A stretch of DNA of 64,000 bases, from contig NZ_CP117460.1 of NCBI RefSeq assembly GCF_030687145.1, positions 5,270,001 through 5,334,000 on the forward strand, given 5' to 3'. The position numbers were made by a program, and so were the translations under genes. Below, one piece after another: positions 1-64,000 of this stretch. Source of the stretch: Pseudomonas sp. FP1742 (lineage in GTDB: Bacteria > Pseudomonadota > Gammaproteobacteria > Pseudomonadales > Pseudomonadaceae). A model generated the notes under the pieces. It ran no database searches. It worked only from the letters and a program-made list of their open reading frames with translations, and was not told the DNA's origin. The stretch's first letter is position 1, and each line of letters opens with the position of its first letter.

Positions 1-822
1 GTGTTTCTGTTGCTGTTCCTCAATCAACGCTGGCGCCTGGCCAAAATGCGCCAACGCAGCCGCGAAGAACTCGAACAACTGGTGGAAGAACGCACCCGTG
101 ACCTGCGCACCGCTCAGGACGGTCTGGTGCAATCGGCCAAACTCGCGGCCCTCGGCCAGATGTCGGCCGCCCTCGCCCATGAAATCAATCAGCCCCTGAC
201 CGCCCAGCGCATGCAGCTTGCTACGCTGAGGCTGCTGCTCGATCACGGCCGGGTCGACGAGGCCTACAAGGCGTTGAAACCGGTGGACGACATGCTCACG
301 CGCATGGCCGCCCTCACCGGTCACCTGAAAACCTTTGCGCGCAAAAGCCCCAGCGGTTTGCGCGAACGGCTGGATCTGGCGGCGGTGGTGGATCAGGCCC
401 TGCAATTGCTCGACGCCCGCCTGCGCGATGAACAGGTCAGCCTGGTACTGCACCTGACCCGTCCGGCCTGGGTGCGTGGTGATGCGATTCGTCTGGAACA
501 GGTGCTGATCAACCTGTTGCGCAACGCCCTGGACGCCATGCAGGGCAAACCCTGCAAGCGCCTGGAGATCCGCCTTGAAGCCGATGAACAACTGTGGCGC
601 CTGAGCGTCATCGACAATGGCGGCGGCATTGCCGAAGAACATTTGAGCCAGGTGTTCGATCCGTTCTTCACCACCAAACCGGTGGGTGATGGCCTGGGCC
701 TCGGGCTGGCCGTATCCTTTGCCATCGTCCACGAAGCGGGCGGACGCCTGAGCGCCGATAATGGCGAAAAAGGCGCGGTGTTCACCCTGACGTTGCCCAT
801 TGATCTGGAGGTAGCTGCCTGA
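1..822 (+). CDS. C4/C5-dicarboxylate sensor histidine kinase, C-terminal part (5' truncated by window edge)
   Basis: This is the cytoplasmic half of a membrane sensor kinase that would phosphorylate the response regulator encoded next to it. What is visible starts at the end of a membrane segment (FLLLFLNQRW), continues through a short coiled linker, the H-box LAALGQMSAALAHEINQPLT (phosphoacceptor His), the N-box (EQVLINLLRNALDAM) and the G-boxes DNGGGI and GLGLGLAV of the HATPase domain. The sensor domain lies left of the window, so the GTG at base 1 is not the real start. The stop codon overlaps the ATG of the next gene (TGATG), which indicates translational coupling. DctB is the closest family I recognise; MifS, the 2-oxoglutarate kinase of P. 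aeruginosa, is an equally good name because the adjacent transporter is KgtP-like. Confidence 0.93.
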   Translation: MFLLLFLNQRWRLAKMRQRSREELEQLVEERTRDLRTAQDGLVQSAKLAALGQMSAALAHEINQPLTAQRMQLATLRLLLDHGRVDEAYKALKPVDDMLTRMAALTGHLKTFARKSPSGLRERLDLAAVVDQALQLLDARLRDEQVSLVLHLTRPAWVRGDAIRLEQVLINLLRNALDAMQGKPCKRLEIRLEADEQLWRLSVIDNGGGIAEEHLSQVFDPFFTTKPVGDGLGLGLAVSFAIVHEAGGRLSADNGEKGAVFTLTLPIDLEVAA

Positions 823-2156
823 TGCTCAATTCGGTGATGGTGGTCGATGACGAAAGCAGCATCCGCAGCGCCGTCGAACAGTGGCTGAGTCTGTCGGGGT
901 TCGAGGTGCAGCTGTTCAGCCGCGCCGATGAGTGCCTGGCGCAACTGCCCAGGCATTTCCCCGGGGTGATCCTCAGCGACGTGCGCATGCCCGGCATGAC
1001 CGGGCTGGAGCTGCTGGCCGAAGTGCAGCGGCGCGACGCCGATTTGCCGGTGATTTTGCTGACCGGTCACGGCGATGTGCCGATGGCCGTCGAAGCGATG
1101 CGCGACGGCGCTTACGATTTCCTTGAAAAGCCCTTCAGCCCGGAAACCTTGCTGAGCAGCCTGCGCCGGGCGCTGGACAAGCGCCGTCTGGTGCTGGAAA
1201 ACCGTGCCCTGCACGAACAGGCCGACAATCGCGCCAAACTCGATGCCACCCTGCTGGGTGTATCCCGTGGTTTGCAGACGCTGCGCCGGCAGGTGCTGGA
1301 CCTGGCGACGTTGCCGGTCAATGTGTTGATCCGTGGCGAAACCGGCAGCGGCAAGGAACTGGTTGCCCGTTGCCTGCACGACTTCGGTCCCCGCGCCGAC
1401 AAACCCTTCGTAGCCTTGAACTGCGCGGCGATTCCCGAGCAGTTGTTCGAGGCCGAACTGTTTGGTCACGAGAGTGGCGCGTTCACCGGCGCCCAGGGCA
1501 AACGCATCGGCAAGCTCGAATACGCCGATGGCGGCACGCTGTTTCTTGATGAAATCGAAAGCATGCCGCTGGCCCAGCAGGTGAAACTGCTGCGGGTGTT
1601 GCAGGAACAGAAGCTTGAGCGATTGGGCTCCAATCAAAGCATCCGTGTGGATTTGCGGGTCATCGCCGCGACCAAACCCGACTTGCTGGATGAAGCACGG
1701 GCCGGGCGTTTTCGCGAAGACCTGGCTTATCGCCTGAACGTCGCCGAGCTGCGCCTGCCGCCGTTGCGCGAGCGGCGTGAAGACATTCCACTGCTGTTCG
1801 AGTTCTTCGCGCAAAGTGCCGCCGAACGCCTTGGCCGCACCTTTCCACCGTTGAGCGGGCCGCAGTTGAGCCATCTGCTGAGCCACGACTGGCCGGGCAA
1901 TGTGCGCGAACTGGCGAACGTCGCCGAACGCCAGGTGCTGGGACTTGGTGAGCCGGAACCGGCGGGGATCGATCCCGGCCAGTCGCTGGCGGCGCAGGCG
2001 GAAGCCTTCGAAGCCCATTGCCTGCGCGCGGCGTTGACCCGGCACAAGGGCGACGTGAAAGCGGTGCTTGAAGAACTGCAACTGCCGCGCCGGACCTTCA
2101 ATGAAAAGATGCAGCGCCATGGCTTGAGCCGGGAGATGTTTGTGCAGGACAGCTGA
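822..2156 (+). CDS. Sigma-54-dependent response regulator, DctD/MifR type
   Basis: NtrC-family activator that, when phosphorylated, drives sigma-54 RNA polymerase at dicarboxylate uptake promoters. Receiver domain residues 1-120 with acidic pair D9/D10 and phosphoacceptor D53 (LSDVRMPG). AAA+ domain about 145-370 with Walker A GETGSGKE (172-179), the sigma-54 contact loop GAFTGA (219-224) and Walker [11 protein letters not shown] (237-246). The C-terminal Fis-type helix-turn-helix ends in [14 protein letters not shown]. Length 444 residues is normal for the family. It is co-transcribed with the kinase gene upstream (1-base overlap). A plausible target is the downstream transporter, whose promoter has paired palindromes and a -24/-12 element; that link is inferred from position and motif. 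Confidence 0.95.
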
Positions 2157-2174
2157 TTGGGTGGTGCCTGAACT

Positions 2175-2279
2175 GGCCTCTTCGCGAGCAAGCCCGCTCC
2201 CACATTGGATCTATGGCGAACACAGATTTTCCCTGCACCCCGAATCAACTGTGGGAGCGGGCTTGCTCGCGAAGGGGCC
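2175..2279. repeat. Paired REP element (inverted GTGGGAGCGGGCTTGCTCGC type)
   Basis: Two copies of the extragenic palindrome in opposite orientation, about 50 bases apart. It lies directly after the response regulator gene and before the operator region of the transporter. Confidence 0.9.
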
Positions 2280-2310
2280 AGCACTGACTACGCAGCCCTA
2301 TGCCTGAATA

Positions 2311-2356
2311 AGCGGATTTCCGCTCGCCCCCGATCCTGAATAAGCGGATTTCCGCT
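2311..2356 (+). promoter_or_regulatory. Two tandem activator sites (AGCGGATTTCCGCT) upstream of kgtP-like gene
   Basis: The palindrome AGCGGA-TT-TCCGCT occurs at 2311-2324 and again at 2343-2356, 32 bases apart (about three helical turns), within two identical 23-base blocks (2303-2325 and 2335-2357). They sit about 70-110 bases upstream of the expected start of transcription of the sigma-54 promoter, where NtrC-type activators bind. Assignment to the adjacent response regulator is inference. Confidence 0.75.
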
Positions 2357-2397
2357 CAACAAAACCCGCCACCCCCTCTAAACCGGCCCTCCTTCCC

Positions 2398-2414
2398 TTG
2401 GCACAGCTCCTGCT
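2398..2414 (+). promoter_or_regulatory. Sigma-54 (-24/-12) promoter of kgtP-like gene
   Basis: TTGGCACAGCTCCTGCT has the invariant GG (2400-2401) and GC (2412-2413) ten bases apart and the TGGCAC half of the consensus. It lies about 63 bases before the ATG of the transporter gene, downstream of the paired palindromes. Confidence 0.8.
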
Positions 2415-2476
2415 ATAGCCCCTGCAGGCTGCGTTTACACGCGCTCCACAAAAACAATTAAACGAAGGATCCTTCA

Positions 2477-3796
2477 ATGGATAACTCCAACGCCCTGCCC
2501 CTTGGGTCGGCTGCCGTGCCGGCTAAAGAAAGAAGCACCGCCAGCCGGATCAAATCGATCTTCAGCGGCTCTGTCGGCAACATGGTCGAGTGGTACGACT
2601 GGTACGTCTACGCCGCCTTCTCCCTGTACTTCGCCAAAGTCTTCTTCCCCAAAGGCGACACCACCGCCCAACTGCTGAACACCGCCGCGATCTTCGCCGT
2701 GGGCTTTTTGATGCGCCCGATCGGCGGTTGGCTGATGGGCCTCTACGCCGACAAGGCCGGTCGCAAACGTGCCTTGATGGCCTCGGTGTACCTGATGTGC
2801 TTCGGCTCGCTGCTGATCGCCCTGAGCCCGGGCTATGAAACCATCGGCATCGGCGCGCCGATCCTGCTGGTGTTCGCCCGCCTGCTGCAAGGTTTGTCGG
2901 TGGGGGGTGAGTACGGCACCTCGGCCACGTACCTCAGCGAGATGGCGACCAAGGAACGTCGGGGTTTCTACTCCAGCTTCCAGTACGTGACGCTGATCTC
3001 CGGCCAGCTCATCGCCCTGGGTGTGCTGATCGTGCTGCAAAACTTCCTGACCACCGAAGAGCTGTACGCCTGGGGCTGGCGTATTCCGTTCGCCATCGGC
3101 GCGCTGTGTGCCGTGGTCGCGCTGTATCTGCGTCGTGGCATGGAAGAAACCGAGTCGTTCACCAAGAAAGAGAAAGCCAAGGAAAGCGCGATGCGCACCT
3201 TGCTGCGCCATCCCAAGGAACTGATGACCGTGGTCGGCCTGACCATGGGCGGCACGCTGGCGTTCTACACCTACACCACGTACATGCAGAAATACCTGGT
3301 GAATACCGTCGGCATGAGCATCTCCGACTCCACCACGATTTCCGCCGCCACGCTGTTCCTGTTCATGTGCCTGCAACCGATCATCGGCGGGCTGTCGGAT
3401 AAAGTCGGTCGTCGGCCGATCCTGATCGCCTTCGGTATTCTCGGGACGCTGTTCACCGTACCGATCCTGACCACCCTGCACACCATCCAGAGCTGGTGGG
3501 GCGCGTTCTTCCTGATCATGGCGGCGCTGATCATCGTCAGTGGCTACACCTCGATCAACGCGGTGGTCAAAGCCGAACTGTTCCCCACCGAAATCCGCGC
3601 CCTGGGCGTTGGCCTGCCGTACGCACTGACCGTGTCGATCTTCGGCGGCACCGCTGAATACATCGCGCTGTGGTTCAAGAGCATCGGCATGGAAACCGGT
3701 TACTACTGGTATGTCACCGCGTGCATCGCGGTGTCGTTGCTGGTGTACGTGACCATGAAAGACACCCGCAAGCATTCGCGGATCGAGACGGACTGA
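2477..3796 (+). CDS. MFS dicarboxylate (2-oxoglutarate-type) proton symporter
   Basis: Inner-membrane importer of the metabolite:H+ symporter group of the major facilitator superfamily, closest to KgtP. It has 439 residues and about twelve membrane segments. Family motifs are GNMVEWYDWYVYAAF after the N-terminal tail, the loop 2-3 motif DKAGRKRAL, RLLQGLSVGGEYGTSATYLSE in segment 4 and the mirrored DKVGRRPIL after segment 8. The ribosome site GAAGGA precedes the ATG. A sigma-54 promoter and two activator palindromes lie upstream and the matching two-component genes are adjacent, so uptake of a C4 or C5 dicarboxylate under their control is the likely role. The exact substrate cannot be read from sequence. 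Confidence 0.9.
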   Translation: MDNSNALPLGSAAVPAKERSTASRIKSIFSGSVGNMVEWYDWYVYAAFSLYFAKVFFPKGDTTAQLLNTAAIFAVGFLMRPIGGWLMGLYADKAGRKRALMASVYLMCFGSLLIALSPGYETIGIGAPILLVFARLLQGLSVGGEYGTSATYLSEMATKERRGFYSSFQYVTLISGQLIALGVLIVLQNFLTTEELYAWGWRIPFAIGALCAVVALYLRRGMEETESFTKKEKAKESAMRTLLRHPKELMTVVGLTMGGTLAFYTYTTYMQKYLVNTVGMSISDSTTISAATLFLFMCLQPIIGGLSDKVGRRPILIAFGILGTLFTVPILTTLHTIQSWWGAFFLIMAALIIVSGYTSINAVVKAELFPTEIRALGVGLPYALTVSIFGGTAEYIALWFKSIGMETGYYWYVTACIAVSLLVYVTMKDTRKHSRIETD

Positions 3797-3820
3797 CAGG
3801 CACATCGAGGAAGGCAGTAC

Positions 3821-3916
3821 CGGCCTCTTCGCGAGCAAGCCCGCTCCCACATCAGACCGCATTCTTCTGAAAGAACCCGGTCAACCTGTGGGAGCGGGCT
3901 TGCTCGCGAAGGCCGC
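3821..3916. repeat. Paired REP element
   Basis: Inverted pair of the CTTCGCGAGCAAGCCCGCTC palindrome, filling the gap between the convergent transporter and membrane-protein genes. Confidence 0.9.
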
Positions 3917-3925
3917 GACTCGGTC

Positions 3926-4681
3926 TCAAGACAACTCGGCAACTTCCTGCTTCGTGTACTTGTTCTGCACGTAAGAAGCCCCCGCAATCATCACCACCAG
4001 AATCCCCGCCAATACCAGCGACGAACCGACAGTGCCGAAATCCAGGCCACCCTTTGCATGGGGTTTGGTCAGGAAGTCGCCCAAGGTCGCGCCGAACGGC
4101 CGCGTCAGCACGAACGCCACCCAGAACAACAGCACCGACGAAATCTTCGTGAAGTATTTCAACAGCACCACCAGCGCAATGGTCGAACCGATCAGCAGCG
4201 CACCACCGGCAAAACCCAGGCCCGAGTCGTCGGCCAGGTAATCGCCAAGTGCCGTGCCCAGGGTGTTGGAAAACAGAATCGCCATCCAATAGAACATCTC
4301 GCCCCGGAAGGTCTGGACCTTGGTGACGTTCAGCGAATCGCCGCTCAAGCGCCAAGCCGCGAAAATCCCCAGCAGAATCGCAATCAGGATCATCGAACCG
4401 GTGGCGTAGCCCAATTCAAGGGTGCGGTCCATGAAGTCGGACATGGTGGTGCCGGCCGTGCTGGTCGCCAGGATCACGATCCAGTACAGCACCGGTTTGT
4501 AGGTTTTGGACATCAACTGCGTGACCAGCGTCAGTACAAACACACTGATCAGGATCAGCGAGCTGATGGCGTAACCGACATTGAGGGTCATCGACAGCAA
4601 ATCCCCCGCGGTTTCACCCAGGGTCGTCGCGCAGATTTTCATGATCCAAAACGCGAGGGTGACCTGAGGAAGTTTATTCAT
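3926..4681 (-). CDS. Uncharacterised membrane protein with four internal repeats (COG4705-like)
   Basis: A 251-residue, very hydrophobic inner-membrane protein with about eight membrane segments. It consists of four copies of a roughly 55-60-residue unit, each containing an aromatic-W start, a short G-x(4)-D motif and a glycine-rich helix: FWIMKICATTLGETAGD, YWIVILATSTAGTTMSD, YWMAILFSNTLGTALGD and FWVAFVLTRPFGATLGD. The conserved Asp after the Gly/Thr cluster recurs in all four units and could line a central path. The family is widespread in proteobacteria but I know of no proven function; a transport or metal-related role would be speculation. It is a single gene, divergent from the small exported protein to its right. 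Confidence 0.85.
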   Translation of the reverse strand: MNKLPQVTLAFWIMKICATTLGETAGDLLSMTLNVGYAISSLILISVFVLTLVTQLMSKTYKPVLYWIVILATSTAGTTMSDFMDRTLELGYATGSMILIAILLGIFAAWRLSGDSLNVTKVQTFRGEMFYWMAILFSNTLGTALGDYLADDSGLGFAGGALLIGSTIALVVLLKYFTKISSVLLFWVAFVLTRPFGATLGDFLTKPHAKGGLDFGTVGSSLVLAGILVVMIAGASYVQNKYTKQEVAELS

Positions 4682-4890
4682 GCAAGGTGAGCTCCAGTGT
4701 TCATGGCGGCCGTTTCTTCGGGTTATTTACCGGTGCGCAGACTGGCGGTGGAGCAGTGAAAAATAGGTAAGTGCAGGATGAAAATTCTGTCACTCAGGTA
4801 AAAGAACCGATTAATCGCTGGTTAATGCCCGGTACGCATCCTGCCCCCGCCTGATCAATTCATTGCGATATGCACACTGGAGTTACCACC

Positions 4891-5094
4891 ATGAAAACCA
4901 AACTGATGCTCGCCCTGACCCTCTCCGTGCTGGCCGCCAATACCTTCGCCGCCGACGGTTACGACCGCACCGGTTCCGCCGCTTTCACCACTGACAACAG
5001 TGCCCTTGTCGCTTCTGCTGGCGACGACCGCAGCGGCGTGGCCAAAGTCGCTACCAACGGCGCCGATCGCACCGACACCGCCCGCACCAACTGA
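4891..5094 (+). CDS. Small exported protein with DR(T/S) repeats
   Basis: A 67-residue protein with a clear Sec signal peptide (MKTKLMLALTLSVLAANTFA, cleavage after AFA). The mature part of about 47 residues carries three short repeats, YDRTGSAA, DDRSGVAK and ADRTDTAR, in a Ser/Thr/Ala/Asp-rich, probably disordered chain. GGAG lies 8 bases before the ATG and a strong terminator follows, so it is a complete monocistronic gene. Function is not known to me. Similar small periplasmic proteins are common in Pseudomonas. Confidence 0.8.
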   Translation: MKTKLMLALTLSVLAANTFAADGYDRTGSAAFTTDNSALVASAGDDRSGVAKVATNGADRTDTARTN

Positions 5095-5113
5095 TCCCTG
5101 AACGCAACACCAC

Positions 5114-5143
5114 AGCCCGGCTTTGGCCGGGCTTAGTCTTTTT
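5114..5143 (+). terminator. Rho-independent terminator of small exported protein gene
   Basis: AGCCCGGC (5114-5121) pairs with GCCGGGCT (5126-5133) around a four-base loop, followed by a T-rich tract. Confidence 0.85.
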
Positions 5144-5179
5144 CTGGAGCAAAGAAAATATCGGACAGAACGAAGAACC

Positions 5180-5271
5180 TGTGGGAGCGGGCTTGCTCGC
5201 GAAAGCGGCTTAACATTCAACAGAGATGCTGACTGATACACCGCCTTCGCGAGCAAGCCCGCTCCCACATT
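5180..5271. repeat. Paired REP element
   Basis: Outward pair GTGGGAGCGGGCTTGCTCGC / GCGAGCAAGCCCGCTCCCAC separated by about 45 bases, just upstream of the flavin reductase-like gene. Confidence 0.9.
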
Positions 5272-5348
5272 GAAGCTCATCGCTGGAAATAACCCGCTCG
5301 TCCTTGCACTATGATCGATCCCGAAACAAAGCCCCAGGAACCCCGTTC

Positions 5349-5978
5349 ATGCCCGACGATATCCATTTCTACGAACCCGCCAACGGCCACGGCCTGCCCC
5401 ATGACCCGTTCAATGCCATCGTCGGCCCGCGTCCCATTGGCTGGATTTCCTCCCAGGACGCCAACGGTCGCCTGAATCTGGCGCCCTACAGCTTCTTCAA
5501 CGCCTTCAACTACATCCCGCCGATCATCGGGTTCTCCAGTGTCGGGCGCAAAGACAGCCTGAACAACATTGAGCAGACCGGCGAGTTCGCCTGGAACCTG
5601 GCGACGCGTCCGCTGGCCGAGCAGATGAACCAGAGCTGCGCCATGGTCGGGCCGGAAGTCAATGAGTTCGAACTGTCCGGGCTGACCACCGCCGCGTCGA
5701 AAATCATTCAGGTGCCACGGGTCGCCGAAAGCCCGGTGTCCTTCGAGTGCAAGGTCACGCAGATCATTCAGTTGCAACGCGCCAACAAGGAAGTGGTGCC
5801 GAGCTGGCTGATTCTCGGCGAAGTGGTCGCCGTGCATATCGCCAAATGGCTGTTGAAGGATGGGGTGTACGACACCGCCGCGGCAGAACCGATTCTGCGC
5901 GGCGGCGGGCCGGCGGACTACTTTCAGCTGGGGCCGGAGGCATTGTTCAAGATGTTCCGCCCAGGGGCGGTCAAGTGA
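5349..5978 (+). CDS. Flavin reductase-like domain protein (FMN-binding split barrel)
   Basis: A 209-residue cytosolic protein of the flavin reductase-like family. The FMN-binding signature region is PRPIGWISSQDANGRLNLAP followed by YSFFNAFNYIPPIIGFSS and the NIEQTGEFAWNLAT helix. The start at MPDD is chosen because AGGAA lies 8 bases before it; the longer frame from 5304 has no better site. Members reduce free flavin with NAD(P)H or bind FMN without a known partner. No monooxygenase component is adjacent, so the partner is unknown. Confidence 0.88.
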   Translation: MPDDIHFYEPANGHGLPHDPFNAIVGPRPIGWISSQDANGRLNLAPYSFFNAFNYIPPIIGFSSVGRKDSLNNIEQTGEFAWNLATRPLAEQMNQSCAMVGPEVNEFELSGLTTAASKIIQVPRVAESPVSFECKVTQIIQLQRANKEVVPSWLILGEVVAVHIAKWLLKDGVYDTAAAEPILRGGGPADYFQLGPEALFKMFRPGAVK

Positions 5979-6209
5979 TTACCAGAGCAGGTCGGTGTCT
6001 TCTTTGACGTCTTTGAGGCGGGTCAGCTCTTTGGCGGCTGCCTCGTCGGCTTCATGAGCGGTCTTGAACGTCTGGCCTTCCAGCACTTTGTGAAAACGCG
6101 GGGCACCGGCACCACCAAGGGCTTTGACGGCAATCGCGGCGTGGTAACCGCCCTCGCCCGGTACTACTGCTGAAACGGCTTCGAAGTGTTCAAAGGCTTT
6201 ACGTGCCAT
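5979..6209 (-). CDS. Conserved small hypothetical protein
   Basis: A 76-residue acidic/Lys-rich cytosolic protein (MARKAFEHFEAVSAVVPGEG start, ending VKEDTDLLW) without membrane segment or signal peptide. The stop is immediately adjacent to the stop of the convergent flavin reductase-like gene. I do not recognise a domain. The coding frame fits local codon use and has a complete start and stop, so I keep it as a gene. Confidence 0.65.
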   Translation of the reverse strand: MARKAFEHFEAVSAVVPGEGGYHAAIAVKALGGAGAPRFHKVLEGQTFKTAHEADEAAAKELTRLKDVKEDTDLLW

Positions 6210-6250
6210 GTCGCGGATCCTGGCTAATGGAGAGTTGCGCCATTAAACCC

Positions 6251-6604
6251 TCAACCGGCCAGTTTGTGTACCGCTGCCTGGGGCTGGCCGAGGGCCTGGG
6301 CCGCCGAGACCTCCTTGAAGGTATGGAAATCCAGGCTGTTGACCACCAGATCCTGCACCAGCTCGGCAAAAATCTGCATCGCCGGGCTGCCGAAGTAAGC
6401 GGTCATCGCCTGTTGGCTGGCCCAGAAACCGGACACCAGCCACAGCTCGGGATCACATTGCGAGTGCTGCAGGGCGAAGCTCAGGCAACCCGGCGCGTTG
6501 CGCGACGGCTCGATCAGGGCGCTCAGGCGCGCGCCGAGTTCCGCCGAACGCCCGGCGCGGGCGCGAACGAAGGCCATATGACTGACGGGGATCTGCGTAG
6601 ACAT
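6251..6604 (-). CDS. Antibiotic biosynthesis monooxygenase (ABM) domain protein
   Basis: A 117-residue ferredoxin-like-fold protein. The pattern VSHMAFVRARAGRSAELGARL, then PGCLSFALQHS and WLVSGFWASQQAMTAYFGSP, is typical of small quinol/haem-oxygenase-like ABM proteins. The ATG at 6604 is chosen because GGGAGGG precedes it by 6 bases. It is divergent from the AraC regulator gene, with repeated operator-like sequence between them, suggesting control by that regulator. The substrate is unknown. Confidence 0.8.
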   Translation of the reverse strand: MSTQIPVSHMAFVRARAGRSAELGARLSALIEPSRNAPGCLSFALQHSQCDPELWLVSGFWASQQAMTAYFGSPAMQIFAELVQDLVVNSLDFHTFKEVSAAQALGQPQAAVHKLAG

Positions 6605-6940
6605 GTTCAACCCTCCCAGGGAGTCGAGTGGCAGCCGTGGGACGGGCTGCGACAGGATCCAAGATTAGGCGGCGCGTCACCGTCGCCGTTAGTCGATTTC
6701 TGCCGGCTTATTGCACAATCCTGCGCGACTGCGGAAAACCGCTGTAACAGTGCGTAAAACGCTGTCACACCGGTGTCACACGACTTTCAAGCAAGTTTCA
6801 TCCCTGTTGCTCTGTCATAACCGCATCGTATATTCACCCCGTGCAGAATCAGGCAAGCTTTGGGCAGGATGTGTCTACCGCTGAGGCTTGCACAAATTTA
6901 AGCTCGGCTCATGACCCACGCTTCACCGAGGATGCCCTGC
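6605..6940. promoter_or_regulatory. Divergent intergenic region with direct-repeat operator and araC-type promoter
   Basis: GCTGTAACA (6741-6749) and GCTGTCACA (6761-6769) are exactly 20 bases apart, each preceded by an AAAAC run, and TGTCACAC is repeated at 6763 and 6774 (11 bases apart). Spacings near 10 and 20 are typical of AraC-family half-sites. A plausible sigma-70 promoter for the regulator follows: TTGCTC (6807-6812), 16 bases, TATATT (6829-6834). Confidence 0.5.
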
Positions 6941-7870
6941 ATGTCGTCGCTCGATCACTTTCAGGCCCCGCTTCCCGCCGACATGGAAAAACAGCGCGCG
7001 GAGCTGGCCGCCCTCATACGCCGCAACACGATGGAGGATGGCTCCTATGCCACTGCCGTCGATTCGCTGTTCATGTCGCGCCATAGCCAGAACCATAATT
7101 TTGCCCCGGTGCTGGCCCAACCTGCGCTGTGCATCATGGCCCAGGGGCGCAAGGAAGTGCGGCTGGCGGATGAATACTTCAATTACGACCCGCTGAATTA
7201 CCTGGTGGTGTCGGTCTCGATGCCTTTGAGTGGGCGGGTAGTGAATGTCTCGCCTGATGAACCGATCCTCGCCGTGCGGCTGGACATCGACCCGGCGGAA
7301 ATCACCGCGCTGATTGCCGACGCCGGCCCCCTCGGCGTGCCCACACGGCCTACGGGACGCGGCCTGTATGTCGAGCGGATCGACGCGGCCATGCTCGACG
7401 CCGTGCTGCGCCTGGTGCGTTTGCTGGACACTCCCAAAGACATCGCCATGCTGGCGCCGCTGATTCGCCGGGAGATTCTGTATCGGTTGTTGCGCAGCCA
7501 GCAGGGCCACCGGCTGTATGAGATTGCCATCGCCAACAGCCAGAGCCATCGCATCAGCCAGGCGATCAAATGGCTCAATGGCAACTATGAACAACCGCTG
7601 CGCATCGACGATCTGGCGCGGGAAGTGAACCTGAGCGTGTCGACGCTGCATCACCGGTTCAAGGCGATGACGGCGATGAGTCCGCTGCAGTATCAGAAAC
7701 AGCTGCGCCTGCAAGAGGCGCGGCGCTTGATGCTGGCCGAAGGGCTGGAAGCGTCGGCGGCGGGTTATCGGGTGGGGTATGAAAGCCCTTCGCAGTTCAG
7801 CCGGGAGTACAGCCGATTGTTTGGCGCGCCACCGCTGCGGGATCTGGCGCGGTTGCGGTTGTCGGTTTGA
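6941..7870 (+). CDS. AraC-family transcriptional regulator (AraC_N type)
   Basis: A 309-residue regulator. The N-terminal cupin-like domain (about 30-190) contains QNHNFAPVLAQPALCIMAQG and YLVVSVSMPLSGRV, typical of the AraC_N family. The C-terminal double helix-turn-helix (about 200-300) contains IDDLAREVNLSVSTLHHRFK and GYRVGYESPSQFSREYSRLFG. The ATG at 6941 has GAGGA 8 bases upstream; an alternative ATG 30 bases earlier lacks a better site. It is transcribed away from the ABM monooxygenase gene and may control it or itself through the repeats between them. Confidence 0.88.
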   Translation: MSSLDHFQAPLPADMEKQRAELAALIRRNTMEDGSYATAVDSLFMSRHSQNHNFAPVLAQPALCIMAQGRKEVRLADEYFNYDPLNYLVVSVSMPLSGRVVNVSPDEPILAVRLDIDPAEITALIADAGPLGVPTRPTGRGLYVERIDAAMLDAVLRLVRLLDTPKDIAMLAPLIRREILYRLLRSQQGHRLYEIAIANSQSHRISQAIKWLNGNYEQPLRIDDLAREVNLSVSTLHHRFKAMTAMSPLQYQKQLRLQEARRLMLAEGLEASAAGYRVGYESPSQFSREYSRLFGAPPLRDLARLRLSV

Positions 7871-7899
7871 TCCGACTTTTTCGGTGCGGCTACTGACGC

Positions 7900-7998
7900 C
7901 TTCGCGAGCAAGCCCGCTCCCACAGGGGATATGTGGTGGACACAAAATTTGTGCCCCCCAGATCCCCTGTGGGAGCGGGCTTGCTCGCGAAGAGGCCG
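7900..7998. repeat. Paired REP element
   Basis: Inverted pair of the GCGAGCAAGCCCGCTCCCAC palindrome between two convergent genes. Confidence 0.9.
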
Positions 7999-8021
7999 CT
8001 AGCAACACCCCAAGACTAAAG

Positions 8022-9077
8022 TCAGGCGCTCAGTACTCGGCACGCCTCCGCCGGCAAGGTCACCGACACCGGATTGCCAATGCTCAACCCAACGTCCTGA
8101 CACGGCGTGCTCAACGCGGTAAACGACACCCCGGAACACTCGACGGTGGTTTCAATCGTGGCACCGATATCCCGCACAAACGTCACCTTACCCAGCAAGC
8201 GATTCCCCGCCGTGGCCTGGGGTTGCGACAGTTGCAGGTCTTCGGGGCGAATCAGCATTTTCACCTTCTCCCCCACCACAATGCTGCTGCAGATCGGCAC
8301 TTGCAGCGCATCGCCACCGGGCAAGCTGACCTTGCCGTTACCCAGCGCGGTGGCCGGGAAAATGTTGCCCGAACCGATAAAGTCCGCGACGAATTCATTG
8401 GCCGGGTGCCGATAAATCTCGATCGGTGTACCCACCTGCTGCACCCGATGCTCACCCAGCACCACCACGATGTCGGCCATGGTCATGGCTTCGCGCTGGT
8501 CGTGGGTGACCATGATGGTGGTGATGTTCAAGCGCTGTTGCAGCTGACGGATTTCCACCTGCATCGACTCGCGCAGCTTGGCGTCCAGCGCCGACAGCGG
8601 TTCGTCGAGCAGGAGGATTTTCGGCCGCGAGGCAATCGCCCGGGCAATCGCCACCCGCTGACGCTGACCGCCGGAGAGTTTCGCCACCGGGCGATCAATC
8701 ATTTCCTGCAGCTGAATCAGTTCCAGCAACTCCACCACCCGCGCCTGCTGATCGGCCTTGCTGACCCCACGCAGTTTCAGCGGATAGGCAATGTTCTCCC
8801 CCACCGTCATGTGCGGGAACAGCGCCAGGGATTGAAACACCATGCCGAAATTGCGCTGGTGCGCAGGGGTATGGCCGATGTCTTCACCGTCCAGGCGAAT
8901 CTCGCCGCCGGTCAGGGTTTCGAGCCCGGCGATCATCCGCAGCAAGGTGGTTTTGCCGCAGCCCGACGGGCCGAGGAAACACACCAGTTTGCCCTCGGGC
9001 AAATGCAGGTTCACATCCTTTACCGCGCAGGCCGAGCCGTAATGTTTCTCGACGTTTTCCAGAATCAGACCAGTCAT
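8022..9077 (-). CDS. ABC importer ATP-binding protein (PotA/PotG-like)
   Basis: A 351-residue ATPase energising the importer encoded by the next three genes. Walker A GPSGCGKTT, Q-loop FQSLALFPHMTV, signature LSGGQRQRVAIARA, Walker B ILLLDEPLSALD and the switch His in VTHDQ are all present. The C-terminal TOBE region (about 270-350) is typical of polyamine and Fe/Opp-like importers. The ATG at 9077 has GAGGTG upstream. It is the last gene of a leftward operon that begins with the decarboxylase gene near 15520. Confidence 0.93.
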   Translation of the reverse strand: MTGLILENVEKHYGSACAVKDVNLHLPEGKLVCFLGPSGCGKTTLLRMIAGLETLTGGEIRLDGEDIGHTPAHQRNFGMVFQSLALFPHMTVGENIAYPLKLRGVSKADQQARVVELLELIQLQEMIDRPVAKLSGGQRQRVAIARAIASRPKILLLDEPLSALDAKLRESMQVEIRQLQQRLNITTIMVTHDQREAMTMADIVVVLGEHRVQQVGTPIEIYRHPANEFVADFIGSGNIFPATALGNGKVSLPGGDALQVPICSSIVVGEKVKMLIRPEDLQLSQPQATAGNRLLGKVTFVRDIGATIETTVECSGVSFTALSTPCQDVGLSIGNPVSVTLPAEACRVLSA

Positions 9078-9095
9078 TTGAATCACCTCAAGAAA

Positions 9096-9944
9096 TCAGA
9101 ACGAAACGCCGCCTTCGCCAACCAACTTTTCCAGCGCCCAAATGAGCACGAAGTCGATCAGCACGATCAGCACGGCAAACGAGAAAACGGTAGGGTCGAG
9201 CGACGACACGGTGCGGCTGTACATCCAGATCGGCACGGTCATGACGTCGATGGTGTAGAGGAAATAGGTCACGGTGAATTCGTTGAACGAGACGATGAAC
9301 GCCAGCAGCATGCCCGCCAGAATCCCCGACTTCATCAACGGCACCACCACATCGACAATCGCCCGCAGCGGTGAAGCGCCGAGCATTTGCGCGGCCTCTT
9401 CGACTTCGCTGCCGATGGAAAGCATCGCTGCGGTGCAATTCTTCACCACGAACGGCAGCGCCAGAATCACATGGGCAATCACCAGCCGCGAGGTGGTGAT
9501 CTGGAATGGCAGGCTGTCGAACACCAGCAGCAAGGCCAGGCCCAACACCACCATCGGGAACACCAGTGGCAGCGACATCAATTGCAGCGCCACGGCCTTG
9601 CCACGGAACTCGCAACGGGTCAGCGCGTAAGCGGCCGGCACCGCGATGATCGTGGCGAAGATCATGGTCAGGCAGGCCACCAGCAAACTGGTGCTCATGG
9701 CTTTGCCCAGGCTCAGCACGTCGCTGGCGTCCGGCGAGACGAAGGTGTGCCAGGCGGCCTTGTACCATTGCAGGCTGTAGCTGCTGGGCGGAAAGTCGAG
9801 GTTCGACGCGCCGCTGAACGACATGACGATCATGGTCAGGATCGGCAGCACCGCCAACAGCAAAATGAAGCCCGAGAGGATGCCGGCGAACTTGCCGGTA
9901 TCGCCCGGCAGCAGCGACTGACGCTTCTTGATCAAGGTGCTCAT
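9096..9944 (-). CDS. ABC importer permease (PotC-like)
   Basis: A 282-residue inner-membrane permease with six predicted segments and the EAA loop (EEAAQMLGASPLRAIVDVVVP), the docking site for the ATPase. Its start ATG overlaps the stop of the upstream permease gene (ATGA), so the two are translationally coupled. The polyamine-type paralogue PotC is the nearest named family; substrate is discussed under the binding protein. Confidence 0.9.
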   Translation of the reverse strand: MSTLIKKRQSLLPGDTGKFAGILSGFILLLAVLPILTMIVMSFSGASNLDFPPSSYSLQWYKAAWHTFVSPDASDVLSLGKAMSTSLLVACLTMIFATIIAVPAAYALTRCEFRGKAVALQLMSLPLVFPMVVLGLALLLVFDSLPFQITTSRLVIAHVILALPFVVKNCTAAMLSIGSEVEEAAQMLGASPLRAIVDVVVPLMKSGILAGMLLAFIVSFNEFTVTYFLYTIDVMTVPIWMYSRTVSSLDPTVFSFAVLIVLIDFVLIWALEKLVGEGGVSF

Positions 9945-10849
9945 TGGGAAGCCTCCAGCATGCGCCGACGACGGCCGGTGATGTATTCGGACAAGGTCAT
10001 GATGGCGAGCGTGGTAACGATCAGCACCACACCGGCGGCGGACGCGGCGGGCCAGTTCATCAGCGGGGCGATCTGGTCATGGACCATCACCGCCAGCATC
10101 GGCACGCGCCGACCGCCGAGCAGCAAAGGCACCACGAAGCTGCTGGCGTTGTAGGCGAACACCAGCGTCGCGCCGGTGATGATCCCCGGAAAACTCATCG
10201 GCAACACCACTTGGCGAAACACCTGCAGGCGACTGGCGCCCAAGGTTGCAGCGGCTTCTTCGTAAGTGCGGGCGACTCCGCGCATGGCGCTGGCAATCGG
10301 CAGCACGGCCAACGGGAACGCGGTTTGCACCAGGCCCATCAACACGCCGTTCTGGTTGTACAGCAGCATGATCGGGCGCTTGATCAGGCCCAGGCCCATC
10401 AGCGCCTGATTGAGCATCCCGCCCGGGCCGAGAATCACCAGCCAGCCGTAGCTTTGCAGTAACAGGTTGACCAGCAACGGCAACAGCACCGCCGCCAGGA
10501 AAATCCGCCGCACGAACGGTGAGGTCAGCCGCGACATGGTGTAGGCCACCGGGATCGCCAGCAGCACCGCGATCACCGCGCTGATCAGCGCCAGGCGCAG
10601 GGTCAGCAGCAAGGATTTGAGGTAGTACGGTTCCAGCAATTGCGCGTAACTGGCCAGGCTGAAGCCGGACCACTCCGCGCCTTTGGTGCCCACGCTCATG
10701 CGCAGCACCAGGAGGCTGGCGGCAATCAGCACGCCGAGAAACAGCATCGACGGCGACAGGAAAAGCCACGCGCGCGCTGTCGGTGAGACACCCCGAGTGA
10801 CGCGCGTGGGGGCCGCGCTTACCGGATGAGTCAGAGGTTGGTGTTCCAT
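9941..10849 (-). CDS. ABC importer permease (PotB-like)
   Basis: A 302-residue inner-membrane permease, six segments, EAA loop EEAAATLGASRLQVFRQVVLP. The start MEHQPLTH at 10849 is preferred; the open frame continues upstream into a REP element but that extension is not protein-like. It partners the PotC-like permease with which it overlaps. Confidence 0.88.
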   Translation of the reverse strand: MEHQPLTHPVSAAPTRVTRGVSPTARAWLFLSPSMLFLGVLIAASLLVLRMSVGTKGAEWSGFSLASYAQLLEPYYLKSLLLTLRLALISAVIAVLLAIPVAYTMSRLTSPFVRRIFLAAVLLPLLVNLLLQSYGWLVILGPGGMLNQALMGLGLIKRPIMLLYNQNGVLMGLVQTAFPLAVLPIASAMRGVARTYEEAAATLGASRLQVFRQVVLPMSFPGIITGATLVFAYNASSFVVPLLLGGRRVPMLAVMVHDQIAPLMNWPAASAAGVVLIVTTLAIMTLSEYITGRRRRMLEASQ

Positions 10850-10910
10850 AGCAAGGGTCTCGTCAATGGAAAGCAGCTGGCAAACACAGTCCTCAAAACC
10901 ACCGCGAACC

Positions 10911-11076
10911 CTGTGGGAGCGGGCTTTGTGGCGAGGGGGCTTGCCCCCGTTCGACTGCGAAGCAGTCGTAAACCATCTCATGCGGTACACCTGATGCACC
11001 GCGATGACAGGATTCAGGGCCGCTTCGCGCCCCAACGGGGGCAAGCCCCCTCGCCACAAAAGCCCGCTCCCACATT
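10911..11076. repeat. Long composite REP element inside the ABC operon
   Basis: Outer REP arms (CTGTGGGAGCGGGCTT / AAGCCCGCTCCCACA) enclose a second palindrome class, GGCGAGGGGGCTTGCCCCCG and its reverse complement. It separates the binding protein from the permease genes, where it may lower expression of downstream genes relative to the binding protein. Confidence 0.85.
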
Positions 11077-11115
11077 TGATTTGTGGTGCTCTCAGGGCTT
11101 GCGTACGCCACTCGA

Positions 11116-12219
11116 TCAGGAAGAAAAGATTTCCGTGTAACGACGAATCCATTGGTCATGCACGGTGGCCAGGAAGGCGTTGTCGTGCATGATCGCTTTC
11201 TCGGCAATCTGCTCCGGCGTGAGGATGTACGGGCTCTTGCGCGCTTCGGCGGAGATGATCGCCTTGGCGTTGACCGGGCCGTTGTAGATGTCTTCGGCCA
11301 TCTTGCCCTGCACCAGCGGGTCCAGAGAGTGGTTGATGAAGGCGTAGGCCAAGTCGGTATCGCCCGGACGATTCTTCGGCATCACCGACAGCATCAGGTC
11401 GGTGTAGAAGCCTTCCTTCATCCCGAAGGTGGCGCCCAGACCGTAGGCCGGGTCGCGGATCTGTTTGGGGAAAAACGCCGGCGCGTACAAGCCGCCCATG
11501 TCCAGGGAGCCGGTGCGGAACAGCTCGGCGATCTGGTTCGGGTTTTCACCCAGGGTCACTACGCGGCTCTTGAGCTCGGCGAGTTTCTTGAAGCCTGGCT
11601 CGATGTTGTGTTCGTCACCACCGGCCAGTTTGGCGGCGATGATGATCAGGTCCATGGCCTCGGTCCAGTTCGGCGGCGGCAGGAAAATGTTCGGGGCCAG
11701 GTCGGCGTCCCACATCGCGGCGTAGCTGTCCGGGGCTTCTTTCTGGGTGCGGGTGCTGTAGACCAGGCTGTTGCACCACAGCAGGTAACCGATACCGTGA
11801 CCATTGGCGCCGGTGCGGTATTTCTCCGGCACGTCCACCAGGTTGGGGATGCGATTGAGGTCGGGTTTTTCCAGCAGGTTGGCGGCGGCCAGACCTTCGG
11901 CACCGACGCCGGCCAGGGTGATGATGTCGTACTGTGGACGATCACCGCCGGCCTTGAGTTTGGCGACCATTTCCGAGGTACTGCCGGTGCGGTCAGCGAT
12001 GACCTTGCAGCCGTACTTGTCTTCAAAGGTGGCCGCGATGTTGCGCAGTGCTGCAAGGCCCGTGTCATCGGACCAGGTCAGCAGGCGCAGGGTCTTGCCC
12101 TGAAAGCGCGTGTCGCTGGCATTGGCCCGGATGAACGGCATGCTCATGGCTGCCGCGGCTACCGACGCCACACCCACGGTTTTGATGAATTGACGTCTGT
12201 TCAGATCATGCTTGCCCAT
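11116..12219 (-). CDS. ABC importer periplasmic binding protein, Tat-exported (PotD/PotF-like)
   Basis: A 367-residue periplasmic solute-binding protein. The N-terminus has a twin-arginine signal (NRRQFIKTVGVASVAAAAM, cleavage near ANA). The mature chain begins with TLRLLTWSDDTG and contains YGCKVIADRTGSTSEMVAKL, as in extracellular solute-binding proteins of the spermidine/putrescine group. The start has GGGAG upstream. Co-transcription with an aldehyde dehydrogenase and a 2-oxo-acid decarboxylase suggests a cationic amine or guanidino compound as substrate; that is inference. Confidence 0.9.
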   Translation of the reverse strand: MGKHDLNRRQFIKTVGVASVAAAAMSMPFIRANASDTRFQGKTLRLLTWSDDTGLAALRNIAATFEDKYGCKVIADRTGSTSEMVAKLKAGGDRPQYDIITLAGVGAEGLAAANLLEKPDLNRIPNLVDVPEKYRTGANGHGIGYLLWCNSLVYSTRTQKEAPDSYAAMWDADLAPNIFLPPPNWTEAMDLIIIAAKLAGGDEHNIEPGFKKLAELKSRVVTLGENPNQIAELFRTGSLDMGGLYAPAFFPKQIRDPAYGLGATFGMKEGFYTDLMLSVMPKNRPGDTDLAYAFINHSLDPLVQGKMAEDIYNGPVNAKAIISAEARKSPYILTPEQIAEKAIMHDNAFLATVHDQWIRRYTEIFSS

Positions 12220-12395
12220 GAAGGACTCCCTTTGTTTTTTTAAGTATGAGGTTGGTCGCAACCGTTGCATCCGCGCGGCCAGATCGGCTTGAAGTCCCCG
12301 GTTTCAAAGGACTTGAGCTTGACCGGCGGGTTCATCCTGAGGTCGTGCAAAACACCTGACTATCGATAAAAACTCATTGAAGCCATGACGTAAGT

Positions 12396-12418
12396 GCATG
12401 CCTCCTTTCGAGGCATGC
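12396..12418. other. Perfect hairpin between aldehyde dehydrogenase and binding-protein genes
   Basis: GCATGCCTC pairs with GAGGCATGC across a five-base loop, within a 218-base gap inside the operon. There is no T-tract on either strand, so it is unlikely to be a simple terminator; an mRNA-stability or processing element is possible. Confidence 0.5.
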
Positions 12419-12437
12419 GCTCACCGTTTTCGTGCTG

Positions 12438-13886
12438 TCAGACGGCCCGAATCACGTGTTTGATTTCCTGGAACGCCTGCAAGCCCCACGGCCCCAATTC
12501 GCGGCCGATGCTGCTCTGTTTGTAGCCACCCCAGGCGGTCTGCGGGAAGATCACTTGCGGCGCGTTGATCCACACAAGCCCCGCCTGCAAAGCGTTGGCG
12601 ACCCGATCGGCGGCCTCGCTGTCGCGCGAGACCACACTGGCCACCAGGCCGAACGGGCTGTCGTTGGCCAGGGCAATGGCCTCGGCTTCAGAGCTGAAAC
12701 TGCGCACGCAGATCACCGGGCCGAAAATCTCTTCACACCACAACGCACTGTCGAGGGGCGCGTCGATGAAAACGGTCGGCTGCAAAAAATATCCGCGTGA
12801 AAGGTCCGCCGGGCGATTGCCGCCGCAGATCAGCTTCGCACCCGCGCTCAAACCGCGATCGATGTGGCCCAGCACCCGCTGGTATTGCGTCTGGTTGACC
12901 AGTGCGCCCATCTCCACGTTCGGGTCGAACGGGTCGGCCACGCGGATGGCTTGGGCACGGGCCTTCAATCGCGCGACAAATTCATCCGCCAGTTCATCGG
13001 CGACGAGCACGCGACTGGTCGCGGAACACATCTGCCCGGCGTTGAAGAAACCGCCGCCACAGGCCACTTCCACAGCCAATTCGATGTCGGCATCGGCGAG
13101 CACCAGCAGCGAGGATTTACCGCCCAGTTCCAGGCTCACGCCTTTCACGGTTTCCGCCGCCCGCTGCATCACCTGCACGCCCACCGCGTTGCTGCCGGTG
13201 AAGGAAATCTTGGCGATGCGCGGGTCAGCCGACAGCGGTGCGCCGACCGCAAGGCCGGTGCCGCAGACCAGGTTGAACACGCCGTCTGGCAGGCCGGCCT
13301 CGGCAATGATCGTCGCCAGTTCCAGCTCCGGCAGCGGCGTCACTTCAGACGGTTTGAGCACCACGCAGCAACCGGCGGCCAGGGCCGGGGCGAGTTTCCA
13401 GGCGGTGGTGACCATCGGGAAATTCCACGGCACGATCAGGCCGACCACGCCGCACGGTTCGCGGCGCAAACGGGCGCTGAAATCGTCGCTCGGCAATGCC
13501 ACGGCGCTGTCTTGTTTCGCGTCCAGGCCTTCAGCCAGACCGGCGTAATACTCGAAGGTGGCGATCACGTCGTCGACGTCGATGGCTGCTTCGAACAGCG
13601 GTTTGCCATTGTTGCTCGACTGCAACTTCATCAACTGTTCGCGCCCGGCCTGCACGCCCGCGGCGATTCTGCGCAGGATCGCCCCACGCTCGGCACCGGT
13701 GGTTTGCGACCATTGCTTGAAAGCGCTGGCTGCAGCGGTGACGGCCTGATCGACAGCGTGTGCATCGCCACCATTAACGGTGGTCAGCAGGGCTTCGGTC
13801 GCCGGGTTGATCACGCGCAGATGTTCGCCTCCGGCGGACCATTGGCCATTGATGTACAAGCCGTCCAAAGTAGTTGGAAAACTCAT
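12438..13886 (-). CDS. NAD(P)-dependent aldehyde dehydrogenase
   Basis: A 482-residue aldehyde dehydrogenase that would oxidise the aldehyde made by the adjacent decarboxylase. Catalytic residues are visible: Asn155 (VPWNFPM), Glu254 (LELGGKS) and nucleophile Cys287 (GQMCSATSR), with the cofactor motif FTGSNAVG near 229. The ATG overlaps the stop of the decarboxylase gene (ATGA), so production is coupled. By analogy with the arginine transaminase pathway, 4-guanidinobutyraldehyde is a candidate substrate, but betaine-, amino- or other aldehydes are equally possible from sequence. Confidence 0.92.
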   Translation of the reverse strand: MSFPTTLDGLYINGQWSAGGEHLRVINPATEALLTTVNGGDAHAVDQAVTAAASAFKQWSQTTGAERGAILRRIAAGVQAGREQLMKLQSSNNGKPLFEAAIDVDDVIATFEYYAGLAEGLDAKQDSAVALPSDDFSARLRREPCGVVGLIVPWNFPMVTTAWKLAPALAAGCCVVLKPSEVTPLPELELATIIAEAGLPDGVFNLVCGTGLAVGAPLSADPRIAKISFTGSNAVGVQVMQRAAETVKGVSLELGGKSSLLVLADADIELAVEVACGGGFFNAGQMCSATSRVLVADELADEFVARLKARAQAIRVADPFDPNVEMGALVNQTQYQRVLGHIDRGLSAGAKLICGGNRPADLSRGYFLQPTVFIDAPLDSALWCEEIFGPVICVRSFSSEAEAIALANDSPFGLVASVVSRDSEAADRVANALQAGLVWINAPQVIFPQTAWGGYKQSSIGRELGPWGLQAFQEIKHVIRAV

Positions 13887-15520
13887 TTCGACACCGCCTT
13901 CATCCACTGGGCCTGGTCGATTTCAATCAGTGTCGGGCCCTGGCGATCGGTGGCCAGGCGCAGCGCCTCACGCAACCCGTCAACACTGTTGACCGCTTCG
14001 GCCGCACAGCCCAGGGCCTTGGCCACACCGATAAAGTCCGGGGTATAGATGTCCACGCCCACCGGCTCGATGGCGCGGTTGACCATGTATTTCTTGATCT
14101 CTTCGTAGCCCTGGTTATTCCACAGCAATACGATCACCGGCGTGCGGGCTTCCACCGCGCTGGCCAGTTCCGGCAAGGTGAATTGCAGGCCGCCGTCGCC
14201 GATCAGGCACACCACCGGCGGGCGCGCGCCGCCTTCAACGCTGCCACCGAGCCAGGCGCCAATCGCCGCCGGCAAGGCGTAACCGAGGGTGCCGTAACCG
14301 GTGGACGAGTTGAACCAGCGACGCGGACGTTCCGGGTTGAAGGTCAGGTTGCCGGTGTACACCGGTTGGGTCGAATCGCCGACGAACACCGCATTCGGCA
14401 ATTCGTGCAGCACGGTTTCCAGGAAACGGGTCTGGGCCAGGGTCGGGACATCCCAGGTGGCGGCGAGTTCTTCTCGCAAGCGAGCGGCGCGCACCTGACC
14501 CCAGTCGTTGCGGCGCTCGGCCAGCGACTTGTGGGACAACGCACTCAACAGGGCCTGGGCGGCATTGCGCGAGTCGGCCACCAACGCCACCTTCGGCGGG
14601 TAATTACGCACGGTCTGGTCTGGGTCGATGTCCACGCGCAGCAGCATGCCGGGGATTTCGAAGCCGCCGGCGAAGGTGATGTCGTAATCGGTTTCGGCCA
14701 GTTCGGTGCCGATGGCCAGCACTACGTCGGCCTCGGCCACCAGTGCACGGGTAGCCACCAGGCTTTGGGTCGAACCGATCAGCAACGGGTGGCTGGATTC
14801 GAGCATGCCTTTGGCATTGATGGTCAAGGCCACTGGCGCATCCAGCAGCTCGGCCAGTTCAGTCAGCTCGGCCGCCGCATCGATGGCGCCGCCACCGGCG
14901 AGAATCAATGGGCGCTTGGCACCGGCCAGCAGGTCGGTCATGCGGCTGATCGCGCTGGGCGAAGCACCGGCACGGTCGATGTTCACCGGCACGCTGGCGA
15001 GCAGGTCATCGGCCTCTTCGACCAGTACGTCCAACGGGATTTCGATGTGCACCGGACGCGGACGCCCGGCCTGGAACAGCGCGAAGGCCCGCGCCAGGAC
15101 GCCCGGCAATTCCGCCGCCGACATCAAGGTATGGGAGAACGCCGCCACGCCGCCGACCAGTGCGCTCTGGTTCGGCAGCTCATGCAGCTTGCCGCGCCCA
15201 CCGCCCAATTGGCTGCGCGATTGCACGCTGGAGATCACCAGCATCGGGATCGAGTCGGCGTAAGCCTGGCCCATGGCGGTGGTGATGTTGGTCATGCCAG
15301 GGCCGGTGATGATGAAGCACACACCCGGTTTGCCGCTGGTGCGAGCGTAACCGTCGGCCATGAAACCGGCGCCCTGTTCGTGACGTGGAGTGACGTGGTT
15401 GATGCTCGAACGGGCCAGCCCGCGATACAGCTCCACGGTATGCACCCCAGGGATGCCGAACACCTGCTCGACCCCGTAATCTTCGAGTAACTTGACCAAT
15501 ACTTCGCCGCACGTCGCCAT
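13883..15520 (-). CDS. ThDP-dependent 2-oxo-acid decarboxylase, AruI-like
   Basis: A 545-residue cytosolic enzyme of the acetolactate synthase/pyruvate decarboxylase fold. The cofactor-activating Glu is in RHEQGAGFMADGYAR; the ThDP motif is GDGGLQF followed by WNNQGYEEIKKYM; the start MATCGEVLVKLLEDYGVEQV resembles AruI, the 5-guanidino-2-oxopentanoate decarboxylase of P. aeruginosa. The ATG at 15520 is preceded by AAAGGG. The operon supplies an aldehyde dehydrogenase and a cation-type ABC importer but no aminotransferase (AruH) is in the window. The AruI assignment is from memory of the family and should be treated as likely, not proven. Confidence 0.85.
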   Translation of the reverse strand: MATCGEVLVKLLEDYGVEQVFGIPGVHTVELYRGLARSSINHVTPRHEQGAGFMADGYARTSGKPGVCFIITGPGMTNITTAMGQAYADSIPMLVISSVQSRSQLGGGRGKLHELPNQSALVGGVAAFSHTLMSAAELPGVLARAFALFQAGRPRPVHIEIPLDVLVEEADDLLASVPVNIDRAGASPSAISRMTDLLAGAKRPLILAGGGAIDAAAELTELAELLDAPVALTINAKGMLESSHPLLIGSTQSLVATRALVAEADVVLAIGTELAETDYDITFAGGFEIPGMLLRVDIDPDQTVRNYPPKVALVADSRNAAQALLSALSHKSLAERRNDWGQVRAARLREELAATWDVPTLAQTRFLETVLHELPNAVFVGDSTQPVYTGNLTFNPERPRRWFNSSTGYGTLGYALPAAIGAWLGGSVEGGARPPVVCLIGDGGLQFTLPELASAVEARTPVIVLLWNNQGYEEIKKYMVNRAIEPVGVDIYTPDFIGVAKALGCAAEAVNSVDGLREALRLATDRQGPTLIEIDQAQWMKAVSK

Positions 15521-15679
15521 GTGTTTGCCCTTTTTGTTCGTTTGAGACGCCGGGCCTGCCCAGTGTTTATGATGGAATGGCAGGCCCGGGAATGGCCTCA
15601 TTGGAACGGGCGACACGTAGCCGCAACAATGGATAAAAAGTCATACTAGCCATGTCCTCACGTCATACCTTGGATCCCC

Positions 15680-16561
15680 ATGAAACGACTGCCTCCCCTG
15701 CCGGCGCTGCACACTTTTCTGATCACCGCGCAGTGCTGCAACTTCACCCGGGCCGCCGAACAGCTGCACATCACCCAAGGCGCGGTGAGCCGGCAGATCG
15801 CCGGGCTGGAAGATCATCTGGGTTATGAGCTGTTCATCCGCCAGGCGCGGGGCTTGAGCCTGACCGCCGAAGGACGTGAGTGGTTGCCACGGGTGCAGCA
15901 GATTTTCGGCCTGATCGACGAGGCCGTGGAGCAGATCGGCGAGAAGCGCGAAACCTTGCAACTCAAGGCGCCGACTTGCGTGATGCGCTGGCTGTTGCCG
16001 CGCCTGTTGCAGTGGCAAAAGGAACGCCCGGACGTACCGGTGGAATTGACCACCACGGTGAAACACGGCGTGGACTTTCATCGTGAACAGTTCGACGCGG
16101 CGGTGATGTATGGCCCGCCGCCGGAGAGCTCACTGGCCTCCCATCATTTGTTCGATGAGCAACTGACGCCCGTGTGTTCCCGGCCGATGCTTGAAGGGCC
16201 ACTGGCCTTGCAGACCCCGGCCGACCTGCAACAGCACTTGTTGCTGCATCCGACCCGGGATGAACGGGACTGGAAAGCCTGGTTGAAAGCGGCGGATATT
16301 CATCTGAGCAATGTCGGCAAGGGCCAGCATTTCGAAACCCTGGACCTGGCGATGTCGATGGCGTCCCAGGGCACGGGCGTGGCGATCGGCGACTGGTCGT
16401 TGATCGGCGATGACCTGAGCGCCGGGCGGCTGGTCATGCCCTTTGATTTGAAGGTGAAAACCGGGTTGGCGTATTACCTGGTGTTCCCCGAGAAACCTGC
16501 GCCTTCGCCGAAGTTGCGCGAATTGATGGGGTGGTTGGTGGAACAGGCGCAGGCGCGGTGA
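15680..16561 (+). CDS. LysR-family regulator (GcvA-like), divergent from decarboxylase operon
   Basis: A 293-residue LysR regulator: N-terminal winged helix (residues 5-65, FTRAAEQLHITQGAVSRQI) and a substrate-binding effector domain from about 90 (MRWLLPRLLQWQKERPDVPV). The shape with LPPLPALHTF at the start is that of GcvA/AmpR-type members. Divergent position, with 159 bases between starts, suggests it controls the decarboxylase-dehydrogenase-ABC operon. Confidence 0.92.
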   Translation: MKRLPPLPALHTFLITAQCCNFTRAAEQLHITQGAVSRQIAGLEDHLGYELFIRQARGLSLTAEGREWLPRVQQIFGLIDEAVEQIGEKRETLQLKAPTCVMRWLLPRLLQWQKERPDVPVELTTTVKHGVDFHREQFDAAVMYGPPPESSLASHHLFDEQLTPVCSRPMLEGPLALQTPADLQQHLLLHPTRDERDWKAWLKAADIHLSNVGKGQHFETLDLAMSMASQGTGVAIGDWSLIGDDLSAGRLVMPFDLKVKTGLAYYLVFPEKPAPSPKLRELMGWLVEQAQAR

Positions 16562-16571
16562 ACGTCGAAAA

Positions 16572-16667
16572 GCTTCGCGAGCAAGCCCGCTCCCACATTT
16601 GATCTGAGGTGTTCACAAAATCTGTGCTCTCAGGAGATCCAGTGTGGGAGCGGGCTTGCTCGCGAAT
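16572..16667. repeat. Paired REP element
   Basis: Inverted REP pair between the convergent LysR and oxidoreductase genes. Confidence 0.9.
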
Positions 16668-16683
16668 GATTTAAGCAACGCCA

Positions 16684-17298
16684 TCAATATCCGACAGTAA
16701 ACCGCTGACGGGAATGCTTCGGCGTTTCCACTTCATCGAGCAGCGCAATCGCGAAGTCAGCAAAGGTGATCCAGCTGCGGCTTTGCGCACTCACCAGCAA
16801 GTCATCCTTGCCGATACGGAACGTGCCGGTACGCTCACCTTCGACAAACTCCGCCGACGGCGACAGAAAGGTCCAGTCCAGGTCCTGTTCCTGACGCAAG
16901 GTATTGAGGAAGTCGGCACCGGCACTGGCCTCGGCCTTGTATTCCTCCGGGAAACCTTCGCTGTCGATCACCCGCGTGCCGCCGGGCAGCAACAGCGAAC
17001 CGGCACCGCCCACCACCAGCAGACGCTTGACCCCGGCCTGCTTCACCGGCTCGATGATGGCGCTGGCGGGGATGGTGGAGAAATGTGCAGCACTAATTAC
17101 TGCATCATGGCCAGCGACGGCGGCTTGCAAAGCGGCAGCATCGAGCACGTCGACGTTTTTGCTGACGACACCGGCGCGCTGGCCGATTTTCGAGGTATCG
17201 CGGGCGATGGCGGTGACGCTGTGACCGCGACGCAGGGCTTCTTCCAACAGCTGGCTACCGGCACGACCGGTGGCACCGATGATTGCGATTTTGCTCAT
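16684..17298 (-). CDS. NAD(P)-binding atypical SDR (NmrA/BLVR-like)
   Basis: A 204-residue Rossmann-fold protein. The dinucleotide motif IGATGRAGSQLLEEALRRGH is at the N-terminus and the later region DWTFLSPSAEFVEGERTG is typical of the small NAD(P)H-binding family annotated as putative NADH-flavin reductases or epimerases. The ATG at 17298 is set by GGAGAAACGTC upstream; the longer frame crosses a REP element. Substrate unknown. Confidence 0.87.
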   Translation of the reverse strand: MSKIAIIGATGRAGSQLLEEALRRGHSVTAIARDTSKIGQRAGVVSKNVDVLDAAALQAAVAGHDAVISAAHFSTIPASAIIEPVKQAGVKRLLVVGGAGSLLLPGGTRVIDSEGFPEEYKAEASAGADFLNTLRQEQDLDWTFLSPSAEFVEGERTGTFRIGKDDLLVSAQSRSWITFADFAIALLDEVETPKHSRQRFTVGY

Positions 17299-17362
17299 GA
17301 CGTTTCTCCAGTTGGCTTGGGTGAATCTGTATTGATTTGTGTGGCGCGGGGCGACGCAGAAC

Positions 17363-17456
17363 CTGTGGGAGCGTGGCTTGCCCGCGAAGAAGGCACTGCG
17401 GTTTTTCAGGTAGTGCGCGTCATCGTTCTTCGCGGGCAAGCCACGCTCCCACAGGA
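17363..17456. repeat. Paired REP element, variant (GAGCGTGGCTTGCCCGCGAAG)
   Basis: Inverted pair of a diverged REP sequence in which GCGGGCTTGCTCGC is replaced by GCGTGGCTTGCCCGC. It lies between two leftward genes. Confidence 0.85.
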
Positions 17457-17488
17457 TTTTCGTCGCTCCCTCGCCACTGCTCAGCGGG

Positions 17489-18370
17489 TTACCACTTCAT
17501 CTCGCCCTTGGCGACTTTGGCGCTCAGCTCGAGCGAGCTTTCTTCGCCCAGGGTCGGGTAGCGTTTTTTCATCGCGCCGATCAGTTCGGCTGAATCTTTC
17601 GCCTTGGCGGTTTCTTCGTCGAACGCCTTGATGTAATCGGCGGTGAACTGCACAGCCGCCAGAGAGCGAGCGCTCTCACCGAGGTAGTGACCCGGCACGA
17701 TGGTGTTCGGCTTCAAGGCTTCGATCGTATGCAGCGTGGTCAGCCAATCGGCATGGGATTGCGGGGGCTGGGTGTCAGCCATCCATACATGAATGTTTTC
17801 GGCGACGACCACGCCACCGACCACGGCCTTGATCGACGGAATCCACACAAAGCTGCGATCCGGCTGTTTGCCGTCCAGGCCGAGCACCTGCAGTTTCTGC
17901 CCTTCCAGCATCAGGCTGTCGCCCTTGAGCACGTGCGGCACGATGGTTTTGTTCGGCACGTCGGCGCCCATTTTCGGCCCCCAGAACGCCAGTTTGCCGT
18001 CGACGGTTTTCTTGATGTGATCAACCGTCGGTTGCGAGGCCAGTACCTTGGCTTTCGGGAACGCTTTGGTCACGGTGTCGAGGCCGAAGTAGTAATCCGG
18101 GTCACCGTGGCTGATGTAGATGGTGGTCAATTGCTTGCCGCTGGCGCGGATTTTTTCCACCACCTGTTCGGCCTGGGCCTTGCCGAATTGCGCATCCACC
18201 AGAATCGCTTCTTTCTCACCGCTGACCAGTACCGAGGTCACCGGAAATATCGCGTTGGTGCCAGGGTTGTAGACGTCCAGGGTCAGGGTGGATGCCGCAG
18301 CGGCGTGGGCCGCGAAGCCGAGTGTGGCGGTTGCCAGGAGAATGCGTTTGAGTGAAGTGAAGCCGATCAT
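17489..18370 (-). CDS. Exported MBL-fold hydrolase with non-canonical metal motif
   Basis: A 293-residue metallo-beta-lactamase-fold protein with a signal peptide (RILLATATLGFAAHAAAAS). The usual HxHxDH box is replaced by SHGDPDYYFG, so the second and last histidines are absent, while the later metal His in VPGHYLG is present. I believe this variant box is shared by a subfamily of exported MBL proteins, so it need not mean inactivity. GGAG lies before the ATG. It is divergent from a LysR regulator gene, which probably controls it. Confidence 0.88.
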   Translation of the reverse strand: MIGFTSLKRILLATATLGFAAHAAAASTLTLDVYNPGTNAIFPVTSVLVSGEKEAILVDAQFGKAQAEQVVEKIRASGKQLTTIYISHGDPDYYFGLDTVTKAFPKAKVLASQPTVDHIKKTVDGKLAFWGPKMGADVPNKTIVPHVLKGDSLMLEGQKLQVLGLDGKQPDRSFVWIPSIKAVVGGVVVAENIHVWMADTQPPQSHADWLTTLHTIEALKPNTIVPGHYLGESARSLAAVQFTADYIKAFDEETAKAKDSAELIGAMKKRYPTLGEESSLELSAKVAKGEMKW

Positions 18371-18484
18371 CTGTTGCTCCGTTGTCCGAATGCCGTGCTT
18401 GGCGATGGGACAGAGCTTAGTTGCCTGGTTCGATACAAAAAATGCGATGCTTGAACATAGTTTGTTTCTGAAAGCGGGCAAATC

Positions 18485-19390
18485 ATGGATCGTCTACAAG
18501 CAATGCGGGTGTTCGTCACGGTGGTGGACCTGGGCAGCCAATCGGCCGCCGCCGATCACCTGGACCTGTCACGGCCGGTGGTTTCCCGGTATCTGGCGGA
18601 GCTGGAGGATTGGGTCGGCGCGCGCCTGATGCATCGCACCACGCGCAAATTGAGCCTGACCGCCGCCGGCAGCGAAATCCTGCCCCGCTGCCGGCAGATG
18701 CTCGATTTGTCCAGCGACATGCAAGCCGCCGTCAGCGAGCCGGACGAAGCACCGCGCGGCCTGCTGCGGATCAGCGTCAGCACCTCGTTCGGCCAGGCGC
18801 AACTGGCGGACGCCATGGCGGCTTACGTCAAACGCTACCCCGGCGTGAGCATCGACCTGCAGATGCTCGACCGCACGGTGAACCTGGTGGATGAGCGCAT
18901 CGACCTGGCCATCCGCACCAGCAACGACCTGGACCCGAACCTGATCGCCCGACGACTGACCGTCTGCCGCTCGGTGATCTGCGCCTCCCCCGCTTACCTG
19001 CGCGAGCACCCGGCGCCGCAGCGGGTCGAAGACCTGAGCCTGCACAATTGCCTGACCCACTCCTACTTCGGCAAAAGCCTCTGGCATTTCGAGCAGGATG
19101 GCGAACCGGTCTCGGTGCCGGTACAGGGCAACATCAGCGCCAACGAAGCCAGCACCCTGCTGCGCGCGGCAATGGCCGGGGCCGGTGTGGCGATGCTGCC
19201 CAGTTACCAGGCCGGCGTGCATATCCACAGCGGCGAACTGATCCGCCTGCTGCCCCAGGCCGAGCCCCGACAGATGAACATCTACGCGGTGTATGCCTCA
19301 CGCAAGCACATGCCGGCGGCGTTGCGCAGCATGCTGGATTTCCTGGTGCTCAGGTTTCCCGAAGAACCGGCGTGGGATATCGGCTTATAA
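18485..19390 (+). CDS. LysR-family regulator, divergent from MBL gene
   Basis: A 301-residue LysR regulator of the YafC/DsdC-like group: MDRLQAMRVFVTVVDLGSQS start, helix-turn-helix SAAADHLDLSRPVVSRYLAE and an effector domain with GLLRISVSTSFG and DLAIRTSNDLDPNLIAR. There are 114 bases between its start and that of the MBL-fold gene on the other strand, the normal arrangement for a LysR regulator and its target. Confidence 0.92.
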   Translation: MDRLQAMRVFVTVVDLGSQSAAADHLDLSRPVVSRYLAELEDWVGARLMHRTTRKLSLTAAGSEILPRCRQMLDLSSDMQAAVSEPDEAPRGLLRISVSTSFGQAQLADAMAAYVKRYPGVSIDLQMLDRTVNLVDERIDLAIRTSNDLDPNLIARRLTVCRSVICASPAYLREHPAPQRVEDLSLHNCLTHSYFGKSLWHFEQDGEPVSVPVQGNISANEASTLLRAAMAGAGVAMLPSYQAGVHIHSGELIRLLPQAEPRQMNIYAVYASRKHMPAALRSMLDFLVLRFPEEPAWDIGL

Positions 19391-19399
19391 CCGGATCAA

Positions 19400-19494
19400 A
19401 ATGTGGGAGCGGGCTTGCTCGCGAAAGCGGTGTGACATTCAACAATGATGTCGACTGATTCACCGCATTCGCGAGCAAGCCCGCTCCCACATTG
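19400..19494. repeat. Paired REP element
   Basis: REP pair 3' of the LysR gene. Confidence 0.9.
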
Positions 19495-19609
19495 GGTCAT
19501 CAGTGTTCTGAATATCGCGTTAAACGCGGGGGTGGTTTTGCTGGCAACTCATCCCCGCTGACCTATGCTCAAAACAGTACCGAAAGGTATTCGTTCAGAG
19601 GTCAACGCC

Positions 19610-19786
19610 ATGAACATCAAAACAAGAAGATACCTCGCCATTTTCATCACTTGCGCGGCGACACTGGCGCTGTATGGCACGGCTGCCTGGCGTGTCGAAC
19701 AGTTGCGCAAAGTGCCCCGTGACTTCGCGAGCTGCAACTTCGAGCGCTGCATCCCCCACAGCGCAAGCCTCAACGCTCTGCGTTAA
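19610..19786 (+). CDS. Small single-pass membrane protein
   Basis: A 58-residue protein: positively charged MNIKTRRY, one hydrophobic segment (LAIFITCAATLALYGTAAW) and a short tail with two cysteines (CNFERC). AGAGG is 8 bases before the ATG. It could be an uncleaved inner-membrane protein or a poorly cleaved signal peptide. Function unknown. Confidence 0.65.
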   Translation: MNIKTRRYLAIFITCAATLALYGTAAWRVEQLRKVPRDFASCNFERCIPHSASLNALR

Positions 19787-19795
19787 CGAAGGGAT

Positions 19796-20692
19796 TCAGG
19801 CCTCGCTGCCCTGATCGGCCTTCAAGCGGTCGCGAAAAGCCTTGGGCGAGATCCCCACCCGACGCCGGAACAGGCGTGTGAAGTTGGTCGGATCGGAAAA
19901 CCCCAACACGTCGGACATTTCATAAATGGTCATGCTGGTGTAGGTCAGCAAGCGCTTGGCCTCCAGCAATTGACGTTCGTGCATGATCTGCAACGCCGGT
20001 TGCCCCGCCAGTTCACGGCATGTGCCGTTGAGGTGGGACACGGAGATCCCCAGCCGATGGGCCAGGTCCTCGACCTTGACGTGCTGGCGATAGGTTTCTT
20101 CCACCAACTGAATAAAACCGTTGAGGTATTCCCGGGCACGCTGCGGACGCTGACTGGCCGCGCGGCGCTGAATCACCTGACGGCTGACCCACACCATGAT
20201 CACGCTGACCAGCGAATGCATGAGCATTTCCCGCGCCGGTTGATGACCGGTGTATTCGCTTTGCAGCGCTGAAAACAGGCTGTTGAGGTACTCGCTGTCC
20301 TTGCCCGCCGGGTAGCTTTCGGCTTGGGCCAGGGCATTTACCGAATTGCCCAACTGCGCCTGAAGATGGGCGACCAGCGGCGCGGCCAGGGTGACGACGA
20401 ACCCTTCGACGTCCTCGGAAAACCGATAACCATGCACCGATAACGGCGGCAGAATGATGATTGCCGGCTCAGCCAATTGTGAGCGTTTGCCTTCGATCTC
20501 AAGCTCTGCCTGACCTTTGAAGACGAAGAGCAACTGACACAAATCAGCGTGGCGATGGGGTTTTATTTCCCATTGATGTTCGCGGCTGCGTTTGGAAATG
20601 GTTTCACAGTGGAGCAAATCGGGGGTCGGCCAATCCAGGCTTTCACCGTAGAGTTTGAACACCGGAATCGATGGCAGGGCGGGCTTGTTCAT
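19796..20692 (-). CDS. AraC-family regulator next to pobA (PobR/PobC-like)
   Basis: A 298-residue regulator. The N-terminal cupin (about 35-110: HRHADLCQLLFVFKGQAELEI) senses the inducer; the C-terminal double helix-turn-helix ends the protein (VEDLAHRLGISVSHLNGTC, DVLGFSDPTNFTRLFRRRVG). The start MNKPALPS at 20692 is chosen over upstream in-frame codons because homology begins there. In several pseudomonads pobA is controlled by a divergent AraC-type regulator; the arrangement is the same here, so induction by 4-hydroxybenzoate is likely. Confidence 0.88.
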   Translation of the reverse strand: MNKPALPSIPVFKLYGESLDWPTPDLLHCETISKRSREHQWEIKPHRHADLCQLLFVFKGQAELEIEGKRSQLAEPAIIILPPLSVHGYRFSEDVEGFVVTLAAPLVAHLQAQLGNSVNALAQAESYPAGKDSEYLNSLFSALQSEYTGHQPAREMLMHSLVSVIMVWVSRQVIQRRAASQRPQRAREYLNGFIQLVEETYRQHVKVEDLAHRLGISVSHLNGTCRELAGQPALQIMHERQLLEAKRLLTYTSMTIYEMSDVLGFSDPTNFTRLFRRRVGISPKAFRDRLKADQGSEA

Positions 20693-20718
20693 CACTTCAA
20701 TCCAGGCCTCGAGGGTAA

Positions 20719-22065
<1,347 letters not shown>

Positions 22066-22143
22066 CCTGCTACCGACTTACACTGGCGAGCATCCCCGCT
22101 CGCCTTGCCTCTTGCGGGTCCATCACTGCCCGCAGGTTTTACC

Positions 22144-23661
22144 GTGACCAATCTCAACCGGCCTGAAACACCCAAACCGGCCATTCGCAGTGTGCTGATC
22201 GCCCTGATGCTGGCGATCTTTCTGGGTGCGCTGGATCAGACCATTGTCGCCGTGTCGATGCCGGCGATTTCCGCGCAGTTCAAGGATGTCAGCCTGCTGG
22301 CCTGGGTGATTTCCGGGTATATGGTAGCGATGACCGTGGCAGTGCCGATCTACGGCAAGCTCGGCGACCTGTATGGCCGCCGCCGGTTGATGCTGTTCGG
22401 CATGGGCTTGTTCACCCTGGCGTCATTGTTTTGCGGGATGGCGCAAAGCATGGAGCAACTGGTGCTGGCGCGGATCTTTCAAGGCATCGGCGCCGGCGGG
22501 ATGATTTCGGTGAGCCAGGCGATCATCGGCGACATCATTCCACCCCGCGAACGCGGTCGCTATCAGGGCTACTTCAGCAGCATGTACGCAGTGGCCAGCG
22601 TGGCCGGGCCGGTACTCGGTGGCTACATGACTGAATACCTGTCCTGGCGCTGGGTGTTTCTGATCAATCTGCCGTTGGGCCTGGGTGCCTGGCTGGTGGC
22701 CTACCGCACGCTGGTCGGGCTACCGGTGCCGCAACGCAAGCCGATCATCGATTACCTCGGTACGTTGTTAATGATCATTGGTCTGACGGCGTTGTTGCTG
22801 GGCATCACGCAGGTTGGCCAGGGGCATTCGTGGCGCAGTGCCGAAGTCGCGGGTTTGCTCGGTTGTGCGGTAGTGGTGCTGGCGGTGTTCGTCTGGCATG
22901 AACGGCGGGCACGGGAGCCGTTGCTGCCGATGCACTTGTTCGCCAACCGCAATGCAGTCCTTTGCTGGTGCACGATTTTCTTCACCAGTTTCCAGGCCAT
23001 CTCCTTGATCGTGCTGATGCCGCTGCGCTTTCAGAGTGTCACCGGCGCCGGGGCTGACAGCGCCGCGATGCACCTGTTGCCGCTGGCCATGGGTTTACCG
23101 ATAGGCGCGTATTTCGCCGGGCGCCGGACCTCGGTGACGGGTCGTTACAAACCGATGATCCTGACCGGTGCCCTGCTTATGCCAGTCGCGATTCTCGGCA
23201 TGGCGTTCAGTGCGCCTCAAGCGTTTTTGCTGAGTAGCCTGTTTATGCTGCTCTGCGGCATTGCTGGCGGAATGCAGTTCCCGACGTCGTTGGTGGGCAC
23301 GCAAAACTCGGTGGATCAACGAGACATCGGCGTCGCCACCAGCACCACCAATCTGTTCCGCGCTCTGGGCGGCGCAGTGGGTGTGGCGTTGATGTCGGCG
23401 CTGTTGCTGGCGTTGTTACAGGATTCGGGTTTCGCGCACATGGCCGGCTCGGCGCTGATGGCCGAGGGTCATTCAGGGAATGTCTTGCTCGATGGTTTGA
23501 ACGCCGCGCCGGGGGATGCGCAAAACGCCTTGCGCGCCGAGTTGCTGCTGACCTTCCGGCATTTGCTGATGGTCAGCGCGGCGGTGTCGCTGCTGGGGCT
23601 GGCGGCGGCGATGGCCATGCCGAACAGGGTGTTGCGGGGGCGGGAAGACAAGGTTCGGTAG
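22144..23661 (+). CDS. MFS drug:H+ antiporter, DHA2 (EmrB/QacA) type
   Basis: A 505-residue inner-membrane exporter with about fourteen segments. Motifs: LDQTIVAVSMPAIS (motif D1), GKLGDLYGRRRLM (motif A) and GYMTEYLSWRWVFLINLPLG (motif C region). The GTG at 22144 begins protein-like sequence; a TTG 39 bases earlier is the alternative. It follows pobA by 78 bases and may be co-transcribed, for example to export an aromatic compound, but this is only positional. Confidence 0.88.
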   Translation: MTNLNRPETPKPAIRSVLIALMLAIFLGALDQTIVAVSMPAISAQFKDVSLLAWVISGYMVAMTVAVPIYGKLGDLYGRRRLMLFGMGLFTLASLFCGMAQSMEQLVLARIFQGIGAGGMISVSQAIIGDIIPPRERGRYQGYFSSMYAVASVAGPVLGGYMTEYLSWRWVFLINLPLGLGAWLVAYRTLVGLPVPQRKPIIDYLGTLLMIIGLTALLLGITQVGQGHSWRSAEVAGLLGCAVVVLAVFVWHERRAREPLLPMHLFANRNAVLCWCTIFFTSFQAISLIVLMPLRFQSVTGAGADSAAMHLLPLAMGLPIGAYFAGRRTSVTGRYKPMILTGALLMPVAILGMAFSAPQAFLLSSLFMLLCGIAGGMQFPTSLVGTQNSVDQRDIGVATSTTNLFRALGGAVGVALMSALLLALLQDSGFAHMAGSALMAEGHSGNVLLDGLNAAPGDAQNALRAELLLTFRHLLMVSAAVSLLGLAAAMAMPNRVLRGREDKVR

Positions 23662-23674
23662 AAAGACCGAGTCG

Positions 23675-23769
23675 CCTGCATTCGCGAGCAAGCCTGCTCC
23701 CACAGTAGACCGAGTTTTTCCAGATGAAATGCGGTCGAACGTGGGAGCGGGCTTGCTCGCGAAAGCGGG
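23675..23769. repeat. Paired REP element
   Basis: Inverted REP pair between convergent genes, left arm with one change (CCTGCTCCCAC). Confidence 0.88.
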
Positions 23770-23821
23770 CTGTCAGTCACCGCCATTCAAGGGCTGTAAT
23801 ACCCCGGCATGCTTGTGTGAC

Positions 23822-24691
23822 TTAAGGCCGGGTGCGCAGCTGTTGTTGCAGGTTCTGGATCTGCGCCTGCAGGGTGTTGATGTTGCGGGTGACCTGGCCG
23901 CGGAAGGCATCGAATTCAGCGGTATTGTTGCCACCTTGCGCTGCGGCGGCCGGGCGATTGTCCTGTTGGCTTTTGAGCACGATCATGTCTTGCTCCAGAC
24001 GCTCGATGGCGGCGCTCGGATTGCCTTGGCGCTTCAGCGCGGCGATGTCGGCGCCCAGGCTTTTGAGTTGGGCGTCGAATTTGCTGGTGTCGTCCGACGC
24101 GTTCTTCAACGCGGCCAGTTCGCCGCTCAAGGCTTTGACCTGGGCCTGCAACTGAACATTGGCGGCTTGTTGTTCGGTGGTTTGCGCGGTCATTTGCGCC
24201 AGGCGCTTGTCCAGCTCGGAGGTCTGGCCCAGCACGCCTTGCTGCTGTTTGCTCTGGTCCTGAAGTTTGCTTTCCAGCTGTTTACTCTGGTCCTGGAGCT
24301 TGCCTTCCAGCTGTTTGATTTGCAGCTTCAGCGCTTCACTGCCGGTGTTGACGGTGGATTGGCTGGCCACGACCTTGCCGGAAATGTCCTGCAGGCGCCC
24401 CGCCGCTTCCTCACTGATACGGGCGAAACTTTCCTGGGTCGCCACCAGTTGCTGTTCCATCAGCGAGATCTGCTGAAAACTCCACCAGGCAAGGCCGGCG
24501 AAGGCGAAGAACAACGCGCCGACCAAGGCCCACAGCGGGCCGGTGCTCGGGCCTTTGACCTTGACCACCGGTGTGGTGCGCGAATGCACGGACGTGCGCG
24601 CGGTGGTCGGAAAATCATCGTCGTCGAGGCTGTCGGCACGCAGGCTCGGGACATCGTCGAAGTCGTCATTGGCATCGTTACGCATGGACAT
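23822..24691 (-). CDS. Single-pass membrane protein with long coiled coil
   Basis: A 289-residue protein: acidic, Asp-rich N-terminal tail (DDFDDVPSL, SLDDDDFP), one membrane segment (PLWALVGALFFAFAGLAWW, about 53-72) and then about 190 residues of Gln/Lys/Leu heptads including two near-identical SKQLESKLQDQ-type units. The C-terminal coiled coil would be periplasmic. No catalytic domain is visible. It is a conserved Pseudomonas neighbour of the argP region; function is unknown to me. ATG at 24691 begins MSMRND. Confidence 0.8.
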   Translation of the reverse strand: MSMRNDANDDFDDVPSLRADSLDDDDFPTTARTSVHSRTTPVVKVKGPSTGPLWALVGALFFAFAGLAWWSFQQISLMEQQLVATQESFARISEEAAGRLQDISGKVVASQSTVNTGSEALKLQIKQLEGKLQDQSKQLESKLQDQSKQQQGVLGQTSELDKRLAQMTAQTTEQQAANVQLQAQVKALSGELAALKNASDDTSKFDAQLKSLGADIAALKRQGNPSAAIERLEQDMIVLKSQQDNRPAAAAQGGNNTAEFDAFRGQVTRNINTLQAQIQNLQQQLRTRP

Positions 24692-24807
24692 GGAGTCAAC
24701 CTTTGTGAAACGCGGTGATGGCTTGATGCGGCGAAGTATAACCCTCGCTGGCGCACCGGTTGACCCTGAACCCCGAACTCGGTTCAGTTGGGGGCGGCCC
24801 TTGTGTG

Positions 24808-25800
24808 TCAGCGAATGTCCTGAGCCTTCCACCAGGCGCAGAATTCATCGAGGGCGGTCCAGAGGCTGACTTTCGGATCGTAGTCCAGATAATGCCGGGC
24901 ACGACTGATGTCCAGGGTGAAATTTTTGTTCATGACTTGCATGCCCAACCGCGACAGCGTCGGCTCGGGACGACCCGGCCACAGCTTGCACACGCCCTCG
25001 TTGAGTGCGGCAAGGCTATAAGCCAAGCCGTAGGAACGGTAACGGGTCACCTGTGGGACATCCATTTTACGCATCACGTAATTGACCACATCCCACAACG
25101 GCACCGGCGCCCCATTGCTGATGTTGTAGGCCTTGCCCAACGCCGAACCCGTGGCCAGCAAGCTACTGAGCAATGCTTCATTGAGGTTTTGCACGCTGGT
25201 GAAGTCGACCTTGTTCAGGCCGTTGCCGATGATCGCCAACCGCCCCTTGCGCTGCATTTTCAGCAGCCTGGGGAAAATGCTCATGTCGCCTGCGCCCGTC
25301 ACGAAACGCGGGCGCAGGGCCAGGGTTTCGAGGCCGAACTCCTGCGCACCGAAGACTTTTTGCTCGGCCAGGTATTTGGTCGCGGCGTAGGGATGTTTGA
25401 AGCGCTTGGGCACCTGGTCTTCGGTCAACCCCAGATGATCGCGGCCATCGAAGTAAATCGACGGCGACGACAAGTGCACCAGGCGCCGCACCCGTTGTTT
25501 CAGGCAGGCCTCGACCACGTTCTCGGTGACCTCGACGTTGCCTTGATGGAAATCCTGATAGCGCCCCCACAAACCGACAGCGCCGGCGCAATGGACCACG
25601 GCTTCGACGTCTGAACACAGGTCGCGCGCCAACTGCGGGTCGCTCAAGTCACCCTGAATGAACTCGGCGCCACGGCGAACCAAATGCTCGACGCTCTCGG
25701 CCCGGCGACCGTTGACCCGCACATCCAGGCCCTGCTCCAGGGCGAAACGCGCAAAGCGCCCGCCAATGAAGCCGCTTGCGCCGGTGACCAGAATCTTCAT
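24808..25800 (-). CDS. NAD-dependent epimerase/dehydratase (3-beta-HSD-like extended SDR)
   Basis: A 330-residue extended SDR. The cofactor motif TGASGFIGGRFARFALEQG is at the N-terminus and the catalytic YxxxK is in HPYAATKYLAEQKVFG, preceded by LSSPSIYFDG with the active-site Ser. The later region (ALRPRFVTGAGD, NLNEALLSSLLATG) resembles 3-beta-hydroxysteroid dehydrogenase-type sterol or sugar-nucleotide enzymes. Substrate unknown. Same strand as and 75 bases downstream of argP. Confidence 0.9.
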   Translation of the reverse strand: MKILVTGASGFIGGRFARFALEQGLDVRVNGRRAESVEHLVRRGAEFIQGDLSDPQLARDLCSDVEAVVHCAGAVGLWGRYQDFHQGNVEVTENVVEACLKQRVRRLVHLSSPSIYFDGRDHLGLTEDQVPKRFKHPYAATKYLAEQKVFGAQEFGLETLALRPRFVTGAGDMSIFPRLLKMQRKGRLAIIGNGLNKVDFTSVQNLNEALLSSLLATGSALGKAYNISNGAPVPLWDVVNYVMRKMDVPQVTRYRSYGLAYSLAALNEGVCKLWPGRPEPTLSRLGMQVMNKNFTLDISRARHYLDYDPKVSLWTALDEFCAWWKAQDIR

Positions 25801-25875
25801 GTATTGCTCCGAATATTTCGTTTTGCGTTTTGCGCTTTGCATATTGCGTAGGGCGTGAAGTCTTGACGCCAGCCG

Positions 25876-26769
25876 TCAGTCCAACGGCACCAGCCATTGC
25901 CTGGATGAGCGCACCAATTGATCGGTGAGTAACCCCAATAGCTGACCGCCATTGCGCCAATGATGCCAGTACAGCGGCACATCGATCGGCTTATCTGGCA
26001 AAAGCTCCACCAATTGGCCGCGCGCCAGTTGCTCGCGCACCTGCAATTCAGGCACCAGGCCCCAGCCCAGCCCCGCTTCCGTGAGACGCAGAAACCCTTC
26101 GGACGAGGGGCATAAATGGTGTTCGAAACCGCCGTCCACGCCTAATGAGGCGAGATAACGATGCTGCAGAAAATCGTCCGGGCCAAACACCAGGGCCGGG
26201 GTTCTGGCCAACTGATCGGCGCGCACACCTTGGGGAAAATGCCGGGCAATGAACGCCGGGCTGGCCAGCGCACGGTAGCGCATCGCCCCCAACAACACAC
26301 TGCGCGCCCCAGCCACCGGCCGCTCACTGGCGCACAGACATCCCGCCACTTCACCCGCGCGCATGCGTTTGAGGCCGACGGTCTGGTCTTCCACCACCAG
26401 GTCGAGCAACAAATGTTGTTCCGCGCAGAAGTCCCCCACAGCCGCCGCCCACCAGGTGGCCAGACTGTCAGCATTGAGCGCAATGCGCAGGCGTTCCGGC
26501 AGGCCTTCTTCGTCCAGTGCCGGCACCAGGCTTTGCAGATCGCGCTCCAGCAATCGCACCTGCTGCACATGGTTGAGCAATCGCCGGCCGATTTCCGTCG
26601 GGGCCGGTGGCGTTACGCGCACCAGTACCGGTTGGCCGACCCGCGCCTCCAGCAGTTTGATGCGCTGGGAGATGGCCGATTGGGACAAGCCCAACACCTG
26701 CGCGGCGCGTTCGAATCCGGCCTGCTCGATCACGGCGGCGAGCGCCGACAGCAATTTGTAGTCGAACAT
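25876..26769 (-). CDS. argP: LysR-family regulator of arginine/lysine export (ArgP/IciA)
   Basis: A 297-residue LysR regulator. MFDYKLLSALAAVIEQAGFE and the helix-turn-helix AAQVLGLSQSAISQRIKLLE are close to ArgP, which in E. coli activates the arginine exporter gene argO and responds to Lys/Arg. The divergent unit here contains an ArgO/LysE exporter gene, which supports the name. Confidence 0.9.
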   Translation of the reverse strand: MFDYKLLSALAAVIEQAGFERAAQVLGLSQSAISQRIKLLEARVGQPVLVRVTPPAPTEIGRRLLNHVQQVRLLERDLQSLVPALDEEGLPERLRIALNADSLATWWAAAVGDFCAEQHLLLDLVVEDQTVGLKRMRAGEVAGCLCASERPVAGARSVLLGAMRYRALASPAFIARHFPQGVRADQLARTPALVFGPDDFLQHRYLASLGVDGGFEHHLCPSSEGFLRLTEAGLGWGLVPELQVREQLARGQLVELLPDKPIDVPLYWHHWRNGGQLLGLLTDQLVRSSRQWLVPLD

Positions 26770-26865
26770 CAGTTTTCCTAATGAGCGATCAGGACTATTG
26801 GTTTTTCTTATACAGCTTCCCACCGGAGAATGGCCAGCAAGAACTCTTGAACAAGGATCACCGAC

Positions 26866-27267
26866 ATGGCTGGCGAAACCTCATTGGCAACCCTGCTGCG
26901 CAGCATGAGCCCGCAACTCAACGACGGCGAATACGTGTTCTGCACCTTGCCCGACGGCAAGCTGCCCACTGGCCTTGAGATTGTCGGCAGCTTTCGCGAA
27001 CAGGAAGGGCTGACGGTGATTCTGCAACGTTCCCACGCCGAAAAGGCCGGTTTCAGCTTCGACTACGTCGCGGCCTGGATCACCTTGAACGTGCACTCGG
27101 CGCTCGAAGCCGTCGGCCTGACCGCCGCGTTCGCCACGGCACTGGGCCAGGCCGGCATCAGTTGCAACGTGATCGCCGGCTACTACCACGACCATTTGTT
27201 CGTCGGCCAGGCCGATGCCGAACGCGCCCTGCAGGTGCTGCGGGATCTGGCAACCAACGCGGAGTAA
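26866..27267 (+). CDS. ACT-domain protein preceding argO
   Basis: A 133-residue protein made of ACT-like folds: LRSMSPQLNDGEYVFCTLPD, FREQEGLTVILQRSHAE, and SALEAVGLTAAFATALGQAG with ISCNVIAGYYHDHLFVG. Small ACT proteins bind amino acids. Its position between argP and argO and only 5 bases before argO suggests a role in the amino-acid-responsive export unit, but no function is established that I know of. Confidence 0.82.
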   Translation: MAGETSLATLLRSMSPQLNDGEYVFCTLPDGKLPTGLEIVGSFREQEGLTVILQRSHAEKAGFSFDYVAAWITLNVHSALEAVGLTAAFATALGQAGISCNVIAGYYHDHLFVGQADAERALQVLRDLATNAE

Positions 27268-27272
27268 ACGTT

Positions 27273-27875
27273 ATGTGGCAAAGCTATGTGAACGGCCTGT
27301 TGGTGGCCGCCGGGCTGATCATGGCGATCGGCACCCAGAATGCGTTTGTGCTGGCTCAGAGCCTGAGGCGTGAACATCACCTGCCGGTGGCGGCGCTCTG
27401 TGTCACCTGCGATGCGTTGCTGGTGGCCGCCGGTGTGTTCGGCCTGGCCACGTTGCTGGCGCAGAACCCGACCCTGCTGGCCATCGCCCGTTGGGGTGGC
27501 GCGGCGTTTCTGCTGTGGTATGGCAGCCTGGCCCTGCGTCGGGCGTGCTCGAAACAAAGCCTGCAACAAGGCGAGAACCAGACCGTGCGCTCACTACGGG
27601 CGGTACTGCTCAGCGCTTTGGCGGTGACCCTGCTCAACCCGCACGTTTATCTGGACACCGTGTTGCTGATTGGCTCCCTTGGCGCACAACAGACCGAACC
27701 CGGTGCTTATGTCGTGGGCGCGGCCAGTGCTTCGTTGCTGTGGTTTTTTACCCTGGCCCTTGGCGCAGCGTGGCTGGCGCCGTGGTTGGCACGCCCCAGT
27801 ACCTGGCGAATTCTCGACCTGTTGGTGGCCGTGATGATGTTCACCGTAGCGATTCAACTAGTCATCGCCGGGTGA
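27273..27875 (+). CDS. argO: LysE/ArgO-family basic amino acid exporter
   Basis: A 200-residue inner-membrane exporter with about six segments. The conserved start GLIMAIGTQNAFVLAQSLRR and the central LNPHVYLDTVLLIGSLG are diagnostic of LysE/ArgO, which exports arginine (and sometimes lysine). The ATG lies 5 bases after the ACT gene stop. Likely activated by the divergent ArgP. Confidence 0.92.
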   Translation: MWQSYVNGLLVAAGLIMAIGTQNAFVLAQSLRREHHLPVAALCVTCDALLVAAGVFGLATLLAQNPTLLAIARWGGAAFLLWYGSLALRRACSKQSLQQGENQTVRSLRAVLLSALAVTLLNPHVYLDTVLLIGSLGAQQTEPGAYVVGAASASLLWFFTLALGAAWLAPWLARPSTWRILDLLVAVMMFTVAIQLVIAG

Positions 27876-28051
27876 TTTATTCCAAAAGGCTCTGGAACCT
27901 CTATCCCACACAGTTGTTGCGTGGTTATGCCGCACCCCCGGTGCTATGATCCGATCCCTGCGCCGCAAAGAGTACAAACTCCCCGGCGCATGTCTGGCCG
28001 CCCGTGATCGGCCTTGCGCTCACCGCAACTGACCTGATTAGGAGAATCATC

Positions 28052-28648
28052 ATGGCTTTCGAATTGCCGCCGCTGCCTTACGCGCACAATGCCCTGCAGC
28101 CGCACATTTCAGAGGAAACTCTGCAATACCACCACGACAAGCATCACAACACCTATGTCGTGAACCTGAACAACCTGGTGCCAGGCACCGAGTTCGAAGG
28201 CAAGACCCTGGAAGAAATCGTCAAGACTTCCTCGGGCGGTATCTTCAACAACGCCGCTCAGGTCTGGAATCACACTTTCTACTGGAACTGCCTGGCGCCA
28301 AACGCCGGCGGTCAACCAACCGGCGCGCTGGCTGATGCCATCAACGCAGCCTTCGGTTCGTTCGACAAGTTCAAGGAAGAGTTCAGCAAGACGTCCATCG
28401 GCACCTTCGGTTCCGGCTGGGGCTGGCTGGTGAAAAAGGCTGACGGTTCCCTGGCCCTGGCCAGCACCATCGGCGCCGGCAACCCGCTGACCAGCGGCGA
28501 CACCCCGCTGCTGACCTGCGACGTCTGGGAACACGCTTACTACATCGACTACCGCAACCTGCGTCCGAAGTACGTCGAAGCGTTCTGGAACCTGGTCAAC
28601 TGGAAATTCGTGGCTGAGCAGTTCGAAGGCAAAACCTTCACCGCTTAA
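28052..28648 (+). CDS. sodB: Iron superoxide dismutase
   Basis: A 198-residue cytosolic Fe-SOD that disproportionates superoxide. Metal ligands are visible: His27 (LQYHHDKHH), the second His in NHTFYWNCL, and Asp and His in [16 protein letters not shown] precedes the ATG and a terminator follows. The order argO-sodB-bifA is as in P. aeruginosa. In Pseudomonas sodB is positively affected by iron through small RNAs; no sRNA gene is visible here. Confidence 0.97.
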
Positions 28649-28665
28649 GCTTCGCGCCAGTCAAG

Positions 28666-28696
28666 AAACCCGGCTTTTATGCCGGGTTTTTTATGC
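28666..28696 (+). terminator. sodB terminator
   Basis: AAACCCGGC (28666-28674) pairs with GCCGGGTTT (28681-28689), followed by TTTTT. Confidence 0.92.
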
Positions 28697-28990
28697 CATC
28701 GAAAATCCGTACGTGGGGTGTGCTTTCCCACAACGCGAGCCGCATTCGTCCTCTTGCCCCCACAGCACAGCGGTCTAACATCAACACAAGGAAAAATTGC
28801 CTCAACCTCCTCAAGTTGAAGGCCCCGACAACCGACACAGTGTTAATAGGGCAAATACTCCAAACAGAAGCCTATCGGCCAGGGCTACCGGCAATATCCC
28901 CCGGGTTGGATTGTCCCTTTGACTGCCATCACGGGATTGCCAATACTCATGGCAACTTGACGCTACCCGCACGGAACAAGGAATAACCCT
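28697..28990 (+). promoter_or_regulatory. Intergenic leader upstream of bifA
   Basis: No credible gene is visible in these 294 bases. The start of bifA is a TTG at 28991 with AAGGA about 8 bases upstream; the promoter must lie in this stretch but I could not fix it. Confidence 0.4.
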
Positions 28991-31042
28991 TTGAAGCTGG
29001 AACTCAAGAACAGCTTGTCGGTGAAGTTGCTTCGGGTCGTGCTCCTGTCGGCATTGATCGTCGGCGTGGTCTTGAGCTGCGCACAGATTGTTTTCGATGC
29101 CTATAAAACACGTCAGGCGGTTGCCAACGATGCCCAGCGCATCCTCGACATGTTTCGCGACCCCTCGACCCAGGCCGTCTACAGCCTGGACCGGGAAATG
29201 GGCATGCAGGTGATCGAAGGCCTGTTCCAGGACGCCGCCGTGCGCAAGGCCTCCATCGGCCACCCCAATGAAGCGATGCTGGCGCAAAAATCCCGCGAGT
29301 TGCAGCATTCCCACAGCCGCTGGCTGACCGACCTGATCCTCGGCCAGGAACGCACCTTCACCACCCAACTGGTGGGGCGCGGCCCCTACAGCGAATACTA
29401 CGGCGACCTGAGCATTACCCTCGACACCGCCACCTACGGGCAGAGCTTCATTGTCAGCTCGGTGATCATCTTCATCTCTGGCGTATTGCGCGCCATGGCC
29501 ATGTCCCTGGTGCTGTATCTGGTCTATCACTGGCTGCTGACCAAGCCGCTGTCGCGGATCATCGAGCACCTGACCGAAATCAACCCGGACCGCCCCAGCG
29601 CCCACAAGATTCCGCAACTCAAGGGCCATGAGAGAAACGAGCTGGGCATCTGGATCAACACCGCCAATCAGTTGCTCGAATCCATCGAGCGCAACACTCA
29701 CCTGCGCCACGAAGCGGAAAACAGCCTGCTGCGCATGGCCCAGTACGACTTTCTCACTGGTCTGCCGAACCGTCAGCAATTGCAGCAACAGCTGGACAAG
29801 ATTCTTGTCGATGCCGGCAAATTGCAGCGCCGGGTCGCGGTGTTGTGTGTCGGGCTCGATGATTTCAAAGGTGTCAACGAACAGTTCAGCTACCAGACCG
29901 GCGACCAATTGCTGCTGGCCCTGGCCGATCGCCTGCGCGCTCACAGCGGCCGCCTCGGCGCCCTCGCCCGTTTAGGCGGCGACCAGTTCGCGCTGGTCCA
30001 GGCCGACATCGAACAACCCTACGAAGCCGCCGAACTGGCCCAAAGCATTCTCGATGATCTGGAAGCGGCGTTCGCCCTCGATCATCAGGAAATCCGCCTG
30101 CGCGCCACCATCGGCATCACCCTGTTCCCCGAAGACGGTGACAGCACCGAGAAGCTGCTGCAGAAAGCCGAGCAGACCATGACCTTGGCCAAGACGCGCT
30201 CGCGCAACCGCTATCAGTTCTATATCGCCAGCGTCGACACGGAAATGCGGCGGCGTCGCGAGCTGGAAAAAGACCTGCGCGACGCCTTGATCCGCGACCA
30301 GTTCTACCTCGTCTACCAGCCGCAGATCAGCTACCGCGATCATCGCGTGGTAGGTGTCGAGGCGTTGATTCGCTGGCAGCATCCCGAGCATGGGCTGGTG
30401 CCACCGGACCTGTTCATCCCGCTGGCCGAGCAGAACGGCACCATCATTGCCATTGGCGAATGGGTGCTGGACCAGGCCTGCAAACAACTGCGCGAGTGGC
30501 ACGATCAGGGCTTCGTCGACCTGCGCATGGCGGTGAACCTGTCCACCGTGCAATTGCACCACGCCGAGTTGCCGCGGGTGGTCAACAACCTGCTGCAGAT
30601 ATACCGCCTGCCACCACGCAGCCTGGAGCTGGAAGTCACCGAAACCGGCCTGATGGAAGACATCAGCACCGCCGCCCAGCATCTGCTGAGCCTGCGTCGC
30701 TCCGGCGCACTGATTGCCATCGACGACTTCGGCACCGGCTATTCGTCATTGAGCTATCTGAAAAGCCTGCCGCTGGACAAGATCAAGATCGACAAAAGCT
30801 TCGTTCAGGACCTGCTCGATGACGACGACGATGCGACCATCGTCCGGGCCATCATCCAGCTGGGCAAGAGCCTGGGCATGCAGGTGATTGCCGAAGGCGT
30901 GGAAACCGCCGAGCAAGAGGCCTACATCATCTCCGAAGGCTGCCACGAAGGTCAGGGCTATCACTACAGCAAACCGCTGCCGGCACGGGAATTGAGTGCC
31001 TACCTCAAGCAGGCCCAGCGCAGTAACGCGGCCATCCTCTGA
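28991..31042 (+). CDS. bifA: Cyclic-di-GMP phosphodiesterase with degenerate GGDEF (BifA)
   Basis: A 683-residue inner-membrane enzyme that hydrolyses c-di-GMP and so favours motility over biofilm. Order: TM1 (about 14-34), periplasmic part (about 40-150), TM2 (about 153-180), HAMP-like linker, GGDEF domain whose signature is GGDQF (329-333), and an EAL domain with intact EALIRW (457-462), DDFGTGYSSL and EGVET. The altered GGDQF box with an intact EAL domain and the position after sodB match P. aeruginosa BifA, where phosphodiesterase activity is established. The start is TTG. Confidence 0.93.
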   Translation: MKLELKNSLSVKLLRVVLLSALIVGVVLSCAQIVFDAYKTRQAVANDAQRILDMFRDPSTQAVYSLDREMGMQVIEGLFQDAAVRKASIGHPNEAMLAQKSRELQHSHSRWLTDLILGQERTFTTQLVGRGPYSEYYGDLSITLDTATYGQSFIVSSVIIFISGVLRAMAMSLVLYLVYHWLLTKPLSRIIEHLTEINPDRPSAHKIPQLKGHERNELGIWINTANQLLESIERNTHLRHEAENSLLRMAQYDFLTGLPNRQQLQQQLDKILVDAGKLQRRVAVLCVGLDDFKGVNEQFSYQTGDQLLLALADRLRAHSGRLGALARLGGDQFALVQADIEQPYEAAELAQSILDDLEAAFALDHQEIRLRATIGITLFPEDGDSTEKLLQKAEQTMTLAKTRSRNRYQFYIASVDTEMRRRRELEKDLRDALIRDQFYLVYQPQISYRDHRVVGVEALIRWQHPEHGLVPPDLFIPLAEQNGTIIAIGEWVLDQACKQLREWHDQGFVDLRMAVNLSTVQLHHAELPRVVNNLLQIYRLPPRSLELEVTETGLMEDISTAAQHLLSLRRSGALIAIDDFGTGYSSLSYLKSLPLDKIKIDKSFVQDLLDDDDDATIVRAIIQLGKSLGMQVIAEGVETAEQEAYIISEGCHEGQGYHYSKPLPARELSAYLKQAQRSNAAIL

Positions 31043-31054
31043 AACAATGCAGCC

Positions 31055-31100
31055 TTTGTAGCAGCTGGCGCAGCCTGCTGCTACAAGGCTGCGATCTTTT
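31055..31100. repeat. Small palindromic repeat (TGTAGCAGC class)
   Basis: TTTGTAGCAGCTGGCGCAGC pairs with GCTGCTACAA; a different extragenic repeat class from the common REP. A fragment (CTGTAGCAGCTG) recurs near 36506. Confidence 0.7.
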
Positions 31101-31158
31101 GATCTGCGGCCTGACACGCCCGTGAATAAGAAATATTTACAGGCGCAACCCTTTACAG

Positions 31159-31181
31159 ATAATGCGAAAGATTTGCATTAT
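31159..31181 (+). promoter_or_regulatory. Probable Fur site upstream of icmP
   Basis: ATAATGC (31159-31165) and GCATTAT (31175-31181) form an inverted repeat with a nine-base AT-rich centre, resembling Fur boxes built from GATAAT units. It lies about 60-80 bases before the start codon of the imelysin gene; imelysin genes are commonly iron-regulated. Confidence 0.5.
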
Positions 31182-31241
31182 GTCGCAGTTTTGCGCGCCG
31201 CCCGTGCGCGCCCAATCCATCACCGAAGCAGGATGTTTGCC

Positions 31242-32585
31242 ATGATTCGTATGCCTCTGGCCACCGCCAGTCTGCTGGCCATCGCTATTTCCCTCGCCGG
31301 TTGCGGCGAAGGCAAAGACAAGGCTGTCGCTCAACAAGCGCCGACTCCGGCCGCCAGCACCGCTGCCCCGGCTGCACCTGCTGCCACCGGTAAAGTCGAC
31401 GAAGCCGCCGCCAAGGCTGTGGTCGCGCACTACGCCGACATGGTCTTTGCCGTTTACAGCGATGCCGAATCCACCGCAAAAACCCTGCAAACCGCCGTCG
31501 ACGCATTCCTCGCCAAGCCGAACGCCGACACACTCAAAGCCGCAAGGGCTGCCTGGGTCGCGGCCCGCGTGCCTTACCTGCAGAGCGAAGTGTTCCGCTT
31601 CGGCAACACCATCATCGACGACTGGGAAGGCCAGGTGAACGCCTGGCCACTGGACGAGGGCCTGATCGACTACGTCGACAAATCCTACGAACACGCACTG
31701 GGTAACCCGGGCGCCACCGCCAACATCATCGCCAACACCCAGGTTCAGGTCGGCGAAGACAAGGTCGACGTGCAAGACATCACCCCGGAAAAACTCGCCA
31801 GCCTTAACGAGCTGGGCGGTTCCGAGGCCAACGTTGCCACCGGCTACCACGCCATCGAATTCCTGCTCTGGGGCCAGGACCTGAACGGCACCGGCCCTGG
31901 TGCCGGCAACCGTCCAGCCTCCGACTACCTGGAAGGCAAAGGTGCCACCGGCGGTCACAATGATCGTCGTCGCGCCTACTTGAAATCCGTGACCCAACTG
32001 CTGGTCAACGACCTGGAAGAAATGGTCGGCAACTGGAAGCCGAACGTGGCCGACAACTACCGCGCCACCCTGGAAGCGGAACCGGCTGAATCCGGCCTGC
32101 GCAAAATGCTGTTCGGCATGGGCAGCCTGTCCTTGGGCGAACTGGCGGGCGAGCGCATGAAGGTTTCCCTGGAAGCCAACTCCCCGGAAGACGAACAGGA
32201 TTGCTTCAGCGACAACACCCACAACTCGCATTTCTACGACGCCAAAGGCGTGCGTAACGTGTACCTGGGCGAATACACCCGCGTCGACGGCACCAAAATG
32301 ACCGGCGCCAGCCTGTCGTCCCTGGTGGCCAAGGCCGACCCGGCTGCCGACACCACGCTGAAAGCCGACCTGGCGGCGACCGAAGCCAAGATCCAGGTCA
32401 TGGTCGACCACGCCAACAAGGGTGAACACTACGACCAACTGATCGCCGCTGGTAACACCGCTGGCAACCAGATCGTGCGCGACGCCATTGCCTCGCTGGT
32501 CAAGCAGACCGGTTCGATCGAAGCCGCAGCCGGCAAACTGGGTATCAGTGACCTGAACCCGGACAATGCTGATCACGAGTTCTGA
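31242..32585 (+). CDS. icmP: Imelysin-family lipoprotein (IcmP-like, peptidase M75 fold)
   Basis: A 447-residue exported lipoprotein (lipobox LAGC after MIRMPLATASLLAIAISLAG). An Ala/Pro-rich linker follows, then the imelysin domain with the HxxE motif in GYHAIEFLLWGQ. P. aeruginosa IcmP (insulin-cleaving metalloproteinase) is the orthologue by position and domain. A role in iron-related processes is supported by the Fur-like site upstream and by the neighbouring cytochrome/imelysin genes. ATG at 31242 is chosen for AGGA spacing; an ATG 9 bases earlier is possible. Confidence 0.9.
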   Translation: MIRMPLATASLLAIAISLAGCGEGKDKAVAQQAPTPAASTAAPAAPAATGKVDEAAAKAVVAHYADMVFAVYSDAESTAKTLQTAVDAFLAKPNADTLKAARAAWVAARVPYLQSEVFRFGNTIIDDWEGQVNAWPLDEGLIDYVDKSYEHALGNPGATANIIANTQVQVGEDKVDVQDITPEKLASLNELGGSEANVATGYHAIEFLLWGQDLNGTGPGAGNRPASDYLEGKGATGGHNDRRRAYLKSVTQLLVNDLEEMVGNWKPNVADNYRATLEAEPAESGLRKMLFGMGSLSLGELAGERMKVSLEANSPEDEQDCFSDNTHNSHFYDAKGVRNVYLGEYTRVDGTKMTGASLSSLVAKADPAADTTLKADLAATEAKIQVMVDHANKGEHYDQLIAAGNTAGNQIVRDAIASLVKQTGSIEAAAGKLGISDLNPDNADHEF

Positions 32586-32607
32586 TCAACGCTGGCTGAG
32601 TGAATAG

Positions 32608-32634
32608 AAAGGCGACCTTCGGGTCGCCTTTTTT
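32608..32634 (+). terminator. icmP terminator
   Basis: GGCGACC (32611-32617), TTCG loop, GGTCGCC (32622-32628) and a run of T. Confidence 0.93.
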
Positions 32635-32657
32635 GGTCTGCCCTACCGCAGATCAAA

Positions 32658-32751
32658 ATGTGGGAGCGGGCTTGCTCGCGAAGGCGGTGTGTCAGGCAAC
32701 ATTGATGTCGACTGACACTCCCTCTTCGCGAGCAAGCCCGCTCCCACATTG
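32658..32751. repeat. Paired REP element
   Basis: REP pair between icmP and the di-haem oxidoreductase gene. Confidence 0.9.
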
Positions 32752-32788
32752 GATCGCGCTGAGAGTTATTGCCTCACATCAAGCAAAC

Positions 32789-32805
32789 GATAATTCCTCT
32801 TATTC
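32789..32805 (+). promoter_or_regulatory. Possible second Fur-like site
   Basis: GATAATTCCTCTTATTC keeps both outer half-sites (GATAAT ... TTATTC) of a Fur box but matches the full consensus only in part. It lies about 60 bases before the start of the next operon. Confidence 0.3.
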
Positions 32806-32864
32806 AAACTCCCCTGCCCTGTTAGACTTTGCGCCCTTGTTTTGCTCGCCTTGCAGGATGTCCG

Positions 32865-34292
32865 ATGCCCTCGCTGCCTCTTCGTTTGTCTGCACTGTTG
32901 CTGGCCCTGGGCCTGAGTGCCTGCGATGATGCCCCGCGTTTCACCCAGGCCGAACCCGGGGAAGCCCGGTCTGGTGGCAGCGCGACCGTGCGCAAGACCG
33001 ATCAGAACGCATTCTCCTTGCCTTCAGCCAATCTGCCGCCGTCACGGCGCGTCGATTTCAGCGTCGGCAATAGCTTCTTTCGCAGCCCCTGGGTGATTGC
33101 GCCGTCGACCACCACCGCCCGCGATGGCCTCGGCCCGCTGTTCAATACCAACGCCTGCCAGAACTGCCACATCAAGGACGGGCGCGGTCATCCACCGACG
33201 CCCGATGCGCCGAACGCGGTGTCGATGCTGGTACGCCTGTCGATTCCTGATGCGCCAGCCTACGCCAAGGTCATCGAACAACTGGGCGTGGTGCCGGAGC
33301 CAGTCTACGGCGGCCAGCTCCAGGACATGTCGGTGCCCGGCGTCGCCCCGGAAGGCAAGGTGCGCGTCGATTACACGCCGGTCCCGGTACGCTTCAAGGA
33401 CGGCAGCGAAATCGAGTTGCGCAAGCCGACCTTGCAGATCACCCAACTCGGCTATGGCCCGATGCACCCCGACACACGCTTCTCGGCACGTATCGCACCG
33501 CCAATGATCGGCCTGGGCTTGCTTGAAGCGATCCCCGACGAAGCCATCCTCGCCAATGCCCAGGCCCAGGCCCGGGAGAAAAACGGCATCGCCGGGCGGC
33601 CGAACCGGGTCTGGGATGACGCTCAGCAGAAGACTGTTCTCGGGCGCTTTGGCTGGAAGGCCGGGCAACCGAACCTCAATCAGCAGAACGTTCATGCGTT
33701 CTCTGGCGATATGGGCCTGACGACCAGCCTGAGGCCTATTGATGACTGCACCGACGCCCAAACTGCTTGCAAGCAGGCGCCCAACGGCAATGGCCCGGAT
33801 GGCGAGCCGGAAGTCAGCGACAACATTCTGCGTCTGGTACTGTTCTACAGCCGTAACCTCGCCGTGCCGGCCCGTCGCGACGTCGGCGCACCGCAGGTGC
33901 TGGCCGGCAAGAATCTGTTTTTCCAGGCCGGATGCCAGTCCTGTCACACCCCTCAATACACCACCGCCACCAACGCCGCGGAACCTGAATTGGCCAATCA
34001 AGTGATTCGCCCTTACAGCGACCTGCTGCTGCACGACATGGGCGACGGTCTGGCCGACAACCGCAGCGAATTCCAGGCCAGCGGCCGCGACTGGCGCACG
34101 CCGCCGTTGTGGGGCATCGGCCTGACGCAGACGGTCAGCGGCCACACCCAGTTTTTGCATGACGGTCGCGCCCGCAACCTGCTCGAAGCCGTGCTCTGGC
34201 ATGGCGGCGAGGCAAAAGCGGCGCAGCAACAGGTTTTGTCTTTCAACGCCGAGCAGCGCGCGGCGTTGCTGGCGTTTTTGAATTCCCTTTAA
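32865..34292 (+). CDS. Di-haem cytochrome c oxidoreductase lipoprotein
   Basis: A 475-residue lipoprotein (lipobox LSAC in LRLSALLLALGLSACDD) with two CxxCH haem sites, CQNCH in the first third and CQSCH near residue 365, a layout of the di-haem oxidoreductase (thiol oxidoreductase-like, COG3488) family. It would be anchored in the envelope and transfer electrons. Followed 27 bases later by a second imelysin gene, with which it probably forms an operon. Its partner and substrate are unknown. Confidence 0.88.
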   Translation: MPSLPLRLSALLLALGLSACDDAPRFTQAEPGEARSGGSATVRKTDQNAFSLPSANLPPSRRVDFSVGNSFFRSPWVIAPSTTTARDGLGPLFNTNACQNCHIKDGRGHPPTPDAPNAVSMLVRLSIPDAPAYAKVIEQLGVVPEPVYGGQLQDMSVPGVAPEGKVRVDYTPVPVRFKDGSEIELRKPTLQITQLGYGPMHPDTRFSARIAPPMIGLGLLEAIPDEAILANAQAQAREKNGIAGRPNRVWDDAQQKTVLGRFGWKAGQPNLNQQNVHAFSGDMGLTTSLRPIDDCTDAQTACKQAPNGNGPDGEPEVSDNILRLVLFYSRNLAVPARRDVGAPQVLAGKNLFFQAGCQSCHTPQYTTATNAAEPELANQVIRPYSDLLLHDMGDGLADNRSEFQASGRDWRTPPLWGIGLTQTVSGHTQFLHDGRARNLLEAVLWHGGEAKAAQQQVLSFNAEQRAALLAFLNSL

Positions 34293-34319
34293 TACGTATT
34301 CCTTCAGCGGGAGCCCGAC

Positions 34320-35384
34320 ATGTTCCGTCCCAAATTGTTGTTCACCAGCCTTGCCGCCCTCGCCCTGGGCGCCTGTTCGCCCCAGGATCCGCAAGCGGTC
34401 ACCTCGGCGGCCATCGCCAAGCAAGTGATCCTGCCGAGCTACAGTCGTTGGGTGGAAGCCGACCGGCAATTGGCGGTCAGCGCCTTGGCGTTTTGCCAGG
34501 GCAAGGAAACCCTGGACACCGCCCGTGCCGACTTCCTGCACGCGCAGAAAGCCTGGGCCGAGCTGCAACCGCTGCTGATCGGGCCACTGGCCGAGGGTAA
34601 CCGTTCGTGGCAGGTGCAGTTCTGGCCGGACAAAAAAAACCTCGTGGGCCGTCAGGTCGAGCAACTGGTTACCGCGCAGCCGCAGATCGATGCCGCCGCC
34701 CTGGCCAAGTCCAGCGTCGTGGTTCAGGGCCTCTCGGCTTATGAATACATCCTGTTCGACAGCAAGATCGACATGGCCGACAGCGCTCAGAAAGCCAAAT
34801 ACTGCCCGCTGCTGACCGCCATCGGCGAACGTCAGAAGCAACTGGCCGAAGAGATCCTGTCACGCTGGAACACCAACGACGGCATGCTCGCGCAGATGAG
34901 CAAGTTCCCCAACCAGCGCTACGCCGACTCCCACGAAGCGATCGCCGATCTGCTGCGTGTGCAGGTCACCGCGCTCGACACCCTGAAGAAAAAACTCGGC
35001 ACGCCGATGGGCCGTCAGAGCAAGGGCATGCCACAGCCATTCCAGGCCGATGCCTGGCGCAGCCAATCGTCGCTCAAAAGCCTGGAAGCCAGCCTGAGCG
35101 CGGCGCAAACCGTCTGGGTCGGTGTCGACAACAAAGGCCTGCGCGGTCTGTTGCCGAGTGAACAAAAACCGTTGGCCGACAAGATCGACGCGGCCTACGC
35201 AGCGTCCCTGAAACTGCTTGCCGGCAACCAGCGCTCGCTGACCGACATGCTCACCGACGATGCCGGCCGCCAACAGCTCAGCGCCATCTATGACAGCCTC
35301 AACGCGGTCCATCGCCTGCACGAAGGCGAACTGGCCAAGGCGCTGGGCATCCAACTGGGCTTCAACGCCAACGACGGTGACTGA
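34320..35384 (+). CDS. Second imelysin-family lipoprotein
   Basis: A 354-residue lipoprotein (MFRPKLLFTSLAALALGAC, lipobox LGAC). The imelysin fold is seen in VTSAAIAKQVILPSYSRWVE and the C-terminal LNAVHRLHEGELAKALGI. The motif position that carries HxxE in IcmP reads SAYE here, so the His is missing and this paralogue may have a different or no metal site. Its stop overlaps the start of the next gene. Confidence 0.87.
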   Translation: MFRPKLLFTSLAALALGACSPQDPQAVTSAAIAKQVILPSYSRWVEADRQLAVSALAFCQGKETLDTARADFLHAQKAWAELQPLLIGPLAEGNRSWQVQFWPDKKNLVGRQVEQLVTAQPQIDAAALAKSSVVVQGLSAYEYILFDSKIDMADSAQKAKYCPLLTAIGERQKQLAEEILSRWNTNDGMLAQMSKFPNQRYADSHEAIADLLRVQVTALDTLKKKLGTPMGRQSKGMPQPFQADAWRSQSSLKSLEASLSAAQTVWVGVDNKGLRGLLPSEQKPLADKIDAAYAASLKLLAGNQRSLTDMLTDDAGRQQLSAIYDSLNAVHRLHEGELAKALGIQLGFNANDGD

Positions 35385-36496
35385 TGAGGGCAAGTGCCAT
35401 GCTGCGACGCCAGGCTCTGACGTTAGGGAGTTTGCTGCTGGGTGCGGTGACACTGGGCGGCTGGACGCTGTTCAAGCACAAGGACAAAAGCCCGCTGCTG
35501 CTCTCGGCGCGGGACGACGCTGACGGCAAGCACTATGCCGTCGGTTATCGGCTGGACGGCACCCGAGTGTTTGCCACCCGGGTCGGCCAGCGCTGCCACG
35601 ACATCATCAACCACCCGACGCTGCCGATCGCGCTGTTCGTCGCCCGGCGTCCGGGCACCGAGAGCTATCTGATCGACCTGCGCGACGGCACGCTGCTGCA
35701 AACCGTGACGTCGCAGCCGAACCGACACTTCTACGGGCACGCGGTAATTCACCAGAGCGGCGACTGGCTGTACGCCACCGAGAACGACACTACCGATCCG
35801 GGCCGTGGCCTGCTCGGTGTGTATAAGTTCGAAGGTGAGCGTCTGGTGCACAGCGGCGAGATTTCCACCCACGGCGTCGGCCCGCATCAGGTGTCGTGGA
35901 TGCCCGACGGCGAGACGCTGGTGGTGGCCAACGGCGGCATTCGCACCGAAGCCGAAAGCCGGGTCGAGATGAACCTCAACGCCATGGAACCCAGCCTGGT
36001 GCTGATGCAACGCGACGGCACGCTGCTGAGCAAGGAAACGCTGGCCCAGCAGATGAATAGCGTGCGGCACTTGGGGATTGCCAGCGATGGCACCATCGTC
36101 GCCGGTCAGCAGTTCATGGGCGATGCACACGAATCATCGGAGCTACTGGCAATCAAGCGTCCCGGTCAACCGTTCGTGGCCTTCCCGGTGCCCGAACATC
36201 AGCTGCAGGCCATGGGGCATTACACCGCCAGCGTGGCCGTGCACAGCGAATTGCGCCTGGTCGCCCTGACCGCGCCGCGAGGCAACCGGTTTTTTATCTG
36301 GGACCTGGACAGCGGTGAAGTACGCCTGGATGCGCCACTGCCCGATTGCGCCGGTGTCGGGGCCGTGGCCGACGGATTTGTCGTGACCTCCGGTCAAGGC
36401 CGTTGCCGGTTCTACGATTGTCGCCAGACAAACCTTGTCGCAAAACCGCTGGAATTGCCTGCGGGGCTCTGGGACAACCACCTTCACCTGATCTGA
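35384..36496 (+). CDS. DUF1513-type beta-propeller-like exported protein
   Basis: A 370-residue protein with an N-terminal Tat-like signal (MLRRQALTLGSLLLGAVTLG) and repeated blade-like units (GHAVIHQSGDWLYATEND, HQVSWMPDGETLVVANGG) as in DUF1513 proteins. The start overlaps the upstream stop (TGATG); an ATG 15 bases later (MLRRQ) is an alternative. It is the last gene of the di-haem/imelysin operon, a set conserved in pseudomonads and probably linked to iron, but individual function is unknown. Confidence 0.82.
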   Translation: MRASAMLRRQALTLGSLLLGAVTLGGWTLFKHKDKSPLLLSARDDADGKHYAVGYRLDGTRVFATRVGQRCHDIINHPTLPIALFVARRPGTESYLIDLRDGTLLQTVTSQPNRHFYGHAVIHQSGDWLYATENDTTDPGRGLLGVYKFEGERLVHSGEISTHGVGPHQVSWMPDGETLVVANGGIRTEAESRVEMNLNAMEPSLVLMQRDGTLLSKETLAQQMNSVRHLGIASDGTIVAGQQFMGDAHESSELLAIKRPGQPFVAFPVPEHQLQAMGHYTASVAVHSELRLVALTAPRGNRFFIWDLDSGEVRLDAPLPDCAGVGAVADGFVVTSGQGRCRFYDCRQTNLVAKPLELPAGLWDNHLHLI

Positions 36497-36585
36497 ACAC
36501 GCAACCTGTAGCAGCTGGAATCCCCCTCATACTCGGAGTAATGTTCCCGCCTGTCTCACCTGATTTTCTCCAAGGAAATGGAAAT

Positions 36586-37728
36586 ATGCTGCGTCGCCGC
36601 ATGCTGATCATGTTGGGTGTTGTTCTGCTGATCGTGCTGGCCCTGGCCGGTTACAAAGCCTTCTCCATCTACACGATGATGAAGGGATTCTCCGTGCCGA
36701 AACCGCCGATCAGCGTCGCCGTGGCCACCGCCACCGAACGTCCGTGGCAAAGCCGTTTGCCCACGGTCGGCACCCTCACGGCGCTGCAAGGGGTCGACCT
36801 GAGCCTGGAGGTCGACGGCACCGTCAAGGAAGTTCAGTTCGAGTCAGGACAGAAGGTCAAGGCCGGCCAGCCGCTGCTGCAACTCGACAGCGCCGTGGAA
36901 ACCGCCCTGCTGGCAACCGCCCAGGCCGACCTGGGACTGGCGCAACTGGATTACGGTCGCGGCAGCCAACTGGTGGGCAGCCAGGCTATTTCCAAAGGTG
37001 AGTTCGACCGACTCTCGGCGGTATTGCAAAAGAGCCGGGCCACGGTCAATCAGCTCAAGGCGGCGCTGGAGAAAAAACGTATCCTCGCACCGTTCAGCGG
37101 GACCATCGGTATTCGTCAGGTAGACGTCGGCGACTACGTGGCCAGCGGCACGATGATCGCCACCCTGCAAGACCTCAGCAGCCTCTACGTCGACTTCTTT
37201 GTACCCGAGCAGGCCGTCCCGAAGATCACCCTCGGCCAATCGGTACAGGTCATCGTCTCGGCCTATCCGACAGAGACTTTCCCCGGCACCGTCAGCGCGA
37301 TCAACCCCAAGGTCGAGAGCAGTACCCGCAACGTGCTGGTGCGCGCGACCCTGGCCAACCCCGATGGCAAACTGCTGCCGGGAATGTTCGCCAGCCTGCA
37401 GGTGCTGTTGCCTGATCCGCAGCCGCACATCGTCGTGCCTGAGAGCGCGATCACCTACACCCTTTATGGCAACTCGCTGTACGTCGTCGCGCAGAAAAAG
37501 GCCGAAGACGGCAGCCTCGAAAAAGACGACAAGGGCGAGCCGGTTCTGATCGCCGAACGCCGCTTCATCGAAACCGGCGAGCGTCGAGAGGGGATGGTCA
37601 TGATTGTCAAAGGTGTGCAGAACGGCGAAAAAGTGGTCACCGCCGGCCAGATCAAACTGGATAACGGGGTGCACATCGCGATCAGCGACGACAAGACCCT
37701 AGCCGAGAAGAACAGTCAGCCGCGCTGA
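36586..37728 (+). CDS. mexV: RND efflux periplasmic adaptor (MexV-like)
   Basis: A 380-residue membrane-fusion protein linking the RND pump to an outer-membrane channel. N-terminal membrane anchor (MLIMLGVVLLIVLALAGYKAF), lipoyl halves VDLSLEVDGTVKEVQFESGQ and RILAPFSGTIGIRQVDVGDY, short hairpin between them and a beta-barrel with GMFASLQVLLP. AAGGA precedes the ATG. Order after the imelysin cluster and before orf222-colSR is that of mexVW in P. aeruginosa; the name is by synteny and family. Confidence 0.85.
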   Translation: MLRRRMLIMLGVVLLIVLALAGYKAFSIYTMMKGFSVPKPPISVAVATATERPWQSRLPTVGTLTALQGVDLSLEVDGTVKEVQFESGQKVKAGQPLLQLDSAVETALLATAQADLGLAQLDYGRGSQLVGSQAISKGEFDRLSAVLQKSRATVNQLKAALEKKRILAPFSGTIGIRQVDVGDYVASGTMIATLQDLSSLYVDFFVPEQAVPKITLGQSVQVIVSAYPTETFPGTVSAINPKVESSTRNVLVRATLANPDGKLLPGMFASLQVLLPDPQPHIVVPESAITYTLYGNSLYVVAQKKAEDGSLEKDDKGEPVLIAERRFIETGERREGMVMIVKGVQNGEKVVTAGQIKLDNGVHIAISDDKTLAEKNSQPR

Positions 37729-37745
37729 CTGATCAAGGAATCCCC

Positions 37746-40700
37746 ATGGCTTTTACCGACCCGTTCATCCGTCGCCCGGTGCTCGCCACCGTGATCAGCC
37801 TGTTGATTGTGCTGCTGGGCTTCCAGGCCTGGAGCAAGTTGCCGCTACGCCAATACCCGCAAATGGAAAACGCCCTGATCACGGTGACCACCGCTTACCC
37901 CGGAGCCAACGCCGAAACCATCCAGGGTTACATCACCCAACCGATGCAGCAGAGCCTGGCCAGCGCCGAGGGCATCGACTACATGACGTCGGTCAGTCGC
38001 CAGAACTTTTCGGTGATCTCGATCTACGCGCGCATCGGCTCCAACAGCGACCGGCTGTTCACCGAGCTGCTGGCCAAGGCCAACGAGGTCAAGAACAAGC
38101 TGCCCCAGGACGCCGAAGACCCGGTACTGAGCAAGGAAGCCGCCGGCGCCTCGGCGCTGATGTACATCAGCTTCTTCAGCAAGGAACTGAGTAACCCGCA
38201 GATCACCGATTACCTGTCCCGGGTCATCCAGCCGAAACTGGCGACCCTGCCGGGCATGGCCGAAGCCGAGATTCTCGGCAACCAGGTGTTCGCGATGCGC
38301 CTGTGGCTGGACCCGGTGAAGCTCGCCGGTTTCGGCCTGAGTGCCAGCGATGTGACCAACGCCGTGCGCCAGTACAACTTCCTCTCCGCCGCCGGCGAAG
38401 TGAAAGGCGAGTACGTGGTCACCAGCATCAACGCCAACACCGAACTCAAATCCGCCGAGGCCTTTGGCGCAATTCCGCTCAAGGTCGACGGTGACAGTCG
38501 TGTGCTGTTGCGGGACGTGGCGCGGGTCGAGATGGGCGCGGAAAACTACAACTCCGTCAGTTCCTTCGGCGGCACGCCCTCGGTGTACATCGGCATCAAG
38601 GCCACCCCTGGCGCCAACCCGCTAGACGTGATCAAGGAAGTGCGCAAGATCATGCCGGACCTGGAAGCCCAGCTGCCACCCAATCTCAAGGGCGAAATCG
38701 CCTACGACGCCACACTGTTCATCCAGGCCTCCATCGACGAAGTGTTGAAAACCCTGTTCGAAGCGGTGCTGATCGTGATCGTGGTGGTGTTCCTGTTCCT
38801 CGGCGCCCTGCGTTCGGTGGTGATCCCGGTGGTCACCATTCCGCTGTCGATGATCGGCGTGATGTTCTTCATGCAGATGATGGGCTACTCGATCAACCTG
38901 CTGACCTTGCTGGCAATGGTATTGGCCATCGGGCTGGTGGTGGACGACGCCATTGTGGTGGTGGAAAACATCCACCGGCACATCGAAGAAGGCAAGACAC
39001 CGCTGGATGCGGCCATCGAGGGCGCCCGGGAAATTGCGATGCCGGTGGTGTCGATGACCATCACCCTGGCGGCAGTGTATGCACCGATCGGTTTCCTGAC
39101 CGGCCTGACGGGGGCGCTGTTCAAGGAGTTCGCCTTGACGCTGGCTGGGGCGGTGGTGATCTCCGGGGTCGTCGCCCTGACGTTGTCGCCGATGATGTGC
39201 GCCCTGCTGCTGCGCCACGATGAAAACCCCACCGGCCTGGCCCATCGCCTGGACGTGATCTTCGAAGGCCTCAAGCGCCGCTACCAGAGCATGCTTCACG
39301 GCACCCTCAACACCCGGCCGGTGGTACTGGTGTTCGCAGTGATCGTGTTGTGCCTGATTCCGGTGCTGCTCAAATTCACCCAGTCGGAACTGGCGCCGGA
39401 CGAGGACCAGGGCGTGATCTTCATGATGGCCAACGCCCCTCAACCAGCCAACCTCGACTACGTGAACGCCTACACCGACGAGTTCGTCGCGATTTTCAAG
39501 GAGTTCCCCGAGTACTACTCCTCGTTCCAGATCAACGGCTTCAATGGCGTGCAATCAGGGATCGGTGGCTTCCTGCTCAAACCCTGGAACGAACGCCACC
39601 GGACCCAAATGCAGATCCTGCCCGAGGTCCAGGGCAAACTGGCGAGCATTCCGGGCTTGCAGATCTTCGGTTTCAACCTGCCTTCCCTGCCGGGCACCGG
39701 CGAAGGCTTGCCGTTCCAATTCGTGATCAACTCGGCCAACACCTATGAGTCATTGCTGGAAGTGATGGACCGGGTGAAAAAAAGAGCGATGCAATCCGGC
39801 AAGTTTGCTTTTGTCGACGTCGACCTAGCCTTCGACAAGCCGGAAGTCGTGGTGGATATCGATCGCGCCAAGGCTGCGCAAATGGGTGTGTCCATGCAAG
39901 ACCTGGGCGGAACTCTTGCGACAATGCTGGGGGAAGCGGAGATCAACCGGTTCACCATCGAAGGTCGCAGCTACAAAGTCATCGCCCAGGTGGAACGGCC
40001 CTTCCGGGATAACCCCGACTGGTTGAACCATTATTACGTCAAGAACACCAAGGGCGAGTTGCTGCCCCTGTCGACCCTGATCACCGTGACCGACCGGGCA
40101 CGACCGCGTCAGTTGAATCAGTTCCAGCAACTCAACTCGGCGATTCTTTCCGGGGTGCCACTGGTCAGCATCGGTGAAGCCATCGACACCGTGCGCCAGA
40201 TCGCCCGGGAAGAAGCACCGACGGGTTATGCCGTCGACTATGCCGGTGCGTCTCGGCAATACGTTCAGGAAGGCAGTGCGCTGTGGGTCACCTTTGCCCT
40301 GGCGCTGGCGATCATTTTCCTGGTGCTGGCGGCCCAGTTCGAAAGCTTCCGCGATCCGCTGGTGATTCTGGTCACCGTGCCACTGTCGATCTGCGGCGCT
40401 CTGATTCCGTTGTTCCTCGGCTGGTCGAGCATGAACATCTATACCCAGGTGGGATTGGTGACGTTGATCGGGTTGATCAGCAAGCACGGGATCCTGATCG
40501 TCGAGTTCGCCAATCAGTTACGCAAGGAAAAGGGGCTGTCGCCTCGGGAAGCGGTGGAGGAAGCGGCGGCCATTCGCCTGCGTCCGGTATTGATGACCAC
40601 GGCGGCGATGGTGTTCGGCATGGTGCCATTGATCATCGCCACGGGCGCGGGTGCCGTCAGCCGGTTCGACATCGGCACGGTGATCGCAACGGGGATGTCG

Positions 40701-40784
40701 ATCGGGACGCTGTTCACCTTGTTCGTGCTGCCGTGCATCTACACCCTGCTGGCCAAGCCCGATAAACCTGAAAAACGCCCATAA
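37746..40784 (+). CDS. mexW: RND efflux transporter (MexW-like)
   Basis: A 1012-residue inner-membrane RND transporter of the HAE1 group with the usual twelve-segment layout. FTDPFIRRPVLATVISLLIV opens TM1, the essential proton-relay pair is in GLVVDDAIVVVENIHRHIEE of TM4, and TM10-12 contain SKHGILIVEFANQLRKEKG and RPVLMTTAAMVFGMVPL. It follows the adaptor by 17 bases. No outer-membrane factor gene is next to it, as with mexVW, which uses OprM. Substrates cannot be read from sequence. Confidence 0.9.
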   Translation: MAFTDPFIRRPVLATVISLLIVLLGFQAWSKLPLRQYPQMENALITVTTAYPGANAETIQGYITQPMQQSLASAEGIDYMTSVSRQNFSVISIYARIGSNSDRLFTELLAKANEVKNKLPQDAEDPVLSKEAAGASALMYISFFSKELSNPQITDYLSRVIQPKLATLPGMAEAEILGNQVFAMRLWLDPVKLAGFGLSASDVTNAVRQYNFLSAAGEVKGEYVVTSINANTELKSAEAFGAIPLKVDGDSRVLLRDVARVEMGAENYNSVSSFGGTPSVYIGIKATPGANPLDVIKEVRKIMPDLEAQLPPNLKGEIAYDATLFIQASIDEVLKTLFEAVLIVIVVVFLFLGALRSVVIPVVTIPLSMIGVMFFMQMMGYSINLLTLLAMVLAIGLVVDDAIVVVENIHRHIEEGKTPLDAAIEGAREIAMPVVSMTITLAAVYAPIGFLTGLTGALFKEFALTLAGAVVISGVVALTLSPMMCALLLRHDENPTGLAHRLDVIFEGLKRRYQSMLHGTLNTRPVVLVFAVIVLCLIPVLLKFTQSELAPDEDQGVIFMMANAPQPANLDYVNAYTDEFVAIFKEFPEYYSSFQINGFNGVQSGIGGFLLKPWNERHRTQMQILPEVQGKLASIPGLQIFGFNLPSLPGTGEGLPFQFVINSANTYESLLEVMDRVKKRAMQSGKFAFVDVDLAFDKPEVVVDIDRAKAAQMGVSMQDLGGTLATMLGEAEINRFTIEGRSYKVIAQVERPFRDNPDWLNHYYVKNTKGELLPLSTLITVTDRARPRQLNQFQQLNSAILSGVPLVSIGEAIDTVRQIAREEAPTGYAVDYAGASRQYVQEGSALWVTFALALAIIFLVLAAQFESFRDPLVILVTVPLSICGALIPLFLGWSSMNIYTQVGLVTLIGLISKHGILIVEFANQLRKEKGLSPREAVEEAAAIRLRPVLMTTAAMVFGMVPLIIATGAGAVSRFDIGTVIATGMSIGTLFTLFVLPCIYTLLAKPDKPEKRP

Positions 40785-40786
40785 CC

Positions 40787-40878
40787 TGTGGGAGCGGGCT
40801 TGCTCGCGAAATCGGTGTCCCAGTCGACATCACTGGTGAATGTCAGACCGTATTCGCGAGCAAGCCCGCTCCCACATT
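40787..40878. repeat. Paired REP element
   Basis: REP pair immediately after the transporter gene. Confidence 0.9.
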
Positions 40879-40894
40879 GGGTTTATGGAGAGCC

Positions 40895-40930
40895 AAATAA
40901 AAGGCCTCGCAACCGCGAGGCCTTTTTATT
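40895..40930. terminator. Bidirectional terminator between mexW and the small ORF operon
   Basis: AAAAGGCCTCGC and GCGAGGCCTTTTT form a long stem with A and T tracts on both sides, able to work on both strands for the two convergent units. Confidence 0.9.
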
Positions 40931-40945
40931 TGGGCTTCAATCTAT

Positions 40946-41173
40946 TCAACTCTGTGGCCTCAGTCCCTGAGAAAGTCCGAACATGAACAGTAACAAGTCA
41001 TGATCGGGTTGAGTAGCTACCGGGGCTTTGGCAACCCTGGGCAACGGACAGTGCGCGTCACCGTGCACTGAACTGAGGACCTGCGTACGGGGCTGCTCCC
41101 AGGCAGCGACTGCCAAAGAAGCAACTGCCAAGGCTCCGGCTAAAAACAAACCTCGTGCAATTTCGAGTTTCAT
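40946..41173 (-). CDS. Small exported protein (PA4377-like)
   Basis: A 75-residue protein with an N-terminal signal or anchor (GLFLAGALAVASLAVAAWEQ). The rest is Pro/His-rich with one Cys. It is the distal gene of the methyltransferase unit, 2 bases after a 44-residue ORF. The position corresponds to a small hypothetical gene next to colRS in other Pseudomonas. Function unknown. Confidence 0.7.
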   Translation of the reverse strand: MKLEIARGLFLAGALAVASLAVAAWEQPRTQVLSSVHGDAHCPLPRVAKAPVATQPDHDLLLFMFGLSQGLRPQS

Positions 41174-41175
41174 CG

Positions 41176-41310
41176 CTATAAGCCTTTGATAGCGCTGCCA
41201 AACGCCGTTTCATAAAAATAGACGAGTTTTTCACCGTCTGTATCACTGAACGACGAGTGGCGACGCCATTGATTCAGGCCATGGGGTGCGGCTGCATAGT
41301 GCACTGTCAT
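41176..41310 (-). CDS. Candidate 44-residue small protein in the orf222 operon
   Basis: The frame MTVHYAAAPHGLNQWRRHSS to IKGL is preceded by AAGGGG at 7 bases. It starts 4 bases after the methyltransferase stop and ends 2 bases before the next gene's ATG, so it fits tightly into an operon. It is soluble and mixed in charge, with no recognised domain. Tight spacing and a good ribosome site are the evidence; no homology could be checked. Confidence 0.55.
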   Translation of the reverse strand: MTVHYAAAPHGLNQWRRHSSFSDTDGEKLVYFYETAFGSAIKGL

Positions 41311-41314
41311 TCTG

Positions 41315-41983
41315 TTACCCCTTGCGTAATACATAGACCCGCCACATGGCATAGAGCGGTAAAAAATCCAGTTGCCCCTGAATACGGAAACCCGCCTGCT
41401 CGAACTCCTTTTCAATCGTGGCAGCCGGTAACACAAATCGAGTCCGGTAACCCTGCTGCCCACGTCGTTTCTCGGCACGCTTGCGTTTCCAGGCCTTGAA
41501 ATTGCCGTCTACCCACAGCGAAATAATCACACTGTCGCGGGTGACACGTTCGAATTCGCGCAGGATGGTCAGTCGTTGCTCGGCCTCACCGATGTGATGG
41601 AGCAGACGCATGCAGAAAATGCTGTCGACGGCGTTATCGGGCAAGGCAATGTCGAATGCAGAAGTGTGCAAGGGTTGTACCCTTTTGACCACGTCGGCGG
41701 ATTGCGTACGCATGGCGGTCTTGAGCATGGACACCGAGTTGTCGGCCCCGATGATCACACGATTGTGTTTTTCCGCGAGCAGCGGCCAAAAACGCCCCGC
41801 GCCGCAAGGCAAATCGAGGATCAGCCCAGGTTCACCCGCCAGCGCCAGGGCCTTTCGCGCCAGGTGTTCGTCACGCCAGTGGGACAGTCGACGGCCGAGC
41901 CCCAGCTGGTGCTTGCGCATATTTTTCTGCGCGTGTTGATCATCGTACTTTTCAGAAAAGTCGAGCTTGATCGGGCCAGCCAT
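41315..41983 (-). CDS. SAM-dependent methyltransferase (Orf222 of the colRS region)
   Basis: A 222-residue class I methyltransferase. Motif I is ILDLPCGAGRFWPLL, followed by VIIGADNSVSML and DSIFCMRLLHHIGEAEQRL. The length equals that of orf222 described next to colRS in P. fluorescens, and its place downstream of colS fits. In that published arrangement it is followed by wapQ (inaA), which is not found here. Target unknown; an envelope lipid or LPS role is inferred from the ColR link. Confidence 0.88.
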   Translation of the reverse strand: MAGPIKLDFSEKYDDQHAQKNMRKHQLGLGRRLSHWRDEHLARKALALAGEPGLILDLPCGAGRFWPLLAEKHNRVIIGADNSVSMLKTAMRTQSADVVKRVQPLHTSAFDIALPDNAVDSIFCMRLLHHIGEAEQRLTILREFERVTRDSVIISLWVDGNFKAWKRKRAEKRRGQQGYRTRFVLPAATIEKEFEQAGFRIQGQLDFLPLYAMWRVYVLRKG

Positions 41984-42053
41984 GACGGCAATCTCCTGAA
42001 CGTCTGGGACAACTACCTTAGGTAGCGTGGTGTCAGCGTCAGGTCATGCCTTG

Positions 42054-42069
42054 GTGAAAATTTCGTCAT
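42054..42069 (-). promoter_or_regulatory. Weak ColR-like box upstream of orf222
   Basis: On the minus strand ATGACGAAATTTTCAC resembles the ColR site as I remember it (ending TTTTTCAC) with a few mismatches. It lies about 70 bases upstream of the orf222 start. Confidence 0.3.
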
Positions 42070-42139
42070 GTAAAACCCGGAATCATTTCGGGGTATTACA
42101 GGGCTGGGAGCTTTTCGCTCCTGATCCGGTCCAGTCCGA

Positions 42140-43420
42140 TCAAACCCGGGACGCCCCCAACTCCACCTGAAAGCGACAACCATTGGGTTCCATGTTCGTC
42201 AGGCTCACGCTCCAGCCCTGGTTCTCGCAAATCCGCTGCACCAGCGATAGTCCCAGCCCCAGGCCTTCGCCACGCTTTTCGCTGCCGCGCACGAAAGGCT
42301 CGAACATCGCCTCGCGTTTTTCCTCGGGAATGCCTACACCACTGTCCTCGACCACGAACCCCGTATCGGTCAGGGCCAAGCGGATAAATCCATGCTCGGT
42401 ATAATGCAGCGCATTACGCAACAGATTGCCCATTACCGCGTGCAGAAGCGTCGCGTTATAGCGGGTGTCCGGTGGATTGCCCAACTCAACGATCAACGTC
42501 AGGCCCTTGGCTTCGATCGGTTCACGCCATTGGCCAAGCAACCCGTCGGCCACCTGACTGAGGCTCTGCTGGGGCGCCATGCTGGCGTCTTCATGTTGAG
42601 CACGGGCCAGCATGAGGAAGGTCTGCACCAGCTCGCGCATCTCTGCGCAAGCCCGGGCGATCCGCTCGACCTGGGCACGCCCGCGCTGATCGATGCCGGG
42701 GTTTTCCAGCAACAGTTCACAGGAACTGGCCAACACCATCAACGGCGTGCGCAGTTCGTGGCTGACGTCACTGGTGAATAATCGCTCACGGGTCAACGCC
42801 TGACGCAAGCGCCCGAGGGTGGCGTCGAAGGCCACGGCCAGTTCGCCCACTTCATCGGCGGCATAATCCGGAGCCAGTGGCGGCGCCAGCCCCAGCAACT
42901 GATCTCTATGACGCACCTGGCGGGCCAGTCGCACCACCGGTGCCATCACCTTGCGCGCCAGCACCCAACCCAGAAACACCGCCAATGCCAGGCTTAGGAC
43001 GAACCCCACCAGCACCACGGCAAACAGCACCCGTTCACGCTCTTCGAAATCACTCTGATCCTGCAGCAGCACATAACGCCGGCCGTCAACAATCTCGACC
43101 ATTGCGTGATAAGACAAATGTTCGCGAAAGACCTCATGAAAACCCGAGTCCAGGTGCCGTAAATCCTTGGGCAACTCAAAATCGCCCGGCCCGCCGCTGA
43201 AGTAGAACAGCTGATCCGGCTCGGGGCGGTGGCTCCAGTCCGACACGCTGTCCATCAGCAACAGACGCTGCAAATCGCCGCCCAGACCTGCCGAAATCAG
43301 TTTCTCTTCCACCAGGTGCACGGTCGCTATGATGCCGATGGCGAAAGCTCCCGCGACCAGTGCGCTCATCAACGCAAAGGCGATGATGATCCGTTGGGCA
43401 AGGCTCTGCTTAAACTCCAT
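42140..43420 (-). CDS. colS: Sensor histidine kinase ColS
   Basis: A 426-residue inner-membrane kinase. TM1 (about 10-33), a periplasmic domain of about 95 residues, TM2 (about 132-152), HAMP, then H-box LFTSDVSHELRTPLMV, N-box VMGNLLRNALHYTE and G-box GLGLGLSLVQRI. The periplasmic end carries the ExxE pair (FEERE, E126/E129 in this numbering) that in P. putida ColS binds zinc and iron. The ATG at 43420 is used (a GTG directly before it is the alternative). The start lies 8 bases after the colR stop, so they form an operon. Confidence 0.92.
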   Translation of the reverse strand: MEFKQSLAQRIIIAFALMSALVAGAFAIGIIATVHLVEEKLISAGLGGDLQRLLLMDSVSDWSHRPEPDQLFYFSGGPGDFELPKDLRHLDSGFHEVFREHLSYHAMVEIVDGRRYVLLQDQSDFEERERVLFAVVLVGFVLSLALAVFLGWVLARKVMAPVVRLARQVRHRDQLLGLAPPLAPDYAADEVGELAVAFDATLGRLRQALTRERLFTSDVSHELRTPLMVLASSCELLLENPGIDQRGRAQVERIARACAEMRELVQTFLMLARAQHEDASMAPQQSLSQVADGLLGQWREPIEAKGLTLIVELGNPPDTRYNATLLHAVMGNLLRNALHYTEHGFIRLALTDTGFVVEDSGVGIPEEKREAMFEPFVRGSEKRGEGLGLGLSLVQRICENQGWSVSLTNMEPNGCRFQVELGASRV

Positions 43421-44093
43421 CACGACCCTCGGCCAAGCGATAACCGACGCCGTGCACCGTGTGCAGCAAGGGCTTGTCGAACGGCTTGTCGATCACCTGG
43501 CGCAGTTGATGGACGTGGCTGCGCAGGCTGTCGCTGTCCGGGCAGTCATCACCCCAAAGGGCCTCTTCGAGAATTTCCCGGCGCAGCACGTGCGGGCTTT
43601 TCTGCATTAATACGGCCAGCAGCTTCAGGCCCACCGGGTTGAGTTTCAGCAGTCGGCCTTCGCGCGTCACCTCCAGGGTATCGAGGTCGTAGCTCAGGTC
43701 ACCGACCTGCAAGGCACGGCGACCGCCACCCTGGGTACGGCGCATGACGGCCTCAATGCGCGCAGCCAGTTCGGACAGGGCAAAGGGTTTGATCAGGTAA
43801 TCGTCGGCGCCGGACTTGAAGCCTTGCAAGCGATCGTCCAGTTGATCACGCGCAGTGAGCATGATCACCGGCGTGTCGCGGCGGGCGTCTTCGCGCAGGC
43901 GTTTGCACAGGGTATAGCCGTCGATGCCGGGCAGCATGATGTCGAGCACGATCAAGTCGTAATGCTCGGTAGCCGCCAAGTGCAGGCCAGATAAACCGTC
44001 CTGCGCGCAATCCACGGTGTAACCTTTGAGCCCCAGATAATCGGCCAGGTTGGCCAGGATATCGCGGTTGTCTTCAACCAATAGAATTCGCAT
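43410..44093 (-). CDS. colR: Response regulator ColR
   Basis: A 227-residue OmpR-type regulator: receiver (D8, phosphoacceptor D51 in LIVLDIMLPG) and winged-helix effector (about 125-225, LRSHVHQLRQVIDKPF). AGGAGG lies 5 bases before the ATG at 44093, which decides the start over the GTG two codons upstream. ColRS protects the envelope against excess metals and phenol in P. putida and supports root colonisation in P. fluorescens. Overlaps the colS start region. Confidence 0.92.
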   Translation of the reverse strand: MRILLVEDNRDILANLADYLGLKGYTVDCAQDGLSGLHLAATEHYDLIVLDIMLPGIDGYTLCKRLREDARRDTPVIMLTARDQLDDRLQGFKSGADDYLIKPFALSELAARIEAVMRRTQGGGRRALQVGDLSYDLDTLEVTREGRLLKLNPVGLKLLAVLMQKSPHVLRREILEEALWGDDCPDSDSLRSHVHQLRQVIDKPFDKPLLHTVHGVGYRLAEGRDGV

Positions 44094-44209
44094 CGGCACC
44101 TCCTCCGTACACAGCAGCGGCCGTCTTGGCCCGCGCAGCTTAAGGCCAAGTGTGACTCAGGGATAGGGCGGCCGGTTGTAGAATCGATGCGCTCAACCAA
44201 ATTATGTGG

Positions 44210-44225
44210 CTAACAAGTTTTTCAC
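44210..44225 (+). promoter_or_regulatory. ColR-like box upstream of the sulfatase-fold transferase gene
   Basis: CTAACAAGTTTTTCAC matches the ColR recognition sequence as I recall it from P. putida work, (T/C)(T/C)NA(C/G)NN(T/C)TTTTTCAC, except for one position. It is about 70 bases before the ATG, close to where a -35 region would be. The consensus is from memory. Confidence 0.45.
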
Positions 44226-44292
44226 TATCGGTTCACAACCTGACTACAGTGGTCGGGCTAAACTCCCGCGCTTTATAAGGAATGTAGACACA

Positions 44293-46242
44293 ATGGACTT
44301 TTTCAAGATTGCGCCAATGCGCTTTCTGCTGCTCGTGACCAGCGTCTGGCTGGTGATCTTCTTCCTGACTCGAACGGTTCTGCTGCTGGCTCACCTGGAT
44401 GAGGCCGGCAGCGGATTCCTCTCCGTGTTTGGCATCGGTCTGCTCTACGACCTGGGTTTCATCGCCTACGCGGCGCTGCCCATGGGCCTCTACCTGCTGC
44501 TATGCCCGCCAGCCTTGTGGCGTCGCCCTGGCCATCGCTGGTTCCTTCAGGGGCTGTTGACCGTCAGTCTGTTTGCCATGCTATTCACTTCAGTGGCCGA
44601 GTGGCTGTTCTGGGATGAGTTCGGTGTGCGTTTCAACTTCATCGCCGTCGACTACCTGGTGTATTCCGACGAAGTGCTGAATAACCTGCTGGAGTCGTAC
44701 CCGATCGGCAAGTTGCTGAGCATGCTTGCCGTGCTGGCGGTGGTCCTGAGTTTTGCCTTGCGCAAACCCTTCACTATTGCGCTGAACGCCCCCTTGCCTG
44801 CCATGCGCGGGCGCCTGCTGAATGCGCTGGGCCTGCTGGTCGTCGCGGGCCTGAGCCTGCAACTGCTCAGCCAGGATGCGCCACGCGCCCAGGGTGGCAA
44901 TGCTTATCAGAACGAACTGGCGAGCAATGGCCCGTATCAGTTCTTCGCCGCTTTCCGTAACAACGAACTGGATTACCCACAGTTTTACAGTAGCCTGCCG
45001 AACTCAGTCGTCGCGCAACAGATTCGCGCTGAACTGACCGAGCCCAACGCCCGCTTCATCGGCGAGGATCCGCAGGACATCCGCCGGATGATCGATAATC
45101 CCGGCACGGAACGAAAACCCAACATCGTGCTGGTCACCATCGAAAGCTTCAGTGCCAAGTACATGGGCAGCAATGGCGACGATCGTAACCTGACGCCGAA
45201 CCTCGATGCCCTGCGCAAACAAAGCCTGTACTTCAATAACTTCTACGCCACCGGCACCCGCACCGATCGTGGCCTGGAAGCCATCACCCTGGCCATTCCT
45301 CCAACGCCGGGGCGTTCGATCGTCAAGCGCGTGGGGCGTGAAAGCGGTTTCGCCAGCCTCGGCCAGCAACTCAGCGCCGTGGGTTACGACAGCGTGTTCG
45401 TGTATGGCGGGCGCGGTTACTTCGACAACATGAACGCGTTCTTCAGCGGCAACGGCTATCGCGTCGTCGACCAGAGCAGCGTTGATGAATCAGAGATTCA
45501 CTTCAAGAATGCCTGGGGAATGGCTGACGAAGACCTCTATAACCAGACCCTGAAACTGGCCGATGCCGACTACGCCAGGCAACAGCCATTTCTGCTGCAA
45601 CTGATGACCACCTCCAACCATCGCCCCTACACCTACCCGGATAACCGGATCGACATCAAATCCGGCAACGGACGCGACGGTGCGGTGAAGTACACCGACT
45701 TCGCCATTGGTCAGTTCCTCGATCAGGCACGCAAGAAACCCTGGTTCGATAACACCCTGTTCGTCTTCGTCGCCGACCACACGGCCGGCAGCGCCGGTAA
45801 AGAAGACTTGCCGATCAGCAACTATCAGATTCCGCTGTTCATCTATGCACCAAAGCTGATCGATGCTCGGGAAAGCGCACAGCTGGCCAGTCAGATCGAC
45901 CTTGCGCCAACGCTGCTCGGACTGCTGAATCTGGATTACCAGTCGACGTTCTTCGGTCGCAATCTGTTGCAGGACAATCCACTGCCGCCGCGAGTGGTGG
46001 TTGGCAACTATCAACATCTGGGCTTGTTCGATGGCAAGGATTTAGCGATCCTGAGCCCGCGTCAGGGGCTGCGTCGCCACGATGATGCACTGACCGACAG
46101 TCGCGAATCACGGGCCACCCTCGATGATCCGTTGATCACCCGTGCGATCACTTATTACCAAACTGCCAGTCATGGCTTCAAGCAACAGCTGCTCGGCTGG
46201 AAAGCGCCCACGGAGGGCACCCGCCAAGTCAGCGAACGTTAA
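44293..46242 (+). CDS. LTA synthase/sulfatase-family membrane transferase
   Basis: A 649-residue inner-membrane enzyme: about five segments in residues 1-200, then a periplasmic alkaline phosphatase-fold domain. Catalytic features are IVLVTIESFSAKYMG (metal Glu), the nucleophile Thr in YATGTRTDRGLEAI and VFVADHTAG (metal Asp-His). Such enzymes transfer phosphoglycerol or phosphoethanolamine to envelope polymers or lipids. Divergent from colR and preceded by a ColR-like box, it may be part of the ColR envelope response. The donor and acceptor cannot be named. Confidence 0.88.
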   Translation: MDFFKIAPMRFLLLVTSVWLVIFFLTRTVLLLAHLDEAGSGFLSVFGIGLLYDLGFIAYAALPMGLYLLLCPPALWRRPGHRWFLQGLLTVSLFAMLFTSVAEWLFWDEFGVRFNFIAVDYLVYSDEVLNNLLESYPIGKLLSMLAVLAVVLSFALRKPFTIALNAPLPAMRGRLLNALGLLVVAGLSLQLLSQDAPRAQGGNAYQNELASNGPYQFFAAFRNNELDYPQFYSSLPNSVVAQQIRAELTEPNARFIGEDPQDIRRMIDNPGTERKPNIVLVTIESFSAKYMGSNGDDRNLTPNLDALRKQSLYFNNFYATGTRTDRGLEAITLAIPPTPGRSIVKRVGRESGFASLGQQLSAVGYDSVFVYGGRGYFDNMNAFFSGNGYRVVDQSSVDESEIHFKNAWGMADEDLYNQTLKLADADYARQQPFLLQLMTTSNHRPYTYPDNRIDIKSGNGRDGAVKYTDFAIGQFLDQARKKPWFDNTLFVFVADHTAGSAGKEDLPISNYQIPLFIYAPKLIDARESAQLASQIDLAPTLLGLLNLDYQSTFFGRNLLQDNPLPPRVVVGNYQHLGLFDGKDLAILSPRQGLRRHDDALTDSRESRATLDDPLITRAITYYQTASHGFKQQLLGWKAPTEGTRQVSER

Positions 46243-46250
46243 CCGAATGG

Positions 46251-46277
46251 CCCCGGGCTGATGCCCCGGGGTTTTTC
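46251..46277 (+). terminator. Terminator between transferase and PAP2 genes
   Basis: CCCCGGG and CCCGGGG pair around a short loop, followed by TTTTT. It lies in the 53-base gap and could end part of the transcripts before the PAP2 gene. Confidence 0.7.
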
Positions 46278-46295
46278 CATTCTTCAGGATCCACC

Positions 46296-47039
46296 ATGTC
46301 ATCAACCGCTGTCCGTCCCGTCTCCCGCCCGCTCAACTTCTGGCTGTGCCTGGGCGTACCCGCCGTTGCGGCGATCACCCTTTTATTGCTCGAGCTGACG
46401 TCCCTGGACATGGACCTTGCCAAGCTGTTCTATGACCCGGTCGCCGGTGCGTTCATCGGGCGGCACAGTTACTTCCTGGAAGACATCCTGCATGACCGGG
46501 CCAAGCAAGTGGTCATTGCCTTTTCGGTGTTCTCCATCCTGGGCTTTGTCGGCTCCTTTTTCATTGAAAGGCTCAAACCGTTCAAGCGTGAAATGGGTTG
46601 CCTGGTGTTGTCTCTGGCGCTGGCAACCTCCTTTGTCACCCCGCTCAAAGCGGTAACGGCGGTGCAATGCCCATGGAGCCTGGAACAATTCGGCGGGCAC
46701 GAAACCTACAGCGAACTGCTCAGCCCTCGCCCGCACACCGACAAACCAGGCCGCTGCTGGCCCGGTGGTCATGCGGCGACCGGTTTCACCCTGTTTGCGT
46801 TGTTCTTTGTGTTGCGTGACCGACGCCCGCGGCTGGCACGCAGTGCGTTTGTCTTCGCTTTCGCGTTGGGCTCGGTGTTTTCCATCGGCCGGATGATGCA
46901 GGGTGCGCACTTCTTCTCGCACAACGTGTGGACGGCGATTTTCTGCTGGCTGTTTTGTCTGGGGTCGTATTACTTCATCCTGTATCGGCCGGCCTCCAAG
47001 GCCGAGCGGGCGAACGGGGCAGAACCGGTCAGCGCCTGA
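46296..47039 (+). CDS. PAP2-family membrane phosphatase
   Basis: A 247-residue integral-membrane phosphatase with about six segments. The three PAP2 motifs appear in a modified form: KAVTAVQCPWSL (Arg of the first motif replaced by Cys), WPGGHAATGF and GRMMQGAHFFSHNVW. This variant is characteristic of a subfamily that I associate with lipid A or undecaprenyl-phosphate metabolism. Position after the sulfatase-fold transferase gene suggests joint work on envelope lipids. Confidence 0.85.
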   Translation: MSSTAVRPVSRPLNFWLCLGVPAVAAITLLLLELTSLDMDLAKLFYDPVAGAFIGRHSYFLEDILHDRAKQVVIAFSVFSILGFVGSFFIERLKPFKREMGCLVLSLALATSFVTPLKAVTAVQCPWSLEQFGGHETYSELLSPRPHTDKPGRCWPGGHAATGFTLFALFFVLRDRRPRLARSAFVFAFALGSVFSIGRMMQGAHFFSHNVWTAIFCWLFCLGSYYFILYRPASKAERANGAEPVSA

Positions 47040-47044
47040 ACCGA

Positions 47045-47119
47045 CGCCATCGCGGGCAAGCCCGCTCCCACGGGTTTTACGCAATCCCCTGTGGGAACGT
47101 GGCTTGCCCGCGATGGCCA
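47045..47119. repeat. Paired REP element, variant
   Basis: Short inverted pair (GCGGGCAAGCCCGCTCCCAC ... GTGGGAACGTGGCTTGCCCG) between convergent PAP2 and groEL genes. Confidence 0.85.
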
Positions 47120-47155
47120 CGACTCGGTCTCCAGGCCTACCAAACTGAAGGCCAT

Positions 47156-47191
47156 AAAAAACCCCGCCTGCTCAACGCAGGCGGGGTTTTT
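47156..47191 (-). terminator. groESL terminator
   Basis: CCCCGCCTG and CAGGCGGGG form the stem, with A-run and T-run flanks. It lies 21 bases after the groEL stop. Confidence 0.93.
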
Positions 47192-47211
47192 ATGTACGGG
47201 GTAAGGCTGGC

Positions 47212-48867
<1,656 letters not shown>

Positions 48868-48904
48868 TTAAATACTTTGTAGTAGCGGGAAAATGAGCGG
48901 GGAA

Positions 48905-49198
48905 TCAGCCTTCGATGACAGCGAGGATTTCGCTCTCGCCGATGACCAGCAGGTCTTCGCCGTCAACTTTCACAGTGTTGCTGCCGGAGTAAGGGCCGAA
49001 CACAACCTTGTCACCCACTTTCACGGCCAGCGCACGCACTTCACCGCTGTCCAGTGCTTTACCTGGGCCTACGGCGAGGACTTCACCCTGGTTAGGCTTT
49101 TCAGCAGCCGAACCTGGCAGGACGATACCGCCAGCGGTTTTCTTTTCTTCTTCGCTGCGACGGACGACGACGCGGTCATGCAGAGGACGAAGCTTCAT
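48905..49198 (-). CDS. groES: Co-chaperonin GroES (10 kDa)
   Basis: A 97-residue lid of the GroEL chamber. [20 protein letters not shown] start, mobile loop [20 protein letters not shown] and [15 protein letters not shown] end. Precedes groEL by 49 bases. Confidence 0.98.
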
Positions 49199-49340
49199 TG
49201 TCGATCTCTCCTAATTGTGGTTTTCATCGGCCGGTGTAGTCCCGGCGGGTTTAACAAATCCGGCGGCGCCGGGTGCGGTTCGTCAAGCGAACCGCGGAAG
49301 TCTGTCTGGCGCAATTGCCAGAAACCTTGCGGTGACCGTT

Positions 49341-49368
49341 ACATAAGGGCGCGCAAGCTTATTTCAAG
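49341..49368 (-). promoter_or_regulatory. Sigma-32-type promoter of groESL
   Basis: Read on the minus strand: CTTGAAA (plus 49362-49368), 13 bases, CCTTATGT (plus 49341-49348), close to the heat-shock consensus CTTGAAA / CCCCATNT with correct spacing. About 145 bases before the groES start. Confidence 0.75.
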
Positions 49369-49404
49369 GGCGGGGAGCGAAATTTTTTACGTCAATGCCC
49401 TGAA

Positions 49405-49433
49405 AACGAACACGGCACCCGAAGGTGCCGTGT
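49405..49433 (-). terminator. fxsA terminator
   Basis: ACACGGCACC (49410-49419), CGAA loop, GGTGCCGTGT (49424-49433). On the minus strand it is followed by TCGTTTT. Confidence 0.85.
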
Positions 49434-49444
49434 CGATGGACGTG

Positions 49445-49921
49445 TTACTTGGAGTCGCGGTGTTCGAATTCGCCTTCGATCACGTTGGGCTCACGGCCCA
49501 GAGGCTGCCGTGGAGCAGGACCGCCCCGTGGCTGAAGGTCATCGGCGAACGCACGCTGACGCATCGCTTGTTCCTCGGCACGCAGGCGCATTTTGTTGGC
49601 CAGCAGTCGACGAGAGATCGGCAGCAACATGATCAGACCCAGCACGTCGGTGACGAAGCCCGGCAGGATCAACAGACCGCCAGCCAGGGCCAGCATCAGG
49701 CCTTCGAGCATGGTCTGAGCCGGCAACTCGCCGCGGTTAAGACTTTCACGGGCGCGCAGCGCAGTAGCCAGACCGGCGATACGCAGCACGAACACGCCGA
49801 GCATCGAGCCGAGAATGATCAGTAGCAGGGCCGGGAAAAACCCGATCGCCCCACTGACTTTGACGAATACGAACAGCTCCAACACCGGGAACAGTACAAA
49901 GAGCAACAAAAAAGGGCGCAT
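49445..49921 (-). CDS. fxsA: FxsA-family membrane protein
   Basis: A 158-residue inner-membrane protein with four segments, the FxsA signature in FPVLELFVFVKVSGAIGFFP and LLLIILGSMLGVFVLRIAG, and a charged tail. ATG at 49921 is chosen for GAGGA upstream. FxsA of E. coli affects phage exclusion by F; the normal role is unknown. Located upstream of groESL as in related Pseudomonas genomes. Confidence 0.9.
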   Translation of the reverse strand: MRPFLLLFVLFPVLELFVFVKVSGAIGFFPALLLIILGSMLGVFVLRIAGLATALRARESLNRGELPAQTMLEGLMLALAGGLLILPGFVTDVLGLIMLLPISRRLLANKMRLRAEEQAMRQRAFADDLQPRGGPAPRQPLGREPNVIEGEFEHRDSK

Positions 49922-49987
49922 CAAATGGTTCCTCAACGCAAGAATGCCTTGCCAGTGTTCCTTAGATGACGTCGCCGTTTCGTGAAT

Positions 49988-50719
49988 TCAAGCGTCGGCC
50001 ACTTCATTTTTCGGCCAAAACTCGGCGTGAGCCAGGAAAACCAAGGCCTCCCGGACTTGTGTCGGCGTATTACAGGGGGTTTGAAACGGCAGCCAGTAGA
50101 GCCCCTGACCGATGCGCAAGTGCATGCCTTCGGAGTCGATACCGACCATTTGCGCCGGCGCGGTTTTCGGCAGGCCCGCCAGCTCGACATAGTGGGCGAT
50201 GGCTTTGGCGTGATCGGCATTCATGTGCTCGACCATGCTCACTTCGGCCTTGCCGGCGAACGGGTTGGCGAGGGTCAGTTGATCAACCCAGTGAATCGCG
50301 CCGAAGCCGCCGATGTAGCGATGTCGTACCGGCTTGAGCACCCAGAAATCGAAATCGTGGGCCTTGTGATAGTTCTGCGAGTCAGGGAAATAGCGGTAGT
50401 AACGCTCGGCTGCCGCTTCGATGGCTGCGACGTCCTCGAGCCTTTCCCCTTCGGCGAGGTAGGTCAGCCGACCAACGGCTTGTACGTCTTCGGCCTCGCG
50501 CTCGCCCACCAGCAGCGAGCATTTCGGATCCTTCTGCAGGTTGTGAGTGTGCTGAGCGATGCGGCTGATAAGGATCAGCGGCCGGCCCTGCTCGTCCAGG
50601 CAGTAAGGAACCACGGAGCCAAACGGGAAACCGGGCATCGCTTTGGAATGCGTCGAGAGCAATCCACGGTATTCCTTGAGAAGCAATTCTCGGGCATGCT
50701 TAGCCACTACAACGCTCAA
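49988..50719 (-). CDS. HugZ-like haem/FMN split-barrel protein
   Basis: A 243-residue protein: an N-terminal pyridoxamine 5'-phosphate oxidase-like split barrel (PFGSVVPYCLDEQGRPLILI, VGRLTYL) and a C-terminal DUF2470-type domain (EVSMVEHMNADHAKAIAHY). HugZ-group proteins degrade or bind haem. The start is TTG at 50719, set by AAGGAG 7 bases upstream. No haem transport genes are close. Confidence 0.85.
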   Translation of the reverse strand: MSVVVAKHARELLLKEYRGLLSTHSKAMPGFPFGSVVPYCLDEQGRPLILISRIAQHTHNLQKDPKCSLLVGEREAEDVQAVGRLTYLAEGERLEDVAAIEAAAERYYRYFPDSQNYHKAHDFDFWVLKPVRHRYIGGFGAIHWVDQLTLANPFAGKAEVSMVEHMNADHAKAIAHYVELAGLPKTAPAQMVGIDSEGMHLRIGQGLYWLPFQTPCNTPTQVREALVFLAHAEFWPKNEVADA

Positions 50720-50885
50720 TTTATGACTCCTTATATAGAATCCGTCAAAAAAACGGACAGGCGCCTGGGTATTAGTCCCAGCATGCCATAGGGGCAGTTC
50801 TCATGTGCAGCCAGGCCTCATCAGGCTCAGATCGAGAGGCCCTCTAGAAGGAGAAACCACTCCGATCTGCTATGGGGCTATGCGA

Positions 50886-51644
50886 ATGCAACTCACTGAC
50901 AAAGTAATCATTATCACCGGCGGTTGCCAGGGTTTAGGCCGCTCCATGGCCGAGTATTTAGCCGGCAAAGGCGCGAAGCTGGCGCTGGTGGACCTGAACC
51001 AGGAAAAACTCGACGCCGCCGTCGCGGCCTGCAAGGCCAGGGGCGTCGACGCCCGCGCCTACCTGTGCAACGTCGCCGATGAAGAGCAAGTGACCCACAT
51101 GGTCAGCCAGGTGGCCGACGATTTCGGCGCGATCCATGGCCTGATCAACAACGCCGGCATTCTGCGTGACGGCCTGTTGCTGAAGGTCAAGGACGGCGAA
51201 ATGACCAAGATGAGCCTGGCCCAATGGCAAGCGGTGATCGACGTCAACCTGACCGGTGTGTTCCTGTGCACCCGTGAAGTCGCGGCAAAAATGGTCGAGC
51301 TGAACAACAGCGGCGCGATCATCAATATCTCGTCGATCTCCCGCGCCGGCAACATCGGCCAGACCAACTACTCCGCCGCCAAGGCCGGTGTTGCCGCGGC
51401 GACTGTGACCTGGGCCAAGGAACTGGCACGCTACGGCATTCGCGTGGCGGGTATCGCACCGGGTTTCATCGAAACTGAAATGACCCTGAGCATGAAGCCG
51501 GAGGCGCTGGAAAAGATGACGTCCGGAATTCCCCTCAAGCGCATGGGCAAACCCGAAGAGATTGCCCAGTCGGCGGCCTACATTTTCGAGAACGACTATT
51601 ACACCGGTCGGATTCTGGAGCTGGATGGCGGGTTGCGCATTTAA
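50886..51644 (+). CDS. SDR oxidoreductase (FabG-like)
   Basis: A 252-residue classical short-chain dehydrogenase. Cofactor motif [15 protein letters not shown] (residues about 11-25), NNAG in the fourth strand, catalytic Ser in NISSISRAG and the Tyr-Lys pair in YSAAKAG. The C-terminus [12 protein letters not shown] is typical of FabG/BDH-like enzymes. The start is uncertain between 50880 and 50886; GGGG upstream fits the second better. Substrate unknown; the true fabG is expected elsewhere, with acpP. Confidence 0.88.
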
Positions 51645-51660
51645 GGTTGGCGTAAACCCA

Positions 51661-51752
51661 ATGCGGGAGCGGGCTTGCTCGCGAATGCGGTGTGTCATTC
51701 AACAGATAAGTTGACTGATCTAGCGCCTTCGCGAGCAAGCCCGCTCCCACAG
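51661..51752. repeat. Paired REP element
   Basis: REP pair between the convergent SDR and mrp genes. Confidence 0.9.
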
Positions 51753-51776
51753 GTTCAGCATGCTATCTGACAGGCA

Positions 51777-52871
51777 TCAATCGTCGCTGACGGTGATGTT
51801 CGGCATCGCCGGCGTCGCCGCTTCCTGCAACACAATCCGCGCGCCGACATGGCGGGCCAGTTCCTGGTAAACCATTGCAATCTGGCTGTCAGGCTCAGCG
51901 ATCACCGTTGGCTTGCCGCCATCGGCCTGTTCGCGGATCAGCATCGACAACGGCAACGAAGCCAACAATTCGACACCGTATTGGTTGGCCAGCTTCACAC
52001 CACCACCCTCACCGAACAGATGCTCGGCATGTCCGCAATTGGAGCAGATGTGTACGGCCATGTTTTCGACCACACCCAGCACCGGTATGTTGACCTTGCG
52101 GAACATCTCCACACCCTTGCGTGCGTCCAGCAACGCCAGATCCTGGGGAGTGGTCACGATGACTGCACCGGCCACCGGGACTTTCTGCGCCAGGGTCAGC
52201 TGGATGTCGCCGGTGCCTGGCGGCATGTCGATGACCAGGTAATCCAGATCTCCCCAGGCCGTTTGCGTCACCAGTTGCAACAAGGCGCCGGAAACCATCG
52301 GCCCGCGCCAGACCATCGGCGTGTTGTCGTCGGTCAGGAAAGCCATGGACATCACTTCGACGCCATGGGACTTGATCGGCACGAACCATTTCTGATCCTT
52401 GACCTGAGGACGGGTGCCTTCAGGGATGCCGAACATGATGCCCTGGCTCGGACCATAGATGTCCGCGTCGAGAATCCCGACCTTGGCGCCTTCACGAGCC
52501 AGCGCCAGCGCCAGGTTGGCAGCCGTGGTGGACTTGCCCACCCCGCCCTTGCCGGATGCCACGGCTACCACGTTCTTGACGTTGGCCAAGCCCGGAATCT
52601 GCGCCTGGGCCTTGTGCGCGGCGATCACGCTGGTGATTTCGACACGGGCAGTGACCACCCCGTCCAGACCTTCGATGGCCAGTTGCAACAACTGCGCCCA
52701 GCCACTCTTGAACAGACCGGCGGCATAACCCAGCTCCAGCTGGACGCTGACGCGATCGCCCTGGATATCGATACTGCGCACGCACCCGGAGCTGACCGGG
52801 TCCTGGTTCAGGTAAGGGTCGGTGTATTGGCGAAGGACGGCTTCCACCGCTGCGCGATTGACGGCGCTCAT
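51777..52871 (-). CDS. apbC: Iron-sulfur cluster carrier ATPase ApbC/Mrp
   Basis: A 364-residue cytosolic P-loop protein that binds and transfers [4Fe-4S] clusters. N-terminal DUF59-type domain (about 1-95), deviant Walker A ASGKGGVGKSTTAANLALAL, Walker B IDMPPGTGD and the cluster-binding CSNC (ICSNCGHAEHLF). Starts 307 bases from metG, which is divergent. Confidence 0.94.
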   Translation of the reverse strand: MSAVNRAAVEAVLRQYTDPYLNQDPVSSGCVRSIDIQGDRVSVQLELGYAAGLFKSGWAQLLQLAIEGLDGVVTARVEITSVIAAHKAQAQIPGLANVKNVVAVASGKGGVGKSTTAANLALALAREGAKVGILDADIYGPSQGIMFGIPEGTRPQVKDQKWFVPIKSHGVEVMSMAFLTDDNTPMVWRGPMVSGALLQLVTQTAWGDLDYLVIDMPPGTGDIQLTLAQKVPVAGAVIVTTPQDLALLDARKGVEMFRKVNIPVLGVVENMAVHICSNCGHAEHLFGEGGGVKLANQYGVELLASLPLSMLIREQADGGKPTVIAEPDSQIAMVYQELARHVGARIVLQEAATPAMPNITVSDD

Positions 52872-53177
52872 GGGCAACTCCGATAGCAAGACTGGAAAAT
52901 CAGGCGGGTATCCTAACCGTTCTACATCATAGACGGCATGCCCCACGATGATTTGTGGCAAACACTTCCCTTTGCCTAGAGAGCATCCCTGTGGCGAGGG
53001 GGCTTGCTCCCGTTGGGTCGCGCAGCGGCCCCCTGCAATCTGTCAGACCGACCGAGTTGTCTGGATTCACGACTGCTTCGCAGCCGAACGGGGGCAAGCC
53101 CCCTCGCCACAGGGGTGAAAAATATGCGCCGGCGCTTTATAGTGGCCGACCTCCGTTTCATCAAGTAGCCGAGCCCC
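52872..53177. other. apbC-metG divergent intergenic region
   Basis: No gene is seen. Most of it is taken by the composite repeat at 52988-53117; the apbC promoter must lie between 52872 and 52987 and that of metG in or just after the repeat, close to the ATG. Confidence 0.5.
52988..53117. repeat. Composite palindromic repeat (GGCGAGGGGGCTTGC class)
   Basis: TGTGGCGAGGGGGCTTGC and GCAAGCCCCCTCGCCACA are inverted at the ends, with an inner repeat of CGCAGCGG/TTCGCAGC type. It is the same class as the inner part of the element at 10911-11076. Confidence 0.87.
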
Positions 53178-55232
53178 ATGTCCGAGCCACGCAAGATCCT
53201 CGTCACCAGCGCCCTGCCCTATGCCAATGGTTCGATCCACCTCGGCCATATGCTGGAATACATCCAGACCGATATGTGGGTGCGCTTCCAGAAGCATCGC
53301 GGTAACCAATGCATTTATGTCTGCGCCGACGACGCCCACGGTTCGGCCATCATGCTGCGCGCGGAAAAGGAAGGCATCACCCCGGAACAACTGATCGCCA
53401 ACGTCCAGGCTGAACACAGCGCCGACTTTGCCGAGTTCCTGGTGGACTTCGACAACTTCCACTCCACTCACGCCGAAGAAAACCGTGAGCTGTCGAGCCA
53501 GATCTACCTGAAGCTGCGCGACGCCGGGCACATCGCCACGCGTTCGATCACGCAGTACTTCGACCCGGAAAAGAAAATGTTCCTGGCCGACCGCTTCATC
53601 AAGGGCACCTGCCCGAAATGCGGCACCGAAGATCAGTACGGCGACAACTGCGAAAAATGCGGTGCGACCTACGCCCCGACCGACCTCAAGGATCCGAAGT
53701 CGGCAATTTCCGGCGCCACGCCGGTGCTCAAGGATTCCCAGCACTTCTTCTTCAAGCTGCCGGACTTCCAGGAAATGCTGCAAGCCTGGACCCGCAGCGG
53801 CACCTTGCAAGAGGCCGTGGCCAACAAGATCGCCGAATGGCTGGATGCCGGCCTGCAGCAATGGGACATCTCCCGCGATGCGCCGTACTTCGGCTTCGAG
53901 ATTCCCGACGAGCCGGGCAAGTACTTCTACGTGTGGCTGGACGCGCCGATCGGCTACATGGCCAGCTTCAAGAACCTGTGCGACCGTACGCCGGAGCTGG
54001 ACTTCGACGCGTTCTGGGGCAAGGACTCCACCGCCGAGCTGTACCACTTCATCGGCAAGGACATCGTCAACTTCCACGCCCTGTTCTGGCCAGCCATGCT
54101 TGAAGGCGCCGGTTTCCGTAAACCGACCGGCATCAACGTACACGGCTACCTGACCGTCAACGGCCAGAAGATGTCCAAGTCCCGCGGTACCTTCATCAAG
54201 GCCCGGACCTATCTGGATCACCTGTCGCCGGAATACCTGCGCTACTACTACGCGGCCAAGCTGAGCCGTGGCGTCGATGACCTGGACCTGAACCTCGAAG
54301 ACTTCGTGCAGAAGGTCAACTCGGACCTGGTCGGCAAAGTCGTCAACATCGCCAGCCGTTGCGCCGGTTTCATCCACAAGGGCAACGCCGGTGTGCTGGT
54401 CGCCGGCAACGCCGCGCCGGAGCTGACCGAAGCGTTCCTGGCCGCAGCGCCGAGCATCGCTGAAGCCTACGAGGCGCGTGACTTCGCCCGGGCCATGCGT
54501 GAAATCATGGGCCTGGCCGACCGAGCCAACGCCTGGATCGCCGACAAGGCGCCATGGTCGCTGAACAAACAGGAAGGCAAGCAGGATGAAGTCCAGGCCA
54601 TTTGCGCCCTGGGCATCAACCTGTTCCGCCAACTGGTGATTTTCCTCAAGCCGGTGCTGCCGCTGTTGGCCGCCGATGCCGAGGCGTTCCTGAACGTCGC
54701 CCCGCTGACCTGGAACGACCACGCCACCTTGCTCAGCAACCATCAGCTGAACGAGTTCAAACCCTTGATGACCCGCATCGACCCGGTAAAAGTGCAAGCC
54801 ATGACCGACGCCTCGAAAGAAGACCTGACCGCCAGCCAGACCGACACCGGCGAAGCCGCCGCGCCTCAAGGCAATGGCGAACTGGCCAAGGATCCGCTGT
54901 CGCCGGAGATCGAGTTCGATACCTTTGCCGCAGTCGACCTGCGTGTCGCGCTGATCCTCAAGGCCGAAGCCGTCGAAGGTGCCGACAAGCTGCTGCGCCT
55001 GACCCTGGACATCGGCGACGAGCAACGCAACGTGTTCTCCGGCATCAAGAGCGCCTACCCGGACCCGGCCAAGCTCGAAGGTCGCCTGACCATGATGATT
55101 GCCAACCTCAAGCCACGCAAAATGCGCTTCGGGATTTCCGAAGGCATGGTGATGGCAGCCGGCCCTGGCGGTGAAGAAATCTACCTGCTGAGCCCCGACA
55201 GCGGCGCCAAGCCAGGTCAGCGCATCAAGTAA
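53178..55232 (+). CDS. metG: Methionyl-tRNA synthetase
   Basis: A 684-residue class I tRNA synthetase charging tRNA-Met. HIGH box as HLGH ([10 protein letters not shown]), zinc knuckle [22 protein letters not shown] loop ([11 protein letters not shown]) and a C-terminal tRNA-binding domain (about 580-684, [18 protein letters not shown]). ATG at 53178; terminator follows. Length is typical for the dimeric form. Confidence 0.97.
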
Positions 55233-55249
55233 AGCTGTGCGCTAAACCG

Positions 55250-55287
55250 ATCCCACAGTCGTGCCCGGCGCGACTGTGGGATTTTCA
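55250..55287 (+). terminator. metG terminator
   Basis: ATCCCACAGTCG (55250-55261) pairs with CGACTGTGGGAT (55271-55282), followed by TTTT. Confidence 0.85.
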
Positions 55288-55361
55288 TATCTGGCCCACC
55301 CTCCTTCCTTGCCGGATAATGCCTAACCTTGTTAGACAGGCTTCCTTTTGCCGGCACGATC

Positions 55362-55931
55362 ATGACCGAACTGCTTCTTACGATTATCAGCGCTGCCCTG
55401 ATCAACAATCTCGTGTTGCATTGGCCGCTGGGCGTCGATCCAGTGCTGGGCAGCGAGCGGCAACAGGTTCACGCGCTGGGCATCGCGACGACGTGCCTGA
55501 TGCTGATCGTCGGCACGCTCGGCCATGGGTTCTACCACTGGCTGCTGGTGCCGTTGGGGCTGACATCGCTGCGACTGTTCGTGTTCCTGCCACTGAGCGT
55601 CCTGCTGATCGGCCCGCTGCTGAAGCTGCTTGCACGGTTATTTGCCAAGCTTTCATTCGACGGTCTCTGGCCCCTGCTGCTGGGCAATGCCGGCGTACTT
55701 GGGCTGACCCTGCTGAACGCTCAGGACGACAAGGGACTTTTCCACGCCATAGCCCTGAGCCTTGGTGCCGGGCTGGGTTTCTGGCTGGTGCTGAGCCTGT
55801 TCAGCGATTTGCGCCAGCGCACACTCGATAACGACATCCCGCTGCCCTTTCGCGGCCTGCCGATCGAATTGATCGGCGCCGGATTGATCGCGGTGGTTTT
55901 TCTCGGATTCAGCGGGCTGATCAAAACATGA
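55362..55931 (+). CDS. rnfA: RnfA/RsxA-like membrane subunit lacking cluster cysteines
   Basis: A 189-residue inner-membrane subunit with six segments. Gapless comparison with my recollection of E. coli RsxA shows the same frame: [17 protein letters not shown] against VNNFVLVKFLGLCPFMG, and [13 protein letters not shown] against TTNCAVLGVALLN. Both cysteines that hold one half of the membrane [2Fe-2S] cluster are therefore replaced (Asp26, Ala110). The C-terminal [20 protein letters not shown] is well conserved. Start at MTELLL; a short inverted repeat CTAAC/GTTAG (55323-55335) lies upstream. First gene of an overlapping operon rnfA-B-D-G-E-nth. Confidence 0.88.
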
Positions 55932-56953
55932 GTCTGATTCAACGCATCGATGCCCTCTTGCCGCAGACCCAATGCGGCAAGTGTGGCCATCCCGGATGCA
56001 AACCCTACGCCGAAGGCATCGCCAGCGGCGAGCCGATCAACAAGTGCCCACCCGGTGGCAGCGAAACCATCGCGGCCCTGGCCGAGCTGCTGAAAGTGCC
56101 GGTGCTGGAACTGGACGTCAGTCGCGGCTCGGCACCGGCGCAGATCGCCTACATCCGCGAAGCCGAATGCATCGGCTGCACCAAGTGCATTCAGGCCTGC
56201 CCGGTCGACGCCATTGTCGGGGCGGCGAAACTCATGCACACGGTCATTATTGACGAATGCACCGGTTGCGACCTCTGCGTGGCGCCCTGCCCGGTGGATT
56301 GCATCGAGATGCATCCGTTGCCACTGGCCACGGTGCTGCCGATTGTCGGCGGGTTGGCGTTCAGCCAGGAGGAACAACAGGCCCGGACCGCCAAGCGCAA
56401 CCGTGCGCGGCGCCGCTTCGAACAGCGCAATGCCCGCTTGCGCCGCGAAGAGGAACAGAGACTCGCCGAACGCCAGGCCCGCGCCCAACGCGCCGCACAA
56501 CCCAGTGAGGCGACACTCGACCCGGTGCAGGCTGCACTGGAACGCGTTCGCGCACAGAAAGCCGCCACTGCCGATGCCGCATTGAAAAAGGCCAAGGTCG
56601 ATCTGGCGATGAGTCGGGCGCAGTTGAACAAATCGCTCAAAGCCTTCGGGCATCCCCCGACCTTCGAACAGCAATCGCAACTGATCGTGCTGCAACAGCA
56701 GTTCGAAGCCGCCGAACAAGCGCTGGCGCAGCTGGAAAGCAGCGCGCTGCCGGCCTCCGCCCCAGCAGCTCCAGCAGCTCCAGCAGCTCCAGCAAACGAT
56801 GCCGAACTGAAACGGGCGAAGATCCAGTTGGCCATGCGCCGCGCCGAACTCAAGAAAGCTCAAACAGGCGACGCTTCAACCGAACAGATCGCAGCACTGG
56901 AACGCGCGCTTAGCGAAGCCGAGCGTCAGGTGGATGCCTATGCCGTCCCTTGA
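55928..56953 (+). CDS. rnfB: RnfB-like polyferredoxin, no membrane anchor, long coiled-coil tail
   Basis: A 341-residue iron-sulfur protein. Residues 1-50: [20 protein letters not shown] with C-x2-C-x4-C and a later CPPGG for one [4Fe-4S] cluster. Residues 75-130: two ferredoxin motifs, [14 protein letters not shown] and [15 protein letters not shown]. The N-terminal hydrophobic anchor found in typical RnfB is missing; the ATG overlaps the rnfA stop and no earlier in-frame start exists. From about 155 to the end it is a Glu/Arg/Ala-rich coiled coil with two similar units ([17 protein letters not shown] and [17 protein letters not shown]) and an AAP repeat, similar in style to the C-terminal tail of RnfC. 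It normally passes electrons to the membrane subunits. Confidence 0.88.
56762..56794 (+). repeat. In-frame 9-base tandem repeat in rnfB
   Basis: CCAGCAGCT is repeated three times and followed by CCAGCA, coding for an Ala-Ala-Pro run between the two coiled-coil units. Length could vary by slippage without frameshift. Confidence 0.8.
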
Positions 56954-57932
56954 ACCGGTGGACGAACGCCTTCAGCAGGCCATGAAGCTGGTATTGCTGG
57001 CCACCCTGCCGGGAATGCTGATGTTGTTCTGGCTGTACGGTTGGGGCGTGTTGATCAACCTGATTCTGACGGCAGCTACCGCACTGGCCGTTGAAGCAGC
57101 GGTGTTGCAGCTGCGCAAGCAACCTGTAAAACCGACAGTGAGCGACGGCAGTGCGCTGGTCAGCGCGACCTTGTTGGCCCTGGCCTTGCCGCCTTATTGC
57201 CCATGGTGGCTGACGGTCAGCGCTGCGACATTCGGACTTTTTTTCGGCAAGCACCTGTATGGCGGCGTCGGCAGGAATCCGTTCAACCCGGCGATGCTCG
57301 GTTTCGCCCTGGTTTTAGTGACATTTCCCCAGCAAATGACCCATTGGCCGTCGTCCCATGGCATGGACTTTCTCGCTGGCCTGCAACAAGTGTTCGGCTT
57401 CAACCTCGGCCAGACGCCAGACGCGTGGGCCCAGGCCACCGCGCTGGACAGCCTGCGAATCAACAAAAGCCTGACCATGGACGAACTGTTTGCCGGCAAC
57501 CCGGCATTCGGCCATTTCGGCGGCCGGGGCGTGGAATGGGTCAACCTGGCCTTTCTGGCCGGCGGCGTGTTTCTGCTGCAACGGCGGGTGTTCAGCTGGC
57601 ATGCGCCGGTGGGCATGCTCGCCAGCCTGTTCGTCATCAGCCTGTTGTGCTGGAACGGTTCGGGCTCTGACTCCCATGGCTCCCCATTGTTTCATCTGCT
57701 CACCGGCGCGAGCATGCTGGGTGCCTTCTTCATCGTGACGGAACCAGTGTCTGGTGCGAAAAGCCCTACAGCACGGTTGTTGTTCGGCGCAGGTGTGGGA
57801 TTGCTGACTTACCTGATTCGCACATGGGGTGGCTATCCGGACGGGGTGGCGTTTGCGGTCCTGTCGATGAACCTCTGCGTACCGGCGCTGGAGCGGTTCG
57901 CCGTATCCCGCAAGGAGCAGGCAGCCCCATGA
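56934..57932 (+). CDS. rnfD: RnfD/RsxD-like membrane flavoprotein
   Basis: A 332-residue inner-membrane subunit of about nine segments. [20 protein letters not shown] and [19 protein letters not shown] are hallmark RnfD/NqrB regions. The flavin-attachment site SQATPLD of E. coli RsxD is AQATALD here, so the Thr for covalent FMN is kept. It begins inside the end of rnfB (20-base overlap), leaving no space for an rnfC gene in its usual place. Confidence 0.9.
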
Positions 57933-58540
57933 ACCGAGCGACGAGCGTTGTGGTTCTGGTATTGCTGGCAGGCCTGGGGATTGGCGCGACTTACCTCATG
58001 CAGCACACCAGCGCTGCGCGCATTGCCGCCGAACAACGCCTGATCGACAGCCACAATTTGCTGGATCTGCTAGCGCCCGACAGCTACGACAATCAGCCAC
58101 TGGAACACCCCCTCAGCGTTGAAAACACTCACCTGGCCAACAGCACGCTGCTGGGTGGCTACCTGGCGACCAAGGCCGGCCAATCGAGCGCTGTCCTGCT
58201 GCGCAGCCAGACACTGGGCTACGCCGGCTCCATCGACCTGCTGATTGCCATCGACCCCCTTGGCAAGTTGCTGGGGGTCAAAACCCTCAAGCAATCGGAA
58301 ACCCCTGGGCTGGGCGGCAAACTCGCTGACTGGCCCAATGCCTGGCTTCAGGTGTTTACCGGCAAATCATCGACCGAACCTGACGGCAATGGCTGGGCCT
58401 TGAAAAAAGACCAAGGGCAATTCGATCAGATCGCGGGCGCAACCATCACCTCAAGAGCGGTGATCAATGCCACCCATGATGCATTGCGTTACTTCGATGA
58501 ACACCGGCAACCGCTGATCGGGAGCAGCGCCCATGAATAA
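57929..58540 (+). CDS. rnfG: RnfG/RsxG-like flavoprotein
   Basis: A 203-residue protein with one N-terminal membrane anchor (TSVVVLVLLAGLGIGATYLM) and a periplasmic FMN domain. The flavinylation motif AGATITS (canonical SGATxTS) with its Thr is present, as are LGVKTLKQSETPGLG and KKDQGQFDQIAGATITSRAV. Start overlaps the rnfD stop by ATGA and its end overlaps the rnfE start. Confidence 0.9.
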   Translation: MNRATSVVVLVLLAGLGIGATYLMQHTSAARIAAEQRLIDSHNLLDLLAPDSYDNQPLEHPLSVENTHLANSTLLGGYLATKAGQSSAVLLRSQTLGYAGSIDLLIAIDPLGKLLGVKTLKQSETPGLGGKLADWPNAWLQVFTGKSSTEPDGNGWALKKDQGQFDQIAGATITSRAVINATHDALRYFDEHRQPLIGSSAHE

Positions 58541-59144
58541 GTCATCGACCCTGCGGAACTCGCTGATGCTTACGCCTTTGATCGGCGCCACTGATTCGTT
58601 GGTAACGGCCCTGGGCGTGTGGCTGATGTTCGTTCTGGTGCTCAGTGCATATGGCCTTGGCATGGGCGCCTTGCGCTCGCGACTGATTCCGGCAACACAG
58701 TTGCTGGCCTGCCTCCTGGTGGCTGCCACGCTGACCAGTTGCGCGGAACTCGCCATGCAAGCCTGGTCACTTCAATGGCACCAGCATCTGGGGTTCTATA
58801 CCGGATTGATCGCCTTGCAGTGTGTGGTGCTGGAGCACAACGGTTTTTTCCAGAGCACCGGGCGTGATCGCCTGCGTCTGTGTGGCCTGTTCGGCGCCTT
58901 GATGATCGGCCTGGGCCTGCTACGCGAGTTTATCGGCAACGGGACACTGGGCAGCCATCTGTCCTGGCTGGCCGGTGCTCAACCGGATTGGCAAGGTTGG
59001 GTGCTCACCGCTGACGGTGGCCTGCGCCTGGCCACGCTGGCCCCCGGTGGGTTTATTCTGCTGGGACTGCTGATTGCCGCACGTCAGGCCTGGACCCGCC
59101 CGACATCCACATTGACCTCCTTCGAGGAAACGCATCGCCCATGA
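58533..59144 (+). CDS. rnfE: RnfE/RsxE-like membrane subunit with one cluster cysteine lost
   Basis: A 203-residue inner-membrane subunit, paralogue of RnfA. Compared with E. coli RsxE from memory, LGLCPLLAVTST corresponds to LMLTPLIGATDS (Cys to Thr14) and TNCIVVGRAEAF to ALQCVVLEHNGF (Cys97 kept, flanking residues changed). The later GLLREFIGNGTLGSHL and LAPGGFILLGLLIAARQ are family-like. So only one of the four ligands for the RnfA-RnfE cluster remains in this pair. Its stop overlaps the nth start (ATGA). Confidence 0.85.
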   Translation: MNKSSTLRNSLMLTPLIGATDSLVTALGVWLMFVLVLSAYGLGMGALRSRLIPATQLLACLLVAATLTSCAELAMQAWSLQWHQHLGFYTGLIALQCVVLEHNGFFQSTGRDRLRLCGLFGALMIGLGLLREFIGNGTLGSHLSWLAGAQPDWQGWVLTADGGLRLATLAPGGFILLGLLIAARQAWTRPTSTLTSFEETHRP

Positions 59145-59779
59145 ATGCCGCAAAACGTCTGGAAATTTTCCGCAGGTTTCACGAAGACAATCCTGAACCG
59201 AAGACCGAGCTGGCCTATTCCTCGCCGTTCGAACTGCTGATCGCCGTGATTCTCTCGGCGCAATCGACCGATGTCGGCGTCAACAAGGCCACCGCCAAAC
59301 TGTTTCCGGTGGCCAATACGCCAGCGGCGATTTACGCATTGGGCGTTGAAGGATTATCGGAGTACATCAAGACCATCGGCCTGTATAACAGCAAAGCAAA
59401 AAACGTGATCGAAACCTGTCGCTTGCTGGTGGAGCGCCATGGCGGTGAAGTGCCGCAGACCCGTGAGGCCTTGGAAGCCCTGCCCGGTGTCGGTCGCAAG
59501 ACCGCCAACGTGGTGCTCAATACTGCATTTCGTCAGCTGACCATGGCTGTGGATACTCACATTTTCCGGGTCAGCAACCGTACCGGCATTGCTCCGGGCA
59601 AGAATGTGGTCGAGGTGGAACAGAAACTGATGAAATTCGTGCCAAAGGAGTATCTGCTCGACGCCCATCACTGGCTGATTCTCCACGGACGCTACGTTTG
59701 CCTGGCCCGCAAGCCGCGTTGTGGCAGCTGCCGAATCGAGGACTTATGCGAATACAAGCAAAAAACCTCGGACGATTGA
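59141..59779 (+). CDS. nth: Endonuclease III
   Basis: A 212-residue DNA glycosylase/AP lyase that removes oxidised pyrimidines. Helix-hairpin-helix LPGVGRKTANVVLN with the catalytic Lys, VDTHIFRVSNRTGI with the catalytic Asp, and the C-terminal [4Fe-4S] loop CLARKPRCGSCRIEDLC (C-x6-C-x2-C-x5-C). It is the last gene of the rnf operon, as commonly seen in gamma-proteobacteria. Confidence 0.97.
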   Translation: MNAAKRLEIFRRFHEDNPEPKTELAYSSPFELLIAVILSAQSTDVGVNKATAKLFPVANTPAAIYALGVEGLSEYIKTIGLYNSKAKNVIETCRLLVERHGGEVPQTREALEALPGVGRKTANVVLNTAFRQLTMAVDTHIFRVSNRTGIAPGKNVVEVEQKLMKFVPKEYLLDAHHWLILHGRYVCLARKPRCGSCRIEDLCEYKQKTSDD

Positions 59780-59886
59780 GGCACTATTAGTTTTTTTGAT
59801 TAACCGATTGAAAAAATCTTTTTTACCCGCCGGGAAATTGTCGATATAAGGAGCGCCAAAGGCAGTCTTAGCCTGGAGTTAACCTT

Positions 59887-60066
59887 ATGAGCACTGGCAA
59901 AGAGCAATTGGACGTAGAAGACGACTTCATCCCTGTTGAGGCCGATGACGCAGAACCGGCGGTGGAAGTGGCGAAGACCAACCTGAGCAAACGCCGCACC
60001 ATCGACAATCTGCTGGAGGAGCGCCGACTGCAAAAGCAATTGGCCGATTACGATTTTGACCTGTAG
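59887..60066 (+). CDS. Small acidic conserved protein (PA3496 family)
   Basis: A 59-residue soluble protein: acidic first half (DVEDDFIPVEADDAEPAVEV) and basic-to-mixed second half (SKRRTIDNLLEERRLQKQL). GGAG precedes the ATG and a terminator follows. It follows nth in Pseudomonas; the family has been tentatively linked to envelope integrity, but I know of no mechanism. Confidence 0.82.
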   Translation: MSTGKEQLDVEDDFIPVEADDAEPAVEVAKTNLSKRRTIDNLLEERRLQKQLADYDFDL

Positions 60067-60071
60067 CCCCT

Positions 60072-60098
60072 AAAAGCCTCCCGAAACGGAGGCTTTTT
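60072..60098 (+). terminator. Terminator of PA3496-like gene
   Basis: AAAAGCCTCC (60072-60081) pairs with GGAGGCTTTT (60088-60097). Confidence 0.92.
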
Positions 60099-60148
60099 AC
60101 TAAGTGCCGCCCCCTCCGCTCATCGCGCCTTGTCAAACGCTGGCGTAC

Positions 60149-60775
60149 TCATACCAGGCCATTGCGTTGAGCCAGCTCAATGAGATCGACCAGTGAACGA
60201 GCATTAAGCTTCAGCAGCAGGCGCGTTTTGTAAGTGCTGACGGTTTTATTGCTGAGGAACATTCCATCGGCGATTTCCTTGTTTGTCTTTCCTCGGGCCA
60301 ACTGTTGCAAGACCATCATTTCCCGCCCGGACAGGCGATCCACCATATCAGCTTCACTGGCATTCCCAAGGCTGGAACGCACGGTATGCAGCGCCTGATT
60401 AGGAAAATAGCTGTAGCCTGACAGTACAGCCTTTATTGCACTGAGCAACTCAGTGAGATCCTGTTGTTTACAGACATAGCCAGCAGCGCCCGATTGCATG
60501 CAACGCATGGAAAAATGCCCGGGGGCCTGTGACGTCAATATCAGCACTTTAAGAGGCATAGCCGCCGATGTCAGGCGCGCGATAACTTCCAGCCCATCCA
60601 GTTTCGGTATTCCAATATCCAGGATAACAATATCCGGCATAAGTTCACGGGCAAGTTGCAATGCATCCACGCCATTGTCTGTTTCTGCAATGACTTCGTA
60701 GCCGTGACGCTCCATTAGCATACGTACCGCAAGACGAATGACGGGGTGATCATCCACGATCAGCACTTTATTCAT
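60149..60775 (-). CDS. LuxR/NarL-type response regulator (RocA/BvgA-like)
   Basis: A 208-residue response regulator: receiver with D8/D9 (IVDDHP) and phosphoacceptor in VILDIGIPKLDG, and a LuxR-type helix-turn-helix (LSGREMMVLQQLARGKTNKE, IADGMFLSNKTVSTYKTRLL). No kinase gene is next to it, so it is an orphan here. RocA1-like and EvgA/BvgA-like members control fimbriae and adhesins; the match to that group is by overall look only. ATG at 60775. Confidence 0.88.
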   Translation of the reverse strand: MNKVLIVDDHPVIRLAVRMLMERHGYEVIAETDNGVDALQLARELMPDIVILDIGIPKLDGLEVIARLTSAAMPLKVLILTSQAPGHFSMRCMQSGAAGYVCKQQDLTELLSAIKAVLSGYSYFPNQALHTVRSSLGNASEADMVDRLSGREMMVLQQLARGKTNKEIADGMFLSNKTVSTYKTRLLLKLNARSLVDLIELAQRNGLV

Positions 60776-61338
60776 GGGCAAGTCCAATTTTCGCTGTTCG
60801 AATTTTTAGAGCCCGCACCATAGCCTAGTCGTTTCCCCCATGGCATGCCGCCCCCCCCGGCCACTCGCACCGAGAGACATTACCTACAAACAACACGGAT
60901 TATTCCTACAAAAAATCGTTGCATATGATGGCCCAGAGACTTTATTTGCCGATCTCTGCACAACACTCCGACAGATTCTTTGTATCAATTTACAACCAAA
61001 AAAAACAAAAGCACTGGGCTCAACGCCAGTGATCCGACATTCCTAAACTATTGAGCTACCCTTAAAAGTAACGGATATTCTCCAGCGCCATTCATAACTG
61101 GATCCGAGAATGTCAGAGGAAAGATCACACACCGTAACATTTCACAAGCAGAACAACCCCACACAACTTTAAAACAAATAAACAACCATACCCAACCGAA
61201 GAACAATACAGCTACTATGCTCCCTCACTCACTTCAAAAAAAGGAATTCAATACAACAATATAAAACCCATATACTTATCACCATCACCGCCCCCATAAA
61301 CAAGCAGAGAAAAAGATAATATCTCATGAGCAAAAGAC
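60776..61338. other. AT-rich non-coding stretch
   Basis: A 563-base gap without a convincing gene. Composition shifts to AT-rich from about 60880, with runs of A and many CAACA-like words, clearly unlike the flanking DNA. It contains a run of nine C around 60850 and no tRNA or clear att site. It may hold promoters for the regulator (leftward) and the membrane protein (rightward). Confidence 0.5.
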
Positions 61339-61920
61339 ATGACAAAATTCAAAAAAAGAATCACCAACCCCATGACAATAATTGCAATATTTGCAACACT
61401 GTCCGAAACTTCCGCCGCCGTATCCCTACCCTTTCTCGACAATAAGGAAAGAGAACTCTATATCTGGTTTTTGATCAGCTTTCCCTTTTATTTGCTTTTT
61501 CTTTTCTTCGCCACACTCAACTTCAACTATCGATCGCTTTACGCGCCCTCCGACTTCGAGAAGGGGAAGCACTTCATAAAGGCCATGGACAACGCTGATC
61601 ACTCGGGAAACAGCACTTCGAGGGAACCGCCTGAAAACCCGGCCCAACATCATGTGCACCTGCCCGCGCCCCTAAAGGATCTGCATATCATTGATGCACG
61701 GTGGATAAACAAAAGACTGGCGTTCAGCACGCTGATGGAGAGTATCCAGCACCCTCCGGATAATCCCGCACAAGTGATTGTCTTTCTCACATGCGCTGAT
61801 TCGGAGATATTGCTGAAGGAAAATGCGCTCAAACATCGGAAACAAATAAAGAAACGCAACAGCGCAACCTTCTGTATTTCTTACAATTTGAGTTCACAGG
61901 GCGTGACGATTATGGGCTAG
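61339..61920 (+). CDS. Unrecognised two-helix membrane protein in AT-rich patch
   Basis: A 193-residue protein with two N-terminal hydrophobic segments (MTIIAIFATLSETSAAVSLP and LYIWFLISFPFYLLFLFFAT), followed by NFNYRSLYAPSDFEKG and a soluble domain of about 110 residues that ends abruptly (SYNLSSQGVTIMG). The two-helix module with the YAPSD motif is something I believe recurs at the N-terminus of diverse bacterial proteins, so this may be a sensor or effector anchor. Codon use is less GC-rich than neighbours, suggesting transfer. The ribosome site is weak. Function not assigned. Confidence 0.65.
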   Translation: MTKFKKRITNPMTIIAIFATLSETSAAVSLPFLDNKERELYIWFLISFPFYLLFLFFATLNFNYRSLYAPSDFEKGKHFIKAMDNADHSGNSTSREPPENPAQHHVHLPAPLKDLHIIDARWINKRLAFSTLMESIQHPPDNPAQVIVFLTCADSEILLKENALKHRKQIKKRNSATFCISYNLSSQGVTIMG

Positions 61921-62040
61921 ATTCCGATCGGTTACGCAGCAGAAGGCAGTCCTTGAACTGAGATCAAAGACAGAAGGCAGAAGGAACGGTTAGAAGAAAC
62001 ATAAAGACAGCGAAACGCACTATGCAGCAGCCCCTTTTCA

Positions 62041-62075
62041 GAGATGTGGCCTTGTCATCGACAAGGCCACATCTC
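62041..62075. terminator. Strong 16-bp hairpin downstream of argG
   Basis: GAGATGTGGCCTTGTC and GACAAGGCCACATCTC are perfectly complementary with a three-base loop. A T-tract is missing on both sides, so termination is likely but imperfect, or it protects the 3' end. It separates the AT-rich gene from argG. Confidence 0.55.
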
Positions 62076-62094
62076 CATTACCGGGTCAAAGGTC

Positions 62095-63312
62095 TCAGAA
62101 CAGCTTGCGACCCTTGTTCGCCGCGATACGCATGCGCAAGGCGTTGAGCTTGATGAAGCCCGCCGCATCGGCCTGGTTGTAGGCGCCGCCATCTTCCTCG
62201 AAGGTCGCGATGTTGGCGTCGAACAACGATTCGTCGGACTTGCGGCCGGTGACGATCACATTGCCCTTGTACAGCTTCAGGCGCACTACGCCGTTCACGT
62301 GGGCCTGGGAAGCGTCGATCATCTGTTGCAGCATCAGACGCTCAGGGCTCCACCAGTAACCGGTGTAGATCAGGCTGGCGTACTTGGGCATCAGCTCGTC
62401 TTTGAGGTGAGCCACTTCGCGGTCCAGGGTGATCGATTCGATCGCACGGTGAGCGCGCAGCATGATGGTGCCGCCAGGCGTCTCGTAGCAGCCACGGGAC
62501 TTCATGCCGACGTAGCGGTTCTCGACGATATCCAGACGACCGATACCATGTTCACCGCCGATGCGGTTCAGGGTCGCCAGTACGGTGGCCGGGGTCATTT
62601 CGACGCCGTCCAGCGCGACGATGTCGCCGTTGCGGTAGGTCAGTTCCAGGTACTGCGGTTTGTCAGGAGCCTTCTCCGGGGAGACGGTCCAGCGCCACAT
62701 GTCTTCTTCGTGCTCGGTCCAGGTGTCTTCCAGCACGCCGCCTTCGTAGGAGATGTGCAGCAGGTTGGCATCCATCGAATACGGGGACTTTTTCTTGCCG
62801 TGACGCTCGATCGGGATCGCGTGCTTTTCGGCGTAATCCATCAGCTTCTCACGGGACAGCAGGTCCCACTCGCGCCATGGAGCGATCACTTTTACCCCTG
62901 GCTTCAAGGCGTAGGCGCCCAGTTCGAAACGAACCTGGTCGTTGCCCTTGCCGGTTGCGCCGTGGGAAATGGCATCAGCGCCGGTTTCGTTGGCGATTTC
63001 GATCAGGCGTTTGGCGATCAACGGACGAGCGATGGAAGTACCCAGCAGGTACTCGCCTTCATAAACGGTGTTGGCGCGGAACATCGGGAACACGAAATCA
63101 CGCACGAACTCTTCGCGCAGATCGTCGATGTAGATTTCTTTTACGCCCATGGCCTGTGCCTTGGCGCGGGCCGGTTCGACCTCTTCGCCCTGACCCAGGT
63201 CAGCGGTGAAGGTCACTACTTCACAGTTATAAGTATCCTGCAGCCACTTGAGGATCACCGAAGTGTCCAGGCCGCCGGAATACGCCAGAACGACCTTGTT
63301 TACGTCCGCCAT
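62095..63312 (-). CDS. argG: Argininosuccinate synthase
   Basis: A 405-residue cytosolic enzyme joining citrulline and aspartate with ATP in arginine synthesis. The P-loop [16 protein letters not shown], the aspartate/citrulline site [16 protein letters not shown] and [16 protein letters not shown] are fully conserved. Start ATG at 63312. argG followed by motY on the same strand is the usual Pseudomonas order. Confidence 0.97.
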
Positions 63313-63441
63313 GCCATCACTCCACGGGGTTCTACGGAAAGCTGTCAAGTCTACCGCTCATGCAGGATAATTTACAGAGGCGCGACAGCTTATGACGACG
63401 AAGCGACAGATTATGTCGAGCGAGCGACGAATTCAGCAGGT

Positions 63442-64000
63442 TCAGGAGGTCGTCGCGCTGCTCGTGGCGGCAGTGGCTTGAGGCGCCGGTTTCTCGGTCG
63501 GCGCTACGCGCTCGAGGCGTACGGCAACACGGCGGTTTTTTGCCCGGTTGGCGGCGTTGTTATTCGGCGCCAGAGGATAGCGTTCACCGTGAAAACGCAG
63601 GGTGATCTGCGACTCCTGGATACCATTGGCCTTGAAGAAGTCCATCACGGCCAGCGCCCGACGTCGCGACAGTTCACGGTTGGTCAGGCGGTTGCCGCTG
63701 TTGTCGGAATGGCCGTCGAGCTCAATATGGTTGACCGTCGGATCGGCTTTCATGAATTCCAGCATGACCTGCAACTGGGCCTTGGCCCTGGCGTCGAGAT
63801 CAATACCTTCCCCCGGAAAGCCCACCTCGGACTGCTTCACCTGCTCGAAATTCTGCGGCAGCAGCTTGGCCACGCACCCCTGATAATCGCCATAGGCCTT
63901 GCTGAACTTGACCGGCAACAGACGGACTTCAGACACCCGACCGTCGCCCGATGAATGTCGAACGACCGGGCTGCGCCCCTCCATCAACCCGCTGATCAGG
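63442..64000 (-). CDS. motY: OmpA-family flagellar motor protein MotY, C-terminal part (truncated by window edge)
   Basis: The frame is open to the right edge, so the N-terminal part is outside the window. What is seen is an N-proximal piece (GRVSEVRLLPVKFSKAYGDY) and a peptidoglycan-binding OmpA domain (HIELDGHSDNSGNRLTNREL with the conserved Asp and Arg, ending RAKNRRVAVRLERV) plus a Pro/Ala/Thr tail. MotY forms the T-ring that helps Mot stators of polar flagella. The name rests on the argG neighbour and the domain layout. Confidence 0.85.
   Translation of the reverse strand, partial: LISGLMEGRSPVVRHSSGDGRVSEVRLLPVKFSKAYGDYQGCVAKLLPQNFEQVKQSEVGFPGEGIDLDARAKAQLQVMLEFMKADPTVNHIELDGHSDNSGNRLTNRELSRRRALAVMDFFKANGIQESQITLRFHGERYPLAPNNNAANRAKNRRVAVRLERVAPTEKPAPQATAATSSATTS

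Follow-up and report, generated by a model that had tools for sequence, protein, structure and literature searches.

The window, a stretch of 64,000 nucleotides from Pseudomonas sp. FP1742, contains an rnf locus whose features all lie on the forward strand. Five genes follow one another in the order rnfA (55362..55931, 189 aa), rnfB (55928..56953, 341 aa), rnfD (56934..57932, 332 aa), rnfG (57929..58540, 203 aa) and rnfE (58533..59144, 203 aa), with rnfB inside the overlapping operon. Upstream lies metG (53178..55232), a flank that is kept in the relatives' loci unless it falls outside the fetched stretch, and downstream lies nth (59141..59779), which overlaps the end of the locus. RnfA and RnfE matched PF02508 (59.8 and 57.4 bits, cut-off 23.8), RnfD matched TIGR01946 (367.1 bits, cut-off 207.05) and RnfG matched TIGR01947 (148.7 bits, cut-off 102). 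In the domain-family search RnfD matched PF03116 alone, and none of the five operon proteins showed an additional domain.

Cluster ligands and ion-path residues of RnfA and RnfE

Kumar et al. (2025, PMC11889175) assign the [2Fe-2S] ligands of the A. woodii complex to RnfA C25 and C113 and RnfE C25 and C108, and describe cluster-cysteine mutants that did not grow and whose enzyme was inactive. The first-pass annotation of this DNA had read Asp26 and Ala110 at the RnfA sites and Thr14 at one RnfE site, leaving Cys97 of RnfE as the only ligand, and alignment to solved chains bore this out. RnfA Asp26 (GAT, 55437-55439; A. woodii C25) and Ala110 (GCC, 55689-55691; C113) aligned with both cluster cysteines of 9eri_A, 7zc6_A and 8ahx_A, as did RnfE Thr14 (ACG, 58572-58574; C25) and Cys97 (TGT, 58821-58823; C108) with both of those in 8ahx_E, 7zc6_E and 9eri_E. 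Among 50 aligned divergent loci (the window and 49 relatives, a set that omits locus L118, whose rnfA is split, and L126, a second, non-metG canonical copy in genome G022), cysteine occurred in 0/50 at each of the three substituted sites and in 46/50 at Cys97, whereas the RnfA cluster cysteines and the first RnfE cysteine were present in 16/16 canonical Pseudomonas loci of the same alignment. Such a difference (0/50 versus 16/16) places the ligand loss beyond chance or a single-genome error. A private mutation or assembly error was likewise rejected, as the same losses ran across genus genomes and public records; in the latter, the RnfC-less Pseudomonas clade had cysteine in 0/59 loci at both RnfA sites and in 0/59 at the first RnfE site, the 59 loci coming partly from the same genomes as the aligned 50. 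Judged from the alignments, three of the four RnfA-RnfE [2Fe-2S] ligands are gone.

Cysteines at shifted positions had been named beforehand as the observation that would contradict such a loss, and a check of the sequences revealed no replacement in RnfA: no alignment column held cysteine in at least 30% of the 49 relatives, and 2 of the 50 rows (relatives plus window) had no cysteine at all. Substitute or shifted ligands were therefore rejected, RnfA being without a conserved cysteine. In RnfE, C70 was also conserved (41/49 relatives), but its presence in canonical RnfE (16/16) rules it out as a replacement ligand. The idea of a C70-C97 thiol pair serving as a new redox relay was weakened for the same reason, and C70 is not co-lost with Cys97.

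Residues to which an ion-path (Na+) role has been ascribed (PMC11889175) had changed as well. RnfA T110 was threonine in 1/50 divergent loci, RnfE N107 was asparagine in 1/50 and R67 was arginine in 19/50, against 16/16 canonical loci in each case; still kept were RnfA N112 (47/50) and L103, the gate leucine of RnfE (48/50). From these ligand and Na+-site losses, activity as an ion-pumping ferredoxin:NAD oxidoreductase appears unlikely. Elsewhere in RnfA, D149, R153, P160, G165 and P167 were each conserved in 49/49 relatives. Single-chain modelling of RnfA and RnfE gave structures of moderate quality (mean pLDDT 67.0 and 65.8); in Foldseek searches the RnfA model matched 9eri_A and 8ahx_A (E 2e-4), and the RnfE model matched nothing at E 0.001, its list being topped by NqrD and RnfE chains.

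RnfB, the remnant of RnfC and the flavin sites

No protein in the whole genome exceeded the RnfC cut-off (best score 55.4 bits versus 245.95), and PF02508 was found in only two proteins genome-wide, both encoded in this operon. These whole-genome searches rejected a second Rnf or an NQR elsewhere as a source of missing parts. RnfB contains Fe-S domains and a C-terminal tail (residues 150-341, 56375..56950) that shares homology with the repeat tail at the C-terminus of RnfC in canonical Pseudomonas loci. A tail of this kind was present in 38/38 loci with the arrangement A-B-D-G-E and in none of the 16 canonical RnfB proteins, while the N-terminal membrane anchor showed the opposite pattern, being absent in 38/38 (no hydrophobic stretch) and present in 16/16; RnfC frames labelled RnfB by the HMM had been removed before these counts and before the dN/dS analysis. 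RnfB of the window starts 9 residues before LLPQTQC, and all 13 aligned cysteines were kept in 38/38 loci. Because a tail homologous to the RnfC C-terminus sits on RnfB, rnfC was not cleanly lost; by homology, RnfC is gone except for this tail, which RnfB carries. The window RnfB also scored against NF005415 (PRK06991, stand-alone RnfB) along residues 2-269, with 252.9 bits, below the cut-off of 281. That the tail might be common to such proteins was rejected, as tails of at least 40 aa from the RnfB proteins of other genomes scoring highest on NF005415 gave no significant match to the RnfC-tail model.

The first-pass annotation had coupled the ligand loss to that of rnfC, which held in part. 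Within the sample of 249 genus genomes, the 31 with canonical RnfC were the same 31 whose RnfA exceeded the family cut-off, but the tail of rnfC survives on RnfB. Nor are the two losses strictly tied outside the genus, given that in other gammaproteobacterial families (genomes G344, G368, G499 and G615) RnfA lacked both ligands and rnfC was over its cut-off in the genome.

The flavin threonines of RnfD and RnfG had been described as kept, and they are. In RnfD, Thr169 (57438..57440, motif AQATALD), the covalent FMN site, was conserved in 50/50 divergent loci, as was the riboflavin residue Asn118 (57285..57287; A. woodii N123); in RnfG, the covalent FMN site Thr172 (58442..58444, motif AGATITS) was threonine in 49/50 and serine in one. 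The riboflavin aspartate of RnfD (A. woodii D249) was replaced by Glu270 (57741..57743) in 50/50, that is, in every RnfC-less Pseudomonas locus read, so riboflavin binding by RnfD is only putative. Public records of the 59 clade loci gave the same picture, with the RnfD Asn, Thr and Glu in 59/59 and the RnfG site occupied by 56 Thr and 3 Ser.

Distribution in Pseudomonas and beyond

Among the 249 genus genomes, 31 had canonical RnfA and RnfC, 124 had A-B-D-G-E, 21 had A-D-G-E, 61 had RnfB only and 12 had none; the core without RnfC thus occurred in 145/249. These gene states are family hits; full-length reading covered the loci of 50 RnfC-less genomes out of the 145 and the second G022 locus. 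Canonical RnfC was defined by our own threshold of >550 bits, below which fell 5 of the 36 genomes with RnfC, and weak rnfD matches in G001, G147 and G164 were excluded as presumed NqrB; G034 was retained although its match, too, lay under the rnfD cut-off. On an RnfD tree built from 21 of the 38 A-B-D-G-E loci, 5 of the 13 A-D-G-E loci, 17 canonical and 4 outgroup rows, all 26 RnfC-less loci placed formed one clade (99/97). A quick MetG+Nth tree, from which L126 was omitted, put six A-B-D-G-E loci (L094, L096, L097, L099, L100 and L101) among canonical species, three of them (L096, L099 and L101) with just 24% of the columns. Many independent origins in Pseudomonas, as that tree might suggest, were rejected by the single RnfD clade of the tested RnfC-less loci, and transfer or differential loss is the more likely account of the six loci. 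The cluster loss is a lineage trait.

In a further lineage, seven MAG loci likewise had no rnfC between B and D; the two ligand sites of their RnfA were Asp and Ser (7/7), and the RnfD and RnfG threonines were kept. It is conceivable, though we would put it at less than even odds, that an iron-free, flavin-only conduit arose from ion-pumping Rnf a single time in Pseudomonas and, with another gene arrangement and apparently independently, in a second gammaproteobacterial lineage, and that in Pseudomonas RnfB was simultaneously freed from the membrane, gained the RnfC tail and became an independent soluble carrier.

A proposed flavin-only electron path and its rivals

The reading that we favour, with a probability of roughly 50%, is that RnfD and RnfG could form a flavin-only conduit, with RnfA and RnfE as a scaffold devoid of the cluster and RnfB as a soluble carrier apart from them. 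In this scheme a soluble flavoprotein or the quinol pool would donate electrons to the riboflavin of RnfD on the cytoplasmic side; the covalent FMN of RnfD would relay them to that of RnfG, from where they would reach a periplasmic acceptor. RnfA and RnfE would serve as docking and swing partner for RnfG and neither conduct electrons nor couple ions, and RnfB would be a soluble poly-ferredoxin acting alone. In favour of this reading, cluster cysteines are gone in all 50 divergent loci while the FMN residues stay, and the modules are separable, as the gene states of the genus illustrate. Further points for it are the replaced ion-path residues, the relaxation of selection that is strongest in RnfA and RnfE, the unanchored RnfB with its RnfC-like tail, the single RnfD clade and the comparable MAG loci. 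Against it, RnfE Cys97, RnfA N112 and RnfE L103 are kept, although a plain scaffold has no obvious need of them, the riboflavin aspartate of RnfD has given way to glutamate, and dN/dS is up in all five subunits of a locus that is often lost, as decay would predict. The earlier suggestion that the electron route had been rebuilt was not supported: no substitute ligand or extra domain was seen, several Na+-path residues are gone, the RnfB anchor is lost and 21/249 genomes have RnfD but no RnfB hit. Rebuilt is too strong a word for an iron-sulfur route that was dismantled and an RnfB that became separable.

Decay is also the main rival to the flavin-only conduit. The locus would then be a relic, of little or no function, eroding stepwise after the loss of RnfC and the cluster. 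In the comparison of RnfC-less with canonical forms, from which L118 was omitted, dN/dS was raised in all five subunits, to 1.5 to 9 times the canonical value, with medians of 0.42 versus 0.048 for RnfA, 0.58 versus 0.15 for RnfE, 0.32 versus 0.20 for RnfD and 0.48 versus 0.31 for RnfG. Relaxation was strongest in RnfA and RnfE and milder in RnfD and RnfG, and some RnfE pairs exceeded 1, with a maximum of 1.49. Erosion would also account for the 61 genomes with RnfB only and the 12 with nothing, for the split rnfA of L118 (an A-D-G-E locus) and for a stop within the RnfB match of G207, which has RnfD. The median dN/dS was nevertheless below 1 for every subunit, and the 50 other RnfC-less loci fetched had each subunit as one open frame. 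The flavin sites, RnfD Glu270 and the five RnfA residues from D149 to P167 remain all but invariant, and we consider a relic rather unlikely.

Two further explanations seem quite improbable to us. According to one, another metal or redox group would occupy the old RnfA-RnfE site, held by RnfE Cys97 and RnfA Asp26 or other residues, and the path would still run through these subunits. The retention of Cys97 fits this, as does aspartate at RnfA position 26 in 32/38 A-B-D-G-E loci and at the first RnfA ligand site in all seven RnfA proteins of the MAG lineage. In the 12 A-D-G-E loci, however, position 26 was variable (E 4, Q 2, D 2, gap 2, T 1 and P 1), with an alignment gap at neighbouring L23 in 11/12; Cys97 was exchanged for Ser, Ala, Val or Met in 4/50 divergent loci, and at the second RnfA ligand position every one of the 50 carried Ala, Gly, Thr or Val. 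According to the other, to which we give similarly little credence, RnfB would feed the membrane part directly, its RnfC-like tail docking at RnfD or RnfG so that the lost cluster is bypassed. The position of rnfB within the operon and its full set of aligned cysteines are in keeping with this, and so is the resemblance of its tail to that of RnfC, which in the canonical complex is described as the subunit that RnfD passes electrons to (PMC12174285). But RnfB occurs without A-D-G-E in 61/249 genomes and A-D-G-E without RnfB in 21/249, RnfB has no membrane anchor, and both RnfG and the FMN of RnfD are located at the periplasmic side or close to it (PMC12174285).

Compared with canonical Rnf (RnfABCDGE; PDB 8ahx, 7zc6 and 9eri), the locus has homologous A, B, D, G and E in the same gene order bar rnfC, and shares the covalent-FMN threonines of RnfD and RnfG and the riboflavin asparagine of RnfD. 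It differs in having no RnfC (which in the canonical complex holds FMN, two [4Fe-4S] clusters and the NAD(H) site), an RnfB that lacks the membrane helix and bears an RnfC-like tail, just one of the four RnfA/E cluster cysteines, glutamate for the riboflavin aspartate and several changed Na+-path residues. The proposed conduit resembles the Nqr/Rnf-like two-subunit systems, for which one-way transfer via RnfD-like and RnfG-like subunits without an Fe-S route has been proposed (Meheust et al. 2021, PMC8238504; preprint PMC10979944). As described there, these systems comprise two subunits, whereas RnfA and RnfE are retained here; their RnfD-like protein has a C-terminal NAD-binding PF00175, unlike the RnfD of the window, and according to a figure legend (PMC10979944) their NqrB/RnfD-like subunit is without the conserved threonine that is present here. 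Na+-NQR is a further parallel, hypothesised by the authors of PMC4014512 to have originated from an Rnf that gave up RnfB and whose RnfC was left with a structural role, but its [2Fe-2S] cluster is kept in NqrD/NqrE (PMC12174285), and both PF02508 proteins of this genome lie in the rnf operon. Stand-alone RnfB (PRK06991, NF005415) aligns with residues 2-269 of the window protein, which differs in falling under its cut-off and in the RnfC-like tail.

A review describes the membrane-core cofactors, cluster included, as strictly conserved between Rnf and Nqr (PMC12174285). The cut-down Rnf of these Pseudomonas probably moves electrons another way. A core that is free of cluster ligands and has kept its FMN sites allows a direct test of what RnfD and RnfG do alone, of the role of RnfA and RnfE without a cluster, and of whether redox and ion pumping can be uncoupled. 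Where records of such Pseudomonas use the labels 'RnfA/RnfE' and 'electron transport complex', these are not to be taken to mean an energy-conserving Rnf.

The window operon and its relatives in Pseudomonas

On the plus strand of the window, the operon (rnf genes at 55362..59144) has the gene order metG-rnfA-rnfB-rnfD-rnfG-rnfE-nth, and every rnf gene overlaps its successor, as rnfE does nth. RnfA (189 aa) aligned with the RnfA chains of 9eri, 7zc6 and 8ahx (E 3e-24 to 6e-21), D26 and A110 falling on both cluster cysteines, and alignment of RnfE (203 aa) to solved chains placed T14 and C97 on its two cluster-cysteine positions; the codons of these residues were confirmed in the window DNA. Both proteins passed the Pfam Rnf-Nqr family cut-off of 23.8 bits (RnfA 59.8, RnfE 57.4) and scored far under the NCBIfam cut-offs for rnfA (108.3 against 229.3 bits) and rnfE (71.5 against 213.4 bits); RnfD and RnfG lay above their own. 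Neither an RnfC above cut-off nor a further Rnf-Nqr protein was found in the whole 6.67-Mb genome.

Gene states were assigned from family hits in 249 Pseudomonas genomes, which gave matches to rnfA in 179 (31 over cut-off), rnfB in 216, rnfC in 36 and rnfD in 179 (175 over cut-off). Three genomes with weak rnfD matches (G001, G147, G164) were excluded as presumed NqrB, and G034 was retained though below the rnfD cut-off. Canonical RnfC, defined by our own threshold of >550 bits, occurred in 31/249. RnfD and RnfB without canonical RnfC were found in 124 genomes, RnfD without either in 21, RnfB only in 61 and none of these in 12; G022 carries a canonical gene set as well as an A-B-D-G-E one (RnfC-less, with rnfB). 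Five of the 36 RnfC genomes (G021, G057, G072, G093, G103) had a lower-scoring RnfC alone. At L128 (1219-5369), a locus of G093 separate from the RnfC-less operon that this genome also has, RnfC adjoins an RnfD-like gene, and the neighbour of this pair is presumably ApbE, by its looks; L129 of G057 also contains an RnfD-like frame. In both RnfD-like proteins, Val aligns with the FMN Thr.

Fifty-one RnfC-less loci were read at full length, 38 of them A-B-D-G-E (including the window and the second locus of G022) and 13 A-D-G-E (without rnfB), together with 7 RnfB-only loci. The RnfC-less loci sit 3' of metG and 5' of nth, metG lying beyond the stretch in L096, L099 and L101. A scan of named records, its query an RnfD from an A-D-G-E genome, placed 59 of the best 80 of 102 relatives in the RnfC-less clade. 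Every one of these 59 loci has metG and nth; 34 are A-B-D-G-E and 25 A-D-G-E, and the species include P. putida NBRC 14671, P. monteilii, P. mosselii, P. capeferrum WCS358 and P. plecoglossicida. The 59 loci come partly from the same genomes as the genus sample, and the two sets are not independent. One of the 59 (L257), a Pseudomonas-type A-D-G-E locus, is from a record named Pantoea sp. Ap-967, whose label looks wrong.

An RnfD tree of 26 RnfC-less and 17 canonical Pseudomonas rows united all 26 in a single clade (99/97), with 16 of the 17 canonical rows as its sister group (98/96); the seventeenth, the extra copy L126 of G022, lay outside, at the end of a long branch. At least 5 changes of the A-D-G-E label and at least 4 of RnfB-only were required on a quick MetG+Nth tree, three of each being forced by strong branches, so that RnfB and A-D-G-E probably disappeared independently of each other and repeatedly. 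For six A-B-D-G-E loci the two trees disagree, suggesting transfer or differential loss.

Cluster ligands, Na+-path residues and flavin sites

Residues were hand-mapped via PDB alignments and surveyed in 50 divergent (RnfC-less) and 16 canonical loci, their functional roles following the consulted sections of Kumar et al. 2025 (PMC11889175). In A. woodii numbering, cysteine occurred in 0/50 divergent versus 16/16 canonical loci at each of RnfA C25, RnfA C113 and RnfE C25, and in 46/50 versus 16/16 at RnfE C108. The first-pass annotation had proposed that three of the four membrane [2Fe-2S] ligands are missing (D26, A110 and T14 in the window) and that RnfE Cys97 alone is kept, and both points hold for the window; in the divergent loci surveyed, the three losses are general and the remaining Cys is mostly kept. 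The 59 named loci (among the best 80 of 102) gave 0/59 at both RnfA sites, 0/59 at the first RnfE site and 56/59 at the second. A shift of the cysteines to other RnfA positions found no support, as no alignment column had Cys in at least 30% of rows among 49 relatives, leaving no replacement ligand there, and 2 of 50 rows (relatives plus window) had no Cys at all. RnfE C70, conserved in 41/49 relatives and 120/120 close homologues, was rejected as a replacement because canonical RnfE has it too (16/16).

Along the Na+ path, RnfA T110 was Thr in 1/50 divergent loci, RnfE N107 was Asn in 1/50 and R67 was Arg in 19/50, all being 16/16 in canonical loci; contrary to this signal, two further residues were mostly retained, RnfA N112 (47/50) and the gate leucine L103 of RnfE (48/50). 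An RnfA alignment gap at L23, near the first ligand, was present in 11/12 A-D-G-E and 6/38 A-B-D-G-E loci. The flavin threonines, which the first-pass annotation also called kept, were indeed found at the sequence level in RnfD (50/50, as was the riboflavin Asn) and RnfG (Thr 49/50, Ser 1/50). The riboflavin Asp position of RnfD (Glu270 in the window, 57741-57743) was Glu in 50/50 divergent versus Asp in 16/16 canonical loci, a change that may tune the riboflavin potential. Named loci (59 among the best 80 of 102) agreed, with RnfD Asn/Thr/Glu in 59/59 and RnfG Thr in 56 and Ser in 3.

A class-wide sample of 369 genomes gave rnfA matches in 241 (197 over cut-off), and 16 low-scoring genomes were chosen by eye. 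Both ligand cysteines were absent from six of nine aligned RnfA (G256, G344, G368, G465, G499, G615) and kept in three, all of family f135; five of nine RnfE had lost at least one ligand, and both were lost in G256, G368 and G499. RnfC exceeded its cut-off in 8 of the 11 low-scoring genomes searched. The proposed joint loss of ligands and rnfC is seen within Pseudomonas, where the same 31/249 genomes have canonical RnfC and over-cut-off RnfA, but is not strict outside it, where four genomes with ligand-less RnfA (G344, G368, G499, G615) possess RnfC, so that the cluster can be lost from a genome that has rnfC.

Seven MAG loci (L284, L287, L288, L289, L291, L295, L297; one Thiotrichaceae UBA973) had the order rnfA-rnfB-rnfD-rnfG, no space at the locus for rnfC between rnfB and rnfD, and metG upstream in 6/7. 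All seven had Asp and Ser at the RnfA ligand sites, Asn/Thr/Asp in RnfD and Thr in RnfG, and RnfB had a hydrophobic N-terminus in 6/7, the six measurable. Six of these genomes encoded one distant rnfE-like Rnf-Nqr protein each, beside nth, whose ligand positions, read by eye, were Ala (5) or Thr (1) at the first and Ser (4) or Cys (1, L314) at the second, L315 lacking a reading there.

RnfB and its RnfC-like tail

All 13 Cys positions of the window RnfB (55928-56953) were Cys in 38/38 A-B-D-G-E, 7/7 RnfB-only and 31/31 canonical loci. By hydropathy, the N-terminal membrane helix was missing from 38/38 A-B-D-G-E, 7/7 RnfB-only and 34/34 named A-B-D-G-E loci (best 80 of 102) and present in 16/16 canonical RnfB. 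With phmmer, the long C-terminal extension matched the repeat tail at the C-terminus of RnfC in 16/16 canonical sequences (78-174 bits), and 0/960 shuffled tails were reported; BLASTP, run with a low-complexity filter and composition statistics, gave a best E of 3e-5 in this small set. An RnfC-tail profile found the extension in 38/38 A-B-D-G-E, 7/7 RnfB-only and 30/34 named loci (best 80 of 102) and in 0/16 canonical RnfB, scoring 12/12 such tails at E 4e-8 or better and shuffled tails at 6.8 bits at most. The simplest account would be a deletion within rnfC that joined its 3' end to rnfB. In RnfB-only genomes (L119-L125) the unanchored RnfB with its tail persists by itself, flanked by metG and nth, which suggests an independent, soluble function. 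In several other gammaproteobacterial genomes (L193-L207) the RnfB tail is shorter and basic and resembles the RnfC-tail start by eye; its match to the profile was not significant.

Selection and the predicted electron route

Nei-Gojobori dN/dS, computed for sequence pairs in the range 0.1 < dS < 1 (a crude method with non-independent pairs), gave divergent and canonical medians of 0.42 and 0.048 for RnfA, 0.58 and 0.15 for RnfE (divergent maximum 1.49, some pairs >1), 0.22 and 0.089 for RnfB, 0.32 and 0.20 for RnfD, and 0.48 and 0.31 for RnfG, with flanks at 0.12 and 0.14 (MetG) and 0.06 and 0.11 (Nth). Constraint dropped most in the cluster subunits RnfA and RnfE and least, by ratio, in the flavin subunits RnfD and RnfG; in absolute terms, divergent RnfG was as high as RnfA. 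The rnfB search showed an in-match stop in at least two genomes, G195 and G207.

Among the open-access matches listed, titles and abstract openings included no paper on an Rnf lacking either RnfC or the RnfA-RnfE cluster, which is weak evidence of novelty, subscription papers being mostly outside this scope. The consulted parts of a review (PMC12174285) describe the core cofactors as strictly conserved and RnfG as swinging between RnfA-E and RnfD. As far as sequences tell, three of four cluster ligands and the redox part of RnfC have been lost here, RnfB is unanchored and the FMN sites are kept. RnfD-RnfG would then form a flavin-only conduit from the cytoplasmic-side riboflavin to a periplasmic acceptor, as likewise proposed, in the portions consulted, for two-subunit Nqr/Rnf-like systems (PMC8238504, PMC10979944), and RnfA-RnfE would serve as its scaffold.
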